Translations under genes and position numbers: made by a program
The notes under the pieces: model-generated
Told to the model about the DNA's origin: nothing
What the model saw: the letters and a program-made list of their open reading frames with translations, nothing else
The model's database searches: none
In this document: positions 1-56,901 of the stretch, one piece after another
How the letters are laid out: each line of letters opens with the position of its first letter
Position numbering within the stretch: position 1 is the stretch's first letter
NCBI GenBank assembly: GCA_024398105.1
Contig: JAKSJP010000015.1
Span: forward strand, 1-56,901
Length of the DNA: 56,901 bases
Source: Bacteroidales bacterium
Lineage (GTDB): Bacteria > Bacteroidota > Bacteroidia > Bacteroidales > UBA932
Direction of reading: 5' to 3'

Positions 1-55
<55 letters not shown>

Positions 56-65
56 GTTGGGATTA

Positions 66-96
66 CAAAGGTACGCCAATTTTCTTTACTTCCAAA
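66..96 (-). promoter_or_regulatory. Bacteroidota-type promoter of tRNA-Gly
   Basis: On the minus strand TTTG (93-96) is followed after exactly 19 bases by TACCTTTG (66-73), matching the Bacteroidota consensus TTTG / TAnnTTTG. The tRNA 5' end lies 10 bases downstream of the -7 box. This is the best promoter match in the window and sets the expected spacing for the others. Confidence 0.75.
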
Positions 97-150
97 TCTT
101 TTTCGAAAAAATTTCAAAAAAAGTTGAAAAAAGTGACGTAACCCCTGAAA

Positions 151-1185
151 TTATACCTCCACACAAGTATTGAACTCCTTCAGGAACCTCATATCGTTCT
201 CGAAGTAGTGGCGAAGATCGTTGACCTGCCACTTGAGCATAGCGATTCTCTCTACACCCATACCGAATGCGAAACCGCTGTACTTGTGAGAATCGATTCC
301 TGATGCCTCGAGGACGTTAGGGTCTACCATGCCGCAGCCGAGGATCTCGAGCCAGCCTGTACCCTTACATATATTACATCCCTTTCCATGGCAGATGTTG
401 CAGCTTACGTCAACCTCGGCCGATGGCTCAGTGAACGGGAAGTATGAAGGCCTCATTCGGATTTCTGTCTCAGCTCCGAACATCTCTCTTGCGAAGAGGA
501 GGATTGCCTGCTTGAGGTCAGCGAAGGTCACGTTCTCATCGACGTAGAGACCCTCGATCTGATGGAAGATACAGTGGGCACGGGCAGAGATGGCCTCGTT
601 CCTGAACACACGGCCCGGACATACCACACGGATAGGCAGGGACTGCTTCTCCATGGTGCGTACCTGTACGCTGGAAGTATGGGTCCTGAGGAGGAGCGGG
701 TTAGGATGGCCTGTCGACACGAAGAATGTGTCCTGCATGTCACGTGCAGGGTGGTTAGGAGGGAAGTTGAGGGCCTCGAATACATGGTAGTCGTCCTCGA
801 TCTCCGGTCCTTCAGCGACATCGTAGCCGAACTTGCGGAAGATGTTGATGATCTCCTGGCGAGCGATTGATACAGGATGGCGCGAGCCAAGTGTCATAGG
901 GTCACCTGGAAGTGTAGCGTCCTCCTTCTTTCCACCGGCTGAAGACGAAGAAGCCACTGAACCCTTGAGTTCCTCGAGCTTCTCTGTAACAGCCTTCTTG
1001 AGAAGGTTGAGCTTCTGGCCGAACTCTCTCTTGAGTTCCGGCGACACTGTCCTGAAATCTTCGAAGAGCTTTGTAACCTCGCCCTTCTTGCCGAGAAGGC
1101 GGACTCTTGCCTCCTCTACCTCCTTCTCTGTCTGGCACTTAAGGCCTGCCAGTTCAGAGAGAATTCTTTCTATATCTTCTTTCAT
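151..1185 (-). CDS. pheS: Phenylalanine--tRNA ligase alpha subunit
   Basis: Catalytic subunit of cytoplasmic phenylalanyl-tRNA synthetase; with PheT it charges tRNA-Phe using ATP. The 344-residue length is normal. The first 90 or so residues form the tRNA-binding coiled coil. The class II catalytic core follows, with RHPVSIARQEI, the FHQIEGLYVD segment (motif 2 region) and GMGVERIAML (motif 3) at about 308-317. A cysteine-rich CNICHGKGCNICKG segment at about 262-278 replaces the usual short loop and could bind zinc; similar loops occur in other PheS proteins. pheT is not adjacent, which is common in this phylum. The ATG at 1185 is the only sensible start and precedes the coiled coil directly. 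Confidence 0.97.
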   Translation of the reverse strand: MKEDIERILSELAGLKCQTEKEVEEARVRLLGKKGEVTKLFEDFRTVSPELKREFGQKLNLLKKAVTEKLEELKGSVASSSSAGGKKEDATLPGDPMTLGSRHPVSIARQEIINIFRKFGYDVAEGPEIEDDYHVFEALNFPPNHPARDMQDTFFVSTGHPNPLLLRTHTSSVQVRTMEKQSLPIRVVCPGRVFRNEAISARAHCIFHQIEGLYVDENVTFADLKQAILLFAREMFGAETEIRMRPSYFPFTEPSAEVDVSCNICHGKGCNICKGTGWLEILGCGMVDPNVLEASGIDSHKYSGFAFGMGVERIAMLKWQVNDLRHYFENDMRFLKEFNTCVEV

Positions 1186-1212
1186 TTTCGTTGATTTTCA
1201 ATTTCGGAATTG

Positions 1213-1220
1213 CAAAAATA
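1213..1220 (-). promoter_or_regulatory. Possible -7 box for pheS
   Basis: TATTTTTG on the minus strand fits TAnnTTTG and lies 27 bases before the pheS ATG. No TTTG is found at the -33 distance, so this is only half a promoter. It abuts the stop codon of the upstream small gene. Confidence 0.35.
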
Positions 1221-1221
1221 A

Positions 1222-1629
1222 CTATTTATTACGCTTCTGCGCACGTTTTTCTCTGGCTTTCTGCAATTTTCCAGCTCCAGACTTGAGATATTTAGCCCAC
1301 TGATCCTCAGTGAAGAAGCGCTTGTAGGCCGCATCGATCCTGTCGGCCCACCTGTCACGGGCCGCCTGATAGATGTCGACATTCTCGACCTTTGATGCCT
1401 GGAGAGTCTTCAGCTCTGCCATCAGACCGTCGTAGTCGTGCTGAAGCGTAGAGTCTACATAGAAGGACTGCCAGCCCTCAAGGTCAAGAAGGTCAGTAAG
1501 CCTTTCTGTCTCGGATTCAGCATACTCCGCAGCAGTCTTTTCCTTCTGCTGGGTCTGCGCCAGAGCCACATTCTGTGACATCAGGAGCATAGCTGCCAAA
1601 CCTATAATGGCCAAAAACATCTGCCTCAT
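1222..1629 (-). CDS. Small secreted protein of unknown function
   Basis: A 135-residue protein that I do not recognise. Residues 1-24 form a signal peptide ending VALA before Q25, so it is exported to the periplasm or beyond. There is no lipobox cysteine. The mature part is highly charged and predicted helical, starts acidic (about 30-60) and ends in a very basic tail rich in lysine and arginine. The phrase FFTEDQWAKYLKSGAGK resembles the helical 'TPEQ' segments of Spy/CpxP-like periplasmic proteins, but I would not assign it to that family. It lies 36 bases upstream of pheS and reads the same way, so the two could share a transcript. The ATG at 1629 directly precedes the signal peptide. Confidence 0.8.
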   Translation of the reverse strand: MRQMFLAIIGLAAMLLMSQNVALAQTQQKEKTAAEYAESETERLTDLLDLEGWQSFYVDSTLQHDYDGLMAELKTLQASKVENVDIYQAARDRWADRIDAAYKRFFTEDQWAKYLKSGAGKLQKAREKRAQKRNK

Positions 1630-1644
1630 ACCAAAAATATTTCT

Positions 1645-1652
1645 TAAATTTG
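1645..1652 (+). promoter_or_regulatory. Possible -7 box for the C69 dipeptidase
   Basis: TAAATTTG matches TAnnTTTG and ends 28 bases before the ATG at 1681. No clear -33 TTTG is present at the expected distance. Confidence 0.4.
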
Positions 1653-1665
1653 TAATCCTAACTTA

Positions 1666-1696
1666 CAAAAGTAATAATTTATGCACGGAAAAGCAA
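1666..1696 (-). promoter_or_regulatory. Possible promoter of the small secreted protein
   Basis: On the minus strand TTG (1694-1696) is followed after 20 bases by TACTTTTG (1666-1673), which fits the Bacteroidota consensus apart from the first T of TTTG. It points at the ATG at 1629 with an untranslated leader of about 30 bases. It overlaps the first codons of the divergent dipeptidase gene. Confidence 0.45.
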
Positions 1697-3498
1697 TAAT
1701 CAGCACCGCCCTTATGGCAGCAGCATGCATTTTCTCGTCTATGAAGACCGATGCCTGCACAAATGTCATCGTAACGAAGGGCGCAAGCGCTGACGGATCG
1801 ATACTTGTTTCCTACGCGGCAGACTCCCACTCTCTCTACGGAGAACTCTACTTCCAGGCCGCTACAGACTGGAAGCCAGGCTCTACCAGGAAGATCTACG
1901 ACTGGGACTCAGGACGCTACCTCGGTGAGATCGAGCAGGTTCCTCACACCTACAAGCGCGTCGGTAACATGAACGAGCACCAGCTCATCATCGCCGAGAC
2001 GACCTTCGGCGGACGAGAGGAGCTCTGGGACAAGAGAGGCTCCATCGACTATGGTTCCCTCATCTATATCGCACTCGAGCGTTGCAAGACAGCCAAGGAA
2101 GCGATCCAGCTTATCTCCGACCTTGCCAACGAATACGGCTATTACTCTGAAGGCGAATCCCTTACCATCGCAGACAAGAACGAGGTCTGGATCATGGAGA
2201 TCATCGGCAAGGGTACTCTCATGAAGAACGGCCGCAACCTCAACAAGGGAATCGTCTGGGTAGCCAGAAGAGTCCCTGACGGATACGTGACCTGCCACGC
2301 AAACCAGGCGCGCATCAGCACATTCCCTCTCCATGACCCCGAGAACTGCCTCTACTCAAAGGACGTCATCAGCTTCGCAAGGAGCAAGGGCTATTTCGAG
2401 GGCGAGGACGACGAGTTCAGCTTCTGCGACGCATACGCACCGCTTGACTTCGGTGCGATGAGAGGCTGCGAGGCTCGAGTATGGAGCGCATTCAACATAA
2501 TCAGCAACGGCTGGTTCAGCTTCGAGGACGAGAGCGGACGCATCGTCACCAGAGACGCATACGAGTTCCTTGACTATGCGATGGGCTATGACACCACCAA
2601 GAGGCTCCCTCTCTTCATCCAGCCAGCCAAGAAGCTGACCGTCAAGGATGTAGCCGACGTCATGAGAGACCACTACGAGGGTACCCCTATGGATATGACC
2701 CAGGACATCGGCGCAGGCGGAAACGCACTTCCATACAGATGGAGGCCTATGGGATTCGAGTATGAAGGAAAGAAATACACCAACGAAAGGGCGATCGCCA
2801 CACAGCAGACCGGATTCTGGTTCGTAGGACAGTCACGCGGAGCGTTCCCTGACGTCATCGGAGGAATCATCTGGTTCGGTACCGACGACGCTGCAACCTC
2901 ATACATCACTCCTATCTACACAAGCACCAACAAGGTTCCAAAGTGTTTCCAGGAGGGCAACGGAGACATACTCACATACTCTGAGACCTCTTCGTTCTGG
3001 ATGAACAACCGCATCTCGAACGCTTGCTACAAGATGTACAACCACATGGCTCCATACGTCAGGAAGGAGATCGACGCCTTCGAGAACGAGCAGCTCAGGC
3101 TTGTGCATCTGAACGACAACGCCGCGCTCGACCTCTACCGCGCCGCTGCAGACAAGGAGATCACCAAGGCACAGAAGAAAGGCTATGACTTCGATCCTAA
3201 GGAGGAGACCGGAGATGTATTCGCCTCGGTCAAGAAGCAGCTTACAAAATACTCAGTCAACACCGCACAGAGTCAGTTCGAGAAATGGAGCAACCTTGAG
3301 AAGACCCTCCTAGTGAAGTTCATCGACGGCAACATCAAGCCTCAGGACGAGAACGGCAAGTTCCTCCACAGCGAGGAATCAGTCCATCTACCTGCAAGCA
3401 TCGAGCAGCCAGGCTACACAGAGTACTGGAAAGAGGCCGTAGCCCACTTCCACGGCGACGTCATCGAGGAAGTAGAGTACGAGACAGAAGAAGAATAG
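1681..3498 (+). CDS. Secreted C69 (PepD-like) dipeptidase
   Basis: A 605-residue Ntn-hydrolase of peptidase family C69 (PF03577), which cleaves dipeptides. A signal peptide of about 25 residues ends ...KTDA, and Cys26 in ACTNVIVTKGASADGS becomes the N-terminal nucleophile after processing, as in this family. Further family markers are NMNEHQLIIAETTFGG and the later NWMN-like segment SSFWMNNRISN near 435-445. The protein is longer than cytosolic PepD, as usual for secreted Bacteroidales members, and ends in an acidic tail. It probably acts in the periplasm or at the surface. The next gene is convergent and ends only one base away, with no terminator in between. A second, divergent copy sits at 37407-39047. 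Confidence 0.93.
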   Translation: MHGKAIISTALMAAACIFSSMKTDACTNVIVTKGASADGSILVSYAADSHSLYGELYFQAATDWKPGSTRKIYDWDSGRYLGEIEQVPHTYKRVGNMNEHQLIIAETTFGGREELWDKRGSIDYGSLIYIALERCKTAKEAIQLISDLANEYGYYSEGESLTIADKNEVWIMEIIGKGTLMKNGRNLNKGIVWVARRVPDGYVTCHANQARISTFPLHDPENCLYSKDVISFARSKGYFEGEDDEFSFCDAYAPLDFGAMRGCEARVWSAFNIISNGWFSFEDESGRIVTRDAYEFLDYAMGYDTTKRLPLFIQPAKKLTVKDVADVMRDHYEGTPMDMTQDIGAGGNALPYRWRPMGFEYEGKKYTNERAIATQQTGFWFVGQSRGAFPDVIGGIIWFGTDDAATSYITPIYTSTNKVPKCFQEGNGDILTYSETSSFWMNNRISNACYKMYNHMAPYVRKEIDAFENEQLRLVHLNDNAALDLYRAAADKEITKAQKKGYDFDPKEETGDVFASVKKQLTKYSVNTAQSQFEKWSNLEKTLLVKFIDGNIKPQDENGKFLHSEESVHLPASIEQPGYTEYWKEAVAHFHGDVIEEVEYETEEE

Positions 3499-3499
3499 A

Positions 3500-4828
3500 C
3501 TACATATCCGACAAGGTAAACAGCCTTGTATCAACGGAATAACCCCACAGAGGCCCGTCCTTCAAAGCGTTCGCGCGACTGAGGAACGGGTCTTTCTCGA
3601 ATGTCTCCGCGTCCATCTCCACATCCGCCACGAGAGCATGCTTCCCGCTCCTGTCGAGACCCACGATATCCAGCTCGTACACCTTCTCGCGTCCTGACTT
3701 CCAGTCACCTCCGATCTCGGTCATACCGTTCTCCTGCGCGAACTTCTCACGGAAATAACGCCTCAGCACATGCTTCGCATAAGTCCGGGAGTCTCTGTCC
3801 ATGGTACCGAGAAGGGCTGGCCAGTTCCCTGTCTCGACCAGGTCCCTGAAGGCCTCGACATACCTGAGCCAGCAGTCGGTCATCTGGTCGGCGATCTCAT
3901 AACGGACGACGTTACGGCTCTTCGGGTCGGCAAGCACCGGACGGGTCTTGACGACAAGGCCATATTCGTTCTCAAGCTTGGCAAGATGGCCGCCGACGAT
4001 TATGCCTCCAAGCCTTTCCTCGAGTTCGCCCAAGGTCTTAGGACCCGTCGCAATCAGCTGCAGCAGAGAGAGATAGACCTCGCTGTTGTGGCCAAGGAGA
4101 GCGTAGAGCATGCTGCGGATTTCCCAGATGTACGGCGATCCGTCGCGGAAGAAGAGCTTAAGGAGCTCGTCCTTGGTGAGAGCGTTGTTGTCAAGCGCAT
4201 AGGAGACGAACTTAGGGCATCCGCCGGTCAGCATATATAATATATATAGGTCTTCGCAGGTCCATTTCCTGCCGCTGGCATCGAGGCAGGCCTTCATGTC
4301 GGCTACGCTCAGGAAGTCAAGATGGATCTTCATGTCAAGCGTATTCAGAAGAGGTGAGCCCGGAGCGTCGAAGATGCTCTCCGCGTGGAGCGGATTGGAC
4401 ATGGTCAGCACGAGATTCACATTGGAGTCCTTCCTGTGGTTCTTCCAATAGGACCTGAGGACCTTGAAATAACCCGGATTCCTGCGCATCAGCTCATCGA
4501 AATCCTCAAGGACGACAGTCATAGGATTCTCGTCCGACACGCTGAAGATATAGTCCATCAGCTGACGGAAGTCGGAGGCTGACTCCGGAGCCTGGAGTCC
4601 AAGCTTTGAAGACAGCTGCCCGGCGAACTCCTCCAGCTGGAGCACATCGGTCTTTCCAGTCAGCCTGAAATACAGGAAAGGCTTGTCCGAATAGGCCTCG
4701 GAGATGAGAGCCGTCTTTCCGGACAAGCGTTTTCCTGTAACAAGTGTCATTCTGCTGAACTGTTCCTCAGAAAGCCATCTCTGACGTCTAAGTAGTTCTA
4801 TTTCACTATTTCGCGACAGTAATTTCAT
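3500..4828 (-). CDS. AAA-type ATPase with DUF234-like C-terminus
   Basis: A 442-residue cytoplasmic ATP-binding protein of the archaeal-type ATPase family, widespread in Bacteroidales and of unknown role. Walker A is GKRLSGKT at 32-39 and Walker B VVLEDFDE at about 105-112. A winged-helix-like segment follows (about 240-300). The C-terminal part matches DUF234 (PF03008), a region related to PD-(D/E)xK nucleases: YELDIVGLD is present, but where active relatives have E-x-K this protein has VADVEMD, so nuclease activity looks lost. Start chosen at the ATG at 4828, 12 residues before a conserved-looking LLRRQ helix. It follows clpB at 57 bases but has its own candidate -7 box. Whether it is a housekeeping or a transferred gene cannot be judged here. 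Confidence 0.85.
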   Translation of the reverse strand: MKLLSRNSEIELLRRQRWLSEEQFSRMTLVTGKRLSGKTALISEAYSDKPFLYFRLTGKTDVLQLEEFAGQLSSKLGLQAPESASDFRQLMDYIFSVSDENPMTVVLEDFDELMRRNPGYFKVLRSYWKNHRKDSNVNLVLTMSNPLHAESIFDAPGSPLLNTLDMKIHLDFLSVADMKACLDASGRKWTCEDLYILYMLTGGCPKFVSYALDNNALTKDELLKLFFRDGSPYIWEIRSMLYALLGHNSEVYLSLLQLIATGPKTLGELEERLGGIIVGGHLAKLENEYGLVVKTRPVLADPKSRNVVRYEIADQMTDCWLRYVEAFRDLVETGNWPALLGTMDRDSRTYAKHVLRRYFREKFAQENGMTEIGGDWKSGREKVYELDIVGLDRSGKHALVADVEMDAETFEKDPFLSRANALKDGPLWGYSVDTRLFTLSDM

Positions 4829-4848
4829 ACATATTAAATTAACTGACG

Positions 4849-4856
4849 CAAATTTA
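4849..4856 (-). promoter_or_regulatory. Possible -7 box for the DUF234-type ATPase
   Basis: TAAATTTG on the minus strand, 20 bases before the ATG at 4828, fits TAnnTTTG. No TTTG at the -33 distance. It suggests that the ATPase can be transcribed separately from clpB. Confidence 0.4.
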
Positions 4857-4885
4857 TGTATAAATCAGGGATTTTGGAAGCCTTT

Positions 4886-7018
4886 TCAGGCATTCCTCAT
4901 CACCACCTGGTCGTCCTGGACGTCAACGACGATCTCCGAGTCCTTGCGGACGGTTCCGCGGAGGATTGCCATCGCCAGCTGGTTGACAAGTTCCCTCTGC
5001 ATGAGCCTCTTCACAGGACGGGCGCCGTAGGCAGGGTCATATCCCTTGTGCGACATGTAGTCCTCGAAGGCAGATGTGAAGGAAATCCTGACTCCGTCCT
5101 CGGAGAGCTTGCGGCCGAGGGCCTCCATCTGGATGTGGAGGATGTCCCTGATGTCGTCCTCGCTCAGCGGCTCGAACATTATGACCTCGTCGATCCTGTT
5201 GAGGAATTCCGGCCTTACCGTCCTTCTGAGGATCTCGAGGACGCGCGAACGGCAATCATCGAGACCTGCCTTCGAGCCGGTACCATGGTCCTTGATGTAG
5301 TCCTGGATGACGTCAGAGCCGACATTCGAGGTCATGATGAGGATCGTGTTCTTGAAATCGACCGTCCTGCCCTTGTTGTCGGTAAGCCTGCCGTCGTCAA
5401 GCACCTGCAGAAGCACGTTGAAGACGTCCGGATGGGCTTTTTCGATCTCGTCGAGCAATACGACAGAGTATGGCTTGCGGCGGACTGCCTCGGTCAGCTG
5501 TCCTCCCTCGTCGTATCCCACGTATCCTGGAGGCGCACCGACGAGACGGCTGACTGTATGGCGTTCCTGGTACTCGGACATGTCGATTCGGGTGATCATG
5601 TTCTCATCGTTGAAGAGGAATTCGGCCAGAGCCTTGGCAAGCTCGGTCTTACCTACGCCGGTAGTTCCCATGAAAAGGAAGGATCCGATCGGGCGCTTCT
5701 CGTTGGAGAGGCCTGCACGGTTGCGGCGGACTGCGTCTGAGACAGCCTCGATCGCCTGCTGCTGGCCTACGACTCTCCTGTGGAGGGCATCTTCCATCCT
5801 GAGGAGCTTCTCTTTCTCGCTCTCGAGCATTCTCTTGACCGGGATGCCGGTCCACTTCGCCACGACTTCGGCGATGTCTTCAGGGGTAACCGCCTCTGTG
5901 ACAATAGGATCCTCGATGGCGGCCTGCTTCGCAGTCAGTTCGTCGATGGTCTTCTTAGCGTCGGCCATACGACCGTATCTGAGCTCTGCGACCTTGCCAT
6001 AGTCCCCGGCCCTTTCGGCTGCCTGAGCCTCGATCTTGTAGTTCTCAAGGTTCTGGCGGGCGGTCTGAAGGGACGAGAGTATCTCCTTCTCGGAGGTCCA
6101 TTTCTTCATAAGGACATCCCTCTGGCCCTGAAGGTCCTTGAGTTCAGAGTCGATCTTCTCGGACTTGAGTGAGGTTCCTTCGCGCTTGATGGCCTCTTTC
6201 TCTATCTCAAGCTGGCGTATCCTGCTGTTGAGCTCGTCTATAGGCTCCGGTACCGAGTTCATCTCGAGCCTGAGCTTGGAAGCCGCCTCGTCGATAAGGT
6301 CGATCGCCTTGTCAGGCAGGAACCTGTTGGTGATGTATCTGTGGGAGAGGTTCACTGCCGAGATCAGCGCGTCGTCCTCGATGCGTACACGGTGGTGGTT
6401 CTCGTATTTCTCCTTGAGTCCGCGGAGGATAGAGATGGATTCAGCCGGAGAAGGCTCGTCCACCATTACCATCTGGAATCGTCTTTCAAGGGCCTTGTCG
6501 GCCTCGAAGTACTTCTGGTACTCGTCGAGAGTGGTCGAACCGATGGTCCTGAGCTCACCTCTTGCGAGAGCCGGCTTGAGGATGTTGGACGCGTCCATCG
6601 CACCGGAAGACTTTCCGGCACCTACGAGCGTATGTATCTCATCGATGAAGAGGATGATCTGTCCTTCGCTGTCGATGACTTCCTTGACGACAGCCTTGAG
6701 CCTCTCCTCGAACTCTCCCTGGTACTTCGCTCCGGCGATGAGGGAACCCATGTCAAGCGAGTATACAAGGCGGTCCTTGAGGTTCTCGGGCACGTTGCCG
6801 TCCACGATTTTCTGGGCGATGCCTTCAGAGATGGCGGTCTTGCCCACTCCTGGCTCGCCTACGAGTATAGGATTGTTCTTGGTTCTTCTGCTGAGGATCT
6901 GAAGGACCCTGCGGATCTCGTCGTCCCTGCCGATGACAGGGTCGAGCTTGCCGTTTGCGGCCAGTTCATTGAGGTTGACCGCAAACCTGGTCAGGTATTG
7001 TAACTTGTTCGTTTCCAT
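4886..7018 (-). CDS. clpB: ClpB-type disaggregase lacking the N-terminal domain
   Basis: A hexameric AAA+ unfoldase that, with DnaK, rescues aggregated proteins in the cytoplasm. With the start at 7018 it has 710 residues, against about 860 for ordinary ClpB. The order is: linker, NBD1 with Walker A GEPGVGKT (about 54-61) and Walker [10 protein letters not shown] (about 122-130), a full coiled-coil M-domain (about 262-378), NBD2 with Walker A GTTGVGKT (about 451-458), and the C-terminal small domain. The M-domain separates it from ClpA and ClpC. The Clp_N repeats are absent, and the upstream sequence is only a 134-base gap before secG, so the gene is not simply mis-started. An alternative ATG four codons upstream (7030) is equally possible. 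Two hairpins lie upstream. Confidence 0.93.
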
Positions 7019-7056
7019 AGTCTTTAACATTTAAGTCCAGGGTAGCATACGCCTAA

Positions 7057-7088
7057 ATAGCCGTCTGCTCCGAAGAACAAACGGCTAT
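7057..7088 (-). promoter_or_regulatory. Hairpin in the clpB leader region
   Basis: ATAGCCGTCTG (7057-7067) pairs with CAAACGGCTAT (7078-7088): an 11-bp stem with one wobble and a small inner helix around CGAA. On the clpB strand it lies 38 bases before the ATG at 7018. It lacks a long T-run, so it is not a classical intrinsic terminator. It may be a leader structure of clpB or a second stop for secG transcripts. Confidence 0.5.
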
Positions 7089-7109
7089 CGTCAAATTATA
7101 TTCCAACTA

Positions 7110-7137
7110 CCGGAATGCTGACATTTTGTCAGTCCGG
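7110..7137 (-). terminator. Hairpin terminator candidate after secG
   Basis: CCGGA-ATG-CTGACA (7110-7123) pairs with TGTCAG-TCCGG (7127-7137) around a TTT loop, giving 11 base pairs with a 3-base bulge. It begins 16 bases after the secG stop codon, as expected for the end of the sigma54-regulator/lptE/TPR/secG operon. The usual T-tract is missing, as is frequent in this phylum. Confidence 0.5.
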
Positions 7138-7152
7138 AAGGATCTGACTATA

Positions 7153-7494
7153 TTACTCAGCTGCTGCTGGATCAGCGATCTCCACTGGTGCAGAAGGGAA
7201 CTCAGGCTGCGATGCAGAAGCAGCGTTCTCGATCTGGTCGGTATAGTCGTTGGCGTTGCCAGGAGTACCGAGAGTGAATGAAGAAACGACTGAGACAACG
7301 AGGATGAAGGTTACGAGACCCCATGTGATCTTCTCGAGCATGTCTGCGGTCTGTCTAACACCGAAGGTCTGGTTTGCAGCTACGAAATTGCTTGCGAGAC
7401 CACCATCCTTTCCGTTCTGGAGAAGCACTGCGATTGTAAGAAGCACGCATGCGATAACAATCAGAGCTGTCAGAATTACGAATACTGTATTCAT
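7153..7494 (-). CDS. secG: Preprotein translocase subunit SecG
   Basis: Small inner-membrane subunit of SecYEG that assists protein export. The 113-residue protein has two membrane segments (about 3-23 and 55-77) separated by the conserved loop LLQNGKDGGLASNF and a following phenylalanine/glycine-rich stretch, the SecG signature. The tail is an alanine/proline/glutamate-rich extension typical of Bacteroidales SecG. It is the last gene of a minus-strand cluster, 10 bases after the TPR gene. Confidence 0.95.
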   Translation of the reverse strand: MNTVFVILTALIVIACVLLTIAVLLQNGKDGGLASNFVAANQTFGVRQTADMLEKITWGLVTFILVVSVVSSFTLGTPGNANDYTDQIENAASASQPEFPSAPVEIADPAAAE

Positions 7495-7504
7495 TATTAC
7501 GAAT

Positions 7505-8098
7505 TTAATTGTTTTCTATTTCTGTGATTTTTTCAATAAGGGATGCAAAGTAAGCATTTTTTTCCGGGAAATTCAAGAGAAGTTTGGAATAAATGCGTTT
7601 TGCCTGCTCGTAATAGCCCTGATCCGCGTAAATCTGGGCCAATGTCTCGGTGCAGAATTCATCGCTCACCTCGAAATCCGCGGTCTTCTCAGGAGCCTCC
7701 TGGCGCGCCTTGAAGGCGAACTTGCTGAAGACATTGTCCTCGACCCTCTTGACATTGTCGTACTGTGACTGCGAGAAATAGTCTCCGCCGACGACCCTTA
7801 CCTGACGCTCCGCCTCCGAAGTATCCTCCTTCTCCTGGATATATGACCTGAGGACAGCCTCGAGGTCCTTGTCGGAATAATCCTCCCTTGCCTCCATCCT
7901 GTAGATGTCGCTGATGAACTTCCTTGAGCCCACATACATCGCCGCGGCTCCATACTCAGCCTTTCCCCAGGCATCGCCGCCCAGCTTCGACATCCTCAGG
8001 CACAGCTCCTTACGGGCTGCACCATACCATGGATAGAGACTCACCACTCCGGCAAGCTCGTCAAGCGTAAGCTTCTTTATGTTGATATAATCGCTCAT
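7505..8098 (-). CDS. TPR protein between lptE and secG
   Basis: A 197-residue cytoplasmic-looking protein without signal peptide or membrane segment. A single recognisable tetratricopeptide repeat lies near the C-terminus (about 150-190, with ALAQIYADQGYYEQA-like spacing, here TLAQIYADQGYYEQAKRIY). The N-terminal half contains LYPWYGAARKEL and is otherwise uncharacterised. Genes of this type sit between lptE and secG in many Bacteroidales, so it is a conserved neighbour, but its function is unknown to me. Gaps are 26 bases to lptE and 10 to secG. Confidence 0.85.
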   Translation of the reverse strand: MSDYINIKKLTLDELAGVVSLYPWYGAARKELCLRMSKLGGDAWGKAEYGAAAMYVGSRKFISDIYRMEAREDYSDKDLEAVLRSYIQEKEDTSEAERQVRVVGGDYFSQSQYDNVKRVEDNVFSKFAFKARQEAPEKTADFEVSDEFCTETLAQIYADQGYYEQAKRIYSKLLLNFPEKNAYFASLIEKITEIENN

Positions 8099-8124
8099 AA
8101 GCGGGTCAGTTCAGTGTTCCTGTA

Positions 8125-8649
8125 TTACCAGTTGGCCACAGTCGCGTTCAGCACCTGTTCGCAGAGCTGCTCGACGATCTCCTCGCAGAGGCTGCTCTCA
8201 ACCGAGTCCAGAGACTGTTCAGAAGGATAGTCCGCATAGGCCGAGAACGACTTCTCGAAATCCTCGTCGGGATATCTGCGGTTGGTGTATTTAATTGATA
8301 TTGAAACTGTAAGCCTGTTCTGTGCAGCGACTTCACCGGATGTCACCGCCGTCGCCCTTACATCGTAGCCGGTGATCGAGCCTACGATCTCGAGGTCTCC
8401 GTCCATGTCCACCTGCTCGAGCTTGGTCATCTTGCGGAACTTGTCCTTGATGCCTTCGGTCATCTCCGAGGCGAGAGTAGGATTGACCCTGAGCGCCTTG
8501 TACTCGAAAAGGTCGATCGACACGGTCCTGATGCCCGGCTGGATCGAGGTACCGGAAAACGAATATATGCCGCACGAATGGAAGATCGGCATGCTGAGCA
8601 GCACGACGACAAGGGCCAGAGCCTGTCTTATGTATCTGTTTCCTTTCAC
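8125..8649 (-). CDS. lptE: LptE-family LPS-assembly lipoprotein
   Basis: A 174-residue lipoprotein; the signal sequence ends PIFHSC with the lipidated Cys26. The mature part matches the LptE family of Bacteroidota: CGIYSFSGTSI at the lipidated end, then alternating strands and two helices (about 55-75 and 145-168). LptE is the outer-membrane plug and partner of LptD and places LPS in the outer leaflet. It lies 7 bases downstream of the sigma54 regulator gene and is probably co-transcribed with it. I am sure of the lipoprotein call and fairly sure of the family. Confidence 0.85.
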   Translation of the reverse strand: MKGNRYIRQALALVVVLLSMPIFHSCGIYSFSGTSIQPGIRTVSIDLFEYKALRVNPTLASEMTEGIKDKFRKMTKLEQVDMDGDLEIVGSITGYDVRATAVTSGEVAAQNRLTVSISIKYTNRRYPDEDFEKSFSAYADYPSEQSLDSVESSLCEEIVEQLCEQVLNATVANW

Positions 8650-8656
8650 TTTCCGT

Positions 8657-9913
8657 CTACTTCCTTGGGGTCCTGAACTCTTCCGGGAGCTTCCTGTAGA
8701 GTGTCCTCTCGGAGATTCCCAGCTCCTCCGCCGCCTTCTTGCGGTTGCCGTTATGCTTCACGAGGGCCTTTCGTATGAGGTCGTCCTTCGTATCCTTGAT
8801 CGAGAGGGTGTCCGGGACCATGGTACCCTGCTCCTCCACCTGCTGCTCTTCCGGCTCCGTCTCATGCCATGGGTCCACAGGTCTGGAGACATATCCGAGC
8901 TCGGCACCGCCTTCGGCGATCTGCGGCTGCGCCACAGGATGGCCCTGGGCCTGTCCCGAAAGCTCTGCCACCTTGCGTCGGAGATCCTTGACCTCCGCCG
9001 AGAGGCTGAGGATGGCACTGAATATCTGCTGGCGGTCGTCGTCGCTCATCTGGCTGCCGGAACCCGCGCCCTGGTATGTCGCCGGGATCGAGTTCTCCTC
9101 GTCCTTTGGAAGGTACTGCGCGAGCGTCATGGCATCGACCTCGATCCTGTCCGAAGAAGAATAGTTCCTGCCGGACTCGAGGGCCTCGACGGCGTATGTC
9201 ACATTCTGGAGCTGACGGATGTTGCCCGGCCATCTGTACCTTCTGAGAAGCTCGATGGCGTCCCTGGTAAGGGTCACTTTCTTCATTCCGTACTTCTCGG
9301 AATAGTCCGAAGCGAACTTCCTGAACAGCAAGTATATATCGTCCTTCATTTCCCTGAGGGACGGCATGTTTACCTGGACGGTGTTGAGTCTGTAGTAGAG
9401 GTCCATGCGGAACTTGCCATGGGACACCGCGTGGCGCAGGTCCACGTTGGTGGCGGCGATGACCCTGACATCCGTCTTGCGGACCTTCGATTCGCCGACC
9501 CTTGTGAACTCTCCCTGCTGGAGGACCCTCAGCAGCTTTGCCTGGAAAGGAAGCGGGAGCTCTCCGATCTCGTCGAGGAAAATGGTACCTCCGTTCGCCT
9601 CTTCGAAATATCCGGCCCTGTCTTCTATGGCACCTGTGAAGGAGCCTTTCTTATGTCCGAAAAGCTCGCTCTCGATAGTTCCTTCAGGGATGGCTCCGCA
9701 GTTTACGGCAAAATATTTTCCTGTCTTGCGGAGGCTGTTCTGATGTATGATCTTAGGGATGTTCTCCTTTCCGACACCGGTCTCTCCGATGACAAGGACG
9801 CTCAGGTCGGTAGGCGCTACCGCCACCGCGATCTCGAGAGCGCGGTTCAAAGCGGCATCGTTTCCGACGATATCGTACTTATTTTTAAGTTTTTGTAATT
9901 CCTGAGTATCCAT
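8657..9913 (-). CDS. Sigma54-dependent transcriptional activator without receiver domain
   Basis: A 418-residue NtrC-type enhancer-binding protein. The AAA+ domain begins almost at the N-terminus: Walker A GETGVGKE (about 43-50), the sigma54-contact loop as GSFTGA (about 90-95; usually GAFTGA), Walker B GTIFLDEIGE (about 109-118), and RWPGNIRQL near 245. After a variable linker (about 275-370) a Fis-type helix-turn-helix follows, with NRKKAAEELGISERTLYRKL. There is no receiver or GAF domain, so activity is controlled by level or by another protein. Start: the ATG at 9913 is preferred over a GTG at 9919, because the -7 box ends only five bases before the GTG. It heads the lptE-TPR-secG cluster, 7 bases before lptE. 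Confidence 0.93.
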   Translation of the reverse strand: MDTQELQKLKNKYDIVGNDAALNRALEIAVAVAPTDLSVLVIGETGVGKENIPKIIHQNSLRKTGKYFAVNCGAIPEGTIESELFGHKKGSFTGAIEDRAGYFEEANGGTIFLDEIGELPLPFQAKLLRVLQQGEFTRVGESKVRKTDVRVIAATNVDLRHAVSHGKFRMDLYYRLNTVQVNMPSLREMKDDIYLLFRKFASDYSEKYGMKKVTLTRDAIELLRRYRWPGNIRQLQNVTYAVEALESGRNYSSSDRIEVDAMTLAQYLPKDEENSIPATYQGAGSGSQMSDDDRQQIFSAILSLSAEVKDLRRKVAELSGQAQGHPVAQPQIAEGGAELGYVSRPVDPWHETEPEEQQVEEQGTMVPDTLSIKDTKDDLIRKALVKHNGNRKKAAEELGISERTLYRKLPEEFRTPRK

Positions 9914-9923
9914 ATTCACTATG

Positions 9924-9931
9924 CAAAGTTA
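9924..9931 (-). promoter_or_regulatory. Possible -7 box of the regulator/lptE/TPR/secG operon
   Basis: TAACTTTG on the minus strand fits TAnnTTTG. It ends 10 bases before the preferred ATG at 9913, which implies a very short leader. No -33 TTTG is visible. Confidence 0.4.
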
Positions 9932-9999
9932 AGAAAAAATTGCTATCTTAGCACCGAATACCCTTTATTTAGAATTACAACCAATAATCAACTGATAAA

Positions 10000-11652
10000 A
10001 TGAAGATCAACTCAAGAATCATTGCCCTTATCGCGGGCGTAGCAGCAGTTGCCTGCTCACCAGCAGCAAAGATGGCAGAAATGTACGAGAACGTGAAGGT
10101 CACATGCAATCCTGAAGTTCTCGAGGTAATCGCTGACGAAATCAACGCAGTAGTTTCAGTATCTTATCCTGACGGATATTTCCATCCTAAGGCTATGCTT
10201 GCTGTCACCCCAGTGATCGTTTTCGAGGACGGCGAGGCACAGATGAGAACCCTCACTTACCAGGGTGAGAAGGTAAAGGACAACTACAAAGTAGTTCCTA
10301 CCACCGGCGGTACAGTGAACGAGCGTGTTCACTTCGACTATGTAGACGGCATGGAGAGCGCATATCTCGAGCTCCGTGGCGAGATCATCTACAAGGGTGT
10401 AAGCTATGCAGTTCCTGCAAAGAAGGTTGCTGACGGAAGCAACATCACCTATAAGCTCGTAGAGTTCGGTTGCGAGGGTGGTTCTCCTGCAACTGTAGCT
10501 TACAAGACTGACAACTACCAGGAGATCATCAAGCAGACCGAGGAAGGTCAGATCATGTACAGCATCAACTCTTCAAACGTAGCAAGCAACCAGCTCAAGA
10601 GCCAGTCAATCAAGGATTTCCAGGCTGCTCTCGACGAGATCAAGGCTAACGAGAGAAAGACTCTCACCGGTACCGAGGTCATCGCTTACGCTTCACCAGA
10701 GGGTGGTGCAAAGCTCAACGACAAGCTTTCTGACAGCCGTTCAAAGAGCGCTGACAAGGCTTTCAGCCAGGTTACCAAGGGCAAGGAGACAGCTGAGACA
10801 TCTGTAAAGAGCATGGGTCAGGACTGGGAAGGCTTCCAGGACCTCGTGTCTAAGTCAGACATCGAGGACAAGGACCTCATCCTTCGCGTCCTCAACATGT
10901 ACAGCGACCCTGCAGTACGTGAGAGCGAGATCAAGAACATCTCTGAGGTCTACACCTCTCTTAAGAAGAGCGTCCTCCCTGACCTCCGCCGTGCAAGGTT
11001 CATCGCTAACGTAGAGTATCAGAACTACACAGCTGAGGAGCTCGTGAAGCTCATCAACGACAACATCGACGTACTCGACGAGGAGGCTCTCCTCCGCGCA
11101 GCTACACTCGTCAATGAGACCAACAAGAAGGTCAGCATCTACGAGAAGGCTATCGACAAGTACAACAGCGACCGTGCACAGTTCAACCTCGGTGTAGCAT
11201 ACCTCAACAATGGTCAGGTTGCAAAGGCTGAGAGAGCATTCAAGGCAGTCAAGACCCAGGATGCTGACCTCGAGAACGCACTCGGTGCAATCGCTCTCGC
11301 AAACGGCGACAAGCAGGCTGCTTCTCAGCACTTCAAGAAGTCTGGCACAGAAGAGGCTAAGGCTAACCAGGCTGTAGTTGACATCCTCTCAGGTAACTAC
11401 GACGCAGCTGCCAAGGCTCTCGCAGGCAAGGAAGGCTTCAACGCTGCTCTTGCTCAGGTTCTTGTTGACAACCTCCCAGCAGCTACAAAGGCTCTCACAT
11501 GCCAGTGCCCTAAGTCTTACTACCTCCGCGCTATCATCGCTGCTCGTCAGGGCAACGCACAGGGTGTTCAGGACAACCTCAAGAAGGCTAACGAGGACAA
11601 GAAGCTTGCAGCTCGCGCTGCTAAGGACATTGAATTCGCAATGTACAGATAA
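10000..11652 (+). CDS. TPR lipoprotein with OmpA-like segment
   Basis: A 550-residue exported lipoprotein; the signal sequence ends AAVAC with Cys19. Residues about 30-190 are beta-rich and may be an Ig-like or envelope domain. The segment ASPEG...LSDSRS at about 231-248 resembles the OmpA-like peptidoglycan-binding fold found in Bacteroidota lipoproteins. From about 365 onwards come helical tetratricopeptide-like repeats (for example FNLGVAYLNNGQVAKAERAF). A periplasmic scaffold in the outer-membrane leaflet is the likely place. Codons are strongly biased towards a few C-ending forms, which suggests high expression. Its stop codon overlaps the start of the next gene by one base, so the two are co-translated. 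The exact role is unknown. Confidence 0.88.
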   Translation: MKINSRIIALIAGVAAVACSPAAKMAEMYENVKVTCNPEVLEVIADEINAVVSVSYPDGYFHPKAMLAVTPVIVFEDGEAQMRTLTYQGEKVKDNYKVVPTTGGTVNERVHFDYVDGMESAYLELRGEIIYKGVSYAVPAKKVADGSNITYKLVEFGCEGGSPATVAYKTDNYQEIIKQTEEGQIMYSINSSNVASNQLKSQSIKDFQAALDEIKANERKTLTGTEVIAYASPEGGAKLNDKLSDSRSKSADKAFSQVTKGKETAETSVKSMGQDWEGFQDLVSKSDIEDKDLILRVLNMYSDPAVRESEIKNISEVYTSLKKSVLPDLRRARFIANVEYQNYTAEELVKLINDNIDVLDEEALLRAATLVNETNKKVSIYEKAIDKYNSDRAQFNLGVAYLNNGQVAKAERAFKAVKTQDADLENALGAIALANGDKQAASQHFKKSGTEEAKANQAVVDILSGNYDAAAKALAGKEGFNAALAQVLVDNLPAATKALTCQCPKSYYLRAIIAARQGNAQGVQDNLKKANEDKKLAARAAKDIEFAMYR

Positions 11653-13070
11653 TGAGAAAATTACTTATCTCTACTCTTTTAATCACTGCCGGTTCTGTAG
11701 CTGCAATGGCTCAGACCGGCAGCGGTGGTATTACGGCATCCATGCTGACAGAGATCAGCAAGGGATATGAAGGAAGCGCCTCTGACAAGGCGATCCGTAA
11801 TGCCCTGGCAACGACTCCTATCGCGACACTTGCCATGAACGCGGACAACGCCGCGATGATCGACACCCATTTCACCGATATGGTGAAGACAAAAGGCATA
11901 ACCGACCAGAAGTCGTCAGGACGTTGCTGGCTGTTCACCGGCCTCAACGTGATGCGCGCAAGGATGATCGACAAGTTCGACCTTCCGATGTTCGAGTTCA
12001 GCCAGAACTATGTGTTCTTCTACGACCAGCTCGAGAAGGCGAATCTCTTCCTCCAGGGAATCATCGACACCCGTGACCTCCCGTTCGACGACAGAAAGGT
12101 CGACTGGCTCTTCAGCAACCCTCTGAGCGACGGCGGCCAGTTCACCGGCGTATCCAACCTCATCATGAAATACGGCGTCGTCCCTGCCGAGGCTATGCCT
12201 GAGACCTACTGTTCGGACAACACCTCGAGCATGGCCAGTCTCCTCAGCCTCAAGCTCCGCGAAGACGGTCTCCGCCTCCGCGACATGAACGCTTCTGCGG
12301 GCAAGAAGAGCAAGAACGACGACACCCTGTCGAAGATGGAAGCGGCAAAGGTCGAGATGCTCAAGGAAATCTACCGTTTCCTCGCACTCTGCCTCGGAGT
12401 CCCTCCGACTGAGTTCGAGTGGACACGCTGCAACAGCAAAGGCGATATCGTAAATACCAGGACATACACTCCGAAGGCATTCTACAACGAGTATGTAGGC
12501 GAGGATCTCGAGCACAACTATGTCATGCTCATGAACGATCCATGCCGTGAGTATTACAAGGTATATGAGATCGACTACGACCGCCACGTATACGACGGAG
12601 AAAACTGGGTCTACATCAACCTCCCGGTGGAGAAGATCAAGGAGATGGCCATCGCATCCATCAAGGACAACACCGCGATGTATTTCTCATGCGACGTAGG
12701 CAAGTTCGCAAACCGCACCAAGGGCGTCCTCGACCTCGCCAACTTCGACTATGAGTCCCTCTCAGGATTCAGCTTCGGAATGAACAAGGAAGAGCGCGTC
12801 AAGACCCACGCCAGCGGTTCGTCACATGCCATGACCCTGATCGCCGTGGACCTCAAGGACGGCAAGCCGTGCAAGTGGATGGTCGAGAACAGCTGGGGCG
12901 CCAGCGCCGGCTACAAGGGCAACTACATCATGACCGACGAATGGTTCAACGAATACATGTTCCGTCTCGTCGTCGAGAAGAAGTACGTCCCTGCCGACAT
13001 CCTCTCGCTCCTCAACCAGAAACCTACCATGCTCCCTGCCTGGGATCCGATGTTCTCGCCAGAGGAATAG
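11652..13070 (+). CDS. Secreted C1B cysteine peptidase (aminopeptidase C / bleomycin hydrolase family)
   Basis: A 472-residue papain-fold aminopeptidase with an export signal (cleavage about AMA-Q21), so a periplasmic or secreted form of the normally cytosolic PepC. Catalytic residues are visible: oxyanion glutamine Q86 and nucleophile C92 in DQKSSGRCW, H392 in SGSSHAM, and N413 in VENSWG. FSQNYVFFYDQLEK and the large middle insertion are family hallmarks. The start ATG shares one base with the stop of the upstream lipoprotein gene (TAATG). The gene ends before a 133-bp repeat element that supplies two hairpins between it and convergent pyrI. Confidence 0.94.
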   Translation: MRKLLISTLLITAGSVAAMAQTGSGGITASMLTEISKGYEGSASDKAIRNALATTPIATLAMNADNAAMIDTHFTDMVKTKGITDQKSSGRCWLFTGLNVMRARMIDKFDLPMFEFSQNYVFFYDQLEKANLFLQGIIDTRDLPFDDRKVDWLFSNPLSDGGQFTGVSNLIMKYGVVPAEAMPETYCSDNTSSMASLLSLKLREDGLRLRDMNASAGKKSKNDDTLSKMEAAKVEMLKEIYRFLALCLGVPPTEFEWTRCNSKGDIVNTRTYTPKAFYNEYVGEDLEHNYVMLMNDPCREYYKVYEIDYDRHVYDGENWVYINLPVEKIKEMAIASIKDNTAMYFSCDVGKFANRTKGVLDLANFDYESLSGFSFGMNKEERVKTHASGSSHAMTLIAVDLKDGKPCKWMVENSWGASAGYKGNYIMTDEWFNEYMFRLVVEKKYVPADILSLLNQKPTMLPAWDPMFSPEE

Positions 13071-13111
13071 GTTTTCAACAAGTAAGTCGCTGACAGTCAA
13101 GCCGTTAGCCA

Positions 13112-13144
13112 TTTCCCTGTAGGGCAATCCGTACCACAGGAAAA
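13112..13144. terminator. Hairpin 1 of repeat copy A
   Basis: TTTCCCTGT pairs with ACAGGAAAA, with one C/A mismatch, around a 15-base interior. The flanking T and A runs make it usable in both directions. In the second copy the mismatch is restored to a T-A pair. Confidence 0.55.
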
Positions 13145-13176
13145 CGCCTAAGTCACTGACAGTCAGCCACATAAGC

Positions 13177-13211
13177 AAAACCCTGTAGTGCAAGACGCAC
13201 TACAGGGTTTT
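13177..13211. terminator. Hairpin 2 of repeat copy A: bidirectional terminator
   Basis: AAAACCCTGTAGTGC and GCACTACAGGGTTTT form a perfect 15-bp stem around AAGAC. The A/T ends provide a short T-run on either strand. It lies between the end of the C1B peptidase gene and convergent pyrI and probably serves both. Confidence 0.75.
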
Positions 13212-13221
13212 GTCTATCTAT

Positions 13222-13240
13222 CTAACTGACAAGCAGTTAG
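13222..13240 (-). terminator. Short hairpin directly after pyrI
   Basis: CTAACTG pairs with CAGTTAG around ACAAG, 10 bases beyond the pyrI stop codon. It is weak on its own and probably acts together with the larger hairpin next to it. The sequence overlaps a further copy of the CAAGCNGTTAGC motif. Confidence 0.4.
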
Positions 13241-13250
13241 CTGTCGATTT

Positions 13251-13706
13251 TTAGATGATCTGCATCTTTTCGAGGGCCATTTCGTGGTTGCAGTAGCTGC
13301 ACTTCACGACTCTCTTCTCGCTGTCGACGACATGGAAGCGGGTGGCCATAGGCTCATGGTTGCAGATACACATAGGATTAGAGCATTTCACCAGTCCGAT
13401 GAGTGTCTCAGGAAGGGTCACTTCCTTTTTCTCGACGACCTCGTAGTCGCGGATGATGCAGAGTGTCACGTTAGGGGTGATGACTGCGAGCTGGTTCAGT
13501 TCCTCATCGGTGAAGAACTTGTCAGAGACCTTGACGATTGCCTTGCTGCCCATCTTGCCGCTCTTGAGGTTGTATCCGATGGTGACCGGAGTCTCCATCT
13601 TGTCGAGATGGAGAAGGCTCACGACCTGGAAAAGCTTGTCTGATGGGATATGGTCGATTACGGTTCCGCTGCGGAGAGCGGCAACCTGGAGTTCCTGTCT
13701 TTTCAT
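13251..13706 (-). CDS. pyrI: Aspartate carbamoyltransferase regulatory subunit
   Basis: A 151-residue regulatory chain that binds nucleotides and joins PyrB trimers in the c6r6 ATCase holoenzyme. The N-terminal nucleotide-binding domain ([26 protein letters not shown]) is complete. The zinc domain has the four-cysteine pattern C108, C113, C136, C139, spaced as in the E. coli protein, plus an extra C115. It is the last gene of the pyr operon, four bases after pyrB. Presence of PyrI implies allosteric control of the pathway by ATP/CTP-type effectors. Confidence 0.96.
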
Positions 13707-13710
13707 TGTT

Positions 13711-14658
13711 CTATCCTATGATTGTCTTGTCGTTCCTTACGTCCTCCAGGGTGATGCCGAGGGCGTCACTGATAAGGGCCTGACGTGCGTAAAGACCGTT
13801 CTGAGCCTGCTGGAAGTAATATGCGTACGGTGTGTCGTCGATGCTGTACTCGATCTCGTTCACTCTTGGAAGCGGATGGAGGATCTTCATGTTAGGACGG
13901 GCCTTTACAAGCATGTCCTTCTTGAGAAGGTATGCGTCCTTCACCCTTTCGTACTCCATGAGATCGGAGAAGCGCTCCTTCTGGACGCGGGTCATGTAGA
14001 GGATGTCCGCACCTGAGATGACGTCTGCGTCGAACTCCTTGTATTCATGGTACTTTATTCCATTGTCCTTGCAATACTGCTTGTAGTGCTCAGGCATGGC
14101 AAGCTCGTCAGGAGCGATGAAATGGAATGTAGGATTGAAATGCCTCATCGCCGTGAGGAGACTGTGTACGGTACGTCCGTACTTGAGGTCACCTACGAGA
14201 TAGATGTTGAGGTTTTCGAGCGTTCCCTGCGACTGGTAGATAGTATAGAGATCCAGCATGGTCTGGCTTGGGTGCTGGTTGGCACCGTCGCCGGCGTTGA
14301 GGATAGGGATCCTGGTGACCTCGCTTGCGTACTTCGCAGCGCCCTCGAGATAGTGGCGCATGATGATGATGTCCGCATAGTTCGAGACCATCTTGATGGT
14401 ATCCTTGAGGATCTCGCCCTTGGTACCGCTGGTGACCTTAGGGTCAGCGAAACCGATCACCTTCGCGCCGAGGCGGTTGGCGGCAGTCTCGAAGCTGAGC
14501 CTGGTCCTGGTACTTGGCTCAAAGAAAAGTGTAGCTGCGATACGGCCTTCAAGAAGTCTCCTGTTTGGGTGCTTCTCGAATTCCTGTGCCATCTCGATGA
14601 GATAGAGCAGCTTCTCGCGTGAATGCTCAGCGAGGGTGATTAAGCTTCTGTTATCCAT
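13711..14658 (-). CDS. pyrB: Aspartate carbamoyltransferase catalytic subunit
   Basis: A 315-residue enzyme that makes N-carbamoylaspartate from carbamoyl phosphate and aspartate, the first committed step of pyrimidine synthesis. The carbamoyl-phosphate loop [24 protein letters not shown] and HPLPRVNEI are all intact. Its 5' end overlaps the 3' end of pyrE by 19 bases, and pyrI follows at four bases, so translation is probably coupled. Confidence 0.97.
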
Positions 14659-15281
14659 GATTCGTCGCTTGGATTGCTTCTGAACTTAAGGATTCTTACC
14701 TTGTCCTCAGGACGGATATACTCTTTCTCTGCAGCAACTTCCACGAGAGCGTCGAGGTTGCAGAGAGAATGGTTCTCTGTGTTGGCTGCAGCGATCCTGT
14801 CAAGACCCTTCTGCATGCCGTATGTGAAGATGCTGACGATACCGAGGACGTCTGCTCCAGCCTCGCGGAGAGCCTCTACGACCTCGATGGAGCTGCCGCC
14901 TGTAGAGATAAGGTCCTCGATCACGACGACCTTGGTTCCTGGCTCCATCTTTCCTTCGATCTTGTTGTTACGTCCATGGCTCTTTGCCTCGCCACGTACA
15001 TAGCCCATAGGAAGATCGAGGATGGTAGCAGTGATGGCTGCATGCGCGATACCTGCAGTTGAAGTTCCCATGAGCATTTCAGCCTGTGGGTAGTACTTCC
15101 TGACCATCTCGGCAAGACCGGCCTCGACGTGCTCCCTGACAGCTGGTGCCGAGAGGGTAAGGCGGTTGTCGCAATAGATTGGGCTTTTGATTCCGCTGGC
15201 CCATGTGAACGGATTCTCAGGTCTGAGGAAAACAGCGCCGATTGAAAGGAGATCGGCAGCAATTGTCTGTTCTGTAATCAT
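14640..15281 (-). CDS. pyrE: Orotate phosphoribosyltransferase
   Basis: A 213-residue enzyme that converts orotate and PRPP to OMP. The PRPP-binding motif [14 protein letters not shown] and the flexible catalytic loop [14 protein letters not shown] are visible. It lies 46 bases after pyrF, and its end overlaps pyrB. The ATG at 15281 gives the usual N-terminus with [16 protein letters not shown] close behind. Confidence 0.96.
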
Positions 15282-15327
15282 TGTATCTGTTGTTTCTATT
15301 TTGTCTTCAAGGTGATCCCGGGAGGCA

Positions 15328-16032
15328 TTAAGCCAGGAACTCCTCGCAGCAGCGGTTGTAGGCTGCGACAGGATCCGGAGCGGCGGTGACAGGACGGCCG
15401 ACTACGATATAGTCAGAACCGATCTCGCGAGCCTTTGCAGGAGTGGTGATACGCACCTGGTCGTCTGCTGCTGCGTCCGCGAAACGGATGCCCGGGGTCA
15501 CGGTCACGAAATCGGCACCACAGGCCTCCTTGACCATGCCTGCCTCAAGAGGAGAGCATACGACACCGTCAAGACCGGCGAGCCTGGCATTGTCTGCGTA
15601 CTTCACGACGACATCCTTGAGAGATCCGCCGATGAGAAGCTCATCGTTCATTCTCTCCTGGCTGGTAGAAGTAAGCTGGGTAACTGCGATGATGACAGGA
15701 CGTGTGCCGTCCTCCCTTGTAAGGCCCTCGACGGCAGCCTTCATCATCTCGACAGTACCTGCTGCATGGCAGTTGCACATATCGACATCAAGGTTCGAAA
15801 GCACCTTCATGGTCTTGCGGACGGTATTAGGAATGTCGTGGAGCTTGAGATCGAGGAAGATCTTGTGGCCACGTCTCTTGATCTCACGGACCATGTCAGG
15901 ACCGGCGCTGTAGTACAGCTCCATACCGATCTTCACGAAAGGCTTGCGCTCACATCCTTCGAACTTGTCGAGGAACTCGAGAGTTGCCTCCTTGCTGCTG
16001 AAATCGCAGGCGATAATTACATCTTTTGCCAT
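15328..16032 (-). CDS. pyrF: Orotidine 5'-phosphate decarboxylase (short, subfamily 1)
   Basis: A 234-residue TIM-barrel enzyme that converts OMP to UMP. The active site [10 protein letters not shown] and the phosphate-gripper VTPGIRF are present. The length and motifs fit the short subfamily known from Bacillus-like bacteria and E. coli. Many Bacteroides carry the longer subfamily 2 enzyme instead. It follows pyrD by 18 bases. Confidence 0.95.
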
Positions 16033-16050
16033 ATTATGTTCTTTTTCTAT

Positions 16051-16968
16051 TTATTCAACAATGCCGATGATATCTTTCAGCTCATCGATGCCAAGGCGGT
16101 CCATCACTTCTGGAAGATTCTCAACTATCTCCTTGCATACCATAGGGTTACGAAGATTCTCCGCACCGACCTGGACAGCCGCTGCTCCGGCCATCATCAT
16201 CTCGACCACCTCCTCGGCACATGACACTCCGCCGCAGCCCATCACAGGGATGCTGCAGGCGTGGGCCACCTGGTAGACCATCCTAAGGGCGACAGGGAAG
16301 ATGGCATGGCCGGAGAAGCCTCCCATCTTGTTGGCGATCACCGGACGGCGGGTCTTGATGTTGATCCTCATTCCGAGCATGGTGTTCACGAGGGTGATTC
16401 CGTCGGCTCCGGCATATTCGCAGGCCTTCGCGATGGATACGATGTCAGTCACGTTAGGGCTGAGCTTGATGAACACAGGCTTGGTCGTCACTTTCTTCAC
16501 CGCGGCGGTCACCGCAGCAGCCGACTCGGCGCTTGTACCGAAGGCCATGCCGCCGTTGTGCACGTTAGGGCATGAGACATTGACTTCAATGATATCTATC
16601 TCCTCGCATGCATCCGCCTTTGCGCAGCATGCGACATATTCATCGATCGAGAAACCGCTGATGTTGGCGATTATGACTCCGTCATAGACCTTTCTCAGAG
16701 AAGGGACCTTCTCTCCTACGAGGACGTCGATACCGGGGTTCTGGAGGCCGACTGAATTGATCATTCCGTCAGGACACTCGGCGATACGCGGAGTAGGATT
16801 TCCGAAACGGGCCTCGCCTGTCGTTCCCTTGAGGCTGATTCCTCCGAGGACGTTGAGGTCATAGACATCCTGCATCTCGAGGCCGAAACCGAAGGTTCCG
16901 CTTGCAGGCACCACAGGGTTGTTGAAGACTACTCCTGCGAGAGTCGTTGAAAGACGGTTCTTTACCAT
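16051..16968 (-). CDS. pyrD: Dihydroorotate dehydrogenase, class 1B catalytic subunit
   Basis: A 305-residue FMN enzyme that oxidises dihydroorotate to orotate with electrons passed to PyrK. The catalytic cysteine lies in VNVSCPNVHNGG (about residue 130), as in class 1B. NPVVPASGTFGFG and GCGGVSCAEEVVEMMMAGA bind FMN. The start overlaps the end of pyrK by seven bases. The adjacent PyrK makes this the NAD-dependent heterotetramer, not the membrane quinone-linked class 2. Confidence 0.96.
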   Translation of the reverse strand: MVKNRLSTTLAGVVFNNPVVPASGTFGFGLEMQDVYDLNVLGGISLKGTTGEARFGNPTPRIAECPDGMINSVGLQNPGIDVLVGEKVPSLRKVYDGVIIANISGFSIDEYVACCAKADACEEIDIIEVNVSCPNVHNGGMAFGTSAESAAAVTAAVKKVTTKPVFIKLSPNVTDIVSIAKACEYAGADGITLVNTMLGMRINIKTRRPVIANKMGGFSGHAIFPVALRMVYQVAHACSIPVMGCGGVSCAEEVVEMMMAGAAAVQVGAENLRNPMVCKEIVENLPEVMDRLGIDELKDIIGIVE

Positions 16969-17699
16969 TTGATCTCCTCCTTCTTGAAAACAGGACCGTC
17001 CTTGCAGATACGCTTAGGTCCCAGTTCGGTCTGACATGTACATCCGTAGCATATTCCTGTTCCGCATCCCATCCTTTCCTCGAGGCTGAGCTCGCCGTCA
17101 CCAGGGATCGAGGCATAGACTGCCTTCTCCATAGGCTTAGGGCCGCAGGTATAGTAGAAGTCGAACTCCGGCTGATATTCCTTGACCACGTCTGTCACGA
17201 AGCCCTTCGTTCCGGCGCTGCCGTCCATGGTTGCCACATAGACATCGGCTCCGAGAGCCTTGAACTCATCGAGCAGGACTATCTCAGACGCCATGTTGAA
17301 GCCGAGGACCACAGTCACTTTCTTTCCCTGTGCGATAAGTTCCTTCGCAAGGAGATAGAGCGGTGCGACGCCCACTCCTCCGCCAAGGAGAAGTGCTGCG
17401 CTGGTGCAGGATCCTGTCGTGAAACCATGTCCAAGGTCCACGAGGATGTCGAGTTTCCCGCCCGGAGCCATCTCCGACATCTGGCGGGTTCCTTCACCGA
17501 CGACCTTGTAGACAAGCACGAGGGTGCCGTCTTCGCTGTCACAGACTGAGATCGGACGGCGCAGGAAGCGGCCATCCAGGGCAACATCCACGAACTGGCC
17601 CGGGGACATCTTCCTGAAACCCTCGCAACGGAGGGTCATACGGTAGGTATCCTTAGCCACAAGGGCGTTGCTTTCAATATCGAAAAGCTTATTTTCCAT
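16962..17699 (-). CDS. pyrK: Dihydroorotate dehydrogenase electron-transfer subunit
   Basis: A 245-residue iron-sulfur flavoprotein that carries electrons from PyrD to NAD. An FAD-binding domain with RRPISVCDSEDG comes first, then an NAD-binding domain with LLGGGVGVAPLYLLAKEL, then a C-terminal [2Fe-2S] segment with MGCGTGICYGCTC and a further cysteine in RICKDG. It is the first gene of the pyr operon. A -7 box lies only five bases before the ATG, so the transcript may be almost leaderless. Confidence 0.95.
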   Translation of the reverse strand: MENKLFDIESNALVAKDTYRMTLRCEGFRKMSPGQFVDVALDGRFLRRPISVCDSEDGTLVLVYKVVGEGTRQMSEMAPGGKLDILVDLGHGFTTGSCTSAALLLGGGVGVAPLYLLAKELIAQGKKVTVVLGFNMASEIVLLDEFKALGADVYVATMDGSAGTKGFVTDVVKEYQPEFDFYYTCGPKPMEKAVYASIPGDGELSLEERMGCGTGICYGCTCQTELGPKRICKDGPVFKKEEIKW

Positions 17700-17704
17700 A
17701 GTGG

Positions 17705-17712
17705 CAAAGTTA
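17705..17712 (-). promoter_or_regulatory. Possible -7 box of the pyr operon
   Basis: TAACTTTG on the minus strand fits TAnnTTTG. A CTTG lies 22 bases upstream (17735-17738), slightly further than the 19-20 seen elsewhere. It overlaps a small palindrome TTAC-GTA-GTAA at 17710-17720. The box ends five bases before the pyrK ATG. Confidence 0.5.
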
Positions 17713-17746
17713 CGTAGTAATTTCCTTTTTTCGACAAGGTTTTACT

Positions 17747-17778
17747 CTTGCAGAATCCTAATAATTCTGCTATCTTTG
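17747..17778 (+). promoter_or_regulatory. Promoter of the pur operon
   Basis: CTTG (17747-17750) is followed after 20 bases by TATCTTTG (17771-17778), a good match to the Bacteroidota promoter. The expected start point leaves a leader of roughly 20 bases before the purE ATG at 17807. Confidence 0.7.
17750..17770. promoter_or_regulatory. Palindromic operator candidate inside the purE promoter
   Basis: GCAGAAT and ATTCTGC are perfect 7-base inverted half-sites separated by CCTAATA. The palindrome fills exactly the space between the -33 and -7 elements, so a bound dimeric repressor would block polymerase. No regulator gene is adjacent, so the protein is unknown. Confidence 0.6.
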
Positions 17779-17806
17779 CAGCTCATTTTAACAGGTAGTT
17801 TGTTCC

Positions 17807-18274
17807 ATGAAAGTAAGCATCTTAATGGGTTCCAAGAGTGACTGGGAGGTAATGTCTGCCGCCTGTGAGACTCTGGACGAATTCGGCGTACCTTACGAGA
17901 AGAAGGTAATCAGCGCACACCGTACACCTCAGTTCTTCTGTGACTATATGGCAGGAGCCCGCGACAGGGGCGTAGACATCGTAATCGCCGGTGCAGGCGG
18001 TGCAGCTCATCTCCCTGGAATGGCTGCGGCCCTCACATCACTTCCTGTTATCGGAATTCCGATCAAGAGTGCAGCCCTCAACGGACTCGACTCACTTCTT
18101 TCAATCGTACAGATGCCGTCGGGCATCCCTGTAGCGACAATGGCGATCAACGGCGCAAAGAATGCTGCTCTCTACGCAGTCTCGATGCTCGCACTCAACA
18201 ATGCCGACCTTGCTGCAAAGTACGAGGCATTCCGCAAGAAACAAGCAGATAAAGTACTCCAAACAGAGCTCTAG
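17807..18274 (+). CDS. purE: 5-(carboxyamino)imidazole ribonucleotide mutase
   Basis: A 155-residue octameric enzyme of the fifth to sixth step of purine synthesis. [10 protein letters not shown] at the N-terminus, SAHRTPQ, and [14 protein letters not shown] are the PurE active-site motifs. The length and the SDW/SAHRTP form suggest class I, which works with PurK; purK is not in the window. It starts the operon purE-L-M-H-D, and purL follows two bases after the stop. Confidence 0.96.
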
Positions 18275-18276
18275 AA

Positions 18277-21200
18277 ATGAATAGCAACAGAATTTTTGTG
18301 GAGAAGCGCTCTGAATTCAGAGTCGAGGCTGAAAGCCTGCGCAATGAATTCAACGAGAACCTCTCCCTGCAGCTGCGTTCCCTCAGGTATCTCAATGTAT
18401 ATGACCTGTTCGGATTTTCCGCAGACCTCATCGAAAAGTGCCGTTACTCAGTATTCGGCGAGACCGTGACCGACAACGTGACTGACGAATGTCCTCTCGA
18501 GGGCAAGAAGTATCTCGCTGTCGAATATCTCCCTGGCCAGTTCGACCAGAGAGCTTCTTCCGCAGAGGACTGCGTCCATCTGATCGACCCGCTGGCCGAC
18601 ATCAGGATCCGCAGCTCAAGGCTCATCATCTTCGACGATGACCTTTCCGAGGAGAACCTCGAGGCGATCCGCCATTACTATATCAACGCCGTAGAGGCAC
18701 GTGAGAAGGATCTCTCAAAGCTTGAGCTCAACGAAAAGGCTGAGGTCAAGCCTGTCAGCATCCTCGAAGGCTTCATCGACATCAAGGAAGAGGAATATCC
18801 TGCCTTCTGCAAGAAGTACGGCCTCGCGATGAGCGCAGCCGACCTCGGCGAGGTCGTGAAGTATTTCACAAAGGAGCAGAGGAATCCTAGCGAGACCGAG
18901 CTCAGGATCCTTGACACATATTGGAGCGACCACTGCCGCCACACCACCTTCAGCACCGAGCTCGACACGATCAGCGTGGACGACTCGTTCATGAAGGAGG
19001 AGTTCGAGAGCGAGCTCGGCGAGTTCCACGCAATCCGCAAGGAACTTGGCAGAGAGGGCAAGAGCCTCTGTCTGATGGAGCTTGCGACCATCGGTGCAAG
19101 ATATCTCCGCAAGATCGGCAAGCTCGAGGACCTCGAGCAGAGCGAGGAGAACAACGCATGCAGCATCTTCATCGACGTGGACGTAGACGGCCAGACTGAG
19201 AAGTGGCTTCTCCAGTTCAAGAACGAGACACATAACCATCCTACCGAGATCGAGCCTTTCGGTGGCGCATCGACCTGTCTTGGCGGTGCCATCAGAGACC
19301 CTCTCTCAGGACGCTCATACGTATATCAGGCAATGCGCGTGACCGGCGCAGGCGACATCTACAAGCCTGTAGCCGAGACACTCAAGGGCAAGCTCCCTCA
19401 GCGTATCATCAGCCGCAAGGCTGCTGCCGGATATTCATCATACGGCAACCAGATCGGCCTTGCCACCACCCATGTACGTGAGATCTTCCACGACGGCTAC
19501 ACAGCCAAGAGAATGGAGGTCGGTGCAGTCGTAGGTGCAGTCAAGGCTTCTGACGTCCGCAGGGAAAGCCCAGCTCCAGGTGACGTGATCCTCCTCCTCG
19601 GAGGCCGCACAGGACGCGACGGCATCGGCGGTGCGACCGGTTCATCGAAGGAGCATACCGAGGAGTCACTCGAGGCTTGCGGCAGCGAGGTACAGAAGGG
19701 TAACGCTCCTGAGGAGAGAAAGATCCAGAGACTCTTCCGCCGCCCGGAGGTCACCAAGCTCATCAAGAAGTCGAACGACTTCGGCGCAGGCGGTGTCAGC
19801 GTAGCCATCGGCGAGCTTGCCGACGGTCTTGACATCTACCTCGACAGAGTCCCTACAAAGTACTCAGGACTCAACAGCACCGAGCTCGCGATCAGCGAGT
19901 CCCAGGAAAGAATGGCTGTCGTAGTGGAGAGAAAGGACATGGAGACATTCATGGACCTCTGCCACAAAGACAACATCGAGATCACCCACGTGGCTGAAGT
20001 CACAGACACAGGCCGCATGAGGATGTTCAACAAGGAAAGACTCGTCGCTGACCTCACCAGAGAGTTCATCGACAGCGCAGGTGCAAAGCACCATACAATC
20101 GCAGTGATCGGCGCTGTGGAGGACAAGGATCCGTTCGTACAGGAGATCCCTGGAAAGAACATCGCGGAGAAGATGGAGGCAGTGATGCACCTTCCAAACG
20201 TGACATCGCAGAAGGGTCTCATCGAGACCTTCGACGCTACCATCGGCCGCTCTACCGTCCTCATGCCGTTCGGCGGAAAGACCCAGGAGACCGAGACACA
20301 GGTATCCTGCCAGAAGCTTCCTACATCGGGCTATACCGACACCGCCAGCGTCATGGCGTACGGCTACAATCCGGAGGTATCAAGCTGGAGCCCTTACCAT
20401 GGTTCCGCATACGCAGTCGTAGAAGCATGCGCGAAGGTCGTTGCAGCCGGCGGTGAATGGTCGACCATGAGGTTCTCTTACCAGGAGTACTTCGAGAGGA
20501 TGACCAAGGATCCTCACAGCTGGGGCAAGCCTCTCAGCGCCCTCCTCGGAGCGCTCAAGATGCAGACAGGCTTCGGACTCGCTTCGATCGGCGGAAAGGA
20601 CTCGATGAGCGGAACCTTCGAGGACATCAACGTCCCTCCGACCCTCATCGCCTTCGGTATCACAGCCGTCAACGCGAACGACGTCATCTCACCTGAATTC
20701 AAGAAGGCAGGCAACCGCCTCTACCTTGTAAAGCATACCCGTCTTGGCAACTACATGCCTGACATCGAGCAGCTTAAGGCCAACTGGGACTTTGTCCATG
20801 GTCAGATCCTCGCGAAGAACATCGTATCAGCATACGCGATCGTATCGGGCGGTGTGGCAGAGGCTGTGGCAAAGATGTCATTCGGTAACCTCCTCGGTGC
20901 GGACATCAAGATCTGCGAGAAGGAGCTCACCGCTCTCAACTACGGTTCAATCCTCGTAGAATCTGAGGCAGAGCTCGACTTCCCTGCAGCTCAGTACCTC
21001 GGTACAGTAGCAGCCAAGGACATCACCGTCAACGGCGAGACAGTATCCGTCGAGGCTCTCCGCAAGGCAGTCGGCCTTCCATTCGACAAGATCTATCCTG
21101 CCACCGCGAAGGCAGCCCACGAGGGAATGATCGTGAAGGACTGCGCCGAACACTCTGCAAAGAAGTGGGAAGGCGCTCCAGTGGAGCATCCTGTCGCTTA

Positions 21201-21987
21201 TCTCCCTGTATTCCCAGGAACAAACTGCGACTACGACATGGAGAAGGCATTCAAGGTTGCCGGCGCAGAGGTCAGGAGAGGAATCTTCTGCAACCTTACC
21301 GGCAAGGATGTCCTCGACTCTATCCAGGAGATGAAGAAGCAGATCTCAGAGTGCCACATCCTCGCATTCAGCGGCGGCTTCTCAGCAGGTGACGAACCGG
21401 ACGGATCAGGCAAGTTCATCGCGAACGTGATCAACAACAAGGAGATCGCAGAGGAGATCCACAAGCTTCTCGACCGCGGCGGTCTCATCCTCGGTATCTG
21501 CAACGGCTTCCAGGCTCTCATCAAGAGCGGACTCCTCCCTTACGGCAGGCTCGGAATGCTCGAGCAGAGCTCTCCGACCCTCTTCCGCAACGACATCAAC
21601 AGACATATCTCCCAGATGGCTACCACAAGAGTGGCTACAGTCAAGTCTCCATGGCTTGCTGACATGGAGATCGGTCAGCTCCATACAATCGCTCTCAGCC
21701 ACGGCGAGGGTAAGTTCGTGGTAAGCGAGGAGCTTGCAAAGCAGCTCTTCGACAACGGACAGGTCGCATTCCAGTACGTCGACACCGAGACAGGCGAGAC
21801 GACCATGGAATCTCCAGCCAACCCTAACGGCTCACACTACGGAATCGAGGGTATCATCAGCCCTGACGGACAGATCCTCGGACGTATGGGTCACCCTGAG
21901 AGATGGGAGAACAATGTATTCAAGAACATCAGCGGAAACCTCGATGTCAGCATCTTCCGCAACGCAGTCAACTATTTCAGAAAATAA
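18277..21987 (+). CDS. purL: Phosphoribosylformylglycinamidine synthase (large, fused type)
   Basis: A 1236-residue fused enzyme that makes FGAM from FGAR, glutamine and ATP. The order is: PurS-like N-terminal region (about 1-140), a linker with [13 protein letters not shown]-synthase/AIRS-like halves with [18 protein letters not shown] and the second-half [11 protein letters not shown], and a C-terminal class I glutaminase. In the glutaminase the nucleophile is C1075 in GICNGFQ, and GHPERWE carries the His-Glu pair. The length is close to the E. coli enzyme (1295). purM follows at 17 bases. Confidence 0.97.
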
Positions 21988-22004
21988 AAAGTCAAAAAGA
22001 TATT

Positions 22005-23039
22005 ATGGCAGTCAGTTATGAGAAAGCCGGTGTGAACCTGGAAGCCGGATACGAAGTGGTTCGTCGAATCAAGCAGCATGTAGCTTCAACCCAGAGGACC
22101 GGCTCAATGGGCAACATCGGTTCTTTCGGTGGCATGTTCGATCTCTCCACTCTTGGAATCAAGGAGCCTGTACTCGTCAGCGGAACTGACGGTGTCGGCA
22201 CCAAGCTCAAGATCGCTTTCGCGATGGACAAGCACGACACTATCGGTATCGATGCTGTCGCAATGTGCGTGAACGACGTCCTTGCACAGGGCGCTGAGCC
22301 ACTCATCTTCCTTGACTATGTCGCTATCGGCCACAACATCCCTGCAAAGGTGGAGGCCATCGTGGCAGGTGTCGCAGAGGGTTGCCGCCAGGCAGGCTGC
22401 GCACTCGTAGGCGGCGAGACCGCTGAGATGCCAGGCATGTACAGCGACGGCGAGTACGACATCGCAGGCTACACCACAGGCGTAGTCGAGAAGTCAAAGC
22501 TCATCGACGGCTCGAAGGTGAAGGTCGGTGACGTCCTCGTAGGTATCGCATCTACCGGCGTACACTCAAACGGCTTCAGCCTCGTCCGCAAGATCGTAGC
22601 TGACGCAAAGGTGGCTCTCGACGCTACTCCTGAGGAGTTCGGCGGAAAGACAGTCGGCGAGACACTCCTCACCCCTACCAGGATCTACGTGAAGCAGGTT
22701 CTTGACGTCATCCGCAACTGCGACGTCCACGGCGTGGCTCACATCACCGGTGGCGGCTTCGACGAGAACATCCCACGTATCCTCATGGACGGCCAGGCTA
22801 TCGAGGTGAACGAAGGTTCATGGGAGATCCTCCCAGTGTTCAAGATGCTCGAGAAGTGGGGCGGAGTTCCTCATCGCGAGATGTTCAACATCTTCAACAT
22901 GGGTATCGGAATGGTCCTCGCAATTGACGAGTCAGAGGCACAGAAGGCTATCGACATCCTTGCAAGCCACAGCGAGAAGGCAAGCGTCATCGGCAAGATT
23001 GTCGAGGGCGACAAGACAGTGAAAATCAATCTCTTATAA
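22005..23039 (+). CDS. purM: Phosphoribosylformylglycinamidine cyclo-ligase
   Basis: A 344-residue AIR synthetase that closes the imidazole ring of FGAM using [18 protein letters not shown] is the normal N-terminus, so I use the ATG at 22005; a longer frame opening at 21903 overlaps the end of purL and is not needed. [25 protein letters not shown] and [10 protein letters not shown] are conserved nucleotide and substrate motifs. It lies between purL and purH with short gaps (17 and 6 bases). Confidence 0.97.
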
Positions 23040-23045
23040 TATTTT

Positions 23046-24602
23046 ATGAAGAAGCGCGCATTAGTTAGTGTAAGCGACAAGGCCGGCCTTGTCGAGTTCG
23101 TGCAGGGCCTTCAGGGTTTCGGTTGGGAGATCATCGCGACCGGCGGTACCCAGAAGCTCCTCGAGAACAACGGTGTGAAGACAATAGGTATCAGCGAGAT
23201 CACCGGTTTCCCTGAAATCTGCGACGGTCGTGTGAAGACCCTCCATCCAAAGGTCCATGGTGCCCTGCTCGGACGCCGTGACCTTCCAGAGCACATGGAG
23301 ACCCTCAAGGAGAACGGTATCGAGCTCATCGACATGGTCTGCGTGAACCTCTATCCTTTCAAGCAGACAATCGCAAAGGAAGGCGTGTCAATGGACGACG
23401 CAATCGAGAACATCGACATCGGTGGTCCTTCAATGCTCCGCAGCGCAGCCAAGAACTGGCAGAGCGTGACCGTTGTATGCGACCCTTCTGACTACAGCAG
23501 GATCCTCGCAGAGATCGCCGAGAACGGTGACACCACACGTGAGACCCGTCTCCAGCTTTCTGCAAAGGCATATACCCACACAGCTGAGTACGACATGTGC
23601 ATCTCTACCTACATGCGCAAGCAGGCAGGTCTGAGTGAGAAGCTCTTCCTTGAGTACGACCTCAAGCAGTCGCTCCGCTATGGTGAGAACCCTCACCAGA
23701 GCGCGAAGTTCTTCGCCGCAATGGAGTCAGTTCCATACTCTCTCGCGACAGCAAAGCAGCTCAACGGCAAGGAGCTTTCATACAACAACATCCAGGACGC
23801 CAACGCAGCCCTCAACATCGTACGCGAGTTCGACGTTCCGTTCTGCGTAGGTCTCAAGCACATGAACCCTTGCGGCGCAGCTATCGGCGCAGACATCAAG
23901 GAGGCTTGGGAGAAGGCTTACGAGGCTGACAAGGTCAGCATCTTCGGCGGCATCGTCGCTGTGAACCGTGAGCTCACCAAGGAGGTCGCTGAGATGATGA
24001 AGCCTATCTTCCTCGAGATCATCATGGCTCCTTCATTCTCTGAGGGCGCACTTGAAGTTCTCTGCACAAAGAAGAACCTCCGTCTCCTCAAGGTTGACAT
24101 GAGCAAGGACACCGCATCGCACAACCAGTACGTCAGCATGAACGGCGGTATGCTCGTCCAGGAGCAGGACACCACCATCAAGATCCCTACAGCTGACATG
24201 TGCGTGACCGAGACAAAGCCTACTGAGGCTCAGCTCATCGACCTCGACTTCGCATGGAAGATCGTGAAGCATGTCAAGTCAAACGCTATCGTAGTGGTGA
24301 AGGACGGCATGACCCTCGGTGTAGGCGCAGGCCAGATGAACCGCGTAGGTTCTGCCAACATCGCCATGAAGCAGGCTGAGGCTACCCTCGCCGAGCAGGG
24401 CAAGGACATCCGCAACGAAGGTCTCGTGATGGGTTCAGACGCATTCTTCCCATTCGGTGACAGCGTTGAGTCCGCTGCTGCATTCGGCATCAAGGCCATC
24501 GTCCAGCCAGGCGGAAGCGTACGTGACCAGGAAAGCATCGATGCTGCCAACGCAAACGGCATCACCATGCTCTTCACCGGCGAGCGTCATTTCAAGCATT
24601 GA
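23046..24602 (+). CDS. purH: Bifunctional AICAR transformylase / IMP cyclohydrolase
   Basis: A 518-residue enzyme of the last two steps to IMP. The N-terminal cyclohydrolase (MGS-like, about 1-195) shows ATGGTQKLLENNGV and GRVKTLHPKVHGALLGRR. The C-terminal AICAR transformylase shows LRYGENPHQSAKF, KHMNPCG and DAFFPFGDSVE. Its stop is followed by a 203-base gap holding a hairpin and a clover-like inverted repeat, after which purD continues the operon. Confidence 0.97.
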   Translation: MKKRALVSVSDKAGLVEFVQGLQGFGWEIIATGGTQKLLENNGVKTIGISEITGFPEICDGRVKTLHPKVHGALLGRRDLPEHMETLKENGIELIDMVCVNLYPFKQTIAKEGVSMDDAIENIDIGGPSMLRSAAKNWQSVTVVCDPSDYSRILAEIAENGDTTRETRLQLSAKAYTHTAEYDMCISTYMRKQAGLSEKLFLEYDLKQSLRYGENPHQSAKFFAAMESVPYSLATAKQLNGKELSYNNIQDANAALNIVREFDVPFCVGLKHMNPCGAAIGADIKEAWEKAYEADKVSIFGGIVAVNRELTKEVAEMMKPIFLEIIMAPSFSEGALEVLCTKKNLRLLKVDMSKDTASHNQYVSMNGGMLVQEQDTTIKIPTADMCVTETKPTEAQLIDLDFAWKIVKHVKSNAIVVVKDGMTLGVGAGQMNRVGSANIAMKQAEATLAEQGKDIRNEGLVMGSDAFFPFGDSVESAAAFGIKAIVQPGGSVRDQESIDAANANGITMLFTGERHFKH

Positions 24603-24607
24603 TCTTA

Positions 24608-24628
24608 GATCAATACCCGACATTGATC
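24608..24628 (+). other. Hairpin after purH, next to a T-arm-like sequence
   Basis: GATCAAT pairs with ATTGATC around ACCCGAC, starting five bases after the purH stop. It is followed at 24637-24653 by CTAGGTTCAATTCCTAT, which looks like a tRNA T-arm (loop TTCAATT, four of five stem pairs). No D-arm or acceptor partner is found, so this is not a tRNA gene. It may be a weak processing or termination signal. Confidence 0.4.
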
Positions 24629-24658
24629 GTAGACTCTAGGTTCAATTCCTATTTAACC

Positions 24659-24781
24659 GCAGCAGGGTGGAGTTCCCTGAAGGTACGCGCTTCGCGCTAT
24701 CCTTCCCACCACTTCGTGGCGGGCCCCTCCCTCTGACACGGCCGAGGGCGGCCATGCCTTCATGGGGCTCCACCCTGCTGC
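24659..24781 (+). repeat. Clover-like inverted-repeat element between purH and purD
   Basis: A 25-base arm at 24659-24683 pairs with 24757-24781. The outer 14 bases (GCAGCAGGGTGGAG) are perfectly paired, and the inner 11 have two wobbles and one mismatch. The enclosed 73 bases hold three smaller hairpins: GCGC-TTC-GCGC (24687-24697), CCCACCAC-TTC-GTGGCGGG (24705-24723, one mismatch) and CCTCCCTC/GAGGGCGG (24726-24751, one mismatch). No open reading frame of substance is inside. It could be a structured RNA in the pur transcript or an inserted palindromic (MITE/REP-like) element. It ends 24 bases before the purD ATG. Confidence 0.7.
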
Positions 24782-24805
24782 TATCAAAACAAATCAGACC
24801 CAAGA

Positions 24806-26107
24806 ATGAAGAAAGTACTCGTAGTCGGCGGCGGCGGACGCTGCCATGCAATCGTGGACGCACTCAGCCGCTCCCCACAGGTTGAAAAGATTTATTGCGC
24901 CCCTGGCAACGCCGGAATCGGCCTTCAGGCGGAGAACGTTCCTATCAAGGACACAGACGTTCCTGCACTCAAGCAGTTCGCGCTTGACAACGCCATCGAC
25001 CTCACCGTAGTAGGTCCTGAGGCATCCCTCTCAAGAGGTATCGTGGATGAGTTCCGCGCAGCCGGCCTCAAGATATTCGGCCACACCAAGGCCGCTACCA
25101 GGATCGAGAGCAGCAAGGAGTTCGCCAAGGAGATCATGGTCAAGTACGACGTACCTACATCAGGATACCGCAGTTTCTCGGCATACGAGGAGGCCATCGC
25201 ATATGTTTCAGCACGTCCTTTCCCTGCAGTCCTCAAGTATGACGGACTCGCTGCCGGCAAGGGTGTGGTGATCGCAGAGACTCTCGAAGAGGCAGACGCA
25301 GCCCTCAAGGACATGCTCCTCGACGCCAAGTTCGGCGAGGGCAAGGTCGTCGTCGAGGACTTCCTCACCGGCCCTGAGTTCTCATTCATGGCTTTCGTAT
25401 GCGGCAACAAGGTATGGCCTATGCCACTGTCACAGGACCACAAGCGCGCCTTCGACGGCGACAAGGGTCCTAACACAGGTGGAATGGGTGCCTACACCGG
25501 ACTTCCATTCATCAACGACGAGGACGTCGAGTACGCACTCAAGGAGGTTCTCCAGAAGACTGCCGACGGTATGGTAGCAGAAGGCTGCCCACTCTCAGGC
25601 GTTCTCTACGGAGGTCTCATGAAGACCCCTCAGGGAGTCAAGGTCATCGAGTTCAACGCACGTTTCGGAGACCCTGAGACAGAAGTTGTGCTCCCGCTTC
25701 TCAAGAGCGACATCTTCGACATCTTCAACGGCATCGCCGAGAAGGCTGTAGAGGAGAAGAAGTGCTGCTGTTGCTGTTCAGAAGGCAACGGCGAGTGCAA
25801 GATCGCCCCTGAATGGGAAGAGAAGGTAACCATGGGCGTAGTGCTCGCATCTAAGGGCTACCCTGGCGACTACAAGAAGGGCGCTGAGATCCTCGGAACC
25901 GAGGAGGTAGATGCCAAGATCTACCACATGGGTACAAAGCTCGAGGACGGAAAGCTTCTCACTGCCGGCGGCCGCGTCATGATGGTCGTATGCAGCGGCG
26001 AGGACATCCACGCTGCCCAGAAGAAGGTCTACGGCGAGATCGCCAAGATCAAGTGCGACAACCTCTTCTACCGCAACGACATCGCCCATTGGGCTCTCGA
26101 CAAGTAG
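24806..26107 (+). CDS. purD: Phosphoribosylamine--glycine ligase with a cysteine cluster
   Basis: A 433-residue ATP-grasp enzyme that joins glycine to phosphoribosylamine, the second step of purine synthesis. MKKVLVVGGGGRCHAIVDAL at the N-terminus, PSGYRSF-like TSGYRSF, LKYDGLAAGKGVV, GPNTGGMGAYTG and FNARFGDPETEVVLP are typical. Unusual is a loop at 320-331 with five consecutive cysteines (C320-C324) and C331, within EEKKCCCCCSEGNGECK. Ordinary PurD has no such cluster here. The codons alternate TGC and TGT, so the run may have grown from a small trinucleotide repeat. The fold on both sides is intact. A repeat element starts inside the last codons. Confidence 0.95.
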   Translation: MKKVLVVGGGGRCHAIVDALSRSPQVEKIYCAPGNAGIGLQAENVPIKDTDVPALKQFALDNAIDLTVVGPEASLSRGIVDEFRAAGLKIFGHTKAATRIESSKEFAKEIMVKYDVPTSGYRSFSAYEEAIAYVSARPFPAVLKYDGLAAGKGVVIAETLEEADAALKDMLLDAKFGEGKVVVEDFLTGPEFSFMAFVCGNKVWPMPLSQDHKRAFDGDKGPNTGGMGAYTGLPFINDEDVEYALKEVLQKTADGMVAEGCPLSGVLYGGLMKTPQGVKVIEFNARFGDPETEVVLPLLKSDIFDIFNGIAEKAVEEKKCCCCCSEGNGECKIAPEWEEKVTMGVVLASKGYPGDYKKGAEILGTEEVDAKIYHMGTKLEDGKLLTAGGRVMMVVCSGEDIHAAQKKVYGEIAKIKCDNLFYRNDIAHWALDK

Positions 26108-26233
26108 GTCACTAATAATCAAGCTGTTAGCCATTTTCCTGTAGAGCGATTCGCACCACAGGAAAACACCTAAGTCGCTGACAGTCAGTTATATAAGCAA
26201 AACCCTATAGGGCGAATCGCCCTACAGGGTTTT
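26101..26233 (+). repeat. Two-hairpin intergenic repeat element, copy B
   Basis: Second copy of the element at 13079-13211, colinear over 133 bases without indels. The homology begins in the last codons of purD (CAAGTAG covers the final lysine codon and the stop). It contains CAAGCTGTTAGC (26120-26131), hairpin 1 (TTTTCCTGT 26134-26142 with ACAGGAAAA 26158-26166, perfect), CTGACAGTCAG (26178-26188) and hairpin 2. The neighbouring genes converge on it, as in copy A. Confidence 0.85.
26199..26233. terminator. Hairpin 2 of repeat copy B: bidirectional terminator
   Basis: AAAACCCTATAGGGCG pairs with CGCCCTACAGGGTTTT around AAT: 16 positions with one mismatch. Compared with copy A, the pair T13189-A13199 is G26211-C26221 here, a change on both sides that keeps the stem. 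It follows purD and faces the convergent barrel-protein gene. Confidence 0.75.
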
Positions 26234-26254
26234 TCATATTACACTGATACTCAA

Positions 26255-29200
26255 TTAGATATCTACGTTGAAAATCAGGCCGAGATGGAAGCGGGAGAGC
26301 TCGAAGCCGTCTCGGGTGAGGCGGTTGAAGGACGGACCGCCGTTGTAGTCGAAGGAGAAGCCGATCTGGCAGCCGGCAGGGAACCAGAGAAGGTTGGCGG
26401 TGTGGGCGGCGACGGAGGCGCCGACGCTGTAGAGCATCTCAGGCATGATGACATCGGTGCCTCTGCCCATGTATGGGAAGAAGAGCAGGTCTGCATGCGG
26501 GATGACCGTCATGTGGGTGAAATGGAGAAGGTCCGAGAGGATCTGCCTCTGAGGCAATGCGAACTGCATCGCGTAGTCTGCGGTATACTTGGTCTTGATG
26601 CCGTCGGTGCTTGAGAGGACAAGGCTGAAGTCCGGGTCCTCTGACAGGCCGCGAGGCGACATCGAGACGATATTCTCCGTATAGAATGCCCAGAAGGTCT
26701 CCTGCATGGTCGCAGTGAGCTTGAGTCCATGGGTCCTGGCGAATCCCGGGAGATAGCCATAGAGATAGCTGTAAAGACCGGCGCTGTAGACTCTCCTCAG
26801 GCCGATCCTCTGATGGTAGCCCATCTGCAGGCCGATACCCTTCTTAGGATAGACGAGGGACGATGGTGTAGGCTGCATGATAAAGCCGCTGACCGAAGCC
26901 GTGACAGACTGGAGGAATACGGTCCTGGTATCTGTCACACCGACAAACTGTGGATGCGACAGGATGTCTCCGGAAAGGCTGGTATCATAGTCAAAGATAG
27001 CCCTGCCCGGCCTGTAGAGGTCATTCGAGAAGCGATAAGAGAGCTTCGGAGTAACACCCCTGAGCCAGCCGTTGGAGTTGAACTTAAGAGGAACATAGAC
27101 GGCAAGGGCAGTGTTGAATGCCGCCCTGTCAGACTTATGCCCAGTCACGGTGTTGACCGCGAACTCAGGTCCAAGGAGATATGTCTCGCGGCTATAGTCG
27201 TACGCCGCACGTGCCCCTACGCTGGCCTCCAGGTCGAAGACCGGATAGAGACCGGTATAGGTCATGTTCAGATGCGCGCTGTGACGGCCTTCCCTCGCAT
27301 TCGGCTTAGTAGGATCGAAACCATATGATACATAGCCGCTTGCGGTACCAAGGTCGTTCTGGATCCAGGCGGTGGCACCAATGCCTCCGGACTCCAGCAG
27401 CTCGTCAAAATTGAGAGAGTCAAAACTGTCATACTCGACCTTCATCGGCGCCCACGAATGGATGCGCGGGATATGGGTCAGCTTGCTATACTTCCTCGCA
27501 GCCGGGTCCATGTCCTTCCAGTCCGAACCGCCGTCCCTGGCCCATCGGGCAAGATCCATGGTGCCACCGTCAAGGTCCATGGTACCTCGAGCGAGGGCCA
27601 TCTCCTGACGGGAAAGGGCGTCCGCGACCTTGTCACCGGAGACTGCCTGGAAGTCGACCTTGCGGTCGATAAGGTCAGAGACGGCCGCCTTGTGGACAAG
27701 CGAGCCCTCTCCGTAATGCCTCTTTCCGCGAGGCTTGCCGTTTTTGCGATAGAGCTGGATTCCAGTCTCCTGGGTGATGAAATAGAGAGTATCTCCTTCG
27801 AAAAGTCCGTCCCCAGCGCCATAGCGGGTTGCCGTGCGCTGGAAGACCTCTCCGCCCCTCCACTCATAGGTCTCGTTGACTCCTGTGCGGTCGGAGGTGA
27901 ACACAAGTCCGTCATCGGTATTGCCCAGTCCGGAAATCTTAGCCTTGACCGGAGCGACAATCTCCTCGAAACGGCCGTCGGCAATCTTGTAGATTCCCAT
28001 TCCGTCATCAGAAAGACCGACTACCGCCACCTCGTCGCCAAGCCACGACGACAATGTCAGCTGAAGTCCGGAAGGCGCAGGGACCCTACTGAGTTCCTTT
28101 CCAGTGACAGCGTCGAGAACGACATGGTCAGTGCCTCCAGTATACTTATAGTCGACGACGGCAACCTGCTTTCCGTCGTTGGAGACAGAGGGATTATAGA
28201 GTCGTCCTTTCTTCGTAAGTGTTTGAGGCTTATATGATTTACGGCTGTCAAGGTCCTTGCCTTCAAGTTCGATGTATCTGATTCTGGAAGTAGCCTCATG
28301 GCTCCAGCGGGGGTTCGTGAAAGTCTCGCTCCAGTAGATTCTGTCGAGCACAGGATCGTAGTACAGGTCGCTGACCGAAGAGGCGAAAGGCCTGATGTCC
28401 GTCACGCTGCCGTCGTGGGCGACGCGGCTGAGCACGGACGGCTGGACAAGGCCTTCGCGCACCACGAAGAAGTCGTCATGGACGAAGGTACCATGGGCAT
28501 AGTTCTCATACCACTTCGGAACGGCTGTCGCAAACTCTGAGCTGATGAACGGACCGCGCTCGCGGGCGCTTTCCTCCCAGTTGCGGCGGAAGCCCTCGAC
28601 GATTCCGTCCCAAGCCGGTCTGAACTTCATGCCGGAAGCCAGCCTGACCTCCTTCCTGACCGAGTTGAAGCGGATCGGCATGTGGCCTATGCGGCTGAAG
28701 ATGTTCCCGATGAACATAGGGTCGTCATAGAATACCCTGGTTCCCGCGATCGTCAGATAGCCAAGGGCATAGTAGTTCGGCTCATAGTGCCTCCATGAAC
28801 CATATTTCCAGGCCGTCCAGTTACGGACGTTGCCTGTATCGAAGGCTGAATGGTAGTAGTTCAGGAAGTCTCCGTCGCGGCCGCGACCCAGGTCGGTCAG
28901 GGCTGTCTCGGCGACGACCGCGTCACCTTCGAGGAGGAAGGATGGAGTATAGACTCCGGTCACTCCGACCGGCACCATGTCACCTGTTATCCAGTGGAAA
29001 GGCTTGAACCAGCCGGTGTAGCCCAGCATCATCTGCGAGAGATGGCGGCCCTCATGGATGGCCAGGTTCTTCTCCCACGACAGGGCCTCTGTCTCGTAAG
29101 GCATCGCAAGAGTATAGAATTCCATGCGCTTAGGAGCCCAGGCGACCATCGCGTTTGACACTCCGTTGTAGGCATGGAGCACCACAGGGGTAGGCCTGCG

Positions 29201-29452
29201 GTAGCCGCTGCCGGCAAGCAGGCCGGTGCTCCTGGACACAGGAACGCGGTATTTCTCGAGGAGGTTGCCATAGACATTGGCGAGGGAATCCAGTCCCTCG
29301 GGATAGACGACGCGGTAGTCAGGCCATGTCTTCTGCTTCCAATGGAGCCTTGCGGGATCGTCTCCGCTGGAGATGAACTGCGCGAAGGAGTCAAAAGGGA
29401 TAAGAGCCAGCAGGATGGCCGAGAGTATGAGGCTTGAGAATATTTTCTTCAT
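26255..29452 (-). CDS. Large secreted protein: zincin-like domain, propeller-like middle, C-terminal barrel
   Basis: A 1065-residue exported protein (signal peptide cleaved about SFA-Q25). Near the N-terminus HEGRH at 133-137 is a zincin HExxH motif, and 38 residues later FLLEGDAVVAE supplies a glutamate in the 'EGxA' context of gluzincins (peptidase MA-like, PF13485). Residues about 330-560 contain repeated short strands such as YNPSVSNDGKQVAVVDYKY and LVFTSDRTG, typical of TolB/PD40 propeller blades. From about 690 to the end, alternating aromatic strands, ending FHLGLIFNVDI, suggest an outer-membrane barrel. Whether the peptidase is active is unknown. The substrate cannot be inferred. It is transcribed alone. 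Confidence 0.85.
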   Translation of the reverse strand: MKKIFSSLILSAILLALIPFDSFAQFISSGDDPARLHWKQKTWPDYRVVYPEGLDSLANVYGNLLEKYRVPVSRSTGLLAGSGYRRPTPVVLHAYNGVSNAMVAWAPKRMEFYTLAMPYETEALSWEKNLAIHEGRHLSQMMLGYTGWFKPFHWITGDMVPVGVTGVYTPSFLLEGDAVVAETALTDLGRGRDGDFLNYYHSAFDTGNVRNWTAWKYGSWRHYEPNYYALGYLTIAGTRVFYDDPMFIGNIFSRIGHMPIRFNSVRKEVRLASGMKFRPAWDGIVEGFRRNWEESARERGPFISSEFATAVPKWYENYAHGTFVHDDFFVVREGLVQPSVLSRVAHDGSVTDIRPFASSVSDLYYDPVLDRIYWSETFTNPRWSHEATSRIRYIELEGKDLDSRKSYKPQTLTKKGRLYNPSVSNDGKQVAVVDYKYTGGTDHVVLDAVTGKELSRVPAPSGLQLTLSSWLGDEVAVVGLSDDGMGIYKIADGRFEEIVAPVKAKISGLGNTDDGLVFTSDRTGVNETYEWRGGEVFQRTATRYGAGDGLFEGDTLYFITQETGIQLYRKNGKPRGKRHYGEGSLVHKAAVSDLIDRKVDFQAVSGDKVADALSRQEMALARGTMDLDGGTMDLARWARDGGSDWKDMDPAARKYSKLTHIPRIHSWAPMKVEYDSFDSLNFDELLESGGIGATAWIQNDLGTASGYVSYGFDPTKPNAREGRHSAHLNMTYTGLYPVFDLEASVGARAAYDYSRETYLLGPEFAVNTVTGHKSDRAAFNTALAVYVPLKFNSNGWLRGVTPKLSYRFSNDLYRPGRAIFDYDTSLSGDILSHPQFVGVTDTRTVFLQSVTASVSGFIMQPTPSSLVYPKKGIGLQMGYHQRIGLRRVYSAGLYSYLYGYLPGFARTHGLKLTATMQETFWAFYTENIVSMSPRGLSEDPDFSLVLSSTDGIKTKYTADYAMQFALPQRQILSDLLHFTHMTVIPHADLLFFPYMGRGTDVIMPEMLYSVGASVAAHTANLLWFPAGCQIGFSFDYNGGPSFNRLTRDGFELSRFHLGLIFNVDI

Positions 29453-29472
29453 CTGGGTAATTTTACCTGCTG

Positions 29473-29480
29473 CAAAGATA
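29473..29480 (-). promoter_or_regulatory. Possible -7 box of the zincin/propeller/barrel gene
   Basis: TATCTTTG on the minus strand, 20 bases before the ATG at 29452. No TTTG at the -33 distance. Confidence 0.4.
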
Positions 29481-29500
29481 GTATTTACATTACAATTTTG

Positions 29501-29508
29501 TAGATTTG
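29501..29508 (+). promoter_or_regulatory. Possible -7 box of the Na/Pi transporter gene
   Basis: TAGATTTG fits TAnnTTTG and ends 28 bases before the ATG at 29537. No clear -33 element. Confidence 0.35.
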
Positions 29509-29536
29509 TGGTAGAGTAGATTATATTCGGAACATT

Positions 29537-31267
29537 ATGCAGATTCTCATACAGATCCTGACCTTGCTCGGAGCGGTAACCCTGTTCCTCTTCGGTCTGA
29601 GCCTCCTCAGCGGAGGTCTCCAGAAAGTCGCGGGAGACGGCCTGAGGTCCTTCCTCGCATCGATGACCTCGAATGCGTTCAAGAGACTCCTCACAGGCAT
29701 AGGCGTGACAGCGGCTATCCAGTCATCTACAGCTACGACCATCATGGTCGTCAGCTTCGTGAACGCCGGCCTCCTCACCCTCGCCCAGGCGATCGGAGTG
29801 ATCATGGGAGCAAACATCGGAACGACCGTCACGTCGTGGGTCATGGCGCTCTTCGGATTCTCGTATGACATATCCACAATCTCATTCCCTCTGATCGCAC
29901 TCGGCTTCGTGCTGATGCAGAACAAGAAGAACAAGACGGTCCACGACCTCGGTGAGATCATCATCGGTTTCGCCCTCTTCTTCGTAGGTTTCGCAAAGCT
30001 CAAGGCGACCGCAGGCGTCCTCCTCGACAACCTCAACCTCTCCGGTCTCCAGGCGCTCACGGACATCACGCTCGGACCTCTCAACGTCTCCGTGCTGATA
30101 TTCCTCCTCATCGGAACCGTCCTCACCGTCTGTTTCCAGAGCTCGGCCGCCACGATGGCCATCATCATGCTCCTCATCACCACCGGAGTGATTCCGTTCA
30201 AGATGGCAGCCGCAATGATCCTCGGTGAGAACATCGGTACTACGATCGCCGCGAACGTAGCCGCGTCGGTGGGCAACACCACCTCGAAGCGTGCCGCCAT
30301 GGCCCATACGGTATTCAACGTCTTCGGCGTATTCTGGGTCCTCTGCATATTCCCGGTCTTCCTCAAATTCATCGGAAGCATCATCAGCTCAGTCGGATTC
30401 CCAGACCCTAACACAGCCGACCTTACCGACACCGCGAATGCGGAGAGCATCAGGTCATCGCTCCTCTACAGCGTGACCACGATGCATACCCTCTTCAACA
30501 TGACGAACACCACGATCCTCATCTGGTTCATCCCTCAGATCGAGAAGATCGTATCGTGGATCATCCCTTCAAAGAACGAAGGCGAGGTCTACAGGCTCAA
30601 ATATATCCAGGGCGGTCCGCTCTCCACTGCAGAGCTTTCTCTTGACGAGGCCCAGCAGGAGATCATCCACTTCGCCACTATCTGCCGCAACGGCTTCGGC
30701 TATATCCGCAGTGCAGTGAACGAGACGGACGTCGAGCAGTTCAAGACACTCCGCGAGAAGCTCATCAAATACGAGGCTATCACCGACCGCATCGAGTACG
30801 AGATCGCGTCATACCTCAACGAAGTATCCAAGGGAGACATCTCCGAGAAGGCATCGCTCCGCATCAAGGGTATGTACAGGATAATCGGCGAACTCGAGTC
30901 CCTCGGTGACTCAGGAGAGGCGATCGGCCGTATGCTCCAGAGAAGGATAGACCACGACAAGAGCTTCGACGAGGAGCAGATGAAGAGGCTCAACAGGATG
31001 ATGGACAACCTCGCGATCGCATACGACGCGATGGTCGAGAACCTCAGCAATCCTACGCTCAAGGAAATCAGGAACGCATCAGACGCAGAATACAACATCA
31101 ACGAATGCAGGAACACGCTCCGCGAGGAGCACATCCTCAACATCGAGGAGAATTCAGCATACAACTACCAGACCGGTGTGTTCTACATGGACATCATCCA
31201 GGAGATGGAGAAGATGGGTGACTTCATCATCAACGTATCCGAAGCGCAGCTTGCCGAGAATGCGTAG
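29537..31267 (+). CDS. Na/Pi-cotransporter family protein with PhoU-like tail
   Basis: A 576-residue inner-membrane protein. Two inverted Na/Pi-cotransporter repeats (PF02690) are clear: the first with QSSTATT and GANIGTT (about 60-100), the second with QSSAATMA and GENIGTT (about 200-240). From about 345 on, a soluble helical domain resembles PhoU. Proteins of this NptA/YjbB type move phosphate or another anion with sodium; direction cannot be told from sequence. The next gene overlaps its end by eight bases. Confidence 0.92.
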   Translation: MQILIQILTLLGAVTLFLFGLSLLSGGLQKVAGDGLRSFLASMTSNAFKRLLTGIGVTAAIQSSTATTIMVVSFVNAGLLTLAQAIGVIMGANIGTTVTSWVMALFGFSYDISTISFPLIALGFVLMQNKKNKTVHDLGEIIIGFALFFVGFAKLKATAGVLLDNLNLSGLQALTDITLGPLNVSVLIFLLIGTVLTVCFQSSAATMAIIMLLITTGVIPFKMAAAMILGENIGTTIAANVAASVGNTTSKRAAMAHTVFNVFGVFWVLCIFPVFLKFIGSIISSVGFPDPNTADLTDTANAESIRSSLLYSVTTMHTLFNMTNTTILIWFIPQIEKIVSWIIPSKNEGEVYRLKYIQGGPLSTAELSLDEAQQEIIHFATICRNGFGYIRSAVNETDVEQFKTLREKLIKYEAITDRIEYEIASYLNEVSKGDISEKASLRIKGMYRIIGELESLGDSGEAIGRMLQRRIDHDKSFDEEQMKRLNRMMDNLAIAYDAMVENLSNPTLKEIRNASDAEYNINECRNTLREEHILNIEENSAYNYQTGVFYMDIIQEMEKMGDFIINVSEAQLAENA

Positions 31268-32234
31268 GTCACATCTCATAGCACTGATGGCAGCCTGCCT
31301 GGTCCTCGCTTCGTGCGGACAGAGGAAGGCAAAGCCCGCCGACAGGCAGGAAGGGCCTCATACAAGAGCCTTCCCGACAGTCTCGGCGCCCGGCATGATG
31401 ACAGAGCAGGGAGAGATGCTGGACTACATCGCGATGCACTACTGGGACGCGTTCGCCGACACCGGGAAGGACTGGCTCGACGACTCGACATATGTCGCAG
31501 GAGTCGACAGGACGAAGCTGGAGGAGCAGGTCGGAGCATATACGACGCTTCTGTCCATGGTACCTCTTAGCAAGGCCGTCGCCTTCATCGAGGGCTTCTA
31601 CGACAAGGTCGCGAAGCTGGAGGCCAAGGACGCGGAGTCGACCGCCTTCGAGGAGACGGTCAGCATGATGAGAAGATATCTCTACGACGAGAATTCGCCG
31701 GTGAGGAACGAGGATATCTACGGAGCGCTTGCCGCCAAGCTGGCAAAGTCGCCTTACGTAGCCGAGGACATGAGGCCCTCGTACGAGTTCGAGGCACGGA
31801 CCTGTGCCGTGAACAAGGCAGGCAGCAAGGCTGCGGACTTCGTCTTCACGGACCGTAACGGCAGGGAACATGACCTGCACGGGATCAGGGCACCATGGAC
31901 CTTGCTGATGTTCACGAACCCGGGCTGCAGGAACTGCGGCGACGTCATCCGAGGCCTCAGCGGAAGCCAGAAGATCCAGGACATGGTGCGCGGCGGGATT
32001 CTTGCAGTGGTCAACATCTATATCGATGAGGACCTCGATGCGTGGAGGGAGCATCTGGACGACTACCCGTCGTCGTGGATGACAGGATATAACAGCACGG
32101 TCAGGCAGGACCTGAGCTACAACGTGAGGGCCATCCCTTCGCTGTACCTGCTGGACAAGGACAAGACAGTACTGCTCAAGGACGCTCCGGCGGAGAGGAT
32201 ACTGGCATATATTGAAAACAACATAGAAGAATAA
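31260..32234 (+). CDS. DUF5106 / thioredoxin-like lipoprotein
   Basis: A 324-residue lipoprotein starting at the ATG at 31260, which overlaps the transporter stop; this gives a proper signal sequence ending LASC with Cys19. Residues about 45-180 are helical and fit DUF5106 of Bacteroidales. The C-terminal 140 residues form a thioredoxin-like domain with the redox pair C223-RN-C226 in NPGCRNCGD and a later cis-proline-like NVRAIPSLYLLD. It is probably a periplasmic disulfide reductase or chaperone of unknown partner. galM follows at 29 bases. Confidence 0.87.
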   Translation: MRRSHLIALMAACLVLASCGQRKAKPADRQEGPHTRAFPTVSAPGMMTEQGEMLDYIAMHYWDAFADTGKDWLDDSTYVAGVDRTKLEEQVGAYTTLLSMVPLSKAVAFIEGFYDKVAKLEAKDAESTAFEETVSMMRRYLYDENSPVRNEDIYGALAAKLAKSPYVAEDMRPSYEFEARTCAVNKAGSKAADFVFTDRNGREHDLHGIRAPWTLLMFTNPGCRNCGDVIRGLSGSQKIQDMVRGGILAVVNIYIDEDLDAWREHLDDYPSSWMTGYNSTVRQDLSYNVRAIPSLYLLDKDKTVLLKDAPAERILAYIENNIEE

Positions 32235-32263
32235 CTTTAAACAATCACATAACTTTCACAACC

Positions 32264-33325
32264 ATGGAAATTAAAAAAGAACTGTGGGCAGTTGCCCCAA
32301 ATGGACAGGACATCTACAAGTACACCATCACTAACGGCCAGGGCGCAAGCGTAGTGCTCAGCAGCTATGGTGCAGCAATCGTATCAATCAACGTTCCTGA
32401 CAAGGACGGTGTAATCGGTGACGTAGTACTCGGCTACCCTAAGGCAGAGAGCTACTATGGTGACGGTCCTTTCTCAGGAAAGGTTCCTGGACGTTTCGCC
32501 AACCGTATCGCAAAGGGTAAGTTCACCCTCGACGGCAAGGAGTACACCCTCAACATCAACAATGGCGAGAATCACCTCCATGGTGGTCCTACCGGCTACG
32601 CTGAGAGAGTATGGGACAGCCAGATCGACGGTTTCGCAGTAGAGTTCAAGTACTTCTCACCAGACGGAGAGGAAGGATATCCAGGAAACCTCACAGTCGT
32701 TACACGCTATGAGTGGAGCGAGGACAACAAGCTTACCATGACATTCAAGGGCGAGACTGACGCTCCTACAGTCGTAAACCTCGTCAACCACGTATACTTC
32801 AACCTCGAGGGTGAGGGCGCAGGCGAAGGCAACATCTTCGACCACATGCTCAAGCTCAACAGCTCAGAGTTCCTTCCAACAGACGCAGGTCTCATTCCTC
32901 TCGGAGCACCAGCTCCAGTCGCTGGCACACCACTCGACTTCCAGAACGGAAGAAGAATCGGTGACGATATCCTCAACTTCGACTTCGAGCCGCTCAAGAT
33001 CGGTAAGGGCTACGACCATTGCTTCCTCATCGACGGCGCACAGCCAGGACAGCTCCAGGACGCTGCTACTCTCTGGTCAGAGAAGACAGGTCGTCAGATG
33101 GACATCGCTACAACCCAGCCTGCCATCCAGATCTACACAGGTAACTACGTAGGCGGAAGCCCAGTGGGCAAGTGTGGCCGCAGCTACAAGGACTACGAGG
33201 GTGTAGCTATGGAGACCCAGCACTTCCCAGATTCACCTAACCAGCCAGAGTATCCTTCAACAGTGCTCAGACCAGGTGAGGTCTACCAGGAGGCTACTGT
33301 ATTCTCATTCTCTGTAAAGAAGTAA
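32264..33325 (+). CDS. galM: Aldose 1-epimerase (mutarotase)
   Basis: A 353-residue enzyme that interconverts alpha and beta anomers of galactose or glucose. [12 protein letters not shown], the catalytic histidine region NGENHLHGG, and the glutamate region [10 protein letters not shown] are typical. No signal peptide is present, so it is cytoplasmic. Its stop codon shares one base with the start of thyA (TAATG), an unusual partner for a sugar epimerase. TAACTTTA and TAACTTTC just upstream are near-matches to a -7 box. Confidence 0.94.
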
Positions 33326-34122
33326 TGAAGCAGTATCTTGATTTACTTAGAGACATCCGTGAAAACGGTGTCGTCAAGACGGATCGCACCGGCGTCGGAA
33401 CACAGTCTGTGTTCGGACGCCAGATGCGTTTCGACCTTTCAAAGGGCTTTCCACTTCTCACCACCAAGAAAGTCTTCACCCGTGGCATCATCGAGGAGCT
33501 TCTCTGGTTCCTCTCGGGAGACACCAACAAGAAGACCCTTCAGGCCAAGGGAGTCCACATCTGGGACTCATGGGGCAACGATGAGACAGGCGAGCTCGGC
33601 CCGATCTACAGCAAGCAGTGGAGGGCATGGGACGGCTACGACGGAAGCACGATCGACCAGATCGCCAATGTAGTCGACCTCATCAAGAACCATCCGGACT
33701 CAAGACGCATCCTCGTCAACGCATGGAACGTCGCACAGATCGACCAGATGGGACTTCCACCATGCCATTGCCTCTTTCAGTTCTACGTGGCAGACGGCAA
33801 GCTCTCATGCCAGCTGTACCAGCGCTCTGCAGATGTATTCCTCGGAGTGCCTTTCAACATCGCTTCGTATGCTCTTCTCACCATGATGCTCGCACAGGTA
33901 TGCGGACTTCAGCCAGGTGAATTCGTGCATACCCTCGGCGACACACACCTTTATCTGAACCACTTCGAGCAGGCGGACCTCCAGCTCTCACGCGAGCCTC
34001 GCCAGCTTCCTGTGATGAAGATCAACCCGGATGTCAAGGACATCTTCGCCTTCAAGCTGGAGGACTTCACTCTTGAAGGATACGACCCTTGGCCAACCAT
34101 CAAAGCACCAGTAGCAGTCTAA
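33325..34122 (+). CDS. thyA: Thymidylate synthase
   Basis: A 265-residue folate-dependent enzyme that methylates dUMP to dTMP. The nucleophile is C147 in [11 protein letters not shown], and [17 protein letters not shown] binds dUMP and folate. The length is that of E. coli ThyA (264). It forms the common thyA-folA pair with the next gene, which starts directly after its stop codon. Confidence 0.97.
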
Positions 34123-34614
34123 ATGGAAAAATGTCTTATCGTAGCCGTTGCGGACAACCTTGGCATCGGCATCAAGGGAGACCTCCCTTGGCACATCTCT
34201 GAAGACCTCAAGTTCTTCAAGCGTACCACATCAGGATGCCCTGTGATCATGGGCCGTACCACTTATTTCTCTCTTCCTAAGCATCCGCTTCCTGGAAGAA
34301 AGAACATCGTGCTCAACCTCGGCGGAGAAGACATTCCTGAGGCAGACTGCGTGTACTCTTTCGAAGAGGCCTTCGCAAGTGCAGAGGCAGAGAACTGCGA
34401 AAGGTGCTTCGTGATGGGTGGAGCTTCTGTCTACCGCATGGCTATCAACATGGTCGACAGACTTTTCATCACCCACGTACATACTGTCATCAAGGCAGAT
34501 GTATTCTTCCCTGAGATCGATCCTGAGATCTGGGAGAAGGCAAGCGTATCCGAGACCCATACGGATCCTGAGACAGGATACACTTTCGAATTCGTAGAAT
34601 ATACACGCAAGTAG
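34123..34614 (+). CDS. folA: Dihydrofolate reductase
   Basis: A 163-residue enzyme that regenerates tetrahydrofolate consumed by ThyA. NLGIGIKGDLPWHISEDLKFFK carries the substrate-binding acidic residue; VIMGRTTYFSLP and CFVMGGASVYRMA bind NADPH. No bases separate it from thyA. A short hairpin follows its stop codon. Confidence 0.96.
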   Translation: MEKCLIVAVADNLGIGIKGDLPWHISEDLKFFKRTTSGCPVIMGRTTYFSLPKHPLPGRKNIVLNLGGEDIPEADCVYSFEEAFASAEAENCERCFVMGGASVYRMAINMVDRLFITHVHTVIKADVFFPEIDPEIWEKASVSETHTDPETGYTFEFVEYTRK

Positions 34615-34641
34615 TTCCGGTCCCCGAACATTTCCGGAACT
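34613..34641 (+). terminator. Weak hairpin between folA and the first NSS transporter
   Basis: AGTTCCGG pairs with CCGGAACT around 13 bases. It has no T-run and lies 16 bases before the next ATG, so it may lower rather than end transcription. Confidence 0.35.
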
Positions 34642-34657
34642 TACGGACTTGACATAA

Positions 34658-36025
34658 ATGGCAAAAGACAGAGAGACCTTCGGCGGCAGAGCTGCCGTCA
34701 TAATGGCATTGGCCGGTTCGGCGATCGGCCTTGGAAATATCTGGAGATTCCCGTATATGGTGGGCGAAGGAGGTGGAGCAGCATTCATTCTGCTCTATCT
34801 CTTCTTCTCTTTCAGCTTCTCCCTCCCGATCTTCATGGTCGAATCCATAATCGGAAGACGAAGCGGAGCCAACTGCCTCGGAGCGACAAGGAAACTCGCA
34901 GGAGACGAGAATGTCTGGAAAGTACTCGGATATCTCTCGATCATCACCCCGCTCATCATCGTGTCATACTACAGCGTAGTAGGTGGATGGTCCGTAGAGT
35001 TCTTCCTCAAGTCCCTCAGCCTCACCTTCATGCACTCCGACCCTGAGACGGTCAACGGCATGTTCGGCCAGTTCGCATCCTCATTCTGGGGCCCGTCGGT
35101 CTGTTTCACAGCCTTCCTCGGCATCTCTTGCCTGATCGTGGCAGGCGGAGTCAGGAAAGGCATAGAGAAATTCAGCAAGTTCTGCATCCCCGTGCTCTTC
35201 GTCATGGTCCTTATGATCATGGTGTTCTCACTCACCCTTCCAGGCTCAGGGAAGGGCGTCGAGTACCTCGTCAGACCGGATTTCTCAAAGCTCACGTTCT
35301 CTAACTGTGCATCCGCGCTCGGCCAGTCGTTCTACTCGCTCTCGCTCGGCATGGGTATCATCATCACATACTCATCCTACGTCAGCAAGCAGGAGAACCT
35401 GATGGCATCGGGCACATATACAGCTCTCTTCGACACAATGTTCGCGATGATGGCCGGCTTCGCGATCATGCCTGCAGTATTCACCGCAGGAATCCAGCCA
35501 AGCGCAGGTCCCGGCCTCATCTTCCAGACCCTGCCTTACATCTTCACCAAGATGGCAGCTACCATGCCGTTGATCAGCAGCGGCGTCGCCATCATCTTCT
35601 TCCTCACCATCATCTTCTCAGCCCTCACCTCGTCGGTATCGCTCGTCGAGGTCGGCGTGGCCTATCTTGTCGAAGAGAAGAAGATGCGCAGAGGAGTAGC
35701 GGCAGCCTTGGTATTCGCAGGTACATGGTGCCTCGGAATGCTCTGCTCGCTCTCATTCGGACCGCTTTCCGGATTCATGATTGCAGGCAAGCCAATCTTC
35801 GACTTCCTCGACATGTTCTCGTCCAACTTCCTCCTTCTCATCGGCAGCTTCATGGCAGTACTCCTCGTAGGCTGGAAGATGTCCAAGGCCGACGTCAGGG
35901 ACGAGTTCACCAACGGCGGCACACTCAAGGCAAACAACAAGGCATTCGGAGCCCTCTACTTCATCGTACGCTATGTGACTCCGCTTGCGCTTATCTTCAT
36001 ATTCATCACCAACTTCATCCTTTGA
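34658..36025 (+). CDS. Sodium-dependent NSS-family transporter, copy 1
   Basis: A 455-residue inner-membrane protein of the neurotransmitter:sodium symporter (LeuT-type) family, which imports amino acids or related compounds with sodium. The unwound helix 1 motif GSAIGLGNIWRFPY at about 16-29 is intact, and eleven to twelve membrane segments can be followed. FYSLSLGMGIIITYSSYV in the helix 6 region is also typical. The close paralogue downstream starts after 23 bases, so the pair arose by tandem duplication. The substrate cannot be read from sequence. Confidence 0.94.
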   Translation: MAKDRETFGGRAAVIMALAGSAIGLGNIWRFPYMVGEGGGAAFILLYLFFSFSFSLPIFMVESIIGRRSGANCLGATRKLAGDENVWKVLGYLSIITPLIIVSYYSVVGGWSVEFFLKSLSLTFMHSDPETVNGMFGQFASSFWGPSVCFTAFLGISCLIVAGGVRKGIEKFSKFCIPVLFVMVLMIMVFSLTLPGSGKGVEYLVRPDFSKLTFSNCASALGQSFYSLSLGMGIIITYSSYVSKQENLMASGTYTALFDTMFAMMAGFAIMPAVFTAGIQPSAGPGLIFQTLPYIFTKMAATMPLISSGVAIIFFLTIIFSALTSSVSLVEVGVAYLVEEKKMRRGVAAALVFAGTWCLGMLCSLSFGPLSGFMIAGKPIFDFLDMFSSNFLLLIGSFMAVLLVGWKMSKADVRDEFTNGGTLKANNKAFGALYFIVRYVTPLALIFIFITNFIL

Positions 36026-36048
36026 CGGATACTAAACCCCAATCCTGA

Positions 36049-37410
36049 ATGGCTCAGAGAGAAACCTTCGGCAGCAGGGCTGCTGTCATAATGGCCATGG
36101 CAGGCTCTGCCATCGGACTCGGAAATATCTGGAGATTCCCCTACACCGTAGGAGAAGGCGGAGGTGCCGCCTTCATCATCGTCTACCTTATCTCATCGCT
36201 CCTGCTCGCGATGCCTATCTTCCTTGCGGAAAGCATCATCGGCCGCACTGCCCAGGCGGGAACCTTCAACGCGATGGACAAGCTCGCTCCGGGCTCGAAA
36301 TGGAAGTGGCTAGGCCTGCTGACAGTCATCTCTCCGCTGATCATCGTATCGTTCTACAGCGTAGTCGGAGGCTGGTCATTCGAGTACCTTCTCAAGGCAC
36401 TTACACTGAGCTTCGGACCTGAATCGACAGACAGCATCGCCCCTATGTTCGGCAACTTCGCCTCAAGCACATGGGGACCTGTGCTCTGCCATACATTCTT
36501 CATCACCGCGACCTGCCTCATCGTGCTCGCTGGAGTCAAGAAAGGCATCGAGAAGTTCGCCAAGCTTACCATGCCGGTGCTCCTCGTCCTCATCGTAGTG
36601 ATAATGATCTACGCCGTCTCACTGCCAGGCGCAGGAGAGGGCGTGAGATACCTCCTCAAGCCTGACTTCTCAAAGATCACAGGAAGGGTCATTGCATCCG
36701 CGATGGGACAGTCTTTCTTCTCGCTCTCGCTTGGAGTGGGAACCATCCTTATCTATGCGTCATACATGAAGAAAGAAGAAAACCTCTTCACCTCGGGACT
36801 CGGAACCGCAGCATTTGACCTTATCTTCGCCATGATCGCGGGATTCGCCGTCATGCCTGCCGTATTCGCGGCCGGAATCGAACCTGGAGCCGGCCCAGGC
36901 CTCATCTTCGAGACCATGCCGTACATCTTCGCCAAGATGGGCGCAGCGGCACCATGGTTGAGTGCCACCATAGCCATACTTTTCTTCCTGACCATCCTCG
37001 TGGCCGCCCTTACATCGTCTATATCGATGGTCGAGGCCGGTGTCGCATATCTGACAGAGGAGAAAGGACTGACCCGCAGGAAAGCCATCTCCATCCTGCT
37101 CCCATCGACCTGGGCTCTCGGTGTTCTCTGCTCGCTCTCGTTCGGACCTCTCTCTGAGGTCCACATCCTCGGATGTACTATATTCGACTTCTGTGACAAG
37201 CTGACCTCGAACTACCTGATGGCATTCGGCGGACTTCTCTTCACATTCTTCGTAGGATGGAAGATGAAGAAGGAGACTGTCTGGAACGAGTTCACCTGCA
37301 ACGGCAGCCAGAAATTCAACTGCGCCCTCTTCAGCCTCGTCTATTTCCTCATCAAGTGGGTGGCACCGATCGGCATTGTAATCATCTTCATCACGAATCT
37401 TGTACTATGA
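36049..37410 (+). CDS. Sodium-dependent NSS-family transporter, copy 2
   Basis: A 453-residue paralogue of the preceding gene with the same helix 1 motif GSAIGLGNIWRFPY and the helix 6 segment FFSLSLGVGTILIYASYM. It differs mainly in the loops and at the C-terminus, so the two may have different substrates. The C69 dipeptidase gene begins inside its last codons (ATGA overlap), which suggests joint expression of a periplasmic dipeptidase and an amino-acid importer. Confidence 0.94.
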   Translation: MAQRETFGSRAAVIMAMAGSAIGLGNIWRFPYTVGEGGGAAFIIVYLISSLLLAMPIFLAESIIGRTAQAGTFNAMDKLAPGSKWKWLGLLTVISPLIIVSFYSVVGGWSFEYLLKALTLSFGPESTDSIAPMFGNFASSTWGPVLCHTFFITATCLIVLAGVKKGIEKFAKLTMPVLLVLIVVIMIYAVSLPGAGEGVRYLLKPDFSKITGRVIASAMGQSFFSLSLGVGTILIYASYMKKEENLFTSGLGTAAFDLIFAMIAGFAVMPAVFAAGIEPGAGPGLIFETMPYIFAKMGAAAPWLSATIAILFFLTILVAALTSSISMVEAGVAYLTEEKGLTRRKAISILLPSTWALGVLCSLSFGPLSEVHILGCTIFDFCDKLTSNYLMAFGGLLFTFFVGWKMKKETVWNEFTCNGSQKFNCALFSLVYFLIKWVAPIGIVIIFITNLVL

Positions 37411-39047
37411 AACGAGTTCTCCTAACCCTCGCTGCGTTCTGCATAAGCGCAGCATCTTTCGCATGTACCAACCTCATCGTCGGCAGGAAAGCATCTGTCG
37501 ACGGAAGTGTCATCTGCACATATAACTGCGACGGCTTCGGCTTCGCATCCGGACTTGGATTCTCCGCGGCCGGAAAGCACGCCCCAGGCGAGATGATAAG
37601 CCTGCGAGGCGGAAGGCAGATCCCGCAGGCAGAATATACCTACAATGTCGTCGGTCTGATGAACGAGAACCAGGTCAGCATAGTGGAGACCACATGGGAC
37701 GGACGTCAGGAGCTCGTCAACCGCGATGGGTATTTCGACTACTTCACCCTCATGCAGATCGCCCTTGAGCGCAGCACGACAGCACGCGAGGCTATCGCCG
37801 TCATCGACGGCCTCGTGCAGACCTACGGATACAGCTCGACCGGAGAGAACTTCGTGATCGCAGACCCTCAGGAGGCATGGATCTTCGAGATCATCGGAAT
37901 GGGACCAGGACGCACAGGCGCCCTCTGGGTAGCCCGCAGAGTACCGGACGACTGCATCTGCGCCTATGCCAACGTAAGCCGCATCCGCCAGTTCCCTCAG
38001 GCAAAGAAGATCGACAAGAAACTCGGCTTCTATGTAGCCGAGGACTGCATGTACAGCGCTGAGTGCATCAGCTTCGCACGCGAGAAGGGCTACTTCAGCG
38101 GCAAGGACGAGGACTTCAGCTGGAGAGAGGCATATTGCCCGATCGACTTCACCGAGGTACGTGCCTGCGACGCACGAGTATGGAGCTTCTTCCGTCACCA
38201 CTACAACACCGAGGAGATGGACAGGTATCTTCCTTATCTCGACGGTCACTTCGACGTATGCGACGCCCTTCCTCTGTGGATCAAGCCTGACACCCAGCTT
38301 TCTGTCCGCGACGTGATGAACGACATGCGTGACCACTACGAAGGAACTGCCCTTGACATGACCGCCGACCTCAGTGCAGGTCCTTGGGCATCCCCATACC
38401 GCAACCAGCCGCTCAACTACACTGCCAGCGACGGCACAGAGATGTTCCGCGAGCGTCCTATCGGATGCCAGCAGAGCGCTATGACGATGGTCTGCCAGAT
38501 GAGAAGCTGGCTTCCTGACGCCTTCGGAGGCGTCACATATTTCAACATGGACGACGCGTCCATGGTAGCCTACGTTCCGGCCTACTGCGGAATCAACCGC
38601 ATACCTGAGCCATTCCGTGACGAGAACACCAGCATGACCGAATTCAGCACCGGAAGTGCGTTCTGGATGAACAACTTCGTGGCTAATATGGTCTATCCTC
38701 GCTACAGTGCGATGATCGGCGACCTCAAGGCAGCCCAGAAGGAGCTTGAGGATTTCTACGAGCAGGACCAGAAGGAGATAGAGGCAAGACTTGAAGGACT
38801 CACCCATGGAGACCTTGTGAGCCTTCTCACAAGGAAGACCGATGAATACACAGCGAAGATGATGAGCCGCTGGGGCGAGCTTGCGAAGCTCCTTATCGTC
38901 AAGTACAACGACCAGACCATCAACCGCCGAATGGCAGCCCCTGGTCAGACCGCACCAGCCTACTCACCTGTGTTCATCGACGCAGTCAAGGAAAAGACCG
39001 GCGACCGCTACGTCAAGCCTATGAAGAAGGCGATGGCGGATAGGTAG
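37407..39047 (+). CDS. Secreted C69 (PepD-like) dipeptidase, second copy
   Basis: A 546-residue Ntn-hydrolase of family C69. I use the ATG at 37407, because a proper signal peptide (about 19 residues, ending ASFA) then leads to Cys20 in ACTNLIVGRKASVDGS, the expected N-terminal nucleophile. The frame is open further upstream, but only over the transporter gene. VVGLMNENQVSIVETTWDG and SAFWMNNFVAN match the protein at 1681-3498 throughout, with a shorter C-terminus. It overlaps the NSS transporter by four bases. Confidence 0.93.
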   Translation: MKRVLLTLAAFCISAASFACTNLIVGRKASVDGSVICTYNCDGFGFASGLGFSAAGKHAPGEMISLRGGRQIPQAEYTYNVVGLMNENQVSIVETTWDGRQELVNRDGYFDYFTLMQIALERSTTAREAIAVIDGLVQTYGYSSTGENFVIADPQEAWIFEIIGMGPGRTGALWVARRVPDDCICAYANVSRIRQFPQAKKIDKKLGFYVAEDCMYSAECISFAREKGYFSGKDEDFSWREAYCPIDFTEVRACDARVWSFFRHHYNTEEMDRYLPYLDGHFDVCDALPLWIKPDTQLSVRDVMNDMRDHYEGTALDMTADLSAGPWASPYRNQPLNYTASDGTEMFRERPIGCQQSAMTMVCQMRSWLPDAFGGVTYFNMDDASMVAYVPAYCGINRIPEPFRDENTSMTEFSTGSAFWMNNFVANMVYPRYSAMIGDLKAAQKELEDFYEQDQKEIEARLEGLTHGDLVSLLTRKTDEYTAKMMSRWGELAKLLIVKYNDQTINRRMAAPGQTAPAYSPVFIDAVKEKTGDRYVKPMKKAMADR

Positions 39048-39055
39048 GCGCGGCC

Positions 39056-39148
39056 ATGAAACAGAGTTTACTGATTGCATTATCCATCTTCACAGGCCCT
39101 CTGTTCGGAACAAGGTACTTCGGACTTCATCTGGGTGCCGGATTCTAG
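39056..39148 (+). pseudogene. 30-codon remnant: signal-peptide start joined to a barrel-like end
   Basis: An open frame starts nine bases after the dipeptidase stop with MKQSLLIALSIFTGPLFG, a plausible signal peptide, and ends after RYFGLHLGAGF, which looks like the last strand of an outer-membrane barrel with its terminal phenylalanine. Nothing lies between them. It may be what is left of a small exported protein after an internal deletion, or it may be chance. A second signal-like opening (MRRAILSILL) at 39167 also leads nowhere. Confidence 0.3.
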
Positions 39149-39231
39149 ACCAGCCTGATTCATTTATGAGAAGAGCAATCCTGTCCATTCTCCTCTCTCA
39201 CCAGTATCGTCACCTCTGCCCATATCACCGG
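39149..39231. other. Left part of the 358-base gap, no gene seen
   Basis: The gap 39048-39405 between the dipeptidase and convergent mutS holds the remnant frame, this short stretch, and the inverted-repeat element that follows. I see no promoter or complete gene here. Confidence 0.5.
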
Positions 39232-39383
39232 TTTTTGCAAATCGGAGTGCATGGAAATCTTGGTTCTGTGCGCTGAGAAGCACATTGTCATGCACTCATG
39301 CCTCCGACAGGCCCCGGTGTGCATGCGAAATGCCATCCCAGGCCCTTATATTACAGGTGGGCGTGCACTCCGAATTGCAAAAA
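39232..39383. repeat. Element with 22-bp imperfect inverted ends between dipeptidase and mutS
   Basis: The arm at 39232-39253 (TTTTTGCAAATCGGAGTGCATG) is repeated in inverted form at 39362-39383 with 20 of 22 matches, one of the two differences being a G-U pair. The inside carries further inverted pairs: CATGCAC/GTGCATG (39289 and 39319 region) and TGTGC/GCACA (39267 and 39279 region). It resembles a short non-autonomous palindromic element. It has no open frame, and I cannot identify target-site duplications with confidence. It also sits between convergent genes. Confidence 0.6.
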
Positions 39384-39405
39384 GATGCTTGCTTCAGCCT
39401 CCCCC

Positions 39406-42024
39406 CTATACTCCCAGCTGATCCTTCATCTCCCTCAGCAGGTCGAAGGCCTGGAGTGGGGTCATGTTGTTGAGGTCCGCACCCTTGAGGGTGTCGCGCA
39501 GTGACGAGAGAGTCGGATCGTCAAGCTGGAAGAGGGACAGCTGGATGGCGTCGTCAGAGAGCTGGGCACCGGAGTCGCCCTCGTGCATGCGATCGCCTCC
39601 CTTGTCATTCTTCTCAAGGGCCGCGAGAGTCCTCTCGGCCGACTTGAGCACCTCCTTAGGCATACCCGCAAGACGCGCCACATGGATACCGAAGCTGTGT
39701 GCGGTACCTCCGCGCGCGAGCTTGCGGAGGAAGATCACCTTCTTGCCGACCTCCTTCACCTCGATATGGTAGTCATGGGCCCTCGGATAAAGATTCTCGA
39801 GGTCGTTGAGCTCATGGTAATGTGTCGCGAAGAGTGTCTTGGCACCATGGCCATAGTCGTGGATATACTCGACGATAGCCCTGGCGATGGACATTCCGTC
39901 GTAGGTCGAGGTTCCTCGGCCGATCTCGTCGAGAAGTACCAGCGAACGCTCCGACAGGTTGTGGAGAATCATCGAGGTCTCCAGCATCTCCACCATGAAG
40001 GTAGACTCGCCGCGCGAGATGTTGTCGCTCGCTCCGACACGGGTGAATATCTTGTCGAAATAACCTATGCGTGCCGAGCTCGCAGGCACGAACGAGCCGA
40101 TCTGGGCAAGCAGCACGATAAGGGCCGTCTGGCGCAGGAGAGCCGACTTACCTGCCATGTTCGGACCGGTCAGGATCATTATCTGCTCGCTCCTGCTGTC
40201 AAGGAAGATATCGTTAGGGACATATTCCTCGCCAGGGGCCATCAGCGTCTCGATGACCGGATGGCGGCCCGCCTTGATGTCAAGGCTCAGGTCCATGGTC
40301 ATCTCAGGACGGCAATAACGGTTTGTGCCGGCCAGCTCGGCAAAGCCTGCGAGAGTGTCAAGACGCGCGACGATGCGCGCATCGGACTGGATGGTCGAGA
40401 TGAAGCCCTGGATCTTCGCCACGAGCGCAGCGTAGAGACGTGCCTCGATCTCGTATATCTTCTCCTCGGCACCGAGGATCTTCGATTCATAGTCCTTGAG
40501 CTCCTGGGTGATGTATCTTTCCGCATTGACGAGGGTCTGCTTGCGTATCCACTCCTCAGGGACTCTGTCCTTGTAGGCGTTGCGCACCTCAAGGTAGTAG
40601 CCGAAGACATTGTTGTAGCTTATCTTGAGCGAAGGGATGCCGGTCCTTTCGCCTTCTCTCTGCTGGAGTTCAAGAAGGTAGTCCTTGCCTCCTGTCGAGA
40701 TGTCGCGCAGGCTGTCGAGCTCAGGGTCTACTCCCTTTGCGATCACAGGACCCTTGCCCACAGCCGCGGCACAGTCCGGTGCGACAGTGCTCTGGATGGC
40801 GTCGATGAGTTCCTGGCAGCCTGAGAGCCTTGAAGCAAGAGATGCGAGCGCCTCGTTGCCTTTTGCCCTGCAGTAGTCCGCTATAGGTCTGATCTGGCTC
40901 AGGCCGCGGCCGAGCTGGAGGACTTCCCTAGGGACGATCTTTCCTGTCGCCGCCCTTGAGATGATACGCTCGAGGTCACCGATGTTGCCTATGAGTTCCT
41001 GTACCATGGTCAGTCCCTCCTCGTTGCCGAGGAAATGGGATACGACATCATATCTGGAATTGAGTTCGTCGAGATCGAGCACAGGCATCGAGAGCCAGGT
41101 CCTGAGCAGACGGGCTCCCATTGGAGACGAGCATTTGTCGATCACATTCACGAGCGACACGCCCTCGCCGCCGACCGAGCTCTGGAAGATCTCGAGGTTG
41201 CGGAAGGTGAAGCGGTCCATCCACACGAACCTTCCCTCATCGATGCGGGAAAGCGAACAGATGTTCTTCAGGTCGGTATGGTGGGTCTGGTCGAGATAGA
41301 CAAGCAGGGCGCCTGCCGAGCAGATTCCCAGCGGATATGAGTCGACCGCATAGCCTTTCAGAGTATCCACCTGGAGCTGACGGCGCAGTCTCTCGGCGGC
41401 AGAGTCATAGACGAAGGCCCACTCCTCGACAGTCGAGATATAGGCCGAGTCGCCGAACTCGGCACGGACGACCTTCTCGGTCCCTCTCTGGACGAGAAGC
41501 TCCTTCGGGTTCATGGAGGCAAGCAGGGTGCCTATGTATTCCATTGAGCCCTGGGCAATCTGGAAAGTACCTGTCGACACATCGAGGAAGGCAGCGCCGC
41601 ACTGATGCTTGTCGAAGCACAGGCCTGCGATGTAGTTGTGCTCCTTCTGCTCGAGCATCTGGTCGCTGAACGCGACACCCGGAGTCACAAGCTCGGTGAT
41701 TCCTCTCTTGACAAGCTTCTTGGTCAGCTTCGGATCCTCGAGCTGGTCACATACCGCCACCTTGTAGCCGGCACGGACAAGCTTGGGCAGATAGGTATCG
41801 ATGGCATGGTGAGGGAATCCCGCCATAGGCAGGGTACCCTTGTCGCCGTTGGACCTCTTGGTGAGCACGATTCCGAGCACCTTGCTGGCAAGGATGGCAT
41901 CGTCCGAATAGGTCTCATAGAAGTCTCCCACCCTGTAGAGCAACACTGCCTCCGGGTTCTTTGCCTTCACCTCGAAGAACTGCTTGATCATCGGGGTATC
42001 TTCTGCTGTCTTTTTCTCTTTCAT
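39406..42024 (-). CDS. mutS: DNA mismatch repair protein MutS
   Basis: An 872-residue mismatch-recognition ATPase. The mismatch-probing F-x-E appears as F35-Y-E37 in YRVGDFYETYS. Connector, lever and clamp domains follow in the usual order, and the ATPase has Walker A GPNMAGKS at 620-627, then LLDEIGRGTSTYDG (Walker B and signature) and TLFATHYHEL. The C-terminus includes a charged linker and a dimerisation helix. Full length for MutS1. Transcribed alone, convergent with the dipeptidase gene and divergent from glmS. Confidence 0.97.
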   Translation of the reverse strand: MKEKKTAEDTPMIKQFFEVKAKNPEAVLLYRVGDFYETYSDDAILASKVLGIVLTKRSNGDKGTLPMAGFPHHAIDTYLPKLVRAGYKVAVCDQLEDPKLTKKLVKRGITELVTPGVAFSDQMLEQKEHNYIAGLCFDKHQCGAAFLDVSTGTFQIAQGSMEYIGTLLASMNPKELLVQRGTEKVVRAEFGDSAYISTVEEWAFVYDSAAERLRRQLQVDTLKGYAVDSYPLGICSAGALLVYLDQTHHTDLKNICSLSRIDEGRFVWMDRFTFRNLEIFQSSVGGEGVSLVNVIDKCSSPMGARLLRTWLSMPVLDLDELNSRYDVVSHFLGNEEGLTMVQELIGNIGDLERIISRAATGKIVPREVLQLGRGLSQIRPIADYCRAKGNEALASLASRLSGCQELIDAIQSTVAPDCAAAVGKGPVIAKGVDPELDSLRDISTGGKDYLLELQQREGERTGIPSLKISYNNVFGYYLEVRNAYKDRVPEEWIRKQTLVNAERYITQELKDYESKILGAEEKIYEIEARLYAALVAKIQGFISTIQSDARIVARLDTLAGFAELAGTNRYCRPEMTMDLSLDIKAGRHPVIETLMAPGEEYVPNDIFLDSRSEQIMILTGPNMAGKSALLRQTALIVLLAQIGSFVPASSARIGYFDKIFTRVGASDNISRGESTFMVEMLETSMILHNLSERSLVLLDEIGRGTSTYDGMSIARAIVEYIHDYGHGAKTLFATHYHELNDLENLYPRAHDYHIEVKEVGKKVIFLRKLARGGTAHSFGIHVARLAGMPKEVLKSAERTLAALEKNDKGGDRMHEGDSGAQLSDDAIQLSLFQLDDPTLSSLRDTLKGADLNNMTPLQAFDLLREMKDQLGV

Positions 42025-42042
42025 CGCTTGTCCTTATCTATG

Positions 42043-42050
42043 CAAATATA
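42043..42050 (-). promoter_or_regulatory. Possible -7 box of mutS
   Basis: TATATTTG on the minus strand, 18 bases before the mutS ATG at 42024. No -33 TTTG at the right distance. Confidence 0.4.
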
Positions 42051-42071
42051 CGCTTTTTGGCCGTTTTTTCT

Positions 42072-42079
42072 TAAATTTG
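42072..42079 (+). promoter_or_regulatory. Possible -7 box of glmS
   Basis: TAAATTTG fits TAnnTTTG and leaves a leader of about 45 bases before the glmS ATG. The leader is too short for a glmS ribozyme and I see no such structure. Confidence 0.4.
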
Positions 42080-42131
42080 CACGTTTACGGACATCTCAGA
42101 TAGACATCAACAACTAATCTTATTCAGTAAC

Positions 42132-43976
42132 ATGTGCGGAATTGTAGGTTATATGGGTGACAGGAAGGCCTGTCCAATCCTCATCAAGGGCCTCCATAGA
42201 CTCGAATATCGCGGCTATGACAGTGCCGGAGTAGCAATGGTGAACGCCGACGGAAACCTCAATGTATTCAAATGCAGAGGCAAGGTCGACGACCTTGAGG
42301 AATACCTCAAGGGAAAGGACGACAGCGGTACCATCGGCATCGCCCACACCAGATGGGCGACCCATGGAGTTCCTGACAACGTCAACGCCCATCCACACTA
42401 CTCAGAGTCAGAGAACATCGCCCTCATCCACAACGGCATCATCGAGAACTACCGTGTCCTCAAGGATGCCCTCATCCAGAAAGGATTCAATTTCAAGAGC
42501 GAGACAGACTCGGAGGTTCTCTGCAACCTCATCGAATATATCAGGAACGAGGAGAAGTGCGAGCTCGCAGAGGCAGTCAGGCTCGCCCTCAACAAGGTAG
42601 TCGGCGCATATGCCATCGCAGTCCTCGAGAAGGGCAACAACGACCAGATCGTAGCGGCAAGGCAGAGCAGCCCTATGTGCATCGGCCTGGGCGAGGACGA
42701 GTTCTTCATCAGCTCGGACGCCGCATCCATCATCGACTACACCAACGAATTCGTCTATGTCAACGACGGCGAGATCGCGATCCTCAGACGCCACGAGCCG
42801 CTCAAGATCATCAATCTCGAGAACAAGGACGCAGAATTCAACATCACCAACCTCGACCTTTCGATCTCACAGCTCGAGAAGGGAGGCTATCCTCACTTCA
42901 TGCTCAAGGAGATCTTCGAGCAGCCTGACACCCTCGTGGACTGTATCCGCGGCCGCGTAAGCCCCGAGACAGCCCAGGTAATCCTCTCAGGCGTACTCGA
43001 CAACAGAGAGAAATTCATTGCTGCAAAGCGCATAATATTCGTATCCTGCGGTACCTCATGGCACGCATCCCTCATCGGAGAGCACCTCATCGAGGACCTC
43101 TGCCGCATCCCTGTGGAAGTAGAGTATGCTTCTGAGTTCAGATACAGGAACCCTATCATCCACAGCGACGACGTAGTCATCGCAGTATCGCAGTCGGGCG
43201 AGACCGCCGACACCCTCGCAGCCATCAGGATCGCGAAGGAGGCCGGTGCATTCGTCTATGGTATCTGCAACGTGGTAGGCTCTTCGATCGCCCGCGAGAC
43301 ACATTCAGGCTCATACATCCATGTAGGCCCTGAGATCGGCGTGGCTTCGACCAAGGCTTTCACCGGACAGGTGACAGTCATGGCGATGCTCGCGCTCGCG
43401 ATAGGCAAGGAGCGCGGCACCATCGACCAGGATGTCTACGAGAAGATCGCGAAGGACCTCCTCGTGCTTCCTGAGAAGATGACCGAAGTCCTCAGGCAGG
43501 ACAGCAACATCTCAGACCTCGCGAAGACCTTCACCTACGCCCACAACTTCATGTACCTCGGACGTGGCTACAACTATGCGGTAGCGCTCGAGGGTGCGCT
43601 CAAGCTCAAGGAAATCTCATACATCCACGCTGAAGGCCTGCCTGCAGCGGAGATGAAGCACGGCCCTATCGCCCTGATCGACATCGAGCTTCCTGTAGTG
43701 GTCATCGCCACCTCGGAGAAGACCCACGAGAAGACCATCAGCAACATCCAGGAGATCAAGGCACGAGGCGGAAGGATCATCGCCATCATCCGCGAAGGTG
43801 ACACCCAGATCAAGAAACTCGCCGACTGGGTCATCGAGATTCCTGCCCTCTGTGACTACCTCATGCCTGTGATCGCAGTCATCCCGCTCCAGCTCCTCGC
43901 ATACTACGTCGCTGTCTACAAGGGCAGGAACGTGGACCAGCCAAGAAACCTCGCCAAGTCAGTCACAGTAGAATAA
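42132..43976 (+). CDS. glmS: Glutamine--fructose-6-phosphate aminotransferase (isomerizing)
   Basis: A 614-residue enzyme that makes glucosamine-6-phosphate for peptidoglycan and LPS. The N-terminal glutaminase uses C2 (MCGIVGYMG) and has LHRLEYRGYDSAG and HTRWATHG; two SIS sugar-isomerase domains follow, with SCGTSWHASL and SQSGETADTLAA in the first and YLGRGYNYAVALEGALKLKE in the second. Ends NLAKSVTVE as in nearly all GlmS. A glycosyltransferase gene follows at 33 bases. Confidence 0.97.
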   Translation: MCGIVGYMGDRKACPILIKGLHRLEYRGYDSAGVAMVNADGNLNVFKCRGKVDDLEEYLKGKDDSGTIGIAHTRWATHGVPDNVNAHPHYSESENIALIHNGIIENYRVLKDALIQKGFNFKSETDSEVLCNLIEYIRNEEKCELAEAVRLALNKVVGAYAIAVLEKGNNDQIVAARQSSPMCIGLGEDEFFISSDAASIIDYTNEFVYVNDGEIAILRRHEPLKIINLENKDAEFNITNLDLSISQLEKGGYPHFMLKEIFEQPDTLVDCIRGRVSPETAQVILSGVLDNREKFIAAKRIIFVSCGTSWHASLIGEHLIEDLCRIPVEVEYASEFRYRNPIIHSDDVVIAVSQSGETADTLAAIRIAKEAGAFVYGICNVVGSSIARETHSGSYIHVGPEIGVASTKAFTGQVTVMAMLALAIGKERGTIDQDVYEKIAKDLLVLPEKMTEVLRQDSNISDLAKTFTYAHNFMYLGRGYNYAVALEGALKLKEISYIHAEGLPAAEMKHGPIALIDIELPVVVIATSEKTHEKTISNIQEIKARGGRIIAIIREGDTQIKKLADWVIEIPALCDYLMPVIAVIPLQLLAYYVAVYKGRNVDQPRNLAKSVTVE

Positions 43977-44009
43977 CAGCTGTGCCGAGCGGCAGACATA
44001 CCCACAATA

Positions 44010-45320
44010 ATGAAACGAGCGCTGATCATAACCTATTACTGGCCACCTTCGGGCGGCTCGGGCGTGCAGCGCTGGGTGAAATTCGCGAAATATCTTCCTT
44101 CCCAGGGATGGCAGCCGGTGATCTACACCCCTGAGAACCCCGAGGCTCCGTCACAGGACAGTTCGCTCCTGGGCGACATACCTCCCGAGGCAGAGATAGT
44201 GAAGCGCCCGATAAGGGAAGTCTACAGCATCTACCGCCAGCTGACGGGAAAGAGCGCCTCCTCAAAGGAAGTAAACCCTATCAACCATCAGAAGAAGAGC
44301 TTCTCCCAAAAGCTCATGATGGCCCTGAGAGGCAACCTGTTCATCCCTGACCCACGCGTGGCTTGGGTGCGTCCTTCGGTGAAATTCCTCGAGGAATATG
44401 TCAAGGGACATCCTGTCGACGTGATAGTCAGCACAGGTCCGCCACATTCGATGCACCTCATCGCGAAGGGGCTTTCTGAAAGGACAGGGATTCCATGGAT
44501 AGCCGATTTCAGGGACCCATGGACAAAGATGTTCTACTTCAAGCATCTCCAGCTCTCCGCCTGGGCGCAGCGCCGCCACGAAAGGCTCGAGAAGGAAGTG
44601 CTTGACTCGTGCAGCGCGGTCGTCGCCGTCTCACCTCTCGTCCAGGACGAGTTCAGGGAGATGACCTCGACACCTGTCCACCTGATCACCAACGGCTTCG
44701 ACCCTGAGGACTTCAAGGGCGGGGACCATGGTACCGGCGCCACCGCCGATGCCCCGTTCAACGTCACCCACACAGGACTGTTCGCATCCGACGGCATCCC
44801 TGAAGTGCTCTGGGAAGTGCTTGCTGACAAATGCAAGGGCGACGGGCAGTTCGCCCGCAAGCTCTGCATAAGGCTTGCAGGAAAGACCGACCTCGCGGTG
44901 CTTGACTCTCTCAAGGCCGCAGGACTTGAGAGATACGTGACCGACCTCGGATACCAGGACCATACCGTCGCGGTCCGCGAGCAGCAGGACGCCTCGATGC
45001 TGATACTCCCGCTCAGGAAGGAGCCTGAGTACCGCGCGACCCTCCCAGGCAAGCTTTTCGAGTATCTTGCCTCCCGCAGGCCAGTACTTGGAATCGGACA
45101 GACGGACGGAGCAATGGCAAGGGTGCTTTCAGGCACCGGAGCCGGCGTCGTATGCGAATGGGAAGACAAGGCGGCCATAGCGGGTTTCGTGGACCGTTGC
45201 TGGGAACTTCACAGGAGCGGGGAACCATGGACCGACACAGATAATATTGAACAGTATTCCAGGACTGCGACGACCGCGAAGATGGCCGCGCTGATGGAAT
45301 CATTGACCAGACAGATATGA
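44010..45320 (+). CDS. Glycosyltransferase (GT4-like, GT-B fold)
   Basis: A 436-residue cytoplasmic sugar transferase. ITYYWPPSGGSGVQRWVKFAKYL at the start is a typical GT-B donor/acceptor N-terminal loop (first 20 residues or so), IADFRDPW is present near 170, and the C-terminal half has LGYQDHTVAVREQQDASMLI and LPGKLFEYLASRRPVL, where the glutamate of KLFEYLA contacts the nucleotide sugar. Acceptor and sugar are unknown. Its last four bases overlap the YfhO gene (ATGA), so the two likely act in one envelope-glycan step. Confidence 0.9.
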   Translation: MKRALIITYYWPPSGGSGVQRWVKFAKYLPSQGWQPVIYTPENPEAPSQDSSLLGDIPPEAEIVKRPIREVYSIYRQLTGKSASSKEVNPINHQKKSFSQKLMMALRGNLFIPDPRVAWVRPSVKFLEEYVKGHPVDVIVSTGPPHSMHLIAKGLSERTGIPWIADFRDPWTKMFYFKHLQLSAWAQRRHERLEKEVLDSCSAVVAVSPLVQDEFREMTSTPVHLITNGFDPEDFKGGDHGTGATADAPFNVTHTGLFASDGIPEVLWEVLADKCKGDGQFARKLCIRLAGKTDLAVLDSLKAAGLERYVTDLGYQDHTVAVREQQDASMLILPLRKEPEYRATLPGKLFEYLASRRPVLGIGQTDGAMARVLSGTGAGVVCEWEDKAAIAGFVDRCWELHRSGEPWTDTDNIEQYSRTATTAKMAALMESLTRQI

Positions 45321-47875
45321 ACAAAGATCTTTTGAAGAAGATACTGACCTACGCAGGAATAACCCTTTTCCTCCTCATACTTGCCTATGCCTTCGTTCCG
45401 GAGGTGCTCAGTGGGAAAGTCGTCGACCAGAGCGACATCTCGGGCTATATGGGCATGGCGAAGGAGACCAACGACTGGGACACGGCACATCCTGACGACA
45501 AGACCGCATGGACCAACTCGATGTTCGGAGGAATGCCGACGACAATGCTCAACGGCAACACCGCCGGCGACTTCACAAAGAAGCTCTATGACCTGACTTT
45601 CATCGGTCCAAGACCTGCGAGCTATCTCTTCATCTCCCTCCTCGGAGCCTTCCTGCTGATGCTGGCCCTGGGACTCAGTCCGCTCGTTGCCACAGGCGGT
45701 GCCATCGCGGTCACCTTCTGCTCGTACAACATGCAGATCATCCAGGTCGGCCACAACGCCAAGATGGTCGCCCTCGCATTCCTTCCATGGGTGCTCGCGG
45801 CTGTGATCTTCACCTACAAGGCCGCGTTCGCCCGCCTCGAAGGGAAATGGAAGGAATGGCTGCCTAAGACCGTCCTGGGAGCTTCGCTCTTCGCGATGGC
45901 GCTCAATTTCCAGATCAAGGCCAACCATGTCCAGATAACCTACTACCTCGCGATCATCATCTTCTGCTACGTCGCAGTCCTGCTCGGCTGGATGGCGAAG
46001 AAGGACAACAGGAAGTATTTCGGAAGGTTCATGACAGCCTCGGCCCTGCTTCTGGTGCTCGGACTGACCGGCATCGGCACGAACGCGAACAGGCTCATCC
46101 CGACCTACGAATACACCAAGCATACCATGCGCGGAGGCTCGGAGCTTTCTTCGGCCGGCGGCAGCGACAGCGAGAAGACCAAGGGTCTCGACCTCGAGTA
46201 CGCTACGGCATGGTCATACGGCTGGGAGGAGCTCCCCAACATGATGATCCCGGACTACAACGGCGGTTCTTCGACCTATTCGGTCAACCCTATGAAGTCT
46301 GAGACAATCACCCTTCTGCGTGACAACGGACAGCAGAACTGGAGGCAGATCGCCAAGGCCCTTCCTCTCTACTGGGGTCCTCAGCCTTTCACCGCAGGTC
46401 CTATGTACATGGGAGCCATCACGATGTTCCTCTTCATCCTCGGCCTCGGTCTCTACAAGGGCAAGGAGAAGTGGTGGATTCTCATCCCGACACTCATCGG
46501 CATCGGACTTGGACTCGGAAGCCATTTCATGGGCTTCACCAAGATCTGGTACTACTACATTCCGTTCTACAGCAAGTTCAGGACCGTCTCGATGGCCCTC
46601 GTCATACTCCAGTTCACCCTTCCTATGCTCGGATTCCTCACTCTTGACGGAATCATCAAGGGCAGGTACAGCCGCAAGGAGTTCCTCAGGTGGGGACTCG
46701 TGGCCCTCGCTGTGACAGCCGGCTTCAGCCTCCTCGCAGCCTTCGGTATCGGAAGGACCTTCACCGGTCCGACAGACGCAGGCCAGCAGGACGTGCTCGT
46801 CGACGCCTTCATCGTGGACAGGATGAACCTTCTTCTCAAGGATGGCCTCGTCGCATGCGGATTCATCGTGGCGACTTTCGCCCTCCTCTACTGGGCGGTC
46901 TTCGGACTGAGGAAACCGGTGGATGACGGCACCGACGCTCCAGCTGGTACCATGAACCTGAAGATCGCCGGCGTAGCCATCTGCGCACTCGTGCTGATCA
47001 ATATGTTCAGCATAGGAAAGCGCTACCTCAATGAAGACCATTTCGTACGCAGGCACGACTTCGAGAACCAGTTCACCGAGCGCGTGGCGGACCTCTCCAT
47101 CCTTGAGGACAAGGATCCGGACTACAGGGTGCTCGACCTGTCCGTAAGCACTTTCAATGACTCCTACGCAAGCTATTTCCATAAGAGCATCGGCGGCTAC
47201 AGCCCTGTGAAGCTCCAGAGATACCAGGACCTCATCGACAACTATATCGTCCCTGAGTGCAACGCCATCCTCAGGGCTATCCAGAACGCAACCACCATCG
47301 GAGAAGCAGAGGAAGCCCTCCCTTCTACCCCTGTGCTCGACATGCTCAACGACAGGTACATCATCGTCAACGACGAGATCCCTGCCCTGCGCAACGAGAC
47401 GGCGATGGGCAATACGTGGTTCGTGGATTCTGTAGTGAAGGCCTCAAGTGCGGACGAGGAGATAGCCCTCATCGGCTCAGTGGACCTGCGTACCCAGGCT
47501 GTGGTCGGCAGCGACTTCAGCTGGTCGGCAGAGGGAATGCCTTCCGCAGACGACAGCATCGTCCTCAGCTCATACGCGCCGAACGCACTGAAATATACCT
47601 ACAAGGCAGATAGCGAGAGAATCGCGGTCTTCAGCGAGATCTACTATCCTGACGGCTGGACAGCCACAGTCGACGGAGAGGAACTCCCTCTTTTCAGGGC
47701 AGACTGGACCCTCCGCGCAGCAAAGCTCCCTGCGGGTGAGCACACCGTCGAGATGAGGTTCGCTCCGAAGTCTTATGTATTGAGCAGCAATATCTCACGT
47801 GCTTCTTCGGGACTTCTTATTGTCCTTATTCTCCTCAGTATTGGAGGAATGTTCCTACCACGCAAGCGCGACTAG
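45317..47875 (+). CDS. YfhO-family multi-pass membrane protein
   Basis: An 852-residue inner-membrane protein of the YfhO family (PF09586), which in Gram-positive bacteria is linked to glycosylation of cell-surface polymers and has a GT-C-like fold. About a dozen membrane segments can be seen, the first at 9-29, one at the very end (about 825-845), and several between 95 and 560. Long soluble parts lie at about 30-85 and 575-820; the latter ends in a beta-rich YYPDGWTATVDGEELPLFRAD segment typical of the family. It overlaps the glycosyltransferase gene. Confidence 0.9.
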   Translation: MNKDLLKKILTYAGITLFLLILAYAFVPEVLSGKVVDQSDISGYMGMAKETNDWDTAHPDDKTAWTNSMFGGMPTTMLNGNTAGDFTKKLYDLTFIGPRPASYLFISLLGAFLLMLALGLSPLVATGGAIAVTFCSYNMQIIQVGHNAKMVALAFLPWVLAAVIFTYKAAFARLEGKWKEWLPKTVLGASLFAMALNFQIKANHVQITYYLAIIIFCYVAVLLGWMAKKDNRKYFGRFMTASALLLVLGLTGIGTNANRLIPTYEYTKHTMRGGSELSSAGGSDSEKTKGLDLEYATAWSYGWEELPNMMIPDYNGGSSTYSVNPMKSETITLLRDNGQQNWRQIAKALPLYWGPQPFTAGPMYMGAITMFLFILGLGLYKGKEKWWILIPTLIGIGLGLGSHFMGFTKIWYYYIPFYSKFRTVSMALVILQFTLPMLGFLTLDGIIKGRYSRKEFLRWGLVALAVTAGFSLLAAFGIGRTFTGPTDAGQQDVLVDAFIVDRMNLLLKDGLVACGFIVATFALLYWAVFGLRKPVDDGTDAPAGTMNLKIAGVAICALVLINMFSIGKRYLNEDHFVRRHDFENQFTERVADLSILEDKDPDYRVLDLSVSTFNDSYASYFHKSIGGYSPVKLQRYQDLIDNYIVPECNAILRAIQNATTIGEAEEALPSTPVLDMLNDRYIIVNDEIPALRNETAMGNTWFVDSVVKASSADEEIALIGSVDLRTQAVVGSDFSWSAEGMPSADDSIVLSSYAPNALKYTYKADSERIAVFSEIYYPDGWTATVDGEELPLFRADWTLRAAKLPAGEHTVEMRFAPKSYVLSSNISRASSGLLIVLILLSIGGMFLPRKRD

Positions 47876-47905
47876 CCTCCTTCGGGGACAGTCAGAAAAA
47901 TTGCG

Positions 47906-47913
47906 TATCTTTG
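47906..47913 (+). promoter_or_regulatory. Possible -7 box of the surface-lipoprotein operon
   Basis: TATCTTTG is an exact TAnnTTTG match in the 44-base gap after the YfhO gene. It ends six bases before the ATG at 47920, so the transcript would be almost leaderless. The -33 position has no TTTG. Confidence 0.5.
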
Positions 47914-47919
47914 TAGAAT

Positions 47920-49731
47920 ATGCGCTATTTCAAAGGCTTCAATAAATACCTTGCCGCGGCAGTCTCGATGATTGTCGCGTCTGCGTGCGCCCAGTCTTTC
48001 CCCGAGATCGGAAAGGCCGGGAAGAGAACCGTAGGCTTCGGCCTCGGCAGTCCGCAGACCAAGACACAGATAGACGCTGACCATGGTACCTTCGCCTGGG
48101 CGGAAGGCGACCATCTCGCCCTCTGGGCCCGCAGCAGCGACGGCGAGTGGACGCTGAGCAACCAGGACTTCTCGCTCCTGGCGTCAGGACACGGCAACGT
48201 CGGCTACTTCACATCGGAGCTTGACAGCCCGATGCCTCAGGACAGCTATACCTACTATCTCGCATACCCTTTACCTGCGTCGGTAGACGGGACCAGGGCT
48301 ACTTTCACGGTCCCTGCCGTCCAGGACGGCAAGGCGAGTGACGGAATCGACATAATTCTCGGCGGCCCCGTCCAGAGCGGAGCTCTCGAGGCCATCGACG
48401 AGTCCCTGCCTGTCGGCGAGGCAGACATGCTGGACGTCAGGATGCGTCATCTCCTGCATTTCCTCAGATTCTACATCCCGCAGGGCAGCAACGCCCTCGG
48501 AGAGCCTGTGGAGAAGATCGAGTTCACGATGCCTCAGGCCATGGCCGGCAGCGTGACTGTGGACGTCACTGACGGGTCCGCGGAGTTCAGCGCCGGTGGA
48601 ACAGGGTACGACGGCAGGACCGTCACCATGGTCCTGGACGGAAAGATGGGCGAGTCGGTCAATGCCCGCTACGACTATGCCGCAGCCGGAATCTATCCTC
48701 CGGCGACGGCGTACGGCGATGGCGACGTGATGGAGGTGACCCTCTATTCGCAGAGCAAGATAGGACATGTGGATCCTATCCGTCTTGCAGGAAGAAGCTT
48801 CGCTGCCGGACACATCACCAGCGTCCCGCTCAGGCCTACATCTGTAAGCAGTTTCTATTCAGCTACTTTCGCACTTGCAGCAAACAATCTCGGAGAGGAT
48901 GTGCAGAACGTGACCCTTACCCTTCCGGAAGGGACATCATGGCCAGGCACTTCTTCGAATGTCTATACATACTCAGAGTCTGACGGATTCACCGTAGGCG
49001 AGTCCTTCAGGATCACCACCTCGGCCGAGGAGGAGTTCAGGGCTCTGTCCGGAAAGACAGTCTCTGTCAGATACGAGTCTGAGAGCGCTGTCGTATATGA
49101 GACGGTCAGCCTCGGCGACCTTTCTGCGGCAACAAGGGTGGAGAAGGACCTCCATTGCCCATATCTGCTCTTCGAGGACTTCTCGGGAGTAGAGTCATTC
49201 AACTCGGGAGACAAGCACTCGGCGTCCAATGTCGGTGACAAGGATCCTTACCTCTTCCTCGACGGCTGGAGCATCGCAAGAGCCGGCGGCGAGGCTGGAA
49301 AGGCTGTGCGTATGGCGGCCCACAGAGAGTGGTTCGCAACTTACGACTCACGATGCGACTCTCCTATGCTCAGCAACCTCAAGGACGGCAAGACTGTCCA
49401 GATCGAGCTGACCTTCAACTATTCGATGGGCAGAGAGGAAGGCGGACTTGGCGCCAACCCTAAGCTCGGTGCGACAGTCCATGTCGGAAGCACCTCGACA
49501 AGCGGCGGCATCAAGAGCGCAAGCACCACCGGTACCTTTGTGGAGAGCTTCAACGTCAACGAGGAAAGCGGTTCGTACGACAACGTCGACAATGAGCATG
49601 TGACTGTGATATCCGACATGACCAACGCCAGGAGAATCTCGTGGAGAGAGGTAGCTGACGGCAACGCCGGAACAAGCAACGGAACATATTGGCTCTACCT
49701 TGACAACATCAGGGTATCAATCAGGAAATAA
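47920..49731 (+). CDS. Fimbrillin-like lipoprotein with C-terminal jelly-roll-like domain
   Basis: A 603-residue exported lipoprotein; the signal ends VASAC with Cys23. The N-terminal half matches the fimbrillin/Mfa-like family (PF13149) with FAWAEGDHLALWA, the MRHLLHFLRFYI segment and repeated beta strands. The C-terminal 200 residues, from CPYLLFEDFSGVESF to the end TYWLYLDNIRVSIRK, look like a beta-sandwich of the kind that often binds carbohydrates. It is the first gene of a seven-gene run with gaps of -1 to 21 bases. It could be a fimbrial stalk or anchor subunit or a glycan-binding surface protein. I am sure of export and lipidation, less so of the family. Confidence 0.82.
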   Translation: MRYFKGFNKYLAAAVSMIVASACAQSFPEIGKAGKRTVGFGLGSPQTKTQIDADHGTFAWAEGDHLALWARSSDGEWTLSNQDFSLLASGHGNVGYFTSELDSPMPQDSYTYYLAYPLPASVDGTRATFTVPAVQDGKASDGIDIILGGPVQSGALEAIDESLPVGEADMLDVRMRHLLHFLRFYIPQGSNALGEPVEKIEFTMPQAMAGSVTVDVTDGSAEFSAGGTGYDGRTVTMVLDGKMGESVNARYDYAAAGIYPPATAYGDGDVMEVTLYSQSKIGHVDPIRLAGRSFAAGHITSVPLRPTSVSSFYSATFALAANNLGEDVQNVTLTLPEGTSWPGTSSNVYTYSESDGFTVGESFRITTSAEEEFRALSGKTVSVRYESESAVVYETVSLGDLSAATRVEKDLHCPYLLFEDFSGVESFNSGDKHSASNVGDKDPYLFLDGWSIARAGGEAGKAVRMAAHREWFATYDSRCDSPMLSNLKDGKTVQIELTFNYSMGREEGGLGANPKLGATVHVGSTSTSGGIKSASTTGTFVESFNVNEESGSYDNVDNEHVTVISDMTNARRISWREVADGNAGTSNGTYWLYLDNIRVSIRK

Positions 49732-49752
49732 CTTTTAGGTAATAACAGAACA

Positions 49753-50487
49753 ATGAAAAAGACTATCAAGGCTCTTGCACTCGCACTTGCGGCACTGTCG
49801 CTCGTCCTTTCGTGTACGAAGAGCTCAAAGGGAGAGGAAGGATTCGTATCTTTCCAGATCTCCCAGGATGAGGAGGTCGCCCTTGTCACAAAAAGCTCGG
49901 TGGGCAGTTTCACTACGCTGCCTTCACCAGATGACTTCAGGCTGGTAATCGTGAATTCTTCCGACGAGGAGATTCCTGTCAGCGACCCTAAGGGACTCAC
50001 ATCCCTTCCTGCAGGAAACTATACTGTAAAGGCAAGCTTCGGCTCAACATCCGAGGAAGGCTTCGACAAGCCATGTTTCTACGGAGAGCAGACTTTCTCC
50101 ATCAACGGAGGACAGACCTCGGCAGTAACGGTCAAGACCTCTCTCGCCAACGCTATCGTGAGGTTCGAGTACAGCGAGAACTTCAGGAAGTACTACACAG
50201 ACTACAGCTTCACCCTCACAAGCGGAAAGGGAACGCAGATCCAGTTCCCTGCTTCAGAGACCAGGGCCGCATTCGTGGACGCCTACCTCATCAAGGTCAA
50301 GGGCAGCCTCACAAGCCAGGGAGGAAAGACTCAGGAATTCCCTGAGAAGGAATACAAGGGACTCGACGCAGCTACCTGCTACACCCTCAGGTTCGACGCT
50401 TCCAACGTAGGAAGCAGCATAGTTACAATCAGCTTCAACGACACCGTGGAGGACGTAGACCTCGGTGAGACGGAACTTAACGACTAA
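49753..50487 (+). CDS. DUF4493-type lipoprotein
   Basis: A 244-residue lipoprotein with signal sequence ending LVLSC (Cys21). The mature protein has the DUF4493 (PF14900) layout: an N-terminal strand with FVSFQIS, a LPAGNYTVKASFG segment, CFYGEQTFSINGGQTSAVTVKTSLANAIVRFEYS (only its first residues are diagnostic), and a C-terminal strand bundle. DUF4493 is a Bacteroidota surface family of unknown role, distantly reminiscent of fimbrial subunits. It lies 21 bases after the fimbrillin-like gene. Confidence 0.8.
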   Translation: MKKTIKALALALAALSLVLSCTKSSKGEEGFVSFQISQDEEVALVTKSSVGSFTTLPSPDDFRLVIVNSSDEEIPVSDPKGLTSLPAGNYTVKASFGSTSEEGFDKPCFYGEQTFSINGGQTSAVTVKTSLANAIVRFEYSENFRKYYTDYSFTLTSGKGTQIQFPASETRAAFVDAYLIKVKGSLTSQGGKTQEFPEKEYKGLDAATCYTLRFDASNVGSSIVTISFNDTVEDVDLGETELND

Positions 50488-50499
50488 AGAGGAATGGAT

Positions 50500-51744
50500 A
50501 TGAAAAAGATATTTGCATTCATAGCATGTGCCGCATTGGTACTGACATCCTGCAAGGACGACAGATTCGAATACGGCAAGGACAAGGACAACACCGGTAT
50601 TCTCTCACTCGCAAGCCTCACTCTCAACGTCTCTGAGGAGGTCGTGACAGTGACCAAGGCAGACCCTGCAGACGACAGCTATACACTTTCCCTCTATGAC
50701 GCGTCAAACGCGCTCGTATGGGAGAAGAGCTATGGCGAGGTCAAGGCTTCGGCAGACGGAATCTCACTTCCTGCCGGTGAATATGTACTCAACGTACGCT
50801 CGACCGCCGCGGGAGTCCCTGAGGCGAAGTTCTCGGCACCTGTCTATGGTACCTCGGAGAAGTTCACCATCGCGGTCGGACAGACTACCTCGGTCGGAAC
50901 ACTTACCTGCACGCTCCTCCAGTGCGCAGTCACAGTAGGCTACAACGACGAGTTCCTCACAATGGTAACCGGCGACGGCAGCACCTCTGTCGAGGTGACT
51001 TCAGGCAACCCTCTCGAGTACAGGCTAAGCTACAACGGCGGAGCTCCTACCTACGAGCGCAGGATAGGTTACTTCGCTGTCAACAACGGTGACAACACTA
51101 CCATGACCGTGACCTTCAAAGGCCTCATCGAGGGCAAGAACCAGAAGATGACGACATCGATCTCAGGCATCAAGGCCCGCGACTGGCATATCATCACCTT
51201 CATGAAGAAGGTCGATGCAAGCGGCAACGCATCGTTCGCAGTCGAGATCGACGGCCTCGTTGCAGACGCAGTCCTTGACAACGACGTCACAGCGGACGAG
51301 GAAGGCGACGGCAATGATCCGAACGCCCCTACCGGCGATGGCGGAATCCAGCTCGTCAGCACATGTGCATTCAACATCGACCAGCCTGTAGTCGTTCCTG
51401 CGACCGGCAGCTTCGACTTCACCATGAAGGCTCTCATCCCTAACGGAGCACGCAAGTTCACTGTAGACATCGCTTCTACAAACGAGGACTTCATCGGATC
51501 TGTCAACACGGTCGGCGGTACCACACTCGACCTGATCAACCCTTCAGAGGCTGCTCTCGGAGTATTCGGCATCGTTCCGTTCCCTCATGGAGCAGACCTT
51601 CTCAACAAGACAGAGATCGACTTCAACCTCGCAGAGGCACAGACACCGCTCCTCGCATTCAAGGGAAGCCATACATTCACCATGAACGTAACTGACAACA
51701 AGGGCTGCCGCAAGAGCATCGCGCTTACACTTGTAGTCGAATAA
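50500..51744 (+). CDS. DUF4493-like surface lipoprotein
   Basis: A 414-residue lipoprotein. I use the ATG at 50500, not the one at 50494: the former is preceded by GAGG at a proper distance and begins directly with the signal peptide MKKIFAFIAC, ending LTSC with Cys18. CKDD directly after lipidation is an acid-rich start of the kind that serves as a surface-export signal in this phylum. LSLASLTLNVSEE and LPAGEYVLNVRS resemble the neighbouring DUF4493 proteins. The C-terminal third adds an Ig-like sandwich. Gaps are 12 bases before and 13 after. Confidence 0.8.
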   Translation: MKKIFAFIACAALVLTSCKDDRFEYGKDKDNTGILSLASLTLNVSEEVVTVTKADPADDSYTLSLYDASNALVWEKSYGEVKASADGISLPAGEYVLNVRSTAAGVPEAKFSAPVYGTSEKFTIAVGQTTSVGTLTCTLLQCAVTVGYNDEFLTMVTGDGSTSVEVTSGNPLEYRLSYNGGAPTYERRIGYFAVNNGDNTTMTVTFKGLIEGKNQKMTTSISGIKARDWHIITFMKKVDASGNASFAVEIDGLVADAVLDNDVTADEEGDGNDPNAPTGDGGIQLVSTCAFNIDQPVVVPATGSFDFTMKALIPNGARKFTVDIASTNEDFIGSVNTVGGTTLDLINPSEAALGVFGIVPFPHGADLLNKTEIDFNLAEAQTPLLAFKGSHTFTMNVTDNKGCRKSIALTLVVE

Positions 51745-51750
51745 GGAGGA
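51743..51750 (+). promoter_or_regulatory. Strong Shine-Dalgarno sequence before the DUF4493-PCMD gene
   Basis: AAGGAGGA lies seven bases before the ATG at 51758 and overlaps the preceding stop codon. Such a perfect ribosome-binding site is rare in this window and in the phylum, so it marks this gene as special in the operon. Confidence 0.6.
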
Positions 51751-51757
51751 GAGAGAT

Positions 51758-53587
51758 ATGAAGACAAGAATACTCAGCATAGCCGTCCTGATGGCCGGCA
51801 TCGTCCTTGGCACCTCATGTACCAAGGATGCAAGGCAGACAGGCAACGGAGCCCTCTCCCTCAGGATCGAGGCGGACGGAGCGACAAAGGCGGCAATGAG
51901 CCAGGACGAACTGCTTGCAGCTGCCAATGTCAAGATCTACAAGGCTGACTTCTCGGGAAAGGTACGTGAGTACACCTACTCCCAGATGCCTGCATCGATC
52001 TACCTCCCTGCAGACAGCTACCGCGTCGACGTGGCGGCCGGCGAGATCGCAAAGGCTGCTCCGGCTCCGGCTTCATGGGAGCAGAAGAGCTACAAGGGCT
52101 CTGCAGATGTCACCATCGTGGCTTCACAGAACTCGAACGTGACCGTAGCGGCCAGGATCTGCAACACAGTCACAAGATTCAGCTTCGACGCATCGATAGC
52201 CGAGATGTTCAACCCAGGCTACAGCTGCACCGTAGGTCTCAGCGAGACCGACGCTGCCCAGCAGCTCGTCTACACAGCAGACAAGAGCGGAACCGACGGA
52301 TACTTCATCGCAGACGGCTTCGAGCCTTCACTCTACTGGAGCTTCAGCGGCACCCTCGCAAAGGACGGCAGCAGCTTCACCAAGAGCGGAGAGATCCCAG
52401 CGGTGGAGAGCGGCAAGCGCTACGCCATGTCACTCAGGTACTCTGAGAAGGACGGTCTCCTCGCTGTCGAGGTAGAGGTTGACGACAGCACCAACGACAT
52501 CTACGACGACATCATATTCATCCCTGTCGCAACAGGCATCGCAAGCACAGCAAAGTACGAGATCTGGGCAGGCCATTTCACAGCCCATGCGGATGTGGAC
52601 GAGAAGGAATATGACTCATCAAAGGTATATTTCGAGTGGGCACCTGCTGATTCTGACTCATGGACAAGAGTCAGCGCGACCCGCGACGCAGAGGGCGCGT
52701 ACAGCGGCCTGATCAACGGTCTTACAGGCTCTACCGAGTACAAGTACAGACTTGTCGTCACATCACTTGCAGACGGTTCGGAGGAGATCATCGAGGCCAG
52801 CTCTACTATAACCACAGACGCAGCTCTGCAGGCTCCTAACTCAAGCTTCGAGACGACCTCTAACACCGAATCCAAAAACTACTCATCATTCTTCGACCCT
52901 GCGTCGCTCTACCCTGAGCTCCAGAAGATGTGGTGGGACAGCGGTAACAAGGGTTCGACTGCCGTAGGTGCCTCCGGTGTCATCTGCTACCCTGTGACCG
53001 ACGACGTCATGCACGGAACGACGGCCGTATGTCTCCAGTCACGCTATGTGGTCATCAAGTTCGCTGCGGGCAACCTTTTCAGCGGACATTTCGGATCGCT
53101 CGTGGGAACAAGCGGCGGTACAGTCTTCTTCGGACGTCCTTTCACAGCCCGTCCTACAGCGATGAGGCTCTGGATGAAATACTCAAGCGGAAAGATCAAC
53201 CGAATCACCAACAATGCACCAGCAGAGGTGAAGGAGGGTGACTACGACAAGGCATCACTGAGGATCGCCATCGGCACATGGGACTATAAGAAGTACGGCG
53301 GCGACGCGGACAGCCCAGTCCTCGTCAACACCACCGACACAAAGACCTTCGTCGACTATAACACCGATGAATCGACCATCGCAGTCGGAGAGCTCTTCGT
53401 AGAGGCAGACGCAAGCAACTCTACGGACGAATGGAGGCAGGTTACCATTCCTCTGACATACAAGGACCTGAACAAATATCCTACACATATCATCATCAGC
53501 TTCGCAGCCAGCATGTACGGTGACTACTTCACCGGCTATGACAACAGCCGCCTCTGGCTCGACGGTATTGAACTCCTCTACGAATAA
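51758..53587 (+). CDS. DUF4493-PCMD fusion lipoprotein
   Basis: A 609-residue lipoprotein with signal sequence ending LGTSC (Cys21). The N-terminal part (about 25-250) is DUF4493-like, with LSLRIEADGATKA and IYLPADSYRVDVAAG. A fibronectin-like segment follows (about 265-365), and from APNSSFETTS (about 368) to the end is a PCMD domain (PF13201, putative carbohydrate metabolism domain) with the markers SFFDPASLYPEL, WWDSGNKGST, RYVVIKFAAGNLFSG, GRPFTARPTAMRLWMKY and DNSRLWLDGIELLYE. The PCMD part is clearly homologous to that of 55138-56769. It shares one base with the next gene. Confidence 0.85.
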   Translation: MKTRILSIAVLMAGIVLGTSCTKDARQTGNGALSLRIEADGATKAAMSQDELLAAANVKIYKADFSGKVREYTYSQMPASIYLPADSYRVDVAAGEIAKAAPAPASWEQKSYKGSADVTIVASQNSNVTVAARICNTVTRFSFDASIAEMFNPGYSCTVGLSETDAAQQLVYTADKSGTDGYFIADGFEPSLYWSFSGTLAKDGSSFTKSGEIPAVESGKRYAMSLRYSEKDGLLAVEVEVDDSTNDIYDDIIFIPVATGIASTAKYEIWAGHFTAHADVDEKEYDSSKVYFEWAPADSDSWTRVSATRDAEGAYSGLINGLTGSTEYKYRLVVTSLADGSEEIIEASSTITTDAALQAPNSSFETTSNTESKNYSSFFDPASLYPELQKMWWDSGNKGSTAVGASGVICYPVTDDVMHGTTAVCLQSRYVVIKFAAGNLFSGHFGSLVGTSGGTVFFGRPFTARPTAMRLWMKYSSGKINRITNNAPAEVKEGDYDKASLRIAIGTWDYKKYGGDADSPVLVNTTDTKTFVDYNTDESTIAVGELFVEADASNSTDEWRQVTIPLTYKDLNKYPTHIIISFAASMYGDYFTGYDNSRLWLDGIELLYE

Positions 53588-54333
53588 TGAAAAGAATCAG
53601 GACATTCATAGCTGCCATCATGGCTCTGATGCTCTGGACGCCCGGCGCCCAGGCTCAGCGCTTTGACCGTGGCTACGACATGTCGCAGCCGGTGTCCTTC
53701 GTCGAGAAGGGAACATGGATGGTCGGCGGCACCGCCAACTATTCGCTGCACAACATGGACAACTATTCGTTCCTGGTCATAGACAAGATCAACTCCATCG
53801 GATACGGCCTCTCGGTCAGCCCTGCGTTCTGCTACATGGTAAAGGACAATATGGGATTCGGCCTGAGAGTCGACTATGACAGGAACATGTTCAAGCTGGA
53901 CAACGCATCGATTGATGTAGCTGATGTCGGCCTGGAAATAAAAGACTACCACGCTATCGGCCACAAGTTCAAGGGCGCAGCCATCATGAGGAACTACCTT
54001 CCTCTGGGCAACTCGCGCAGATTTGCCATGGTCAACGAGACCCAGCTCTCGGTCGGCATAGGACAGGGCAAGGTCGTCGACGGACATAACCAGGACAATG
54101 TCGCCGGCTCATATGAGACGAGCACCAGCTTCGGCATCAATCTCTGCCCGGGCATGATGGCGTTCGCCAGCGACCACTTTGCAGTCGAGTTCAGCGTCAA
54201 CATGCTTGGTTTCAACATCTCGAACACCCGACAGATCCACAACCAGGTCGCTGAGGGCAGCCGCACTTCGACTTCGGTCAACTTCAGGGTCAACGTCCTT
54301 TCTGTAGGTTTCGGAATCTATTATTATCTGTAG
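53587..54333 (+). CDS. Small outer-membrane beta-barrel protein 1
   Basis: A 248-residue exported protein; signal peptide about 1-23 (ends AQA-Q24), no lipobox. The mature part alternates polar and aromatic residues in about eight to ten strands separated by short turns (GTWMVGGTANYSL, YGLSVSPAFCYMV, NMGFGLRVDYD), and ends VGFGIYYYL, with an aromatic C-terminal strand as expected for insertion by the BAM machine. It starts within the stop codon of the DUF4493-PCMD gene. Related in layout to the next gene. Confidence 0.8.
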   Translation: MKRIRTFIAAIMALMLWTPGAQAQRFDRGYDMSQPVSFVEKGTWMVGGTANYSLHNMDNYSFLVIDKINSIGYGLSVSPAFCYMVKDNMGFGLRVDYDRNMFKLDNASIDVADVGLEIKDYHAIGHKFKGAAIMRNYLPLGNSRRFAMVNETQLSVGIGQGKVVDGHNQDNVAGSYETSTSFGINLCPGMMAFASDHFAVEFSVNMLGFNISNTRQIHNQVAEGSRTSTSVNFRVNVLSVGFGIYYYL

Positions 54334-54336
54334 CGT

Positions 54337-55134
54337 ATGAAGAAAGTACTTTGCATAATCCTCGCCGCCGCGGCTCTGATGGCCGCGTCAGTGGACTCGT
54401 ACGCCCAGAAGCAGAAGAAGGAACCTGTGAAGATGGGTACCATGATCCGTCAGAAAGACAGTACCAAGCACGAAGGTCGTCAGCTTGACTACAGGCTCTT
54501 CATTCCTAAGAGCGCGAAGAGCGTGGGAATGCAGTTCTCGTACTTCGACCTGACAAGCACCGACAGCGAACTGATGATGCTGGTCCAGAATCTCAATGCC
54601 TATGGCAACTGGTTCAGCGTAGCTCCATATATTTCTTACTGTCTGAAGGACAACCAGACCGTCGGTATGAAGATACGCTACTCGAGCGGACAGGCTGGCG
54701 TCAACGATGCTGACCTGAGCCTTCTCAGCGACGATCTCTCTCTCAGCGTAAGCGACGTCAGGGCAAGCACGCACTCTTTCACCAGCGAGGTTTTCTACAG
54801 GTCATACATCGGTCTGGACAGGCTGGGACGTTTCGGCCTCTTCAGCGAGCTCGCGCTTCAGTACTCGACTTCGAAGACTGCATTTGCCATGGACGAGAGC
54901 AATCTCGACGCATACACCCTTGCCAACAAGGTCAAGGTTGCAGTGCGCCCGGGTCTGGAGGTCTTCATGATGAACAATCTCAGTACGCAGGTCTGCATCG
55001 GCATCGGCGGTATATCATATGCGAACACGAAGTATATCAAGGACGGCGCGACGGTCGGCACCAACAATGTCTCACGCGCCCGCTTCATGCTCGACCTGAC
55101 TGACATTTCAATGGGCATGGCCCTTCATTTCTAG
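54337..55134 (+). CDS. Small outer-membrane beta-barrel protein 2
   Basis: A 265-residue exported protein; signal peptide about 1-23 (ends SYA-Q24). The mature part starts with a charged linker (about 25-50) and continues with barrel-like strands (VGMQFSYFDLTSTD, WFSVAPYISYCLKDNQTVGMK with only part diagnostic), ending MGMALHF. The SVAPYISYCLKDN segment parallels SVSPAFCYMVKDN of barrel 1, so the two are paralogues. Gaps are three bases on both sides. Confidence 0.8.
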   Translation: MKKVLCIILAAAALMAASVDSYAQKQKKEPVKMGTMIRQKDSTKHEGRQLDYRLFIPKSAKSVGMQFSYFDLTSTDSELMMLVQNLNAYGNWFSVAPYISYCLKDNQTVGMKIRYSSGQAGVNDADLSLLSDDLSLSVSDVRASTHSFTSEVFYRSYIGLDRLGRFGLFSELALQYSTSKTAFAMDESNLDAYTLANKVKVAVRPGLEVFMMNNLSTQVCIGIGGISYANTKYIKDGATVGTNNVSRARFMLDLTDISMGMALHF

Positions 55135-55137
55135 GCT

Positions 55138-56769
55138 ATGGGAAAGATTGAACGAATAATCTCCGGAATCATGGTACCTCTGGTCACCGTCCTTGCCGCA
55201 CTGGCAACGGCCGGCTGCATCAAGAACGACATACCATACCCTAAGATTGCTGCGGGAATCACCGCCATGGACGTGGAAGGCGCTCTTTCCGTCAACATCA
55301 ATTCCGACGCAAGGACAGTCGACATAGTTCTCGAGGAACAGACAGACATGCGAAGCGTCAACATCCGCAGCGTGGAGTTCAACGAAAGGACGGTGGAGCC
55401 TTCGTGGGACATCACCGGAAAGAGGGATCTCTCAAGTCCTCTGAAGCTGACCCTCAAGACTTTCGACGAATATATCTGGGAAGTACGTGCAAGCCAGACC
55501 ATCGAGAGGTATTTCACCGTATCGGGACAGGTCGGCGAAACCTGGATCGACGATGTCAACCACAGGGCCATCACCCAGGTCTCATCGTCCCTCGACAGGG
55601 AAAGGCTCGATGTCACGAGCCTGAAGCTCGGTCCTGAGGGCATCACGACCTATTCACCGGACCCGTCAAGTCTCCACGACTTCACCAACGGGCAGGAGAT
55701 CGCCGTGAAGTACCATGACCTTACACAGGTCTGGCATCTCTACGTCGAGCAGACGGAGACCGTCGTGCAGTTCACGGGCGTCGACGCATGGACCAAGGTC
55801 GTATGGCTCAAGGCTTCGGGCATCGCAGGCAGGGAAAACGGCTTCAGATACAGGAAAAGAGGCACTCTCGCGTGGACGGAGGCTCCGGAGGTAACGGAGC
55901 ACGGCGGTTCGTTCAGAGCGGCCGTAAACGGCCTGGATCCGCTTACAGACTATGAGTGCATCGCATACAGCGGTGCCGACGAGACCGATATCCGCGAGTT
56001 CCGCACCGAGGCTGAGGTCCAGGTTCCGAACAGCGGTTTCGAGACTTTCTCTAACTGGGAGTCTGACAAGTTCTGTTCATTCTTCGACCCTGCATCTCCA
56101 GACCCTGCACTCCAGACCAAGTGGTGGGGCAGCGGAAACAAGGGATCGACTACCGTCGGTTCAAGCTACGCCATCACAGTCCCTGAGTCAGGAGACAGCC
56201 ACGAGGGTAAGTACTCCGTCAAGCTCGCATCGGCCTATGTAGTCATCAAGTTCGCGGCAGGAAACATCTTCTCCGGCGAATACTATAAGACAGTCGGTAC
56301 CTCAGGCGGTATCATCCACCTCGGCCGTCCGTTCACCCAGAGGCCTCAGAAGGTGACTGTCTGGCTGAAGTATAAGAGCGGCATCATTCCTGAGAAGTGC
56401 TTCAACGGCAAGCCTGACGGCGATCCGACCAAGGTCGGTGACCATGACAGGGGTACCGTATGGGTTGCCCTCGGCGACTGGGACTACCACAAGTACGGCG
56501 GAGACGAGCAGAGCCCTCTCGAGGTCAATACTCTCGAGAAGTCGTCTTTCTTCGACCCTAAGGGTCCGAACGTGATTGCCTACGGTAACTTTGTGAGCGC
56601 CGAGGACATCGATGAGTGGACCAAGGTCGAGATTCCTCTGGAATATACTTCGACCTCGCGCAGGCCGACCCATATCGTCATCTCTGCCGCAGCCAGCATG
56701 CTCGGTGACTACTTCACCGGCAGCCCTGACTCCGTCATGTGGCTCGACGACGTCCGCCTGGAGTACTAG
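55138..56769 (+). CDS. PCMD-domain lipoprotein
   Basis: A 543-residue lipoprotein with signal sequence ending ATAGC (Cys27). The N-terminal part (about 30-220) is unlike DUF4493 and contains Ig-like strands (MDVEGALSVNINSD). A fibronectin-like segment (about 220-300) is followed by a PCMD domain from VPNSGFETFSN to the end, with SFFDPASPDPAL, WWGSGNKGSTTVG, AYVVIKFAAGNIFSG, GRPFTQRP and DSVMWLDDVRLEY. It is the last gene of the operon in view and stands directly after the two barrels. Together with the fusion protein it brackets them. Confidence 0.85.
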   Translation: MGKIERIISGIMVPLVTVLAALATAGCIKNDIPYPKIAAGITAMDVEGALSVNINSDARTVDIVLEEQTDMRSVNIRSVEFNERTVEPSWDITGKRDLSSPLKLTLKTFDEYIWEVRASQTIERYFTVSGQVGETWIDDVNHRAITQVSSSLDRERLDVTSLKLGPEGITTYSPDPSSLHDFTNGQEIAVKYHDLTQVWHLYVEQTETVVQFTGVDAWTKVVWLKASGIAGRENGFRYRKRGTLAWTEAPEVTEHGGSFRAAVNGLDPLTDYECIAYSGADETDIREFRTEAEVQVPNSGFETFSNWESDKFCSFFDPASPDPALQTKWWGSGNKGSTTVGSSYAITVPESGDSHEGKYSVKLASAYVVIKFAAGNIFSGEYYKTVGTSGGIIHLGRPFTQRPQKVTVWLKYKSGIIPEKCFNGKPDGDPTKVGDHDRGTVWVALGDWDYHKYGGDEQSPLEVNTLEKSSFFDPKGPNVIAYGNFVSAEDIDEWTKVEIPLEYTSTSRRPTHIVISAAASMLGDYFTGSPDSVMWLDDVRLEY

Positions 56770-56827
56770 CCGGAGAGGCCGCAAGGGCCAGCAGGGCCTG
56801 AGAGGAAGGACAGGACGGCAGGGCAGA

Positions 56828-56901
56828 CCCTGGGGAGCAGGACAGGCCCTGGGGAGCAGGACAGGCAGGCCCTGGGGAGCAGGACAGGCAGGACAGCAGG
56901 G
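56828..56901. repeat. GC-rich tandem repeat running off the right edge
   Basis: CCCTGGGGAGCAGGACAGG occurs at 56828-56846, 56847-56865 and 56870-56888, the last preceded by an extra CAGG. Related CAGG/GGACAGG pieces continue to the edge. Unit length is therefore 19 or 23. G-runs lie on the plus strand. No open frame of substance crosses it, and the total length cannot be known from this window. Confidence 0.8.

Follow-up and report, generated by a model that had tools for sequence, protein, structure and literature searches.

A conserved seven-gene operon of Bacteroidales predicted to encode pilin-type and PCMD lipoproteins together with small outer-membrane barrels

A window of 56,901 nucleotides from a gut-type Bacteroidales bacterium of the family UBA932 (contig JAKSJP010000015.1; the window is the whole stretch of DNA analysed) contains a seven-gene operon, the order of which is kept in other genomes. 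Its products may build a pilin-type assembly on the cell surface that is matured by a protease, binds glycans, and has one or two barrels and the lipoprotein g7 as its base, a reading to which we give an even chance. The genes are:

47920-49731, plus strand: g1, ORF for a 603-aa lipoprotein with a predicted fimbrillin-type fold and a C-terminal jelly roll
49753-50487, plus strand: g2, ORF for a 244-aa DUF4493 lipoprotein
50494-51744, plus strand: g3, ORF for a 416-aa lipoprotein with DUF4493 and a C-terminal part without family
51758-53587, plus strand: g4, ORF for a 609-aa lipoprotein with DUF4493, FN3 and PCMD
53587-54333, plus strand: g5, ORF for a 248-aa predicted outer-membrane beta-barrel
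54337-55134, plus strand: g6, ORF for a 265-aa barrel-like protein, paralogue of g5
55138-56769, plus strand: g7, ORF for a 543-aa lipoprotein with PCMD at the C-terminal side

The first-pass annotation had described seven same-strand genes at 47920-56769 with gaps of at most 21 nt, which is borne out by the ORF coordinates (gaps from g1 to g7 of 21, 6, 13, -1, 3, and 3 nt). Its division into five lipoproteins and two barrel-like proteins agrees with the barrel matches of relatives and with the lipobox counts. A lipobox was found in 26/28 (g1), 31/32 (g2), 28/31 (g3), 28/29 (g4), and 28/29 (g7) aligned sequences and in 2/31 (g5, 29/31 being without one) and 4/32 (g6) aligned barrels, a few rows of the scan having scored an earlier Cys within the signal peptide.

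That the seven genes form one operon is well supported by the kept gene order and by the signals around and within the block. The following element is located just upstream of g1:

47906-47913, plus strand: TATCTTTG, a match to TAnnTTTG, which we take to be the Bacteroidota -7 consensus and used to score this box

Of 29 loci, 22 have such a box within -120 to +60 of g1, compared with 4.9% of random stretches. Among the 25 full loci, it was found 19 times at g1 and 0, 0, 1, 0, 0, and 4 times at g2 to g7, respectively, while terminator-like sites occurred in 0-1/25 inside the block and in 8/25 after g7. Co-transcription with the upstream YfhO and glycosyltransferase genes was also considered and rejected, as neither gene has a match beside any of the 35 loci and the promoter-like box stands at g1. 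The genes g1 to g7 would probably be read as one transcript.

A search of other Bacteroidales genomes, as the first-pass annotation had suggested, showed that the gene order is kept. The complete g1-g7 order was present in 27 of 35 other loci (four of them with an end gene cut), and the run ends at a contig end in the remaining eight. No flanking family was common to more than 9/35 loci. Since the order recurs in several different genomic surroundings, it reflects more than chance, and mere chance neighbours were ruled out by its conservation across genomes. A GyrB-type gene adjoins nine of the 35 loci (8/15 first family loci, 0/19 order-sample loci), so that some, but not all, of the conservation goes back to an old chromosomal site; conservation through regional synteny is only partly excluded. 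The source records of 17/35 loci name horse, goat, water buffalo, or yak.

With strict E-value limits, which make the prevalence counts lower bounds, relatives of g7 were found in at least 65 of 299 sampled genomes of the family UBA932 and in 13 of the families sampled from the order, 12 of them beyond the own family. In a 345-genome sample of the phylum, the own genome was the sole match. Within the order sample, a DUF4493-g4-barrel-g7 block could be read in 12 families. A barrel gene lies at most 900 nt 5' of g7 in 62 of the 65 family genomes with g7, and of 34 loci, all selected for matching g4 or g7, 26 have the barrel or barrels between these two genes. Reduced loci consisting of barrel(s) and g7 alone (L051, L055, L056, L058, L065) or of g7 alone (L050) show that the barrel/g7 part can stand without adjoining pilin-like genes. 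In variant operons, the first genes encode DUF4493 lipoproteins as long as 870 aa; g6 is missing from many variants, and single-barrel variants occur. The g7 tree, built by a quick method, does not include L013, L014, L053, or short pieces of g7.

The DUF4493 and PCMD labels of the first-pass annotation were confirmed by Pfam matches of the window proteins. DUF4493 (PF14900, cut-off 27 bits) was matched by g2 (E = 3e-40, 138.8 bits), g3 (6e-32, 111.8 bits), and g4 (4e-36, 125.4 bits), and PCMD (PF13201, cut-off 28 bits) by g4 (6e-36, 124.7 bits) and g7 (4e-38, 131.9 bits); the two PCMD domains align at hhalign 100% with 52% identity across 243 columns. The model of g4 comprises a pilin-like DUF4493 domain, an FN3 domain, and a BT2081-like jelly roll. 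Foldseek matched g4 to the pilin structures 3gf8, 4gpv, 3r4r, 4h40, and 3pay (E 5e-6 to 1e-4, probability 1.00), although the output does not show the part covered and unrelated FN3 proteins appear at similar E-values. The VIA list for g4, which spans residues 252-609 only, holds no pilin structures. A pilin-type fold of g4 is a prediction of moderate strength.

Since the window copies of g1, g5, and g6 are without a family match, the fimbrillin and barrel labels given in the first-pass annotation stand on relatives and on the predicted fold of g1. The window copy of g1 has no Pfam match at E 1, while in the g1 alignment 14 of the 28 proteins match PF13149 (Mfa_like_1) with an E-value no higher than 1 (best 1e-10). 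The predicted structure combines a type V pilin fold with a MAM/CBM-like domain at the C-terminus:

49156-49728, plus strand: g1 C-terminal jelly roll (residues 413-603, from the model)

The N-terminal part of g1 aligns with 3r4r and 4h40, both also Foldseek matches of g4, and the layout of the model is tip-pilin-like. The C-terminal domain is closest to the jelly rolls of MAM, cleaved-adhesin (gingipain K1-K3), and CBM4/CBM61 domains, from which it differs in that it comes after a pilin-type domain. It was also considered as a relative of PCMD, which was rejected, as hhalign against the PCMD of g4 and g7 never exceeded 20% probability. Profiles of g1, g3, and g5 compared with PDB sequences gave nothing useful, g3 having no match at E 1.

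As for the barrels, the window copy of g5 has no Pfam match at E 1 and that of g6 only a sub-threshold methyltransferase match. OMP_b-brl was found in 9/31 aligned g5 proteins (best 3e-6) and in 2/32 g6 proteins, and two NCBIfam barrel families in 2/31 and 1/31 g5 members and in none of the window copies. The two proteins are homologous (hhalign 99.9%, E = 2e-33), and g5 displays a crude alternating-strand signal; the strand count of about 12 for each is crude and was not relied on. An outer-membrane beta-barrel is predicted for g5. In g7, two N-terminal domains resembling each other, which are probably Ig-like, are followed by an FN3-like part and then PCMD. FN3-type families were matched in part of the 29 g7 members, and this part resembles that of g4. 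Shortly after the lipidated Cys, g7 carries an invariant N-D-x-P-Y; no maturation-like basic column was found in the alignment of mature g7.

A conserved basic residue of g1 to g4 resembles the maturation site of pilins. In g1 it is:

48061-48063, plus strand: Lys48 (K/R in 28/28, next residue T/S/A in 28/28)

The first strand of the g1 model (residues 36-43) precedes Lys48, and the basic column lies behind the first strand in the models of both g1 and g4. At the corresponding sites, K/R was found in 31/32 (g2 Lys47), 30/31 (g3 Lys55), and 28/29 (g4 Lys44) sequences. Among later loci, 61 of 87 g1-g4-type proteins have [ST][KR][ASTG] at +15 to +46 after the Cys, compared with 10/87 in the next 32 residues and 4/28 g7 proteins; only two of the four later g1 proteins have it. 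The plain [KR][ASTG] discriminates much less (77/87 vs 50/87 in the control stretch; 17/28 in g7). Motifs of the [ST][KR][ASTG] type are common in fimbrillin-like proteins generally and may therefore mark the superfamily and not cutting. The genome itself encodes a C11/clostripain-family gene. In passages of PMC12632263, type V pilins are presented as lipoproteins of the cell surface that clostripain cleaves, with a tip pilin that often carries a ligand domain at its C-terminus, and gingipain processing is described in passages of PMC11316588.

In the proposed assembly, g1 to g4 would be exported as lipoproteins with N-terminal domains of the pilin superfamily and then flipped to the surface. 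A clostripain/gingipain-type protease would cut them behind the first strand, at the conserved basic residue (Lys/Arg), the cut would expose a groove, and the subunits would join by strand exchange in the style of type V pili. The jelly rolls of g1 (MAM/CBM-like) and g4 (BT2081-like) would act as glycan-binding heads. The uncut g7 would remain lipid-anchored and make the outer-membrane base together with g5 and/or g6, its PCMD supplying a further binding site; g7 may be the anchor. No obvious candidate for a repeated stalk was found among the subunits, and fim and mfa loci, to our knowledge, carry no barrel; both points speak against such an assembly. Of the single surface structure on a barrel base envisaged in the first-pass annotation, the unity of the operon holds up, while the assembly and its ligand are put forward here as suggestions. 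We would go further only tentatively, with considerable doubt, in regarding the operon as a distinct class of Bacteroidales appendage, that is, a multi-headed glycan adhesin derived from type V pilins, without an anchor of the FimB/Mfa2 type and docked via g7 on a dedicated barrel that perhaps guides subunits to the surface.

Small barrels are paired with surface-type lipoproteins elsewhere too: according to passages of PMC12578637, the S-layer lipoprotein Bt1927 of B. thetaiotaomicron is proposed to be anchored or secreted with the help of Bt1926, a putative barrel of eight strands encoded in the same locus. Compared by description, the operon likewise joins small barrel genes to surface lipoprotein genes, and its barrels might hold or export lipoproteins that cover the cell as an S-layer-like or shielding coat, with binding secondary; the long DUF4493 lipoproteins (as many as 870 aa) at the start of the variants would fit. 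However, the operon encodes five different lipoproteins with pilin and jelly-roll domains, three of them with binding-type jelly rolls (g1, g4, g7), and not a single large coat protein. Moreover, no invertible promoter was recognised near g1, where a single weak inverted repeat (10 nt, 90%, arms 104 nt apart) leaves room for inversion. We consider such a coat unlikely. A complex capturing or processing glycans for nutrient uptake, its PCMD domains being glycosidases or sugar-binding modules, appears rather unlikely as well, since none of the seven proteins was assigned to SusC, SusD, or an enzyme family in the family searches, in contrast to a polysaccharide utilisation locus with its SusC/SusD pair. 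With respect to a glycosidase, the source paper on BT2081 grades Asp259/Asp338 as a candidate catalytic pair only; in one profile alignment of 58 g4/g7 sequences, the position of Asp259 is Asp in none (Glu in six), and Asp338 is kept in 58/58.

The pilin-like DUF4493 genes g1 to g4 and a separate barrel-g7 unit might also merely travel together. This would agree with genome G426, where DUF4493-g3-g4 (L066) and g5-g6-g7 (L065) lie on different contigs, with the barrel(s) and g7 standing without g1-g4 in L051, L055, L056, and L058, and with the missing basic column of g7. It becomes quite improbable in view of the FN3-like and PCMD domains common to g4 and g7 and of the barrel(s) between these genes in the 26/34 selected loci; even the separated halves of G426 are still in one genome.

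The preferred reading, a pilin-type assembly on a barrel base, shares with the type V pili of Bacteroidia (FimA/Mfa1 type) lipoprotein subunits of predicted pilin fold (the g1 model and, with moderate confidence, g4), a basic residue behind the first strand, and a tip-like subunit ending in a jelly roll. Unlike these pili, the operon has DUF4493 subunits and no clear stalk, and its constant parts are one or two barrel-like proteins and a PCMD lipoprotein. The C-terminal domains of g4 and g7 belong with the BT2081 family (PF13201, PCMD; PDB 3hbz, 4het, 4jrl, 3s30) and keep the equivalents of the pocket residues Phe202/Phe206 and of the calcium residue Asp351. In contrast to BT2081, they do not keep the equivalents of Asp259 and Tyr261 and are fused to DUF4493/FN3 or other N-terminal domains, in an operon with barrels and no SusC.

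In the open-licence PubMed Central papers searched, DUF4493, PF14900, PF13201, and "putative carbohydrate metabolism domain" were named in no paper, and among the matches listed in the literature search no title or abstract start joined type V pili with barrels. Should the operon encode an adhesin based on a barrel, it would tie type V pili to surface-lipoprotein/barrel complexes, which are called a hallmark of Bacteroidota in passages of PMC12578637, and would offer a compact case for studying the assembly of surface lipoproteins.

The operon and a repeat beside it lie in the window as follows:

47920..56769, + strand: seven open reading frames, g1 to g7
56818..56892: G-rich tandem repeat with a 23-nt unit, shortly after g7 and near the window end

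The intergenic gaps are 21, 6, 13, -1, 3 and 3 nt, in agreement with the tightly spaced run (at most 21 nt) described in the first-pass annotation. Among the window proteins, Pfam placed DUF4493 (PF14900) in g2, g3 and g4 and PCMD (PF13201) in g4 and g7; g1 and g5 had no match and g6 no meaningful one, and NCBIfam yielded no further family above its cut-offs. PF13149 was found in 14/28 aligned g1 proteins, by which g1 is fimbrillin-like, and the OMP_b-brl family in 9/31 g5 and 2/32 g6 proteins, so that both, which are paralogues of each other, are barrel-like. Thus the DUF4493 and PCMD labels assigned earlier hold for the window copies themselves; the fimbrillin and barrel labels come from relatives and, for g1, also from its predicted fold. 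The count of five lipoproteins was also borne out, with lipoboxes in the families of g1, g2, g3, g4 and g7. Every domain is a member of a known family or fold.

A scan with g4 as query yielded 35 loci, all from metagenome-assembled genomes according to the record titles (one Candidatus Cryptobacteroides, many Bacteroidales). All seven genes are collinear in 27 of the 35 (g1 or g7 is cut in four of these), and the other eight are truncated by contig ends, with the order of the genes that they retain unchanged; the gene order on which the first-pass annotation had based a single surface system is thus kept across genomes. Four locus pairs each derive from a single contig or genome (L019/L034, L035/L038, L025/L040 and L017/L041). 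As judged from this comparison, the g1-g7 block is one conserved unit. At most nine of the 35 loci share any one flanking gene family, the commonest being a GyrB-type topoisomerase gene (assigned by Pfam on locus L054), relatives of which adjoin 9/35 loci. In a further set of 34 loci, GyrB-type genes adjoin 8/15 loci from the family sample and 0/19 from the order sample. The window copy adjoins YfhO and glycosyltransferase genes. On contig DCHT01000052.1 (L019/L034), two divergent operon copies 2650 nt apart flank GyrB-type and acyltransferase-type genes, and in L033 a row of additional DUF4493-type frames (1369-3035) lies upstream of a complete operon.

Among 25 full loci, the promoter-like box TAnnTTTG, which we take to be the Bacteroidota -7 consensus, occurs near the g1 start in 19 and near the g2 to g7 starts in 0, 0, 1, 0, 0 and 4, respectively (background, 4.9% of random stretches). 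Terminator-like sites follow g7 in 8/25 and occur inside the operon in 0 to 1/25. This distribution is compatible with a single transcript from g1. The core 19-mer of the G-rich repeat occurs elsewhere in the genome only once, on contig C31, with one mismatch.

One basic column, with Lys and Arg interchanging and a small residue directly after it, is present in 28/28 g1, 31/32 g2, 30/31 g3 and 28/29 g4 proteins, and sits behind the first strand in the g1 and g4 models. Mature g7 has no equivalent column; g2 and g4 carry further conserved basic columns. In the later-fetched loci, where a recognised lipobox was required (leaving out 7 g1-g4-type and 4 g7 proteins), [ST][KR][ASTG] lies at +15 to +46 relative to the lipid Cys in 61/87 g1-g4-type proteins, compared with 10/87 in the next 32 residues and 4/28 in g7. 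The plainer [KR][ASTG] gave 77/87 versus 50/87 in the next 32 residues, and 17/28 in g7. Passages of PMC12632263 describe type V pilins as surface lipoproteins whose N-terminal region is cut by a surface clostripain, so that a groove opens to receive the following subunit; according to the same passages, a C-terminal ligand domain is frequent in tip pilins. The window's genome carries a C11/clostripain-family gene, and g1-g4 are predicted to be cleaved at the conserved Lys/Arg. Contig C10 of this genome (~26.7-49.4 kb; L081, L083, L084) holds a separate cluster of 376-1005 aa frames that match Mfa_like_1, in several cases more than once, so a large fimbrillin-like locus is present there as well. 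Apart from the operon, contig C23 carries a solitary gene for a 364-aa DUF4493-type lipoprotein (L087, 7141-8235), with neighbours that are helicase-like and RNF-like as judged by eye only.

A literature search by gene names led to the BT2081 structure paper, passages of which propose a carbohydrate pocket (Phe202, Phe206, Tyr261, Phe340), a calcium ligand (Asp351) and, as candidate catalytic residues, the pair Asp259/Asp338 (PMC2954218). Profile alignment to 58 g4/g7 sequences placed Phe at 202 in 58/58, an aromatic at 206 in 58/58, Phe at 340 in 53/58 and Asp at both 338 and 351 in 58/58. The Asp259 equivalent is Asp in 0/58 and Glu in 6/58, and that of Tyr261 is not kept, both columns resting on one alignment. 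This residue pattern favours binding over the proposed hydrolysis; the loss of Tyr261 also argues for a changed pocket.

Within the window's family, g7 matches occur in 65/299 genomes (E 1e-60; a few partial; 50/144 among good-quality genomes) and barrel g5 matches in 71/299 (E 1e-20). Both are present in 62 genomes, and in 62/62 the two share contig and strand, with the barrel 5-896 nt to the 5' side of g7 (Fisher p = 3e-50, kinship ignored). Three genomes (G102, G275, G288) have g7 without a paired barrel, and six of the nine remaining barrels adjoin a PCMD match. In an order sample, g7 matched in 26/294 genomes (E 1e-15) from 13 families including the window's own; in a phylum sample of 345 genomes it matched only in the window's genome (E 1e-20). 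Of the 34 further loci, picked from g7/g4 sample matches (L053 is on the same contig as L013), 26 from 12 families have the barrel(s) between g4 and g7 and DUF4493 lipoproteins before them, with variants in which there is a single barrel, or in which DUF4493 lipoproteins of 580-870 aa replace g1 and g2. The eight remaining loci comprise five with barrel(s) and g7 only (L051, L055, L056, L058, L065), a DUF4493-barrels-g7 locus (L073), a DUF4493-g3-g4 locus (L066) and g7 alone (L050). In L049, g7 is split over two frames. In a quick tree built from 63 g7 proteins, the window and 31 other seven-gene-type loci, some cut, fall into one supported clade. From the pairing and the locus variants across the sampled genomes, barrel plus g7 is the most constant core of the operon family. 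In genome G426 the operon halves g5-g6-g7 (L065) and DUF4493-g3-g4 (L066) lie on different contigs.

In the assembly that we propose, g1-g4 would be pilin-type surface lipoproteins joined once cleaved, with glycan-binding heads on g1 and g4, and g7 would form the membrane base together with the barrel(s). Rival explanations are that the operon products make a surface coat, that they form a glycan-processing complex, or that two modules merely travel together. In a search of open-licence PubMed Central papers by family name, the domain combination with its barrel core was not found. That a barrel may serve a surface lipoprotein encoded at its own locus has a precedent in the Bt1926-Bt1927 pair of B. 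thetaiotaomicron, in which Bt1926, a putative barrel, is the proposed anchor or secretion partner of Bt1927 (passages of PMC12578637).
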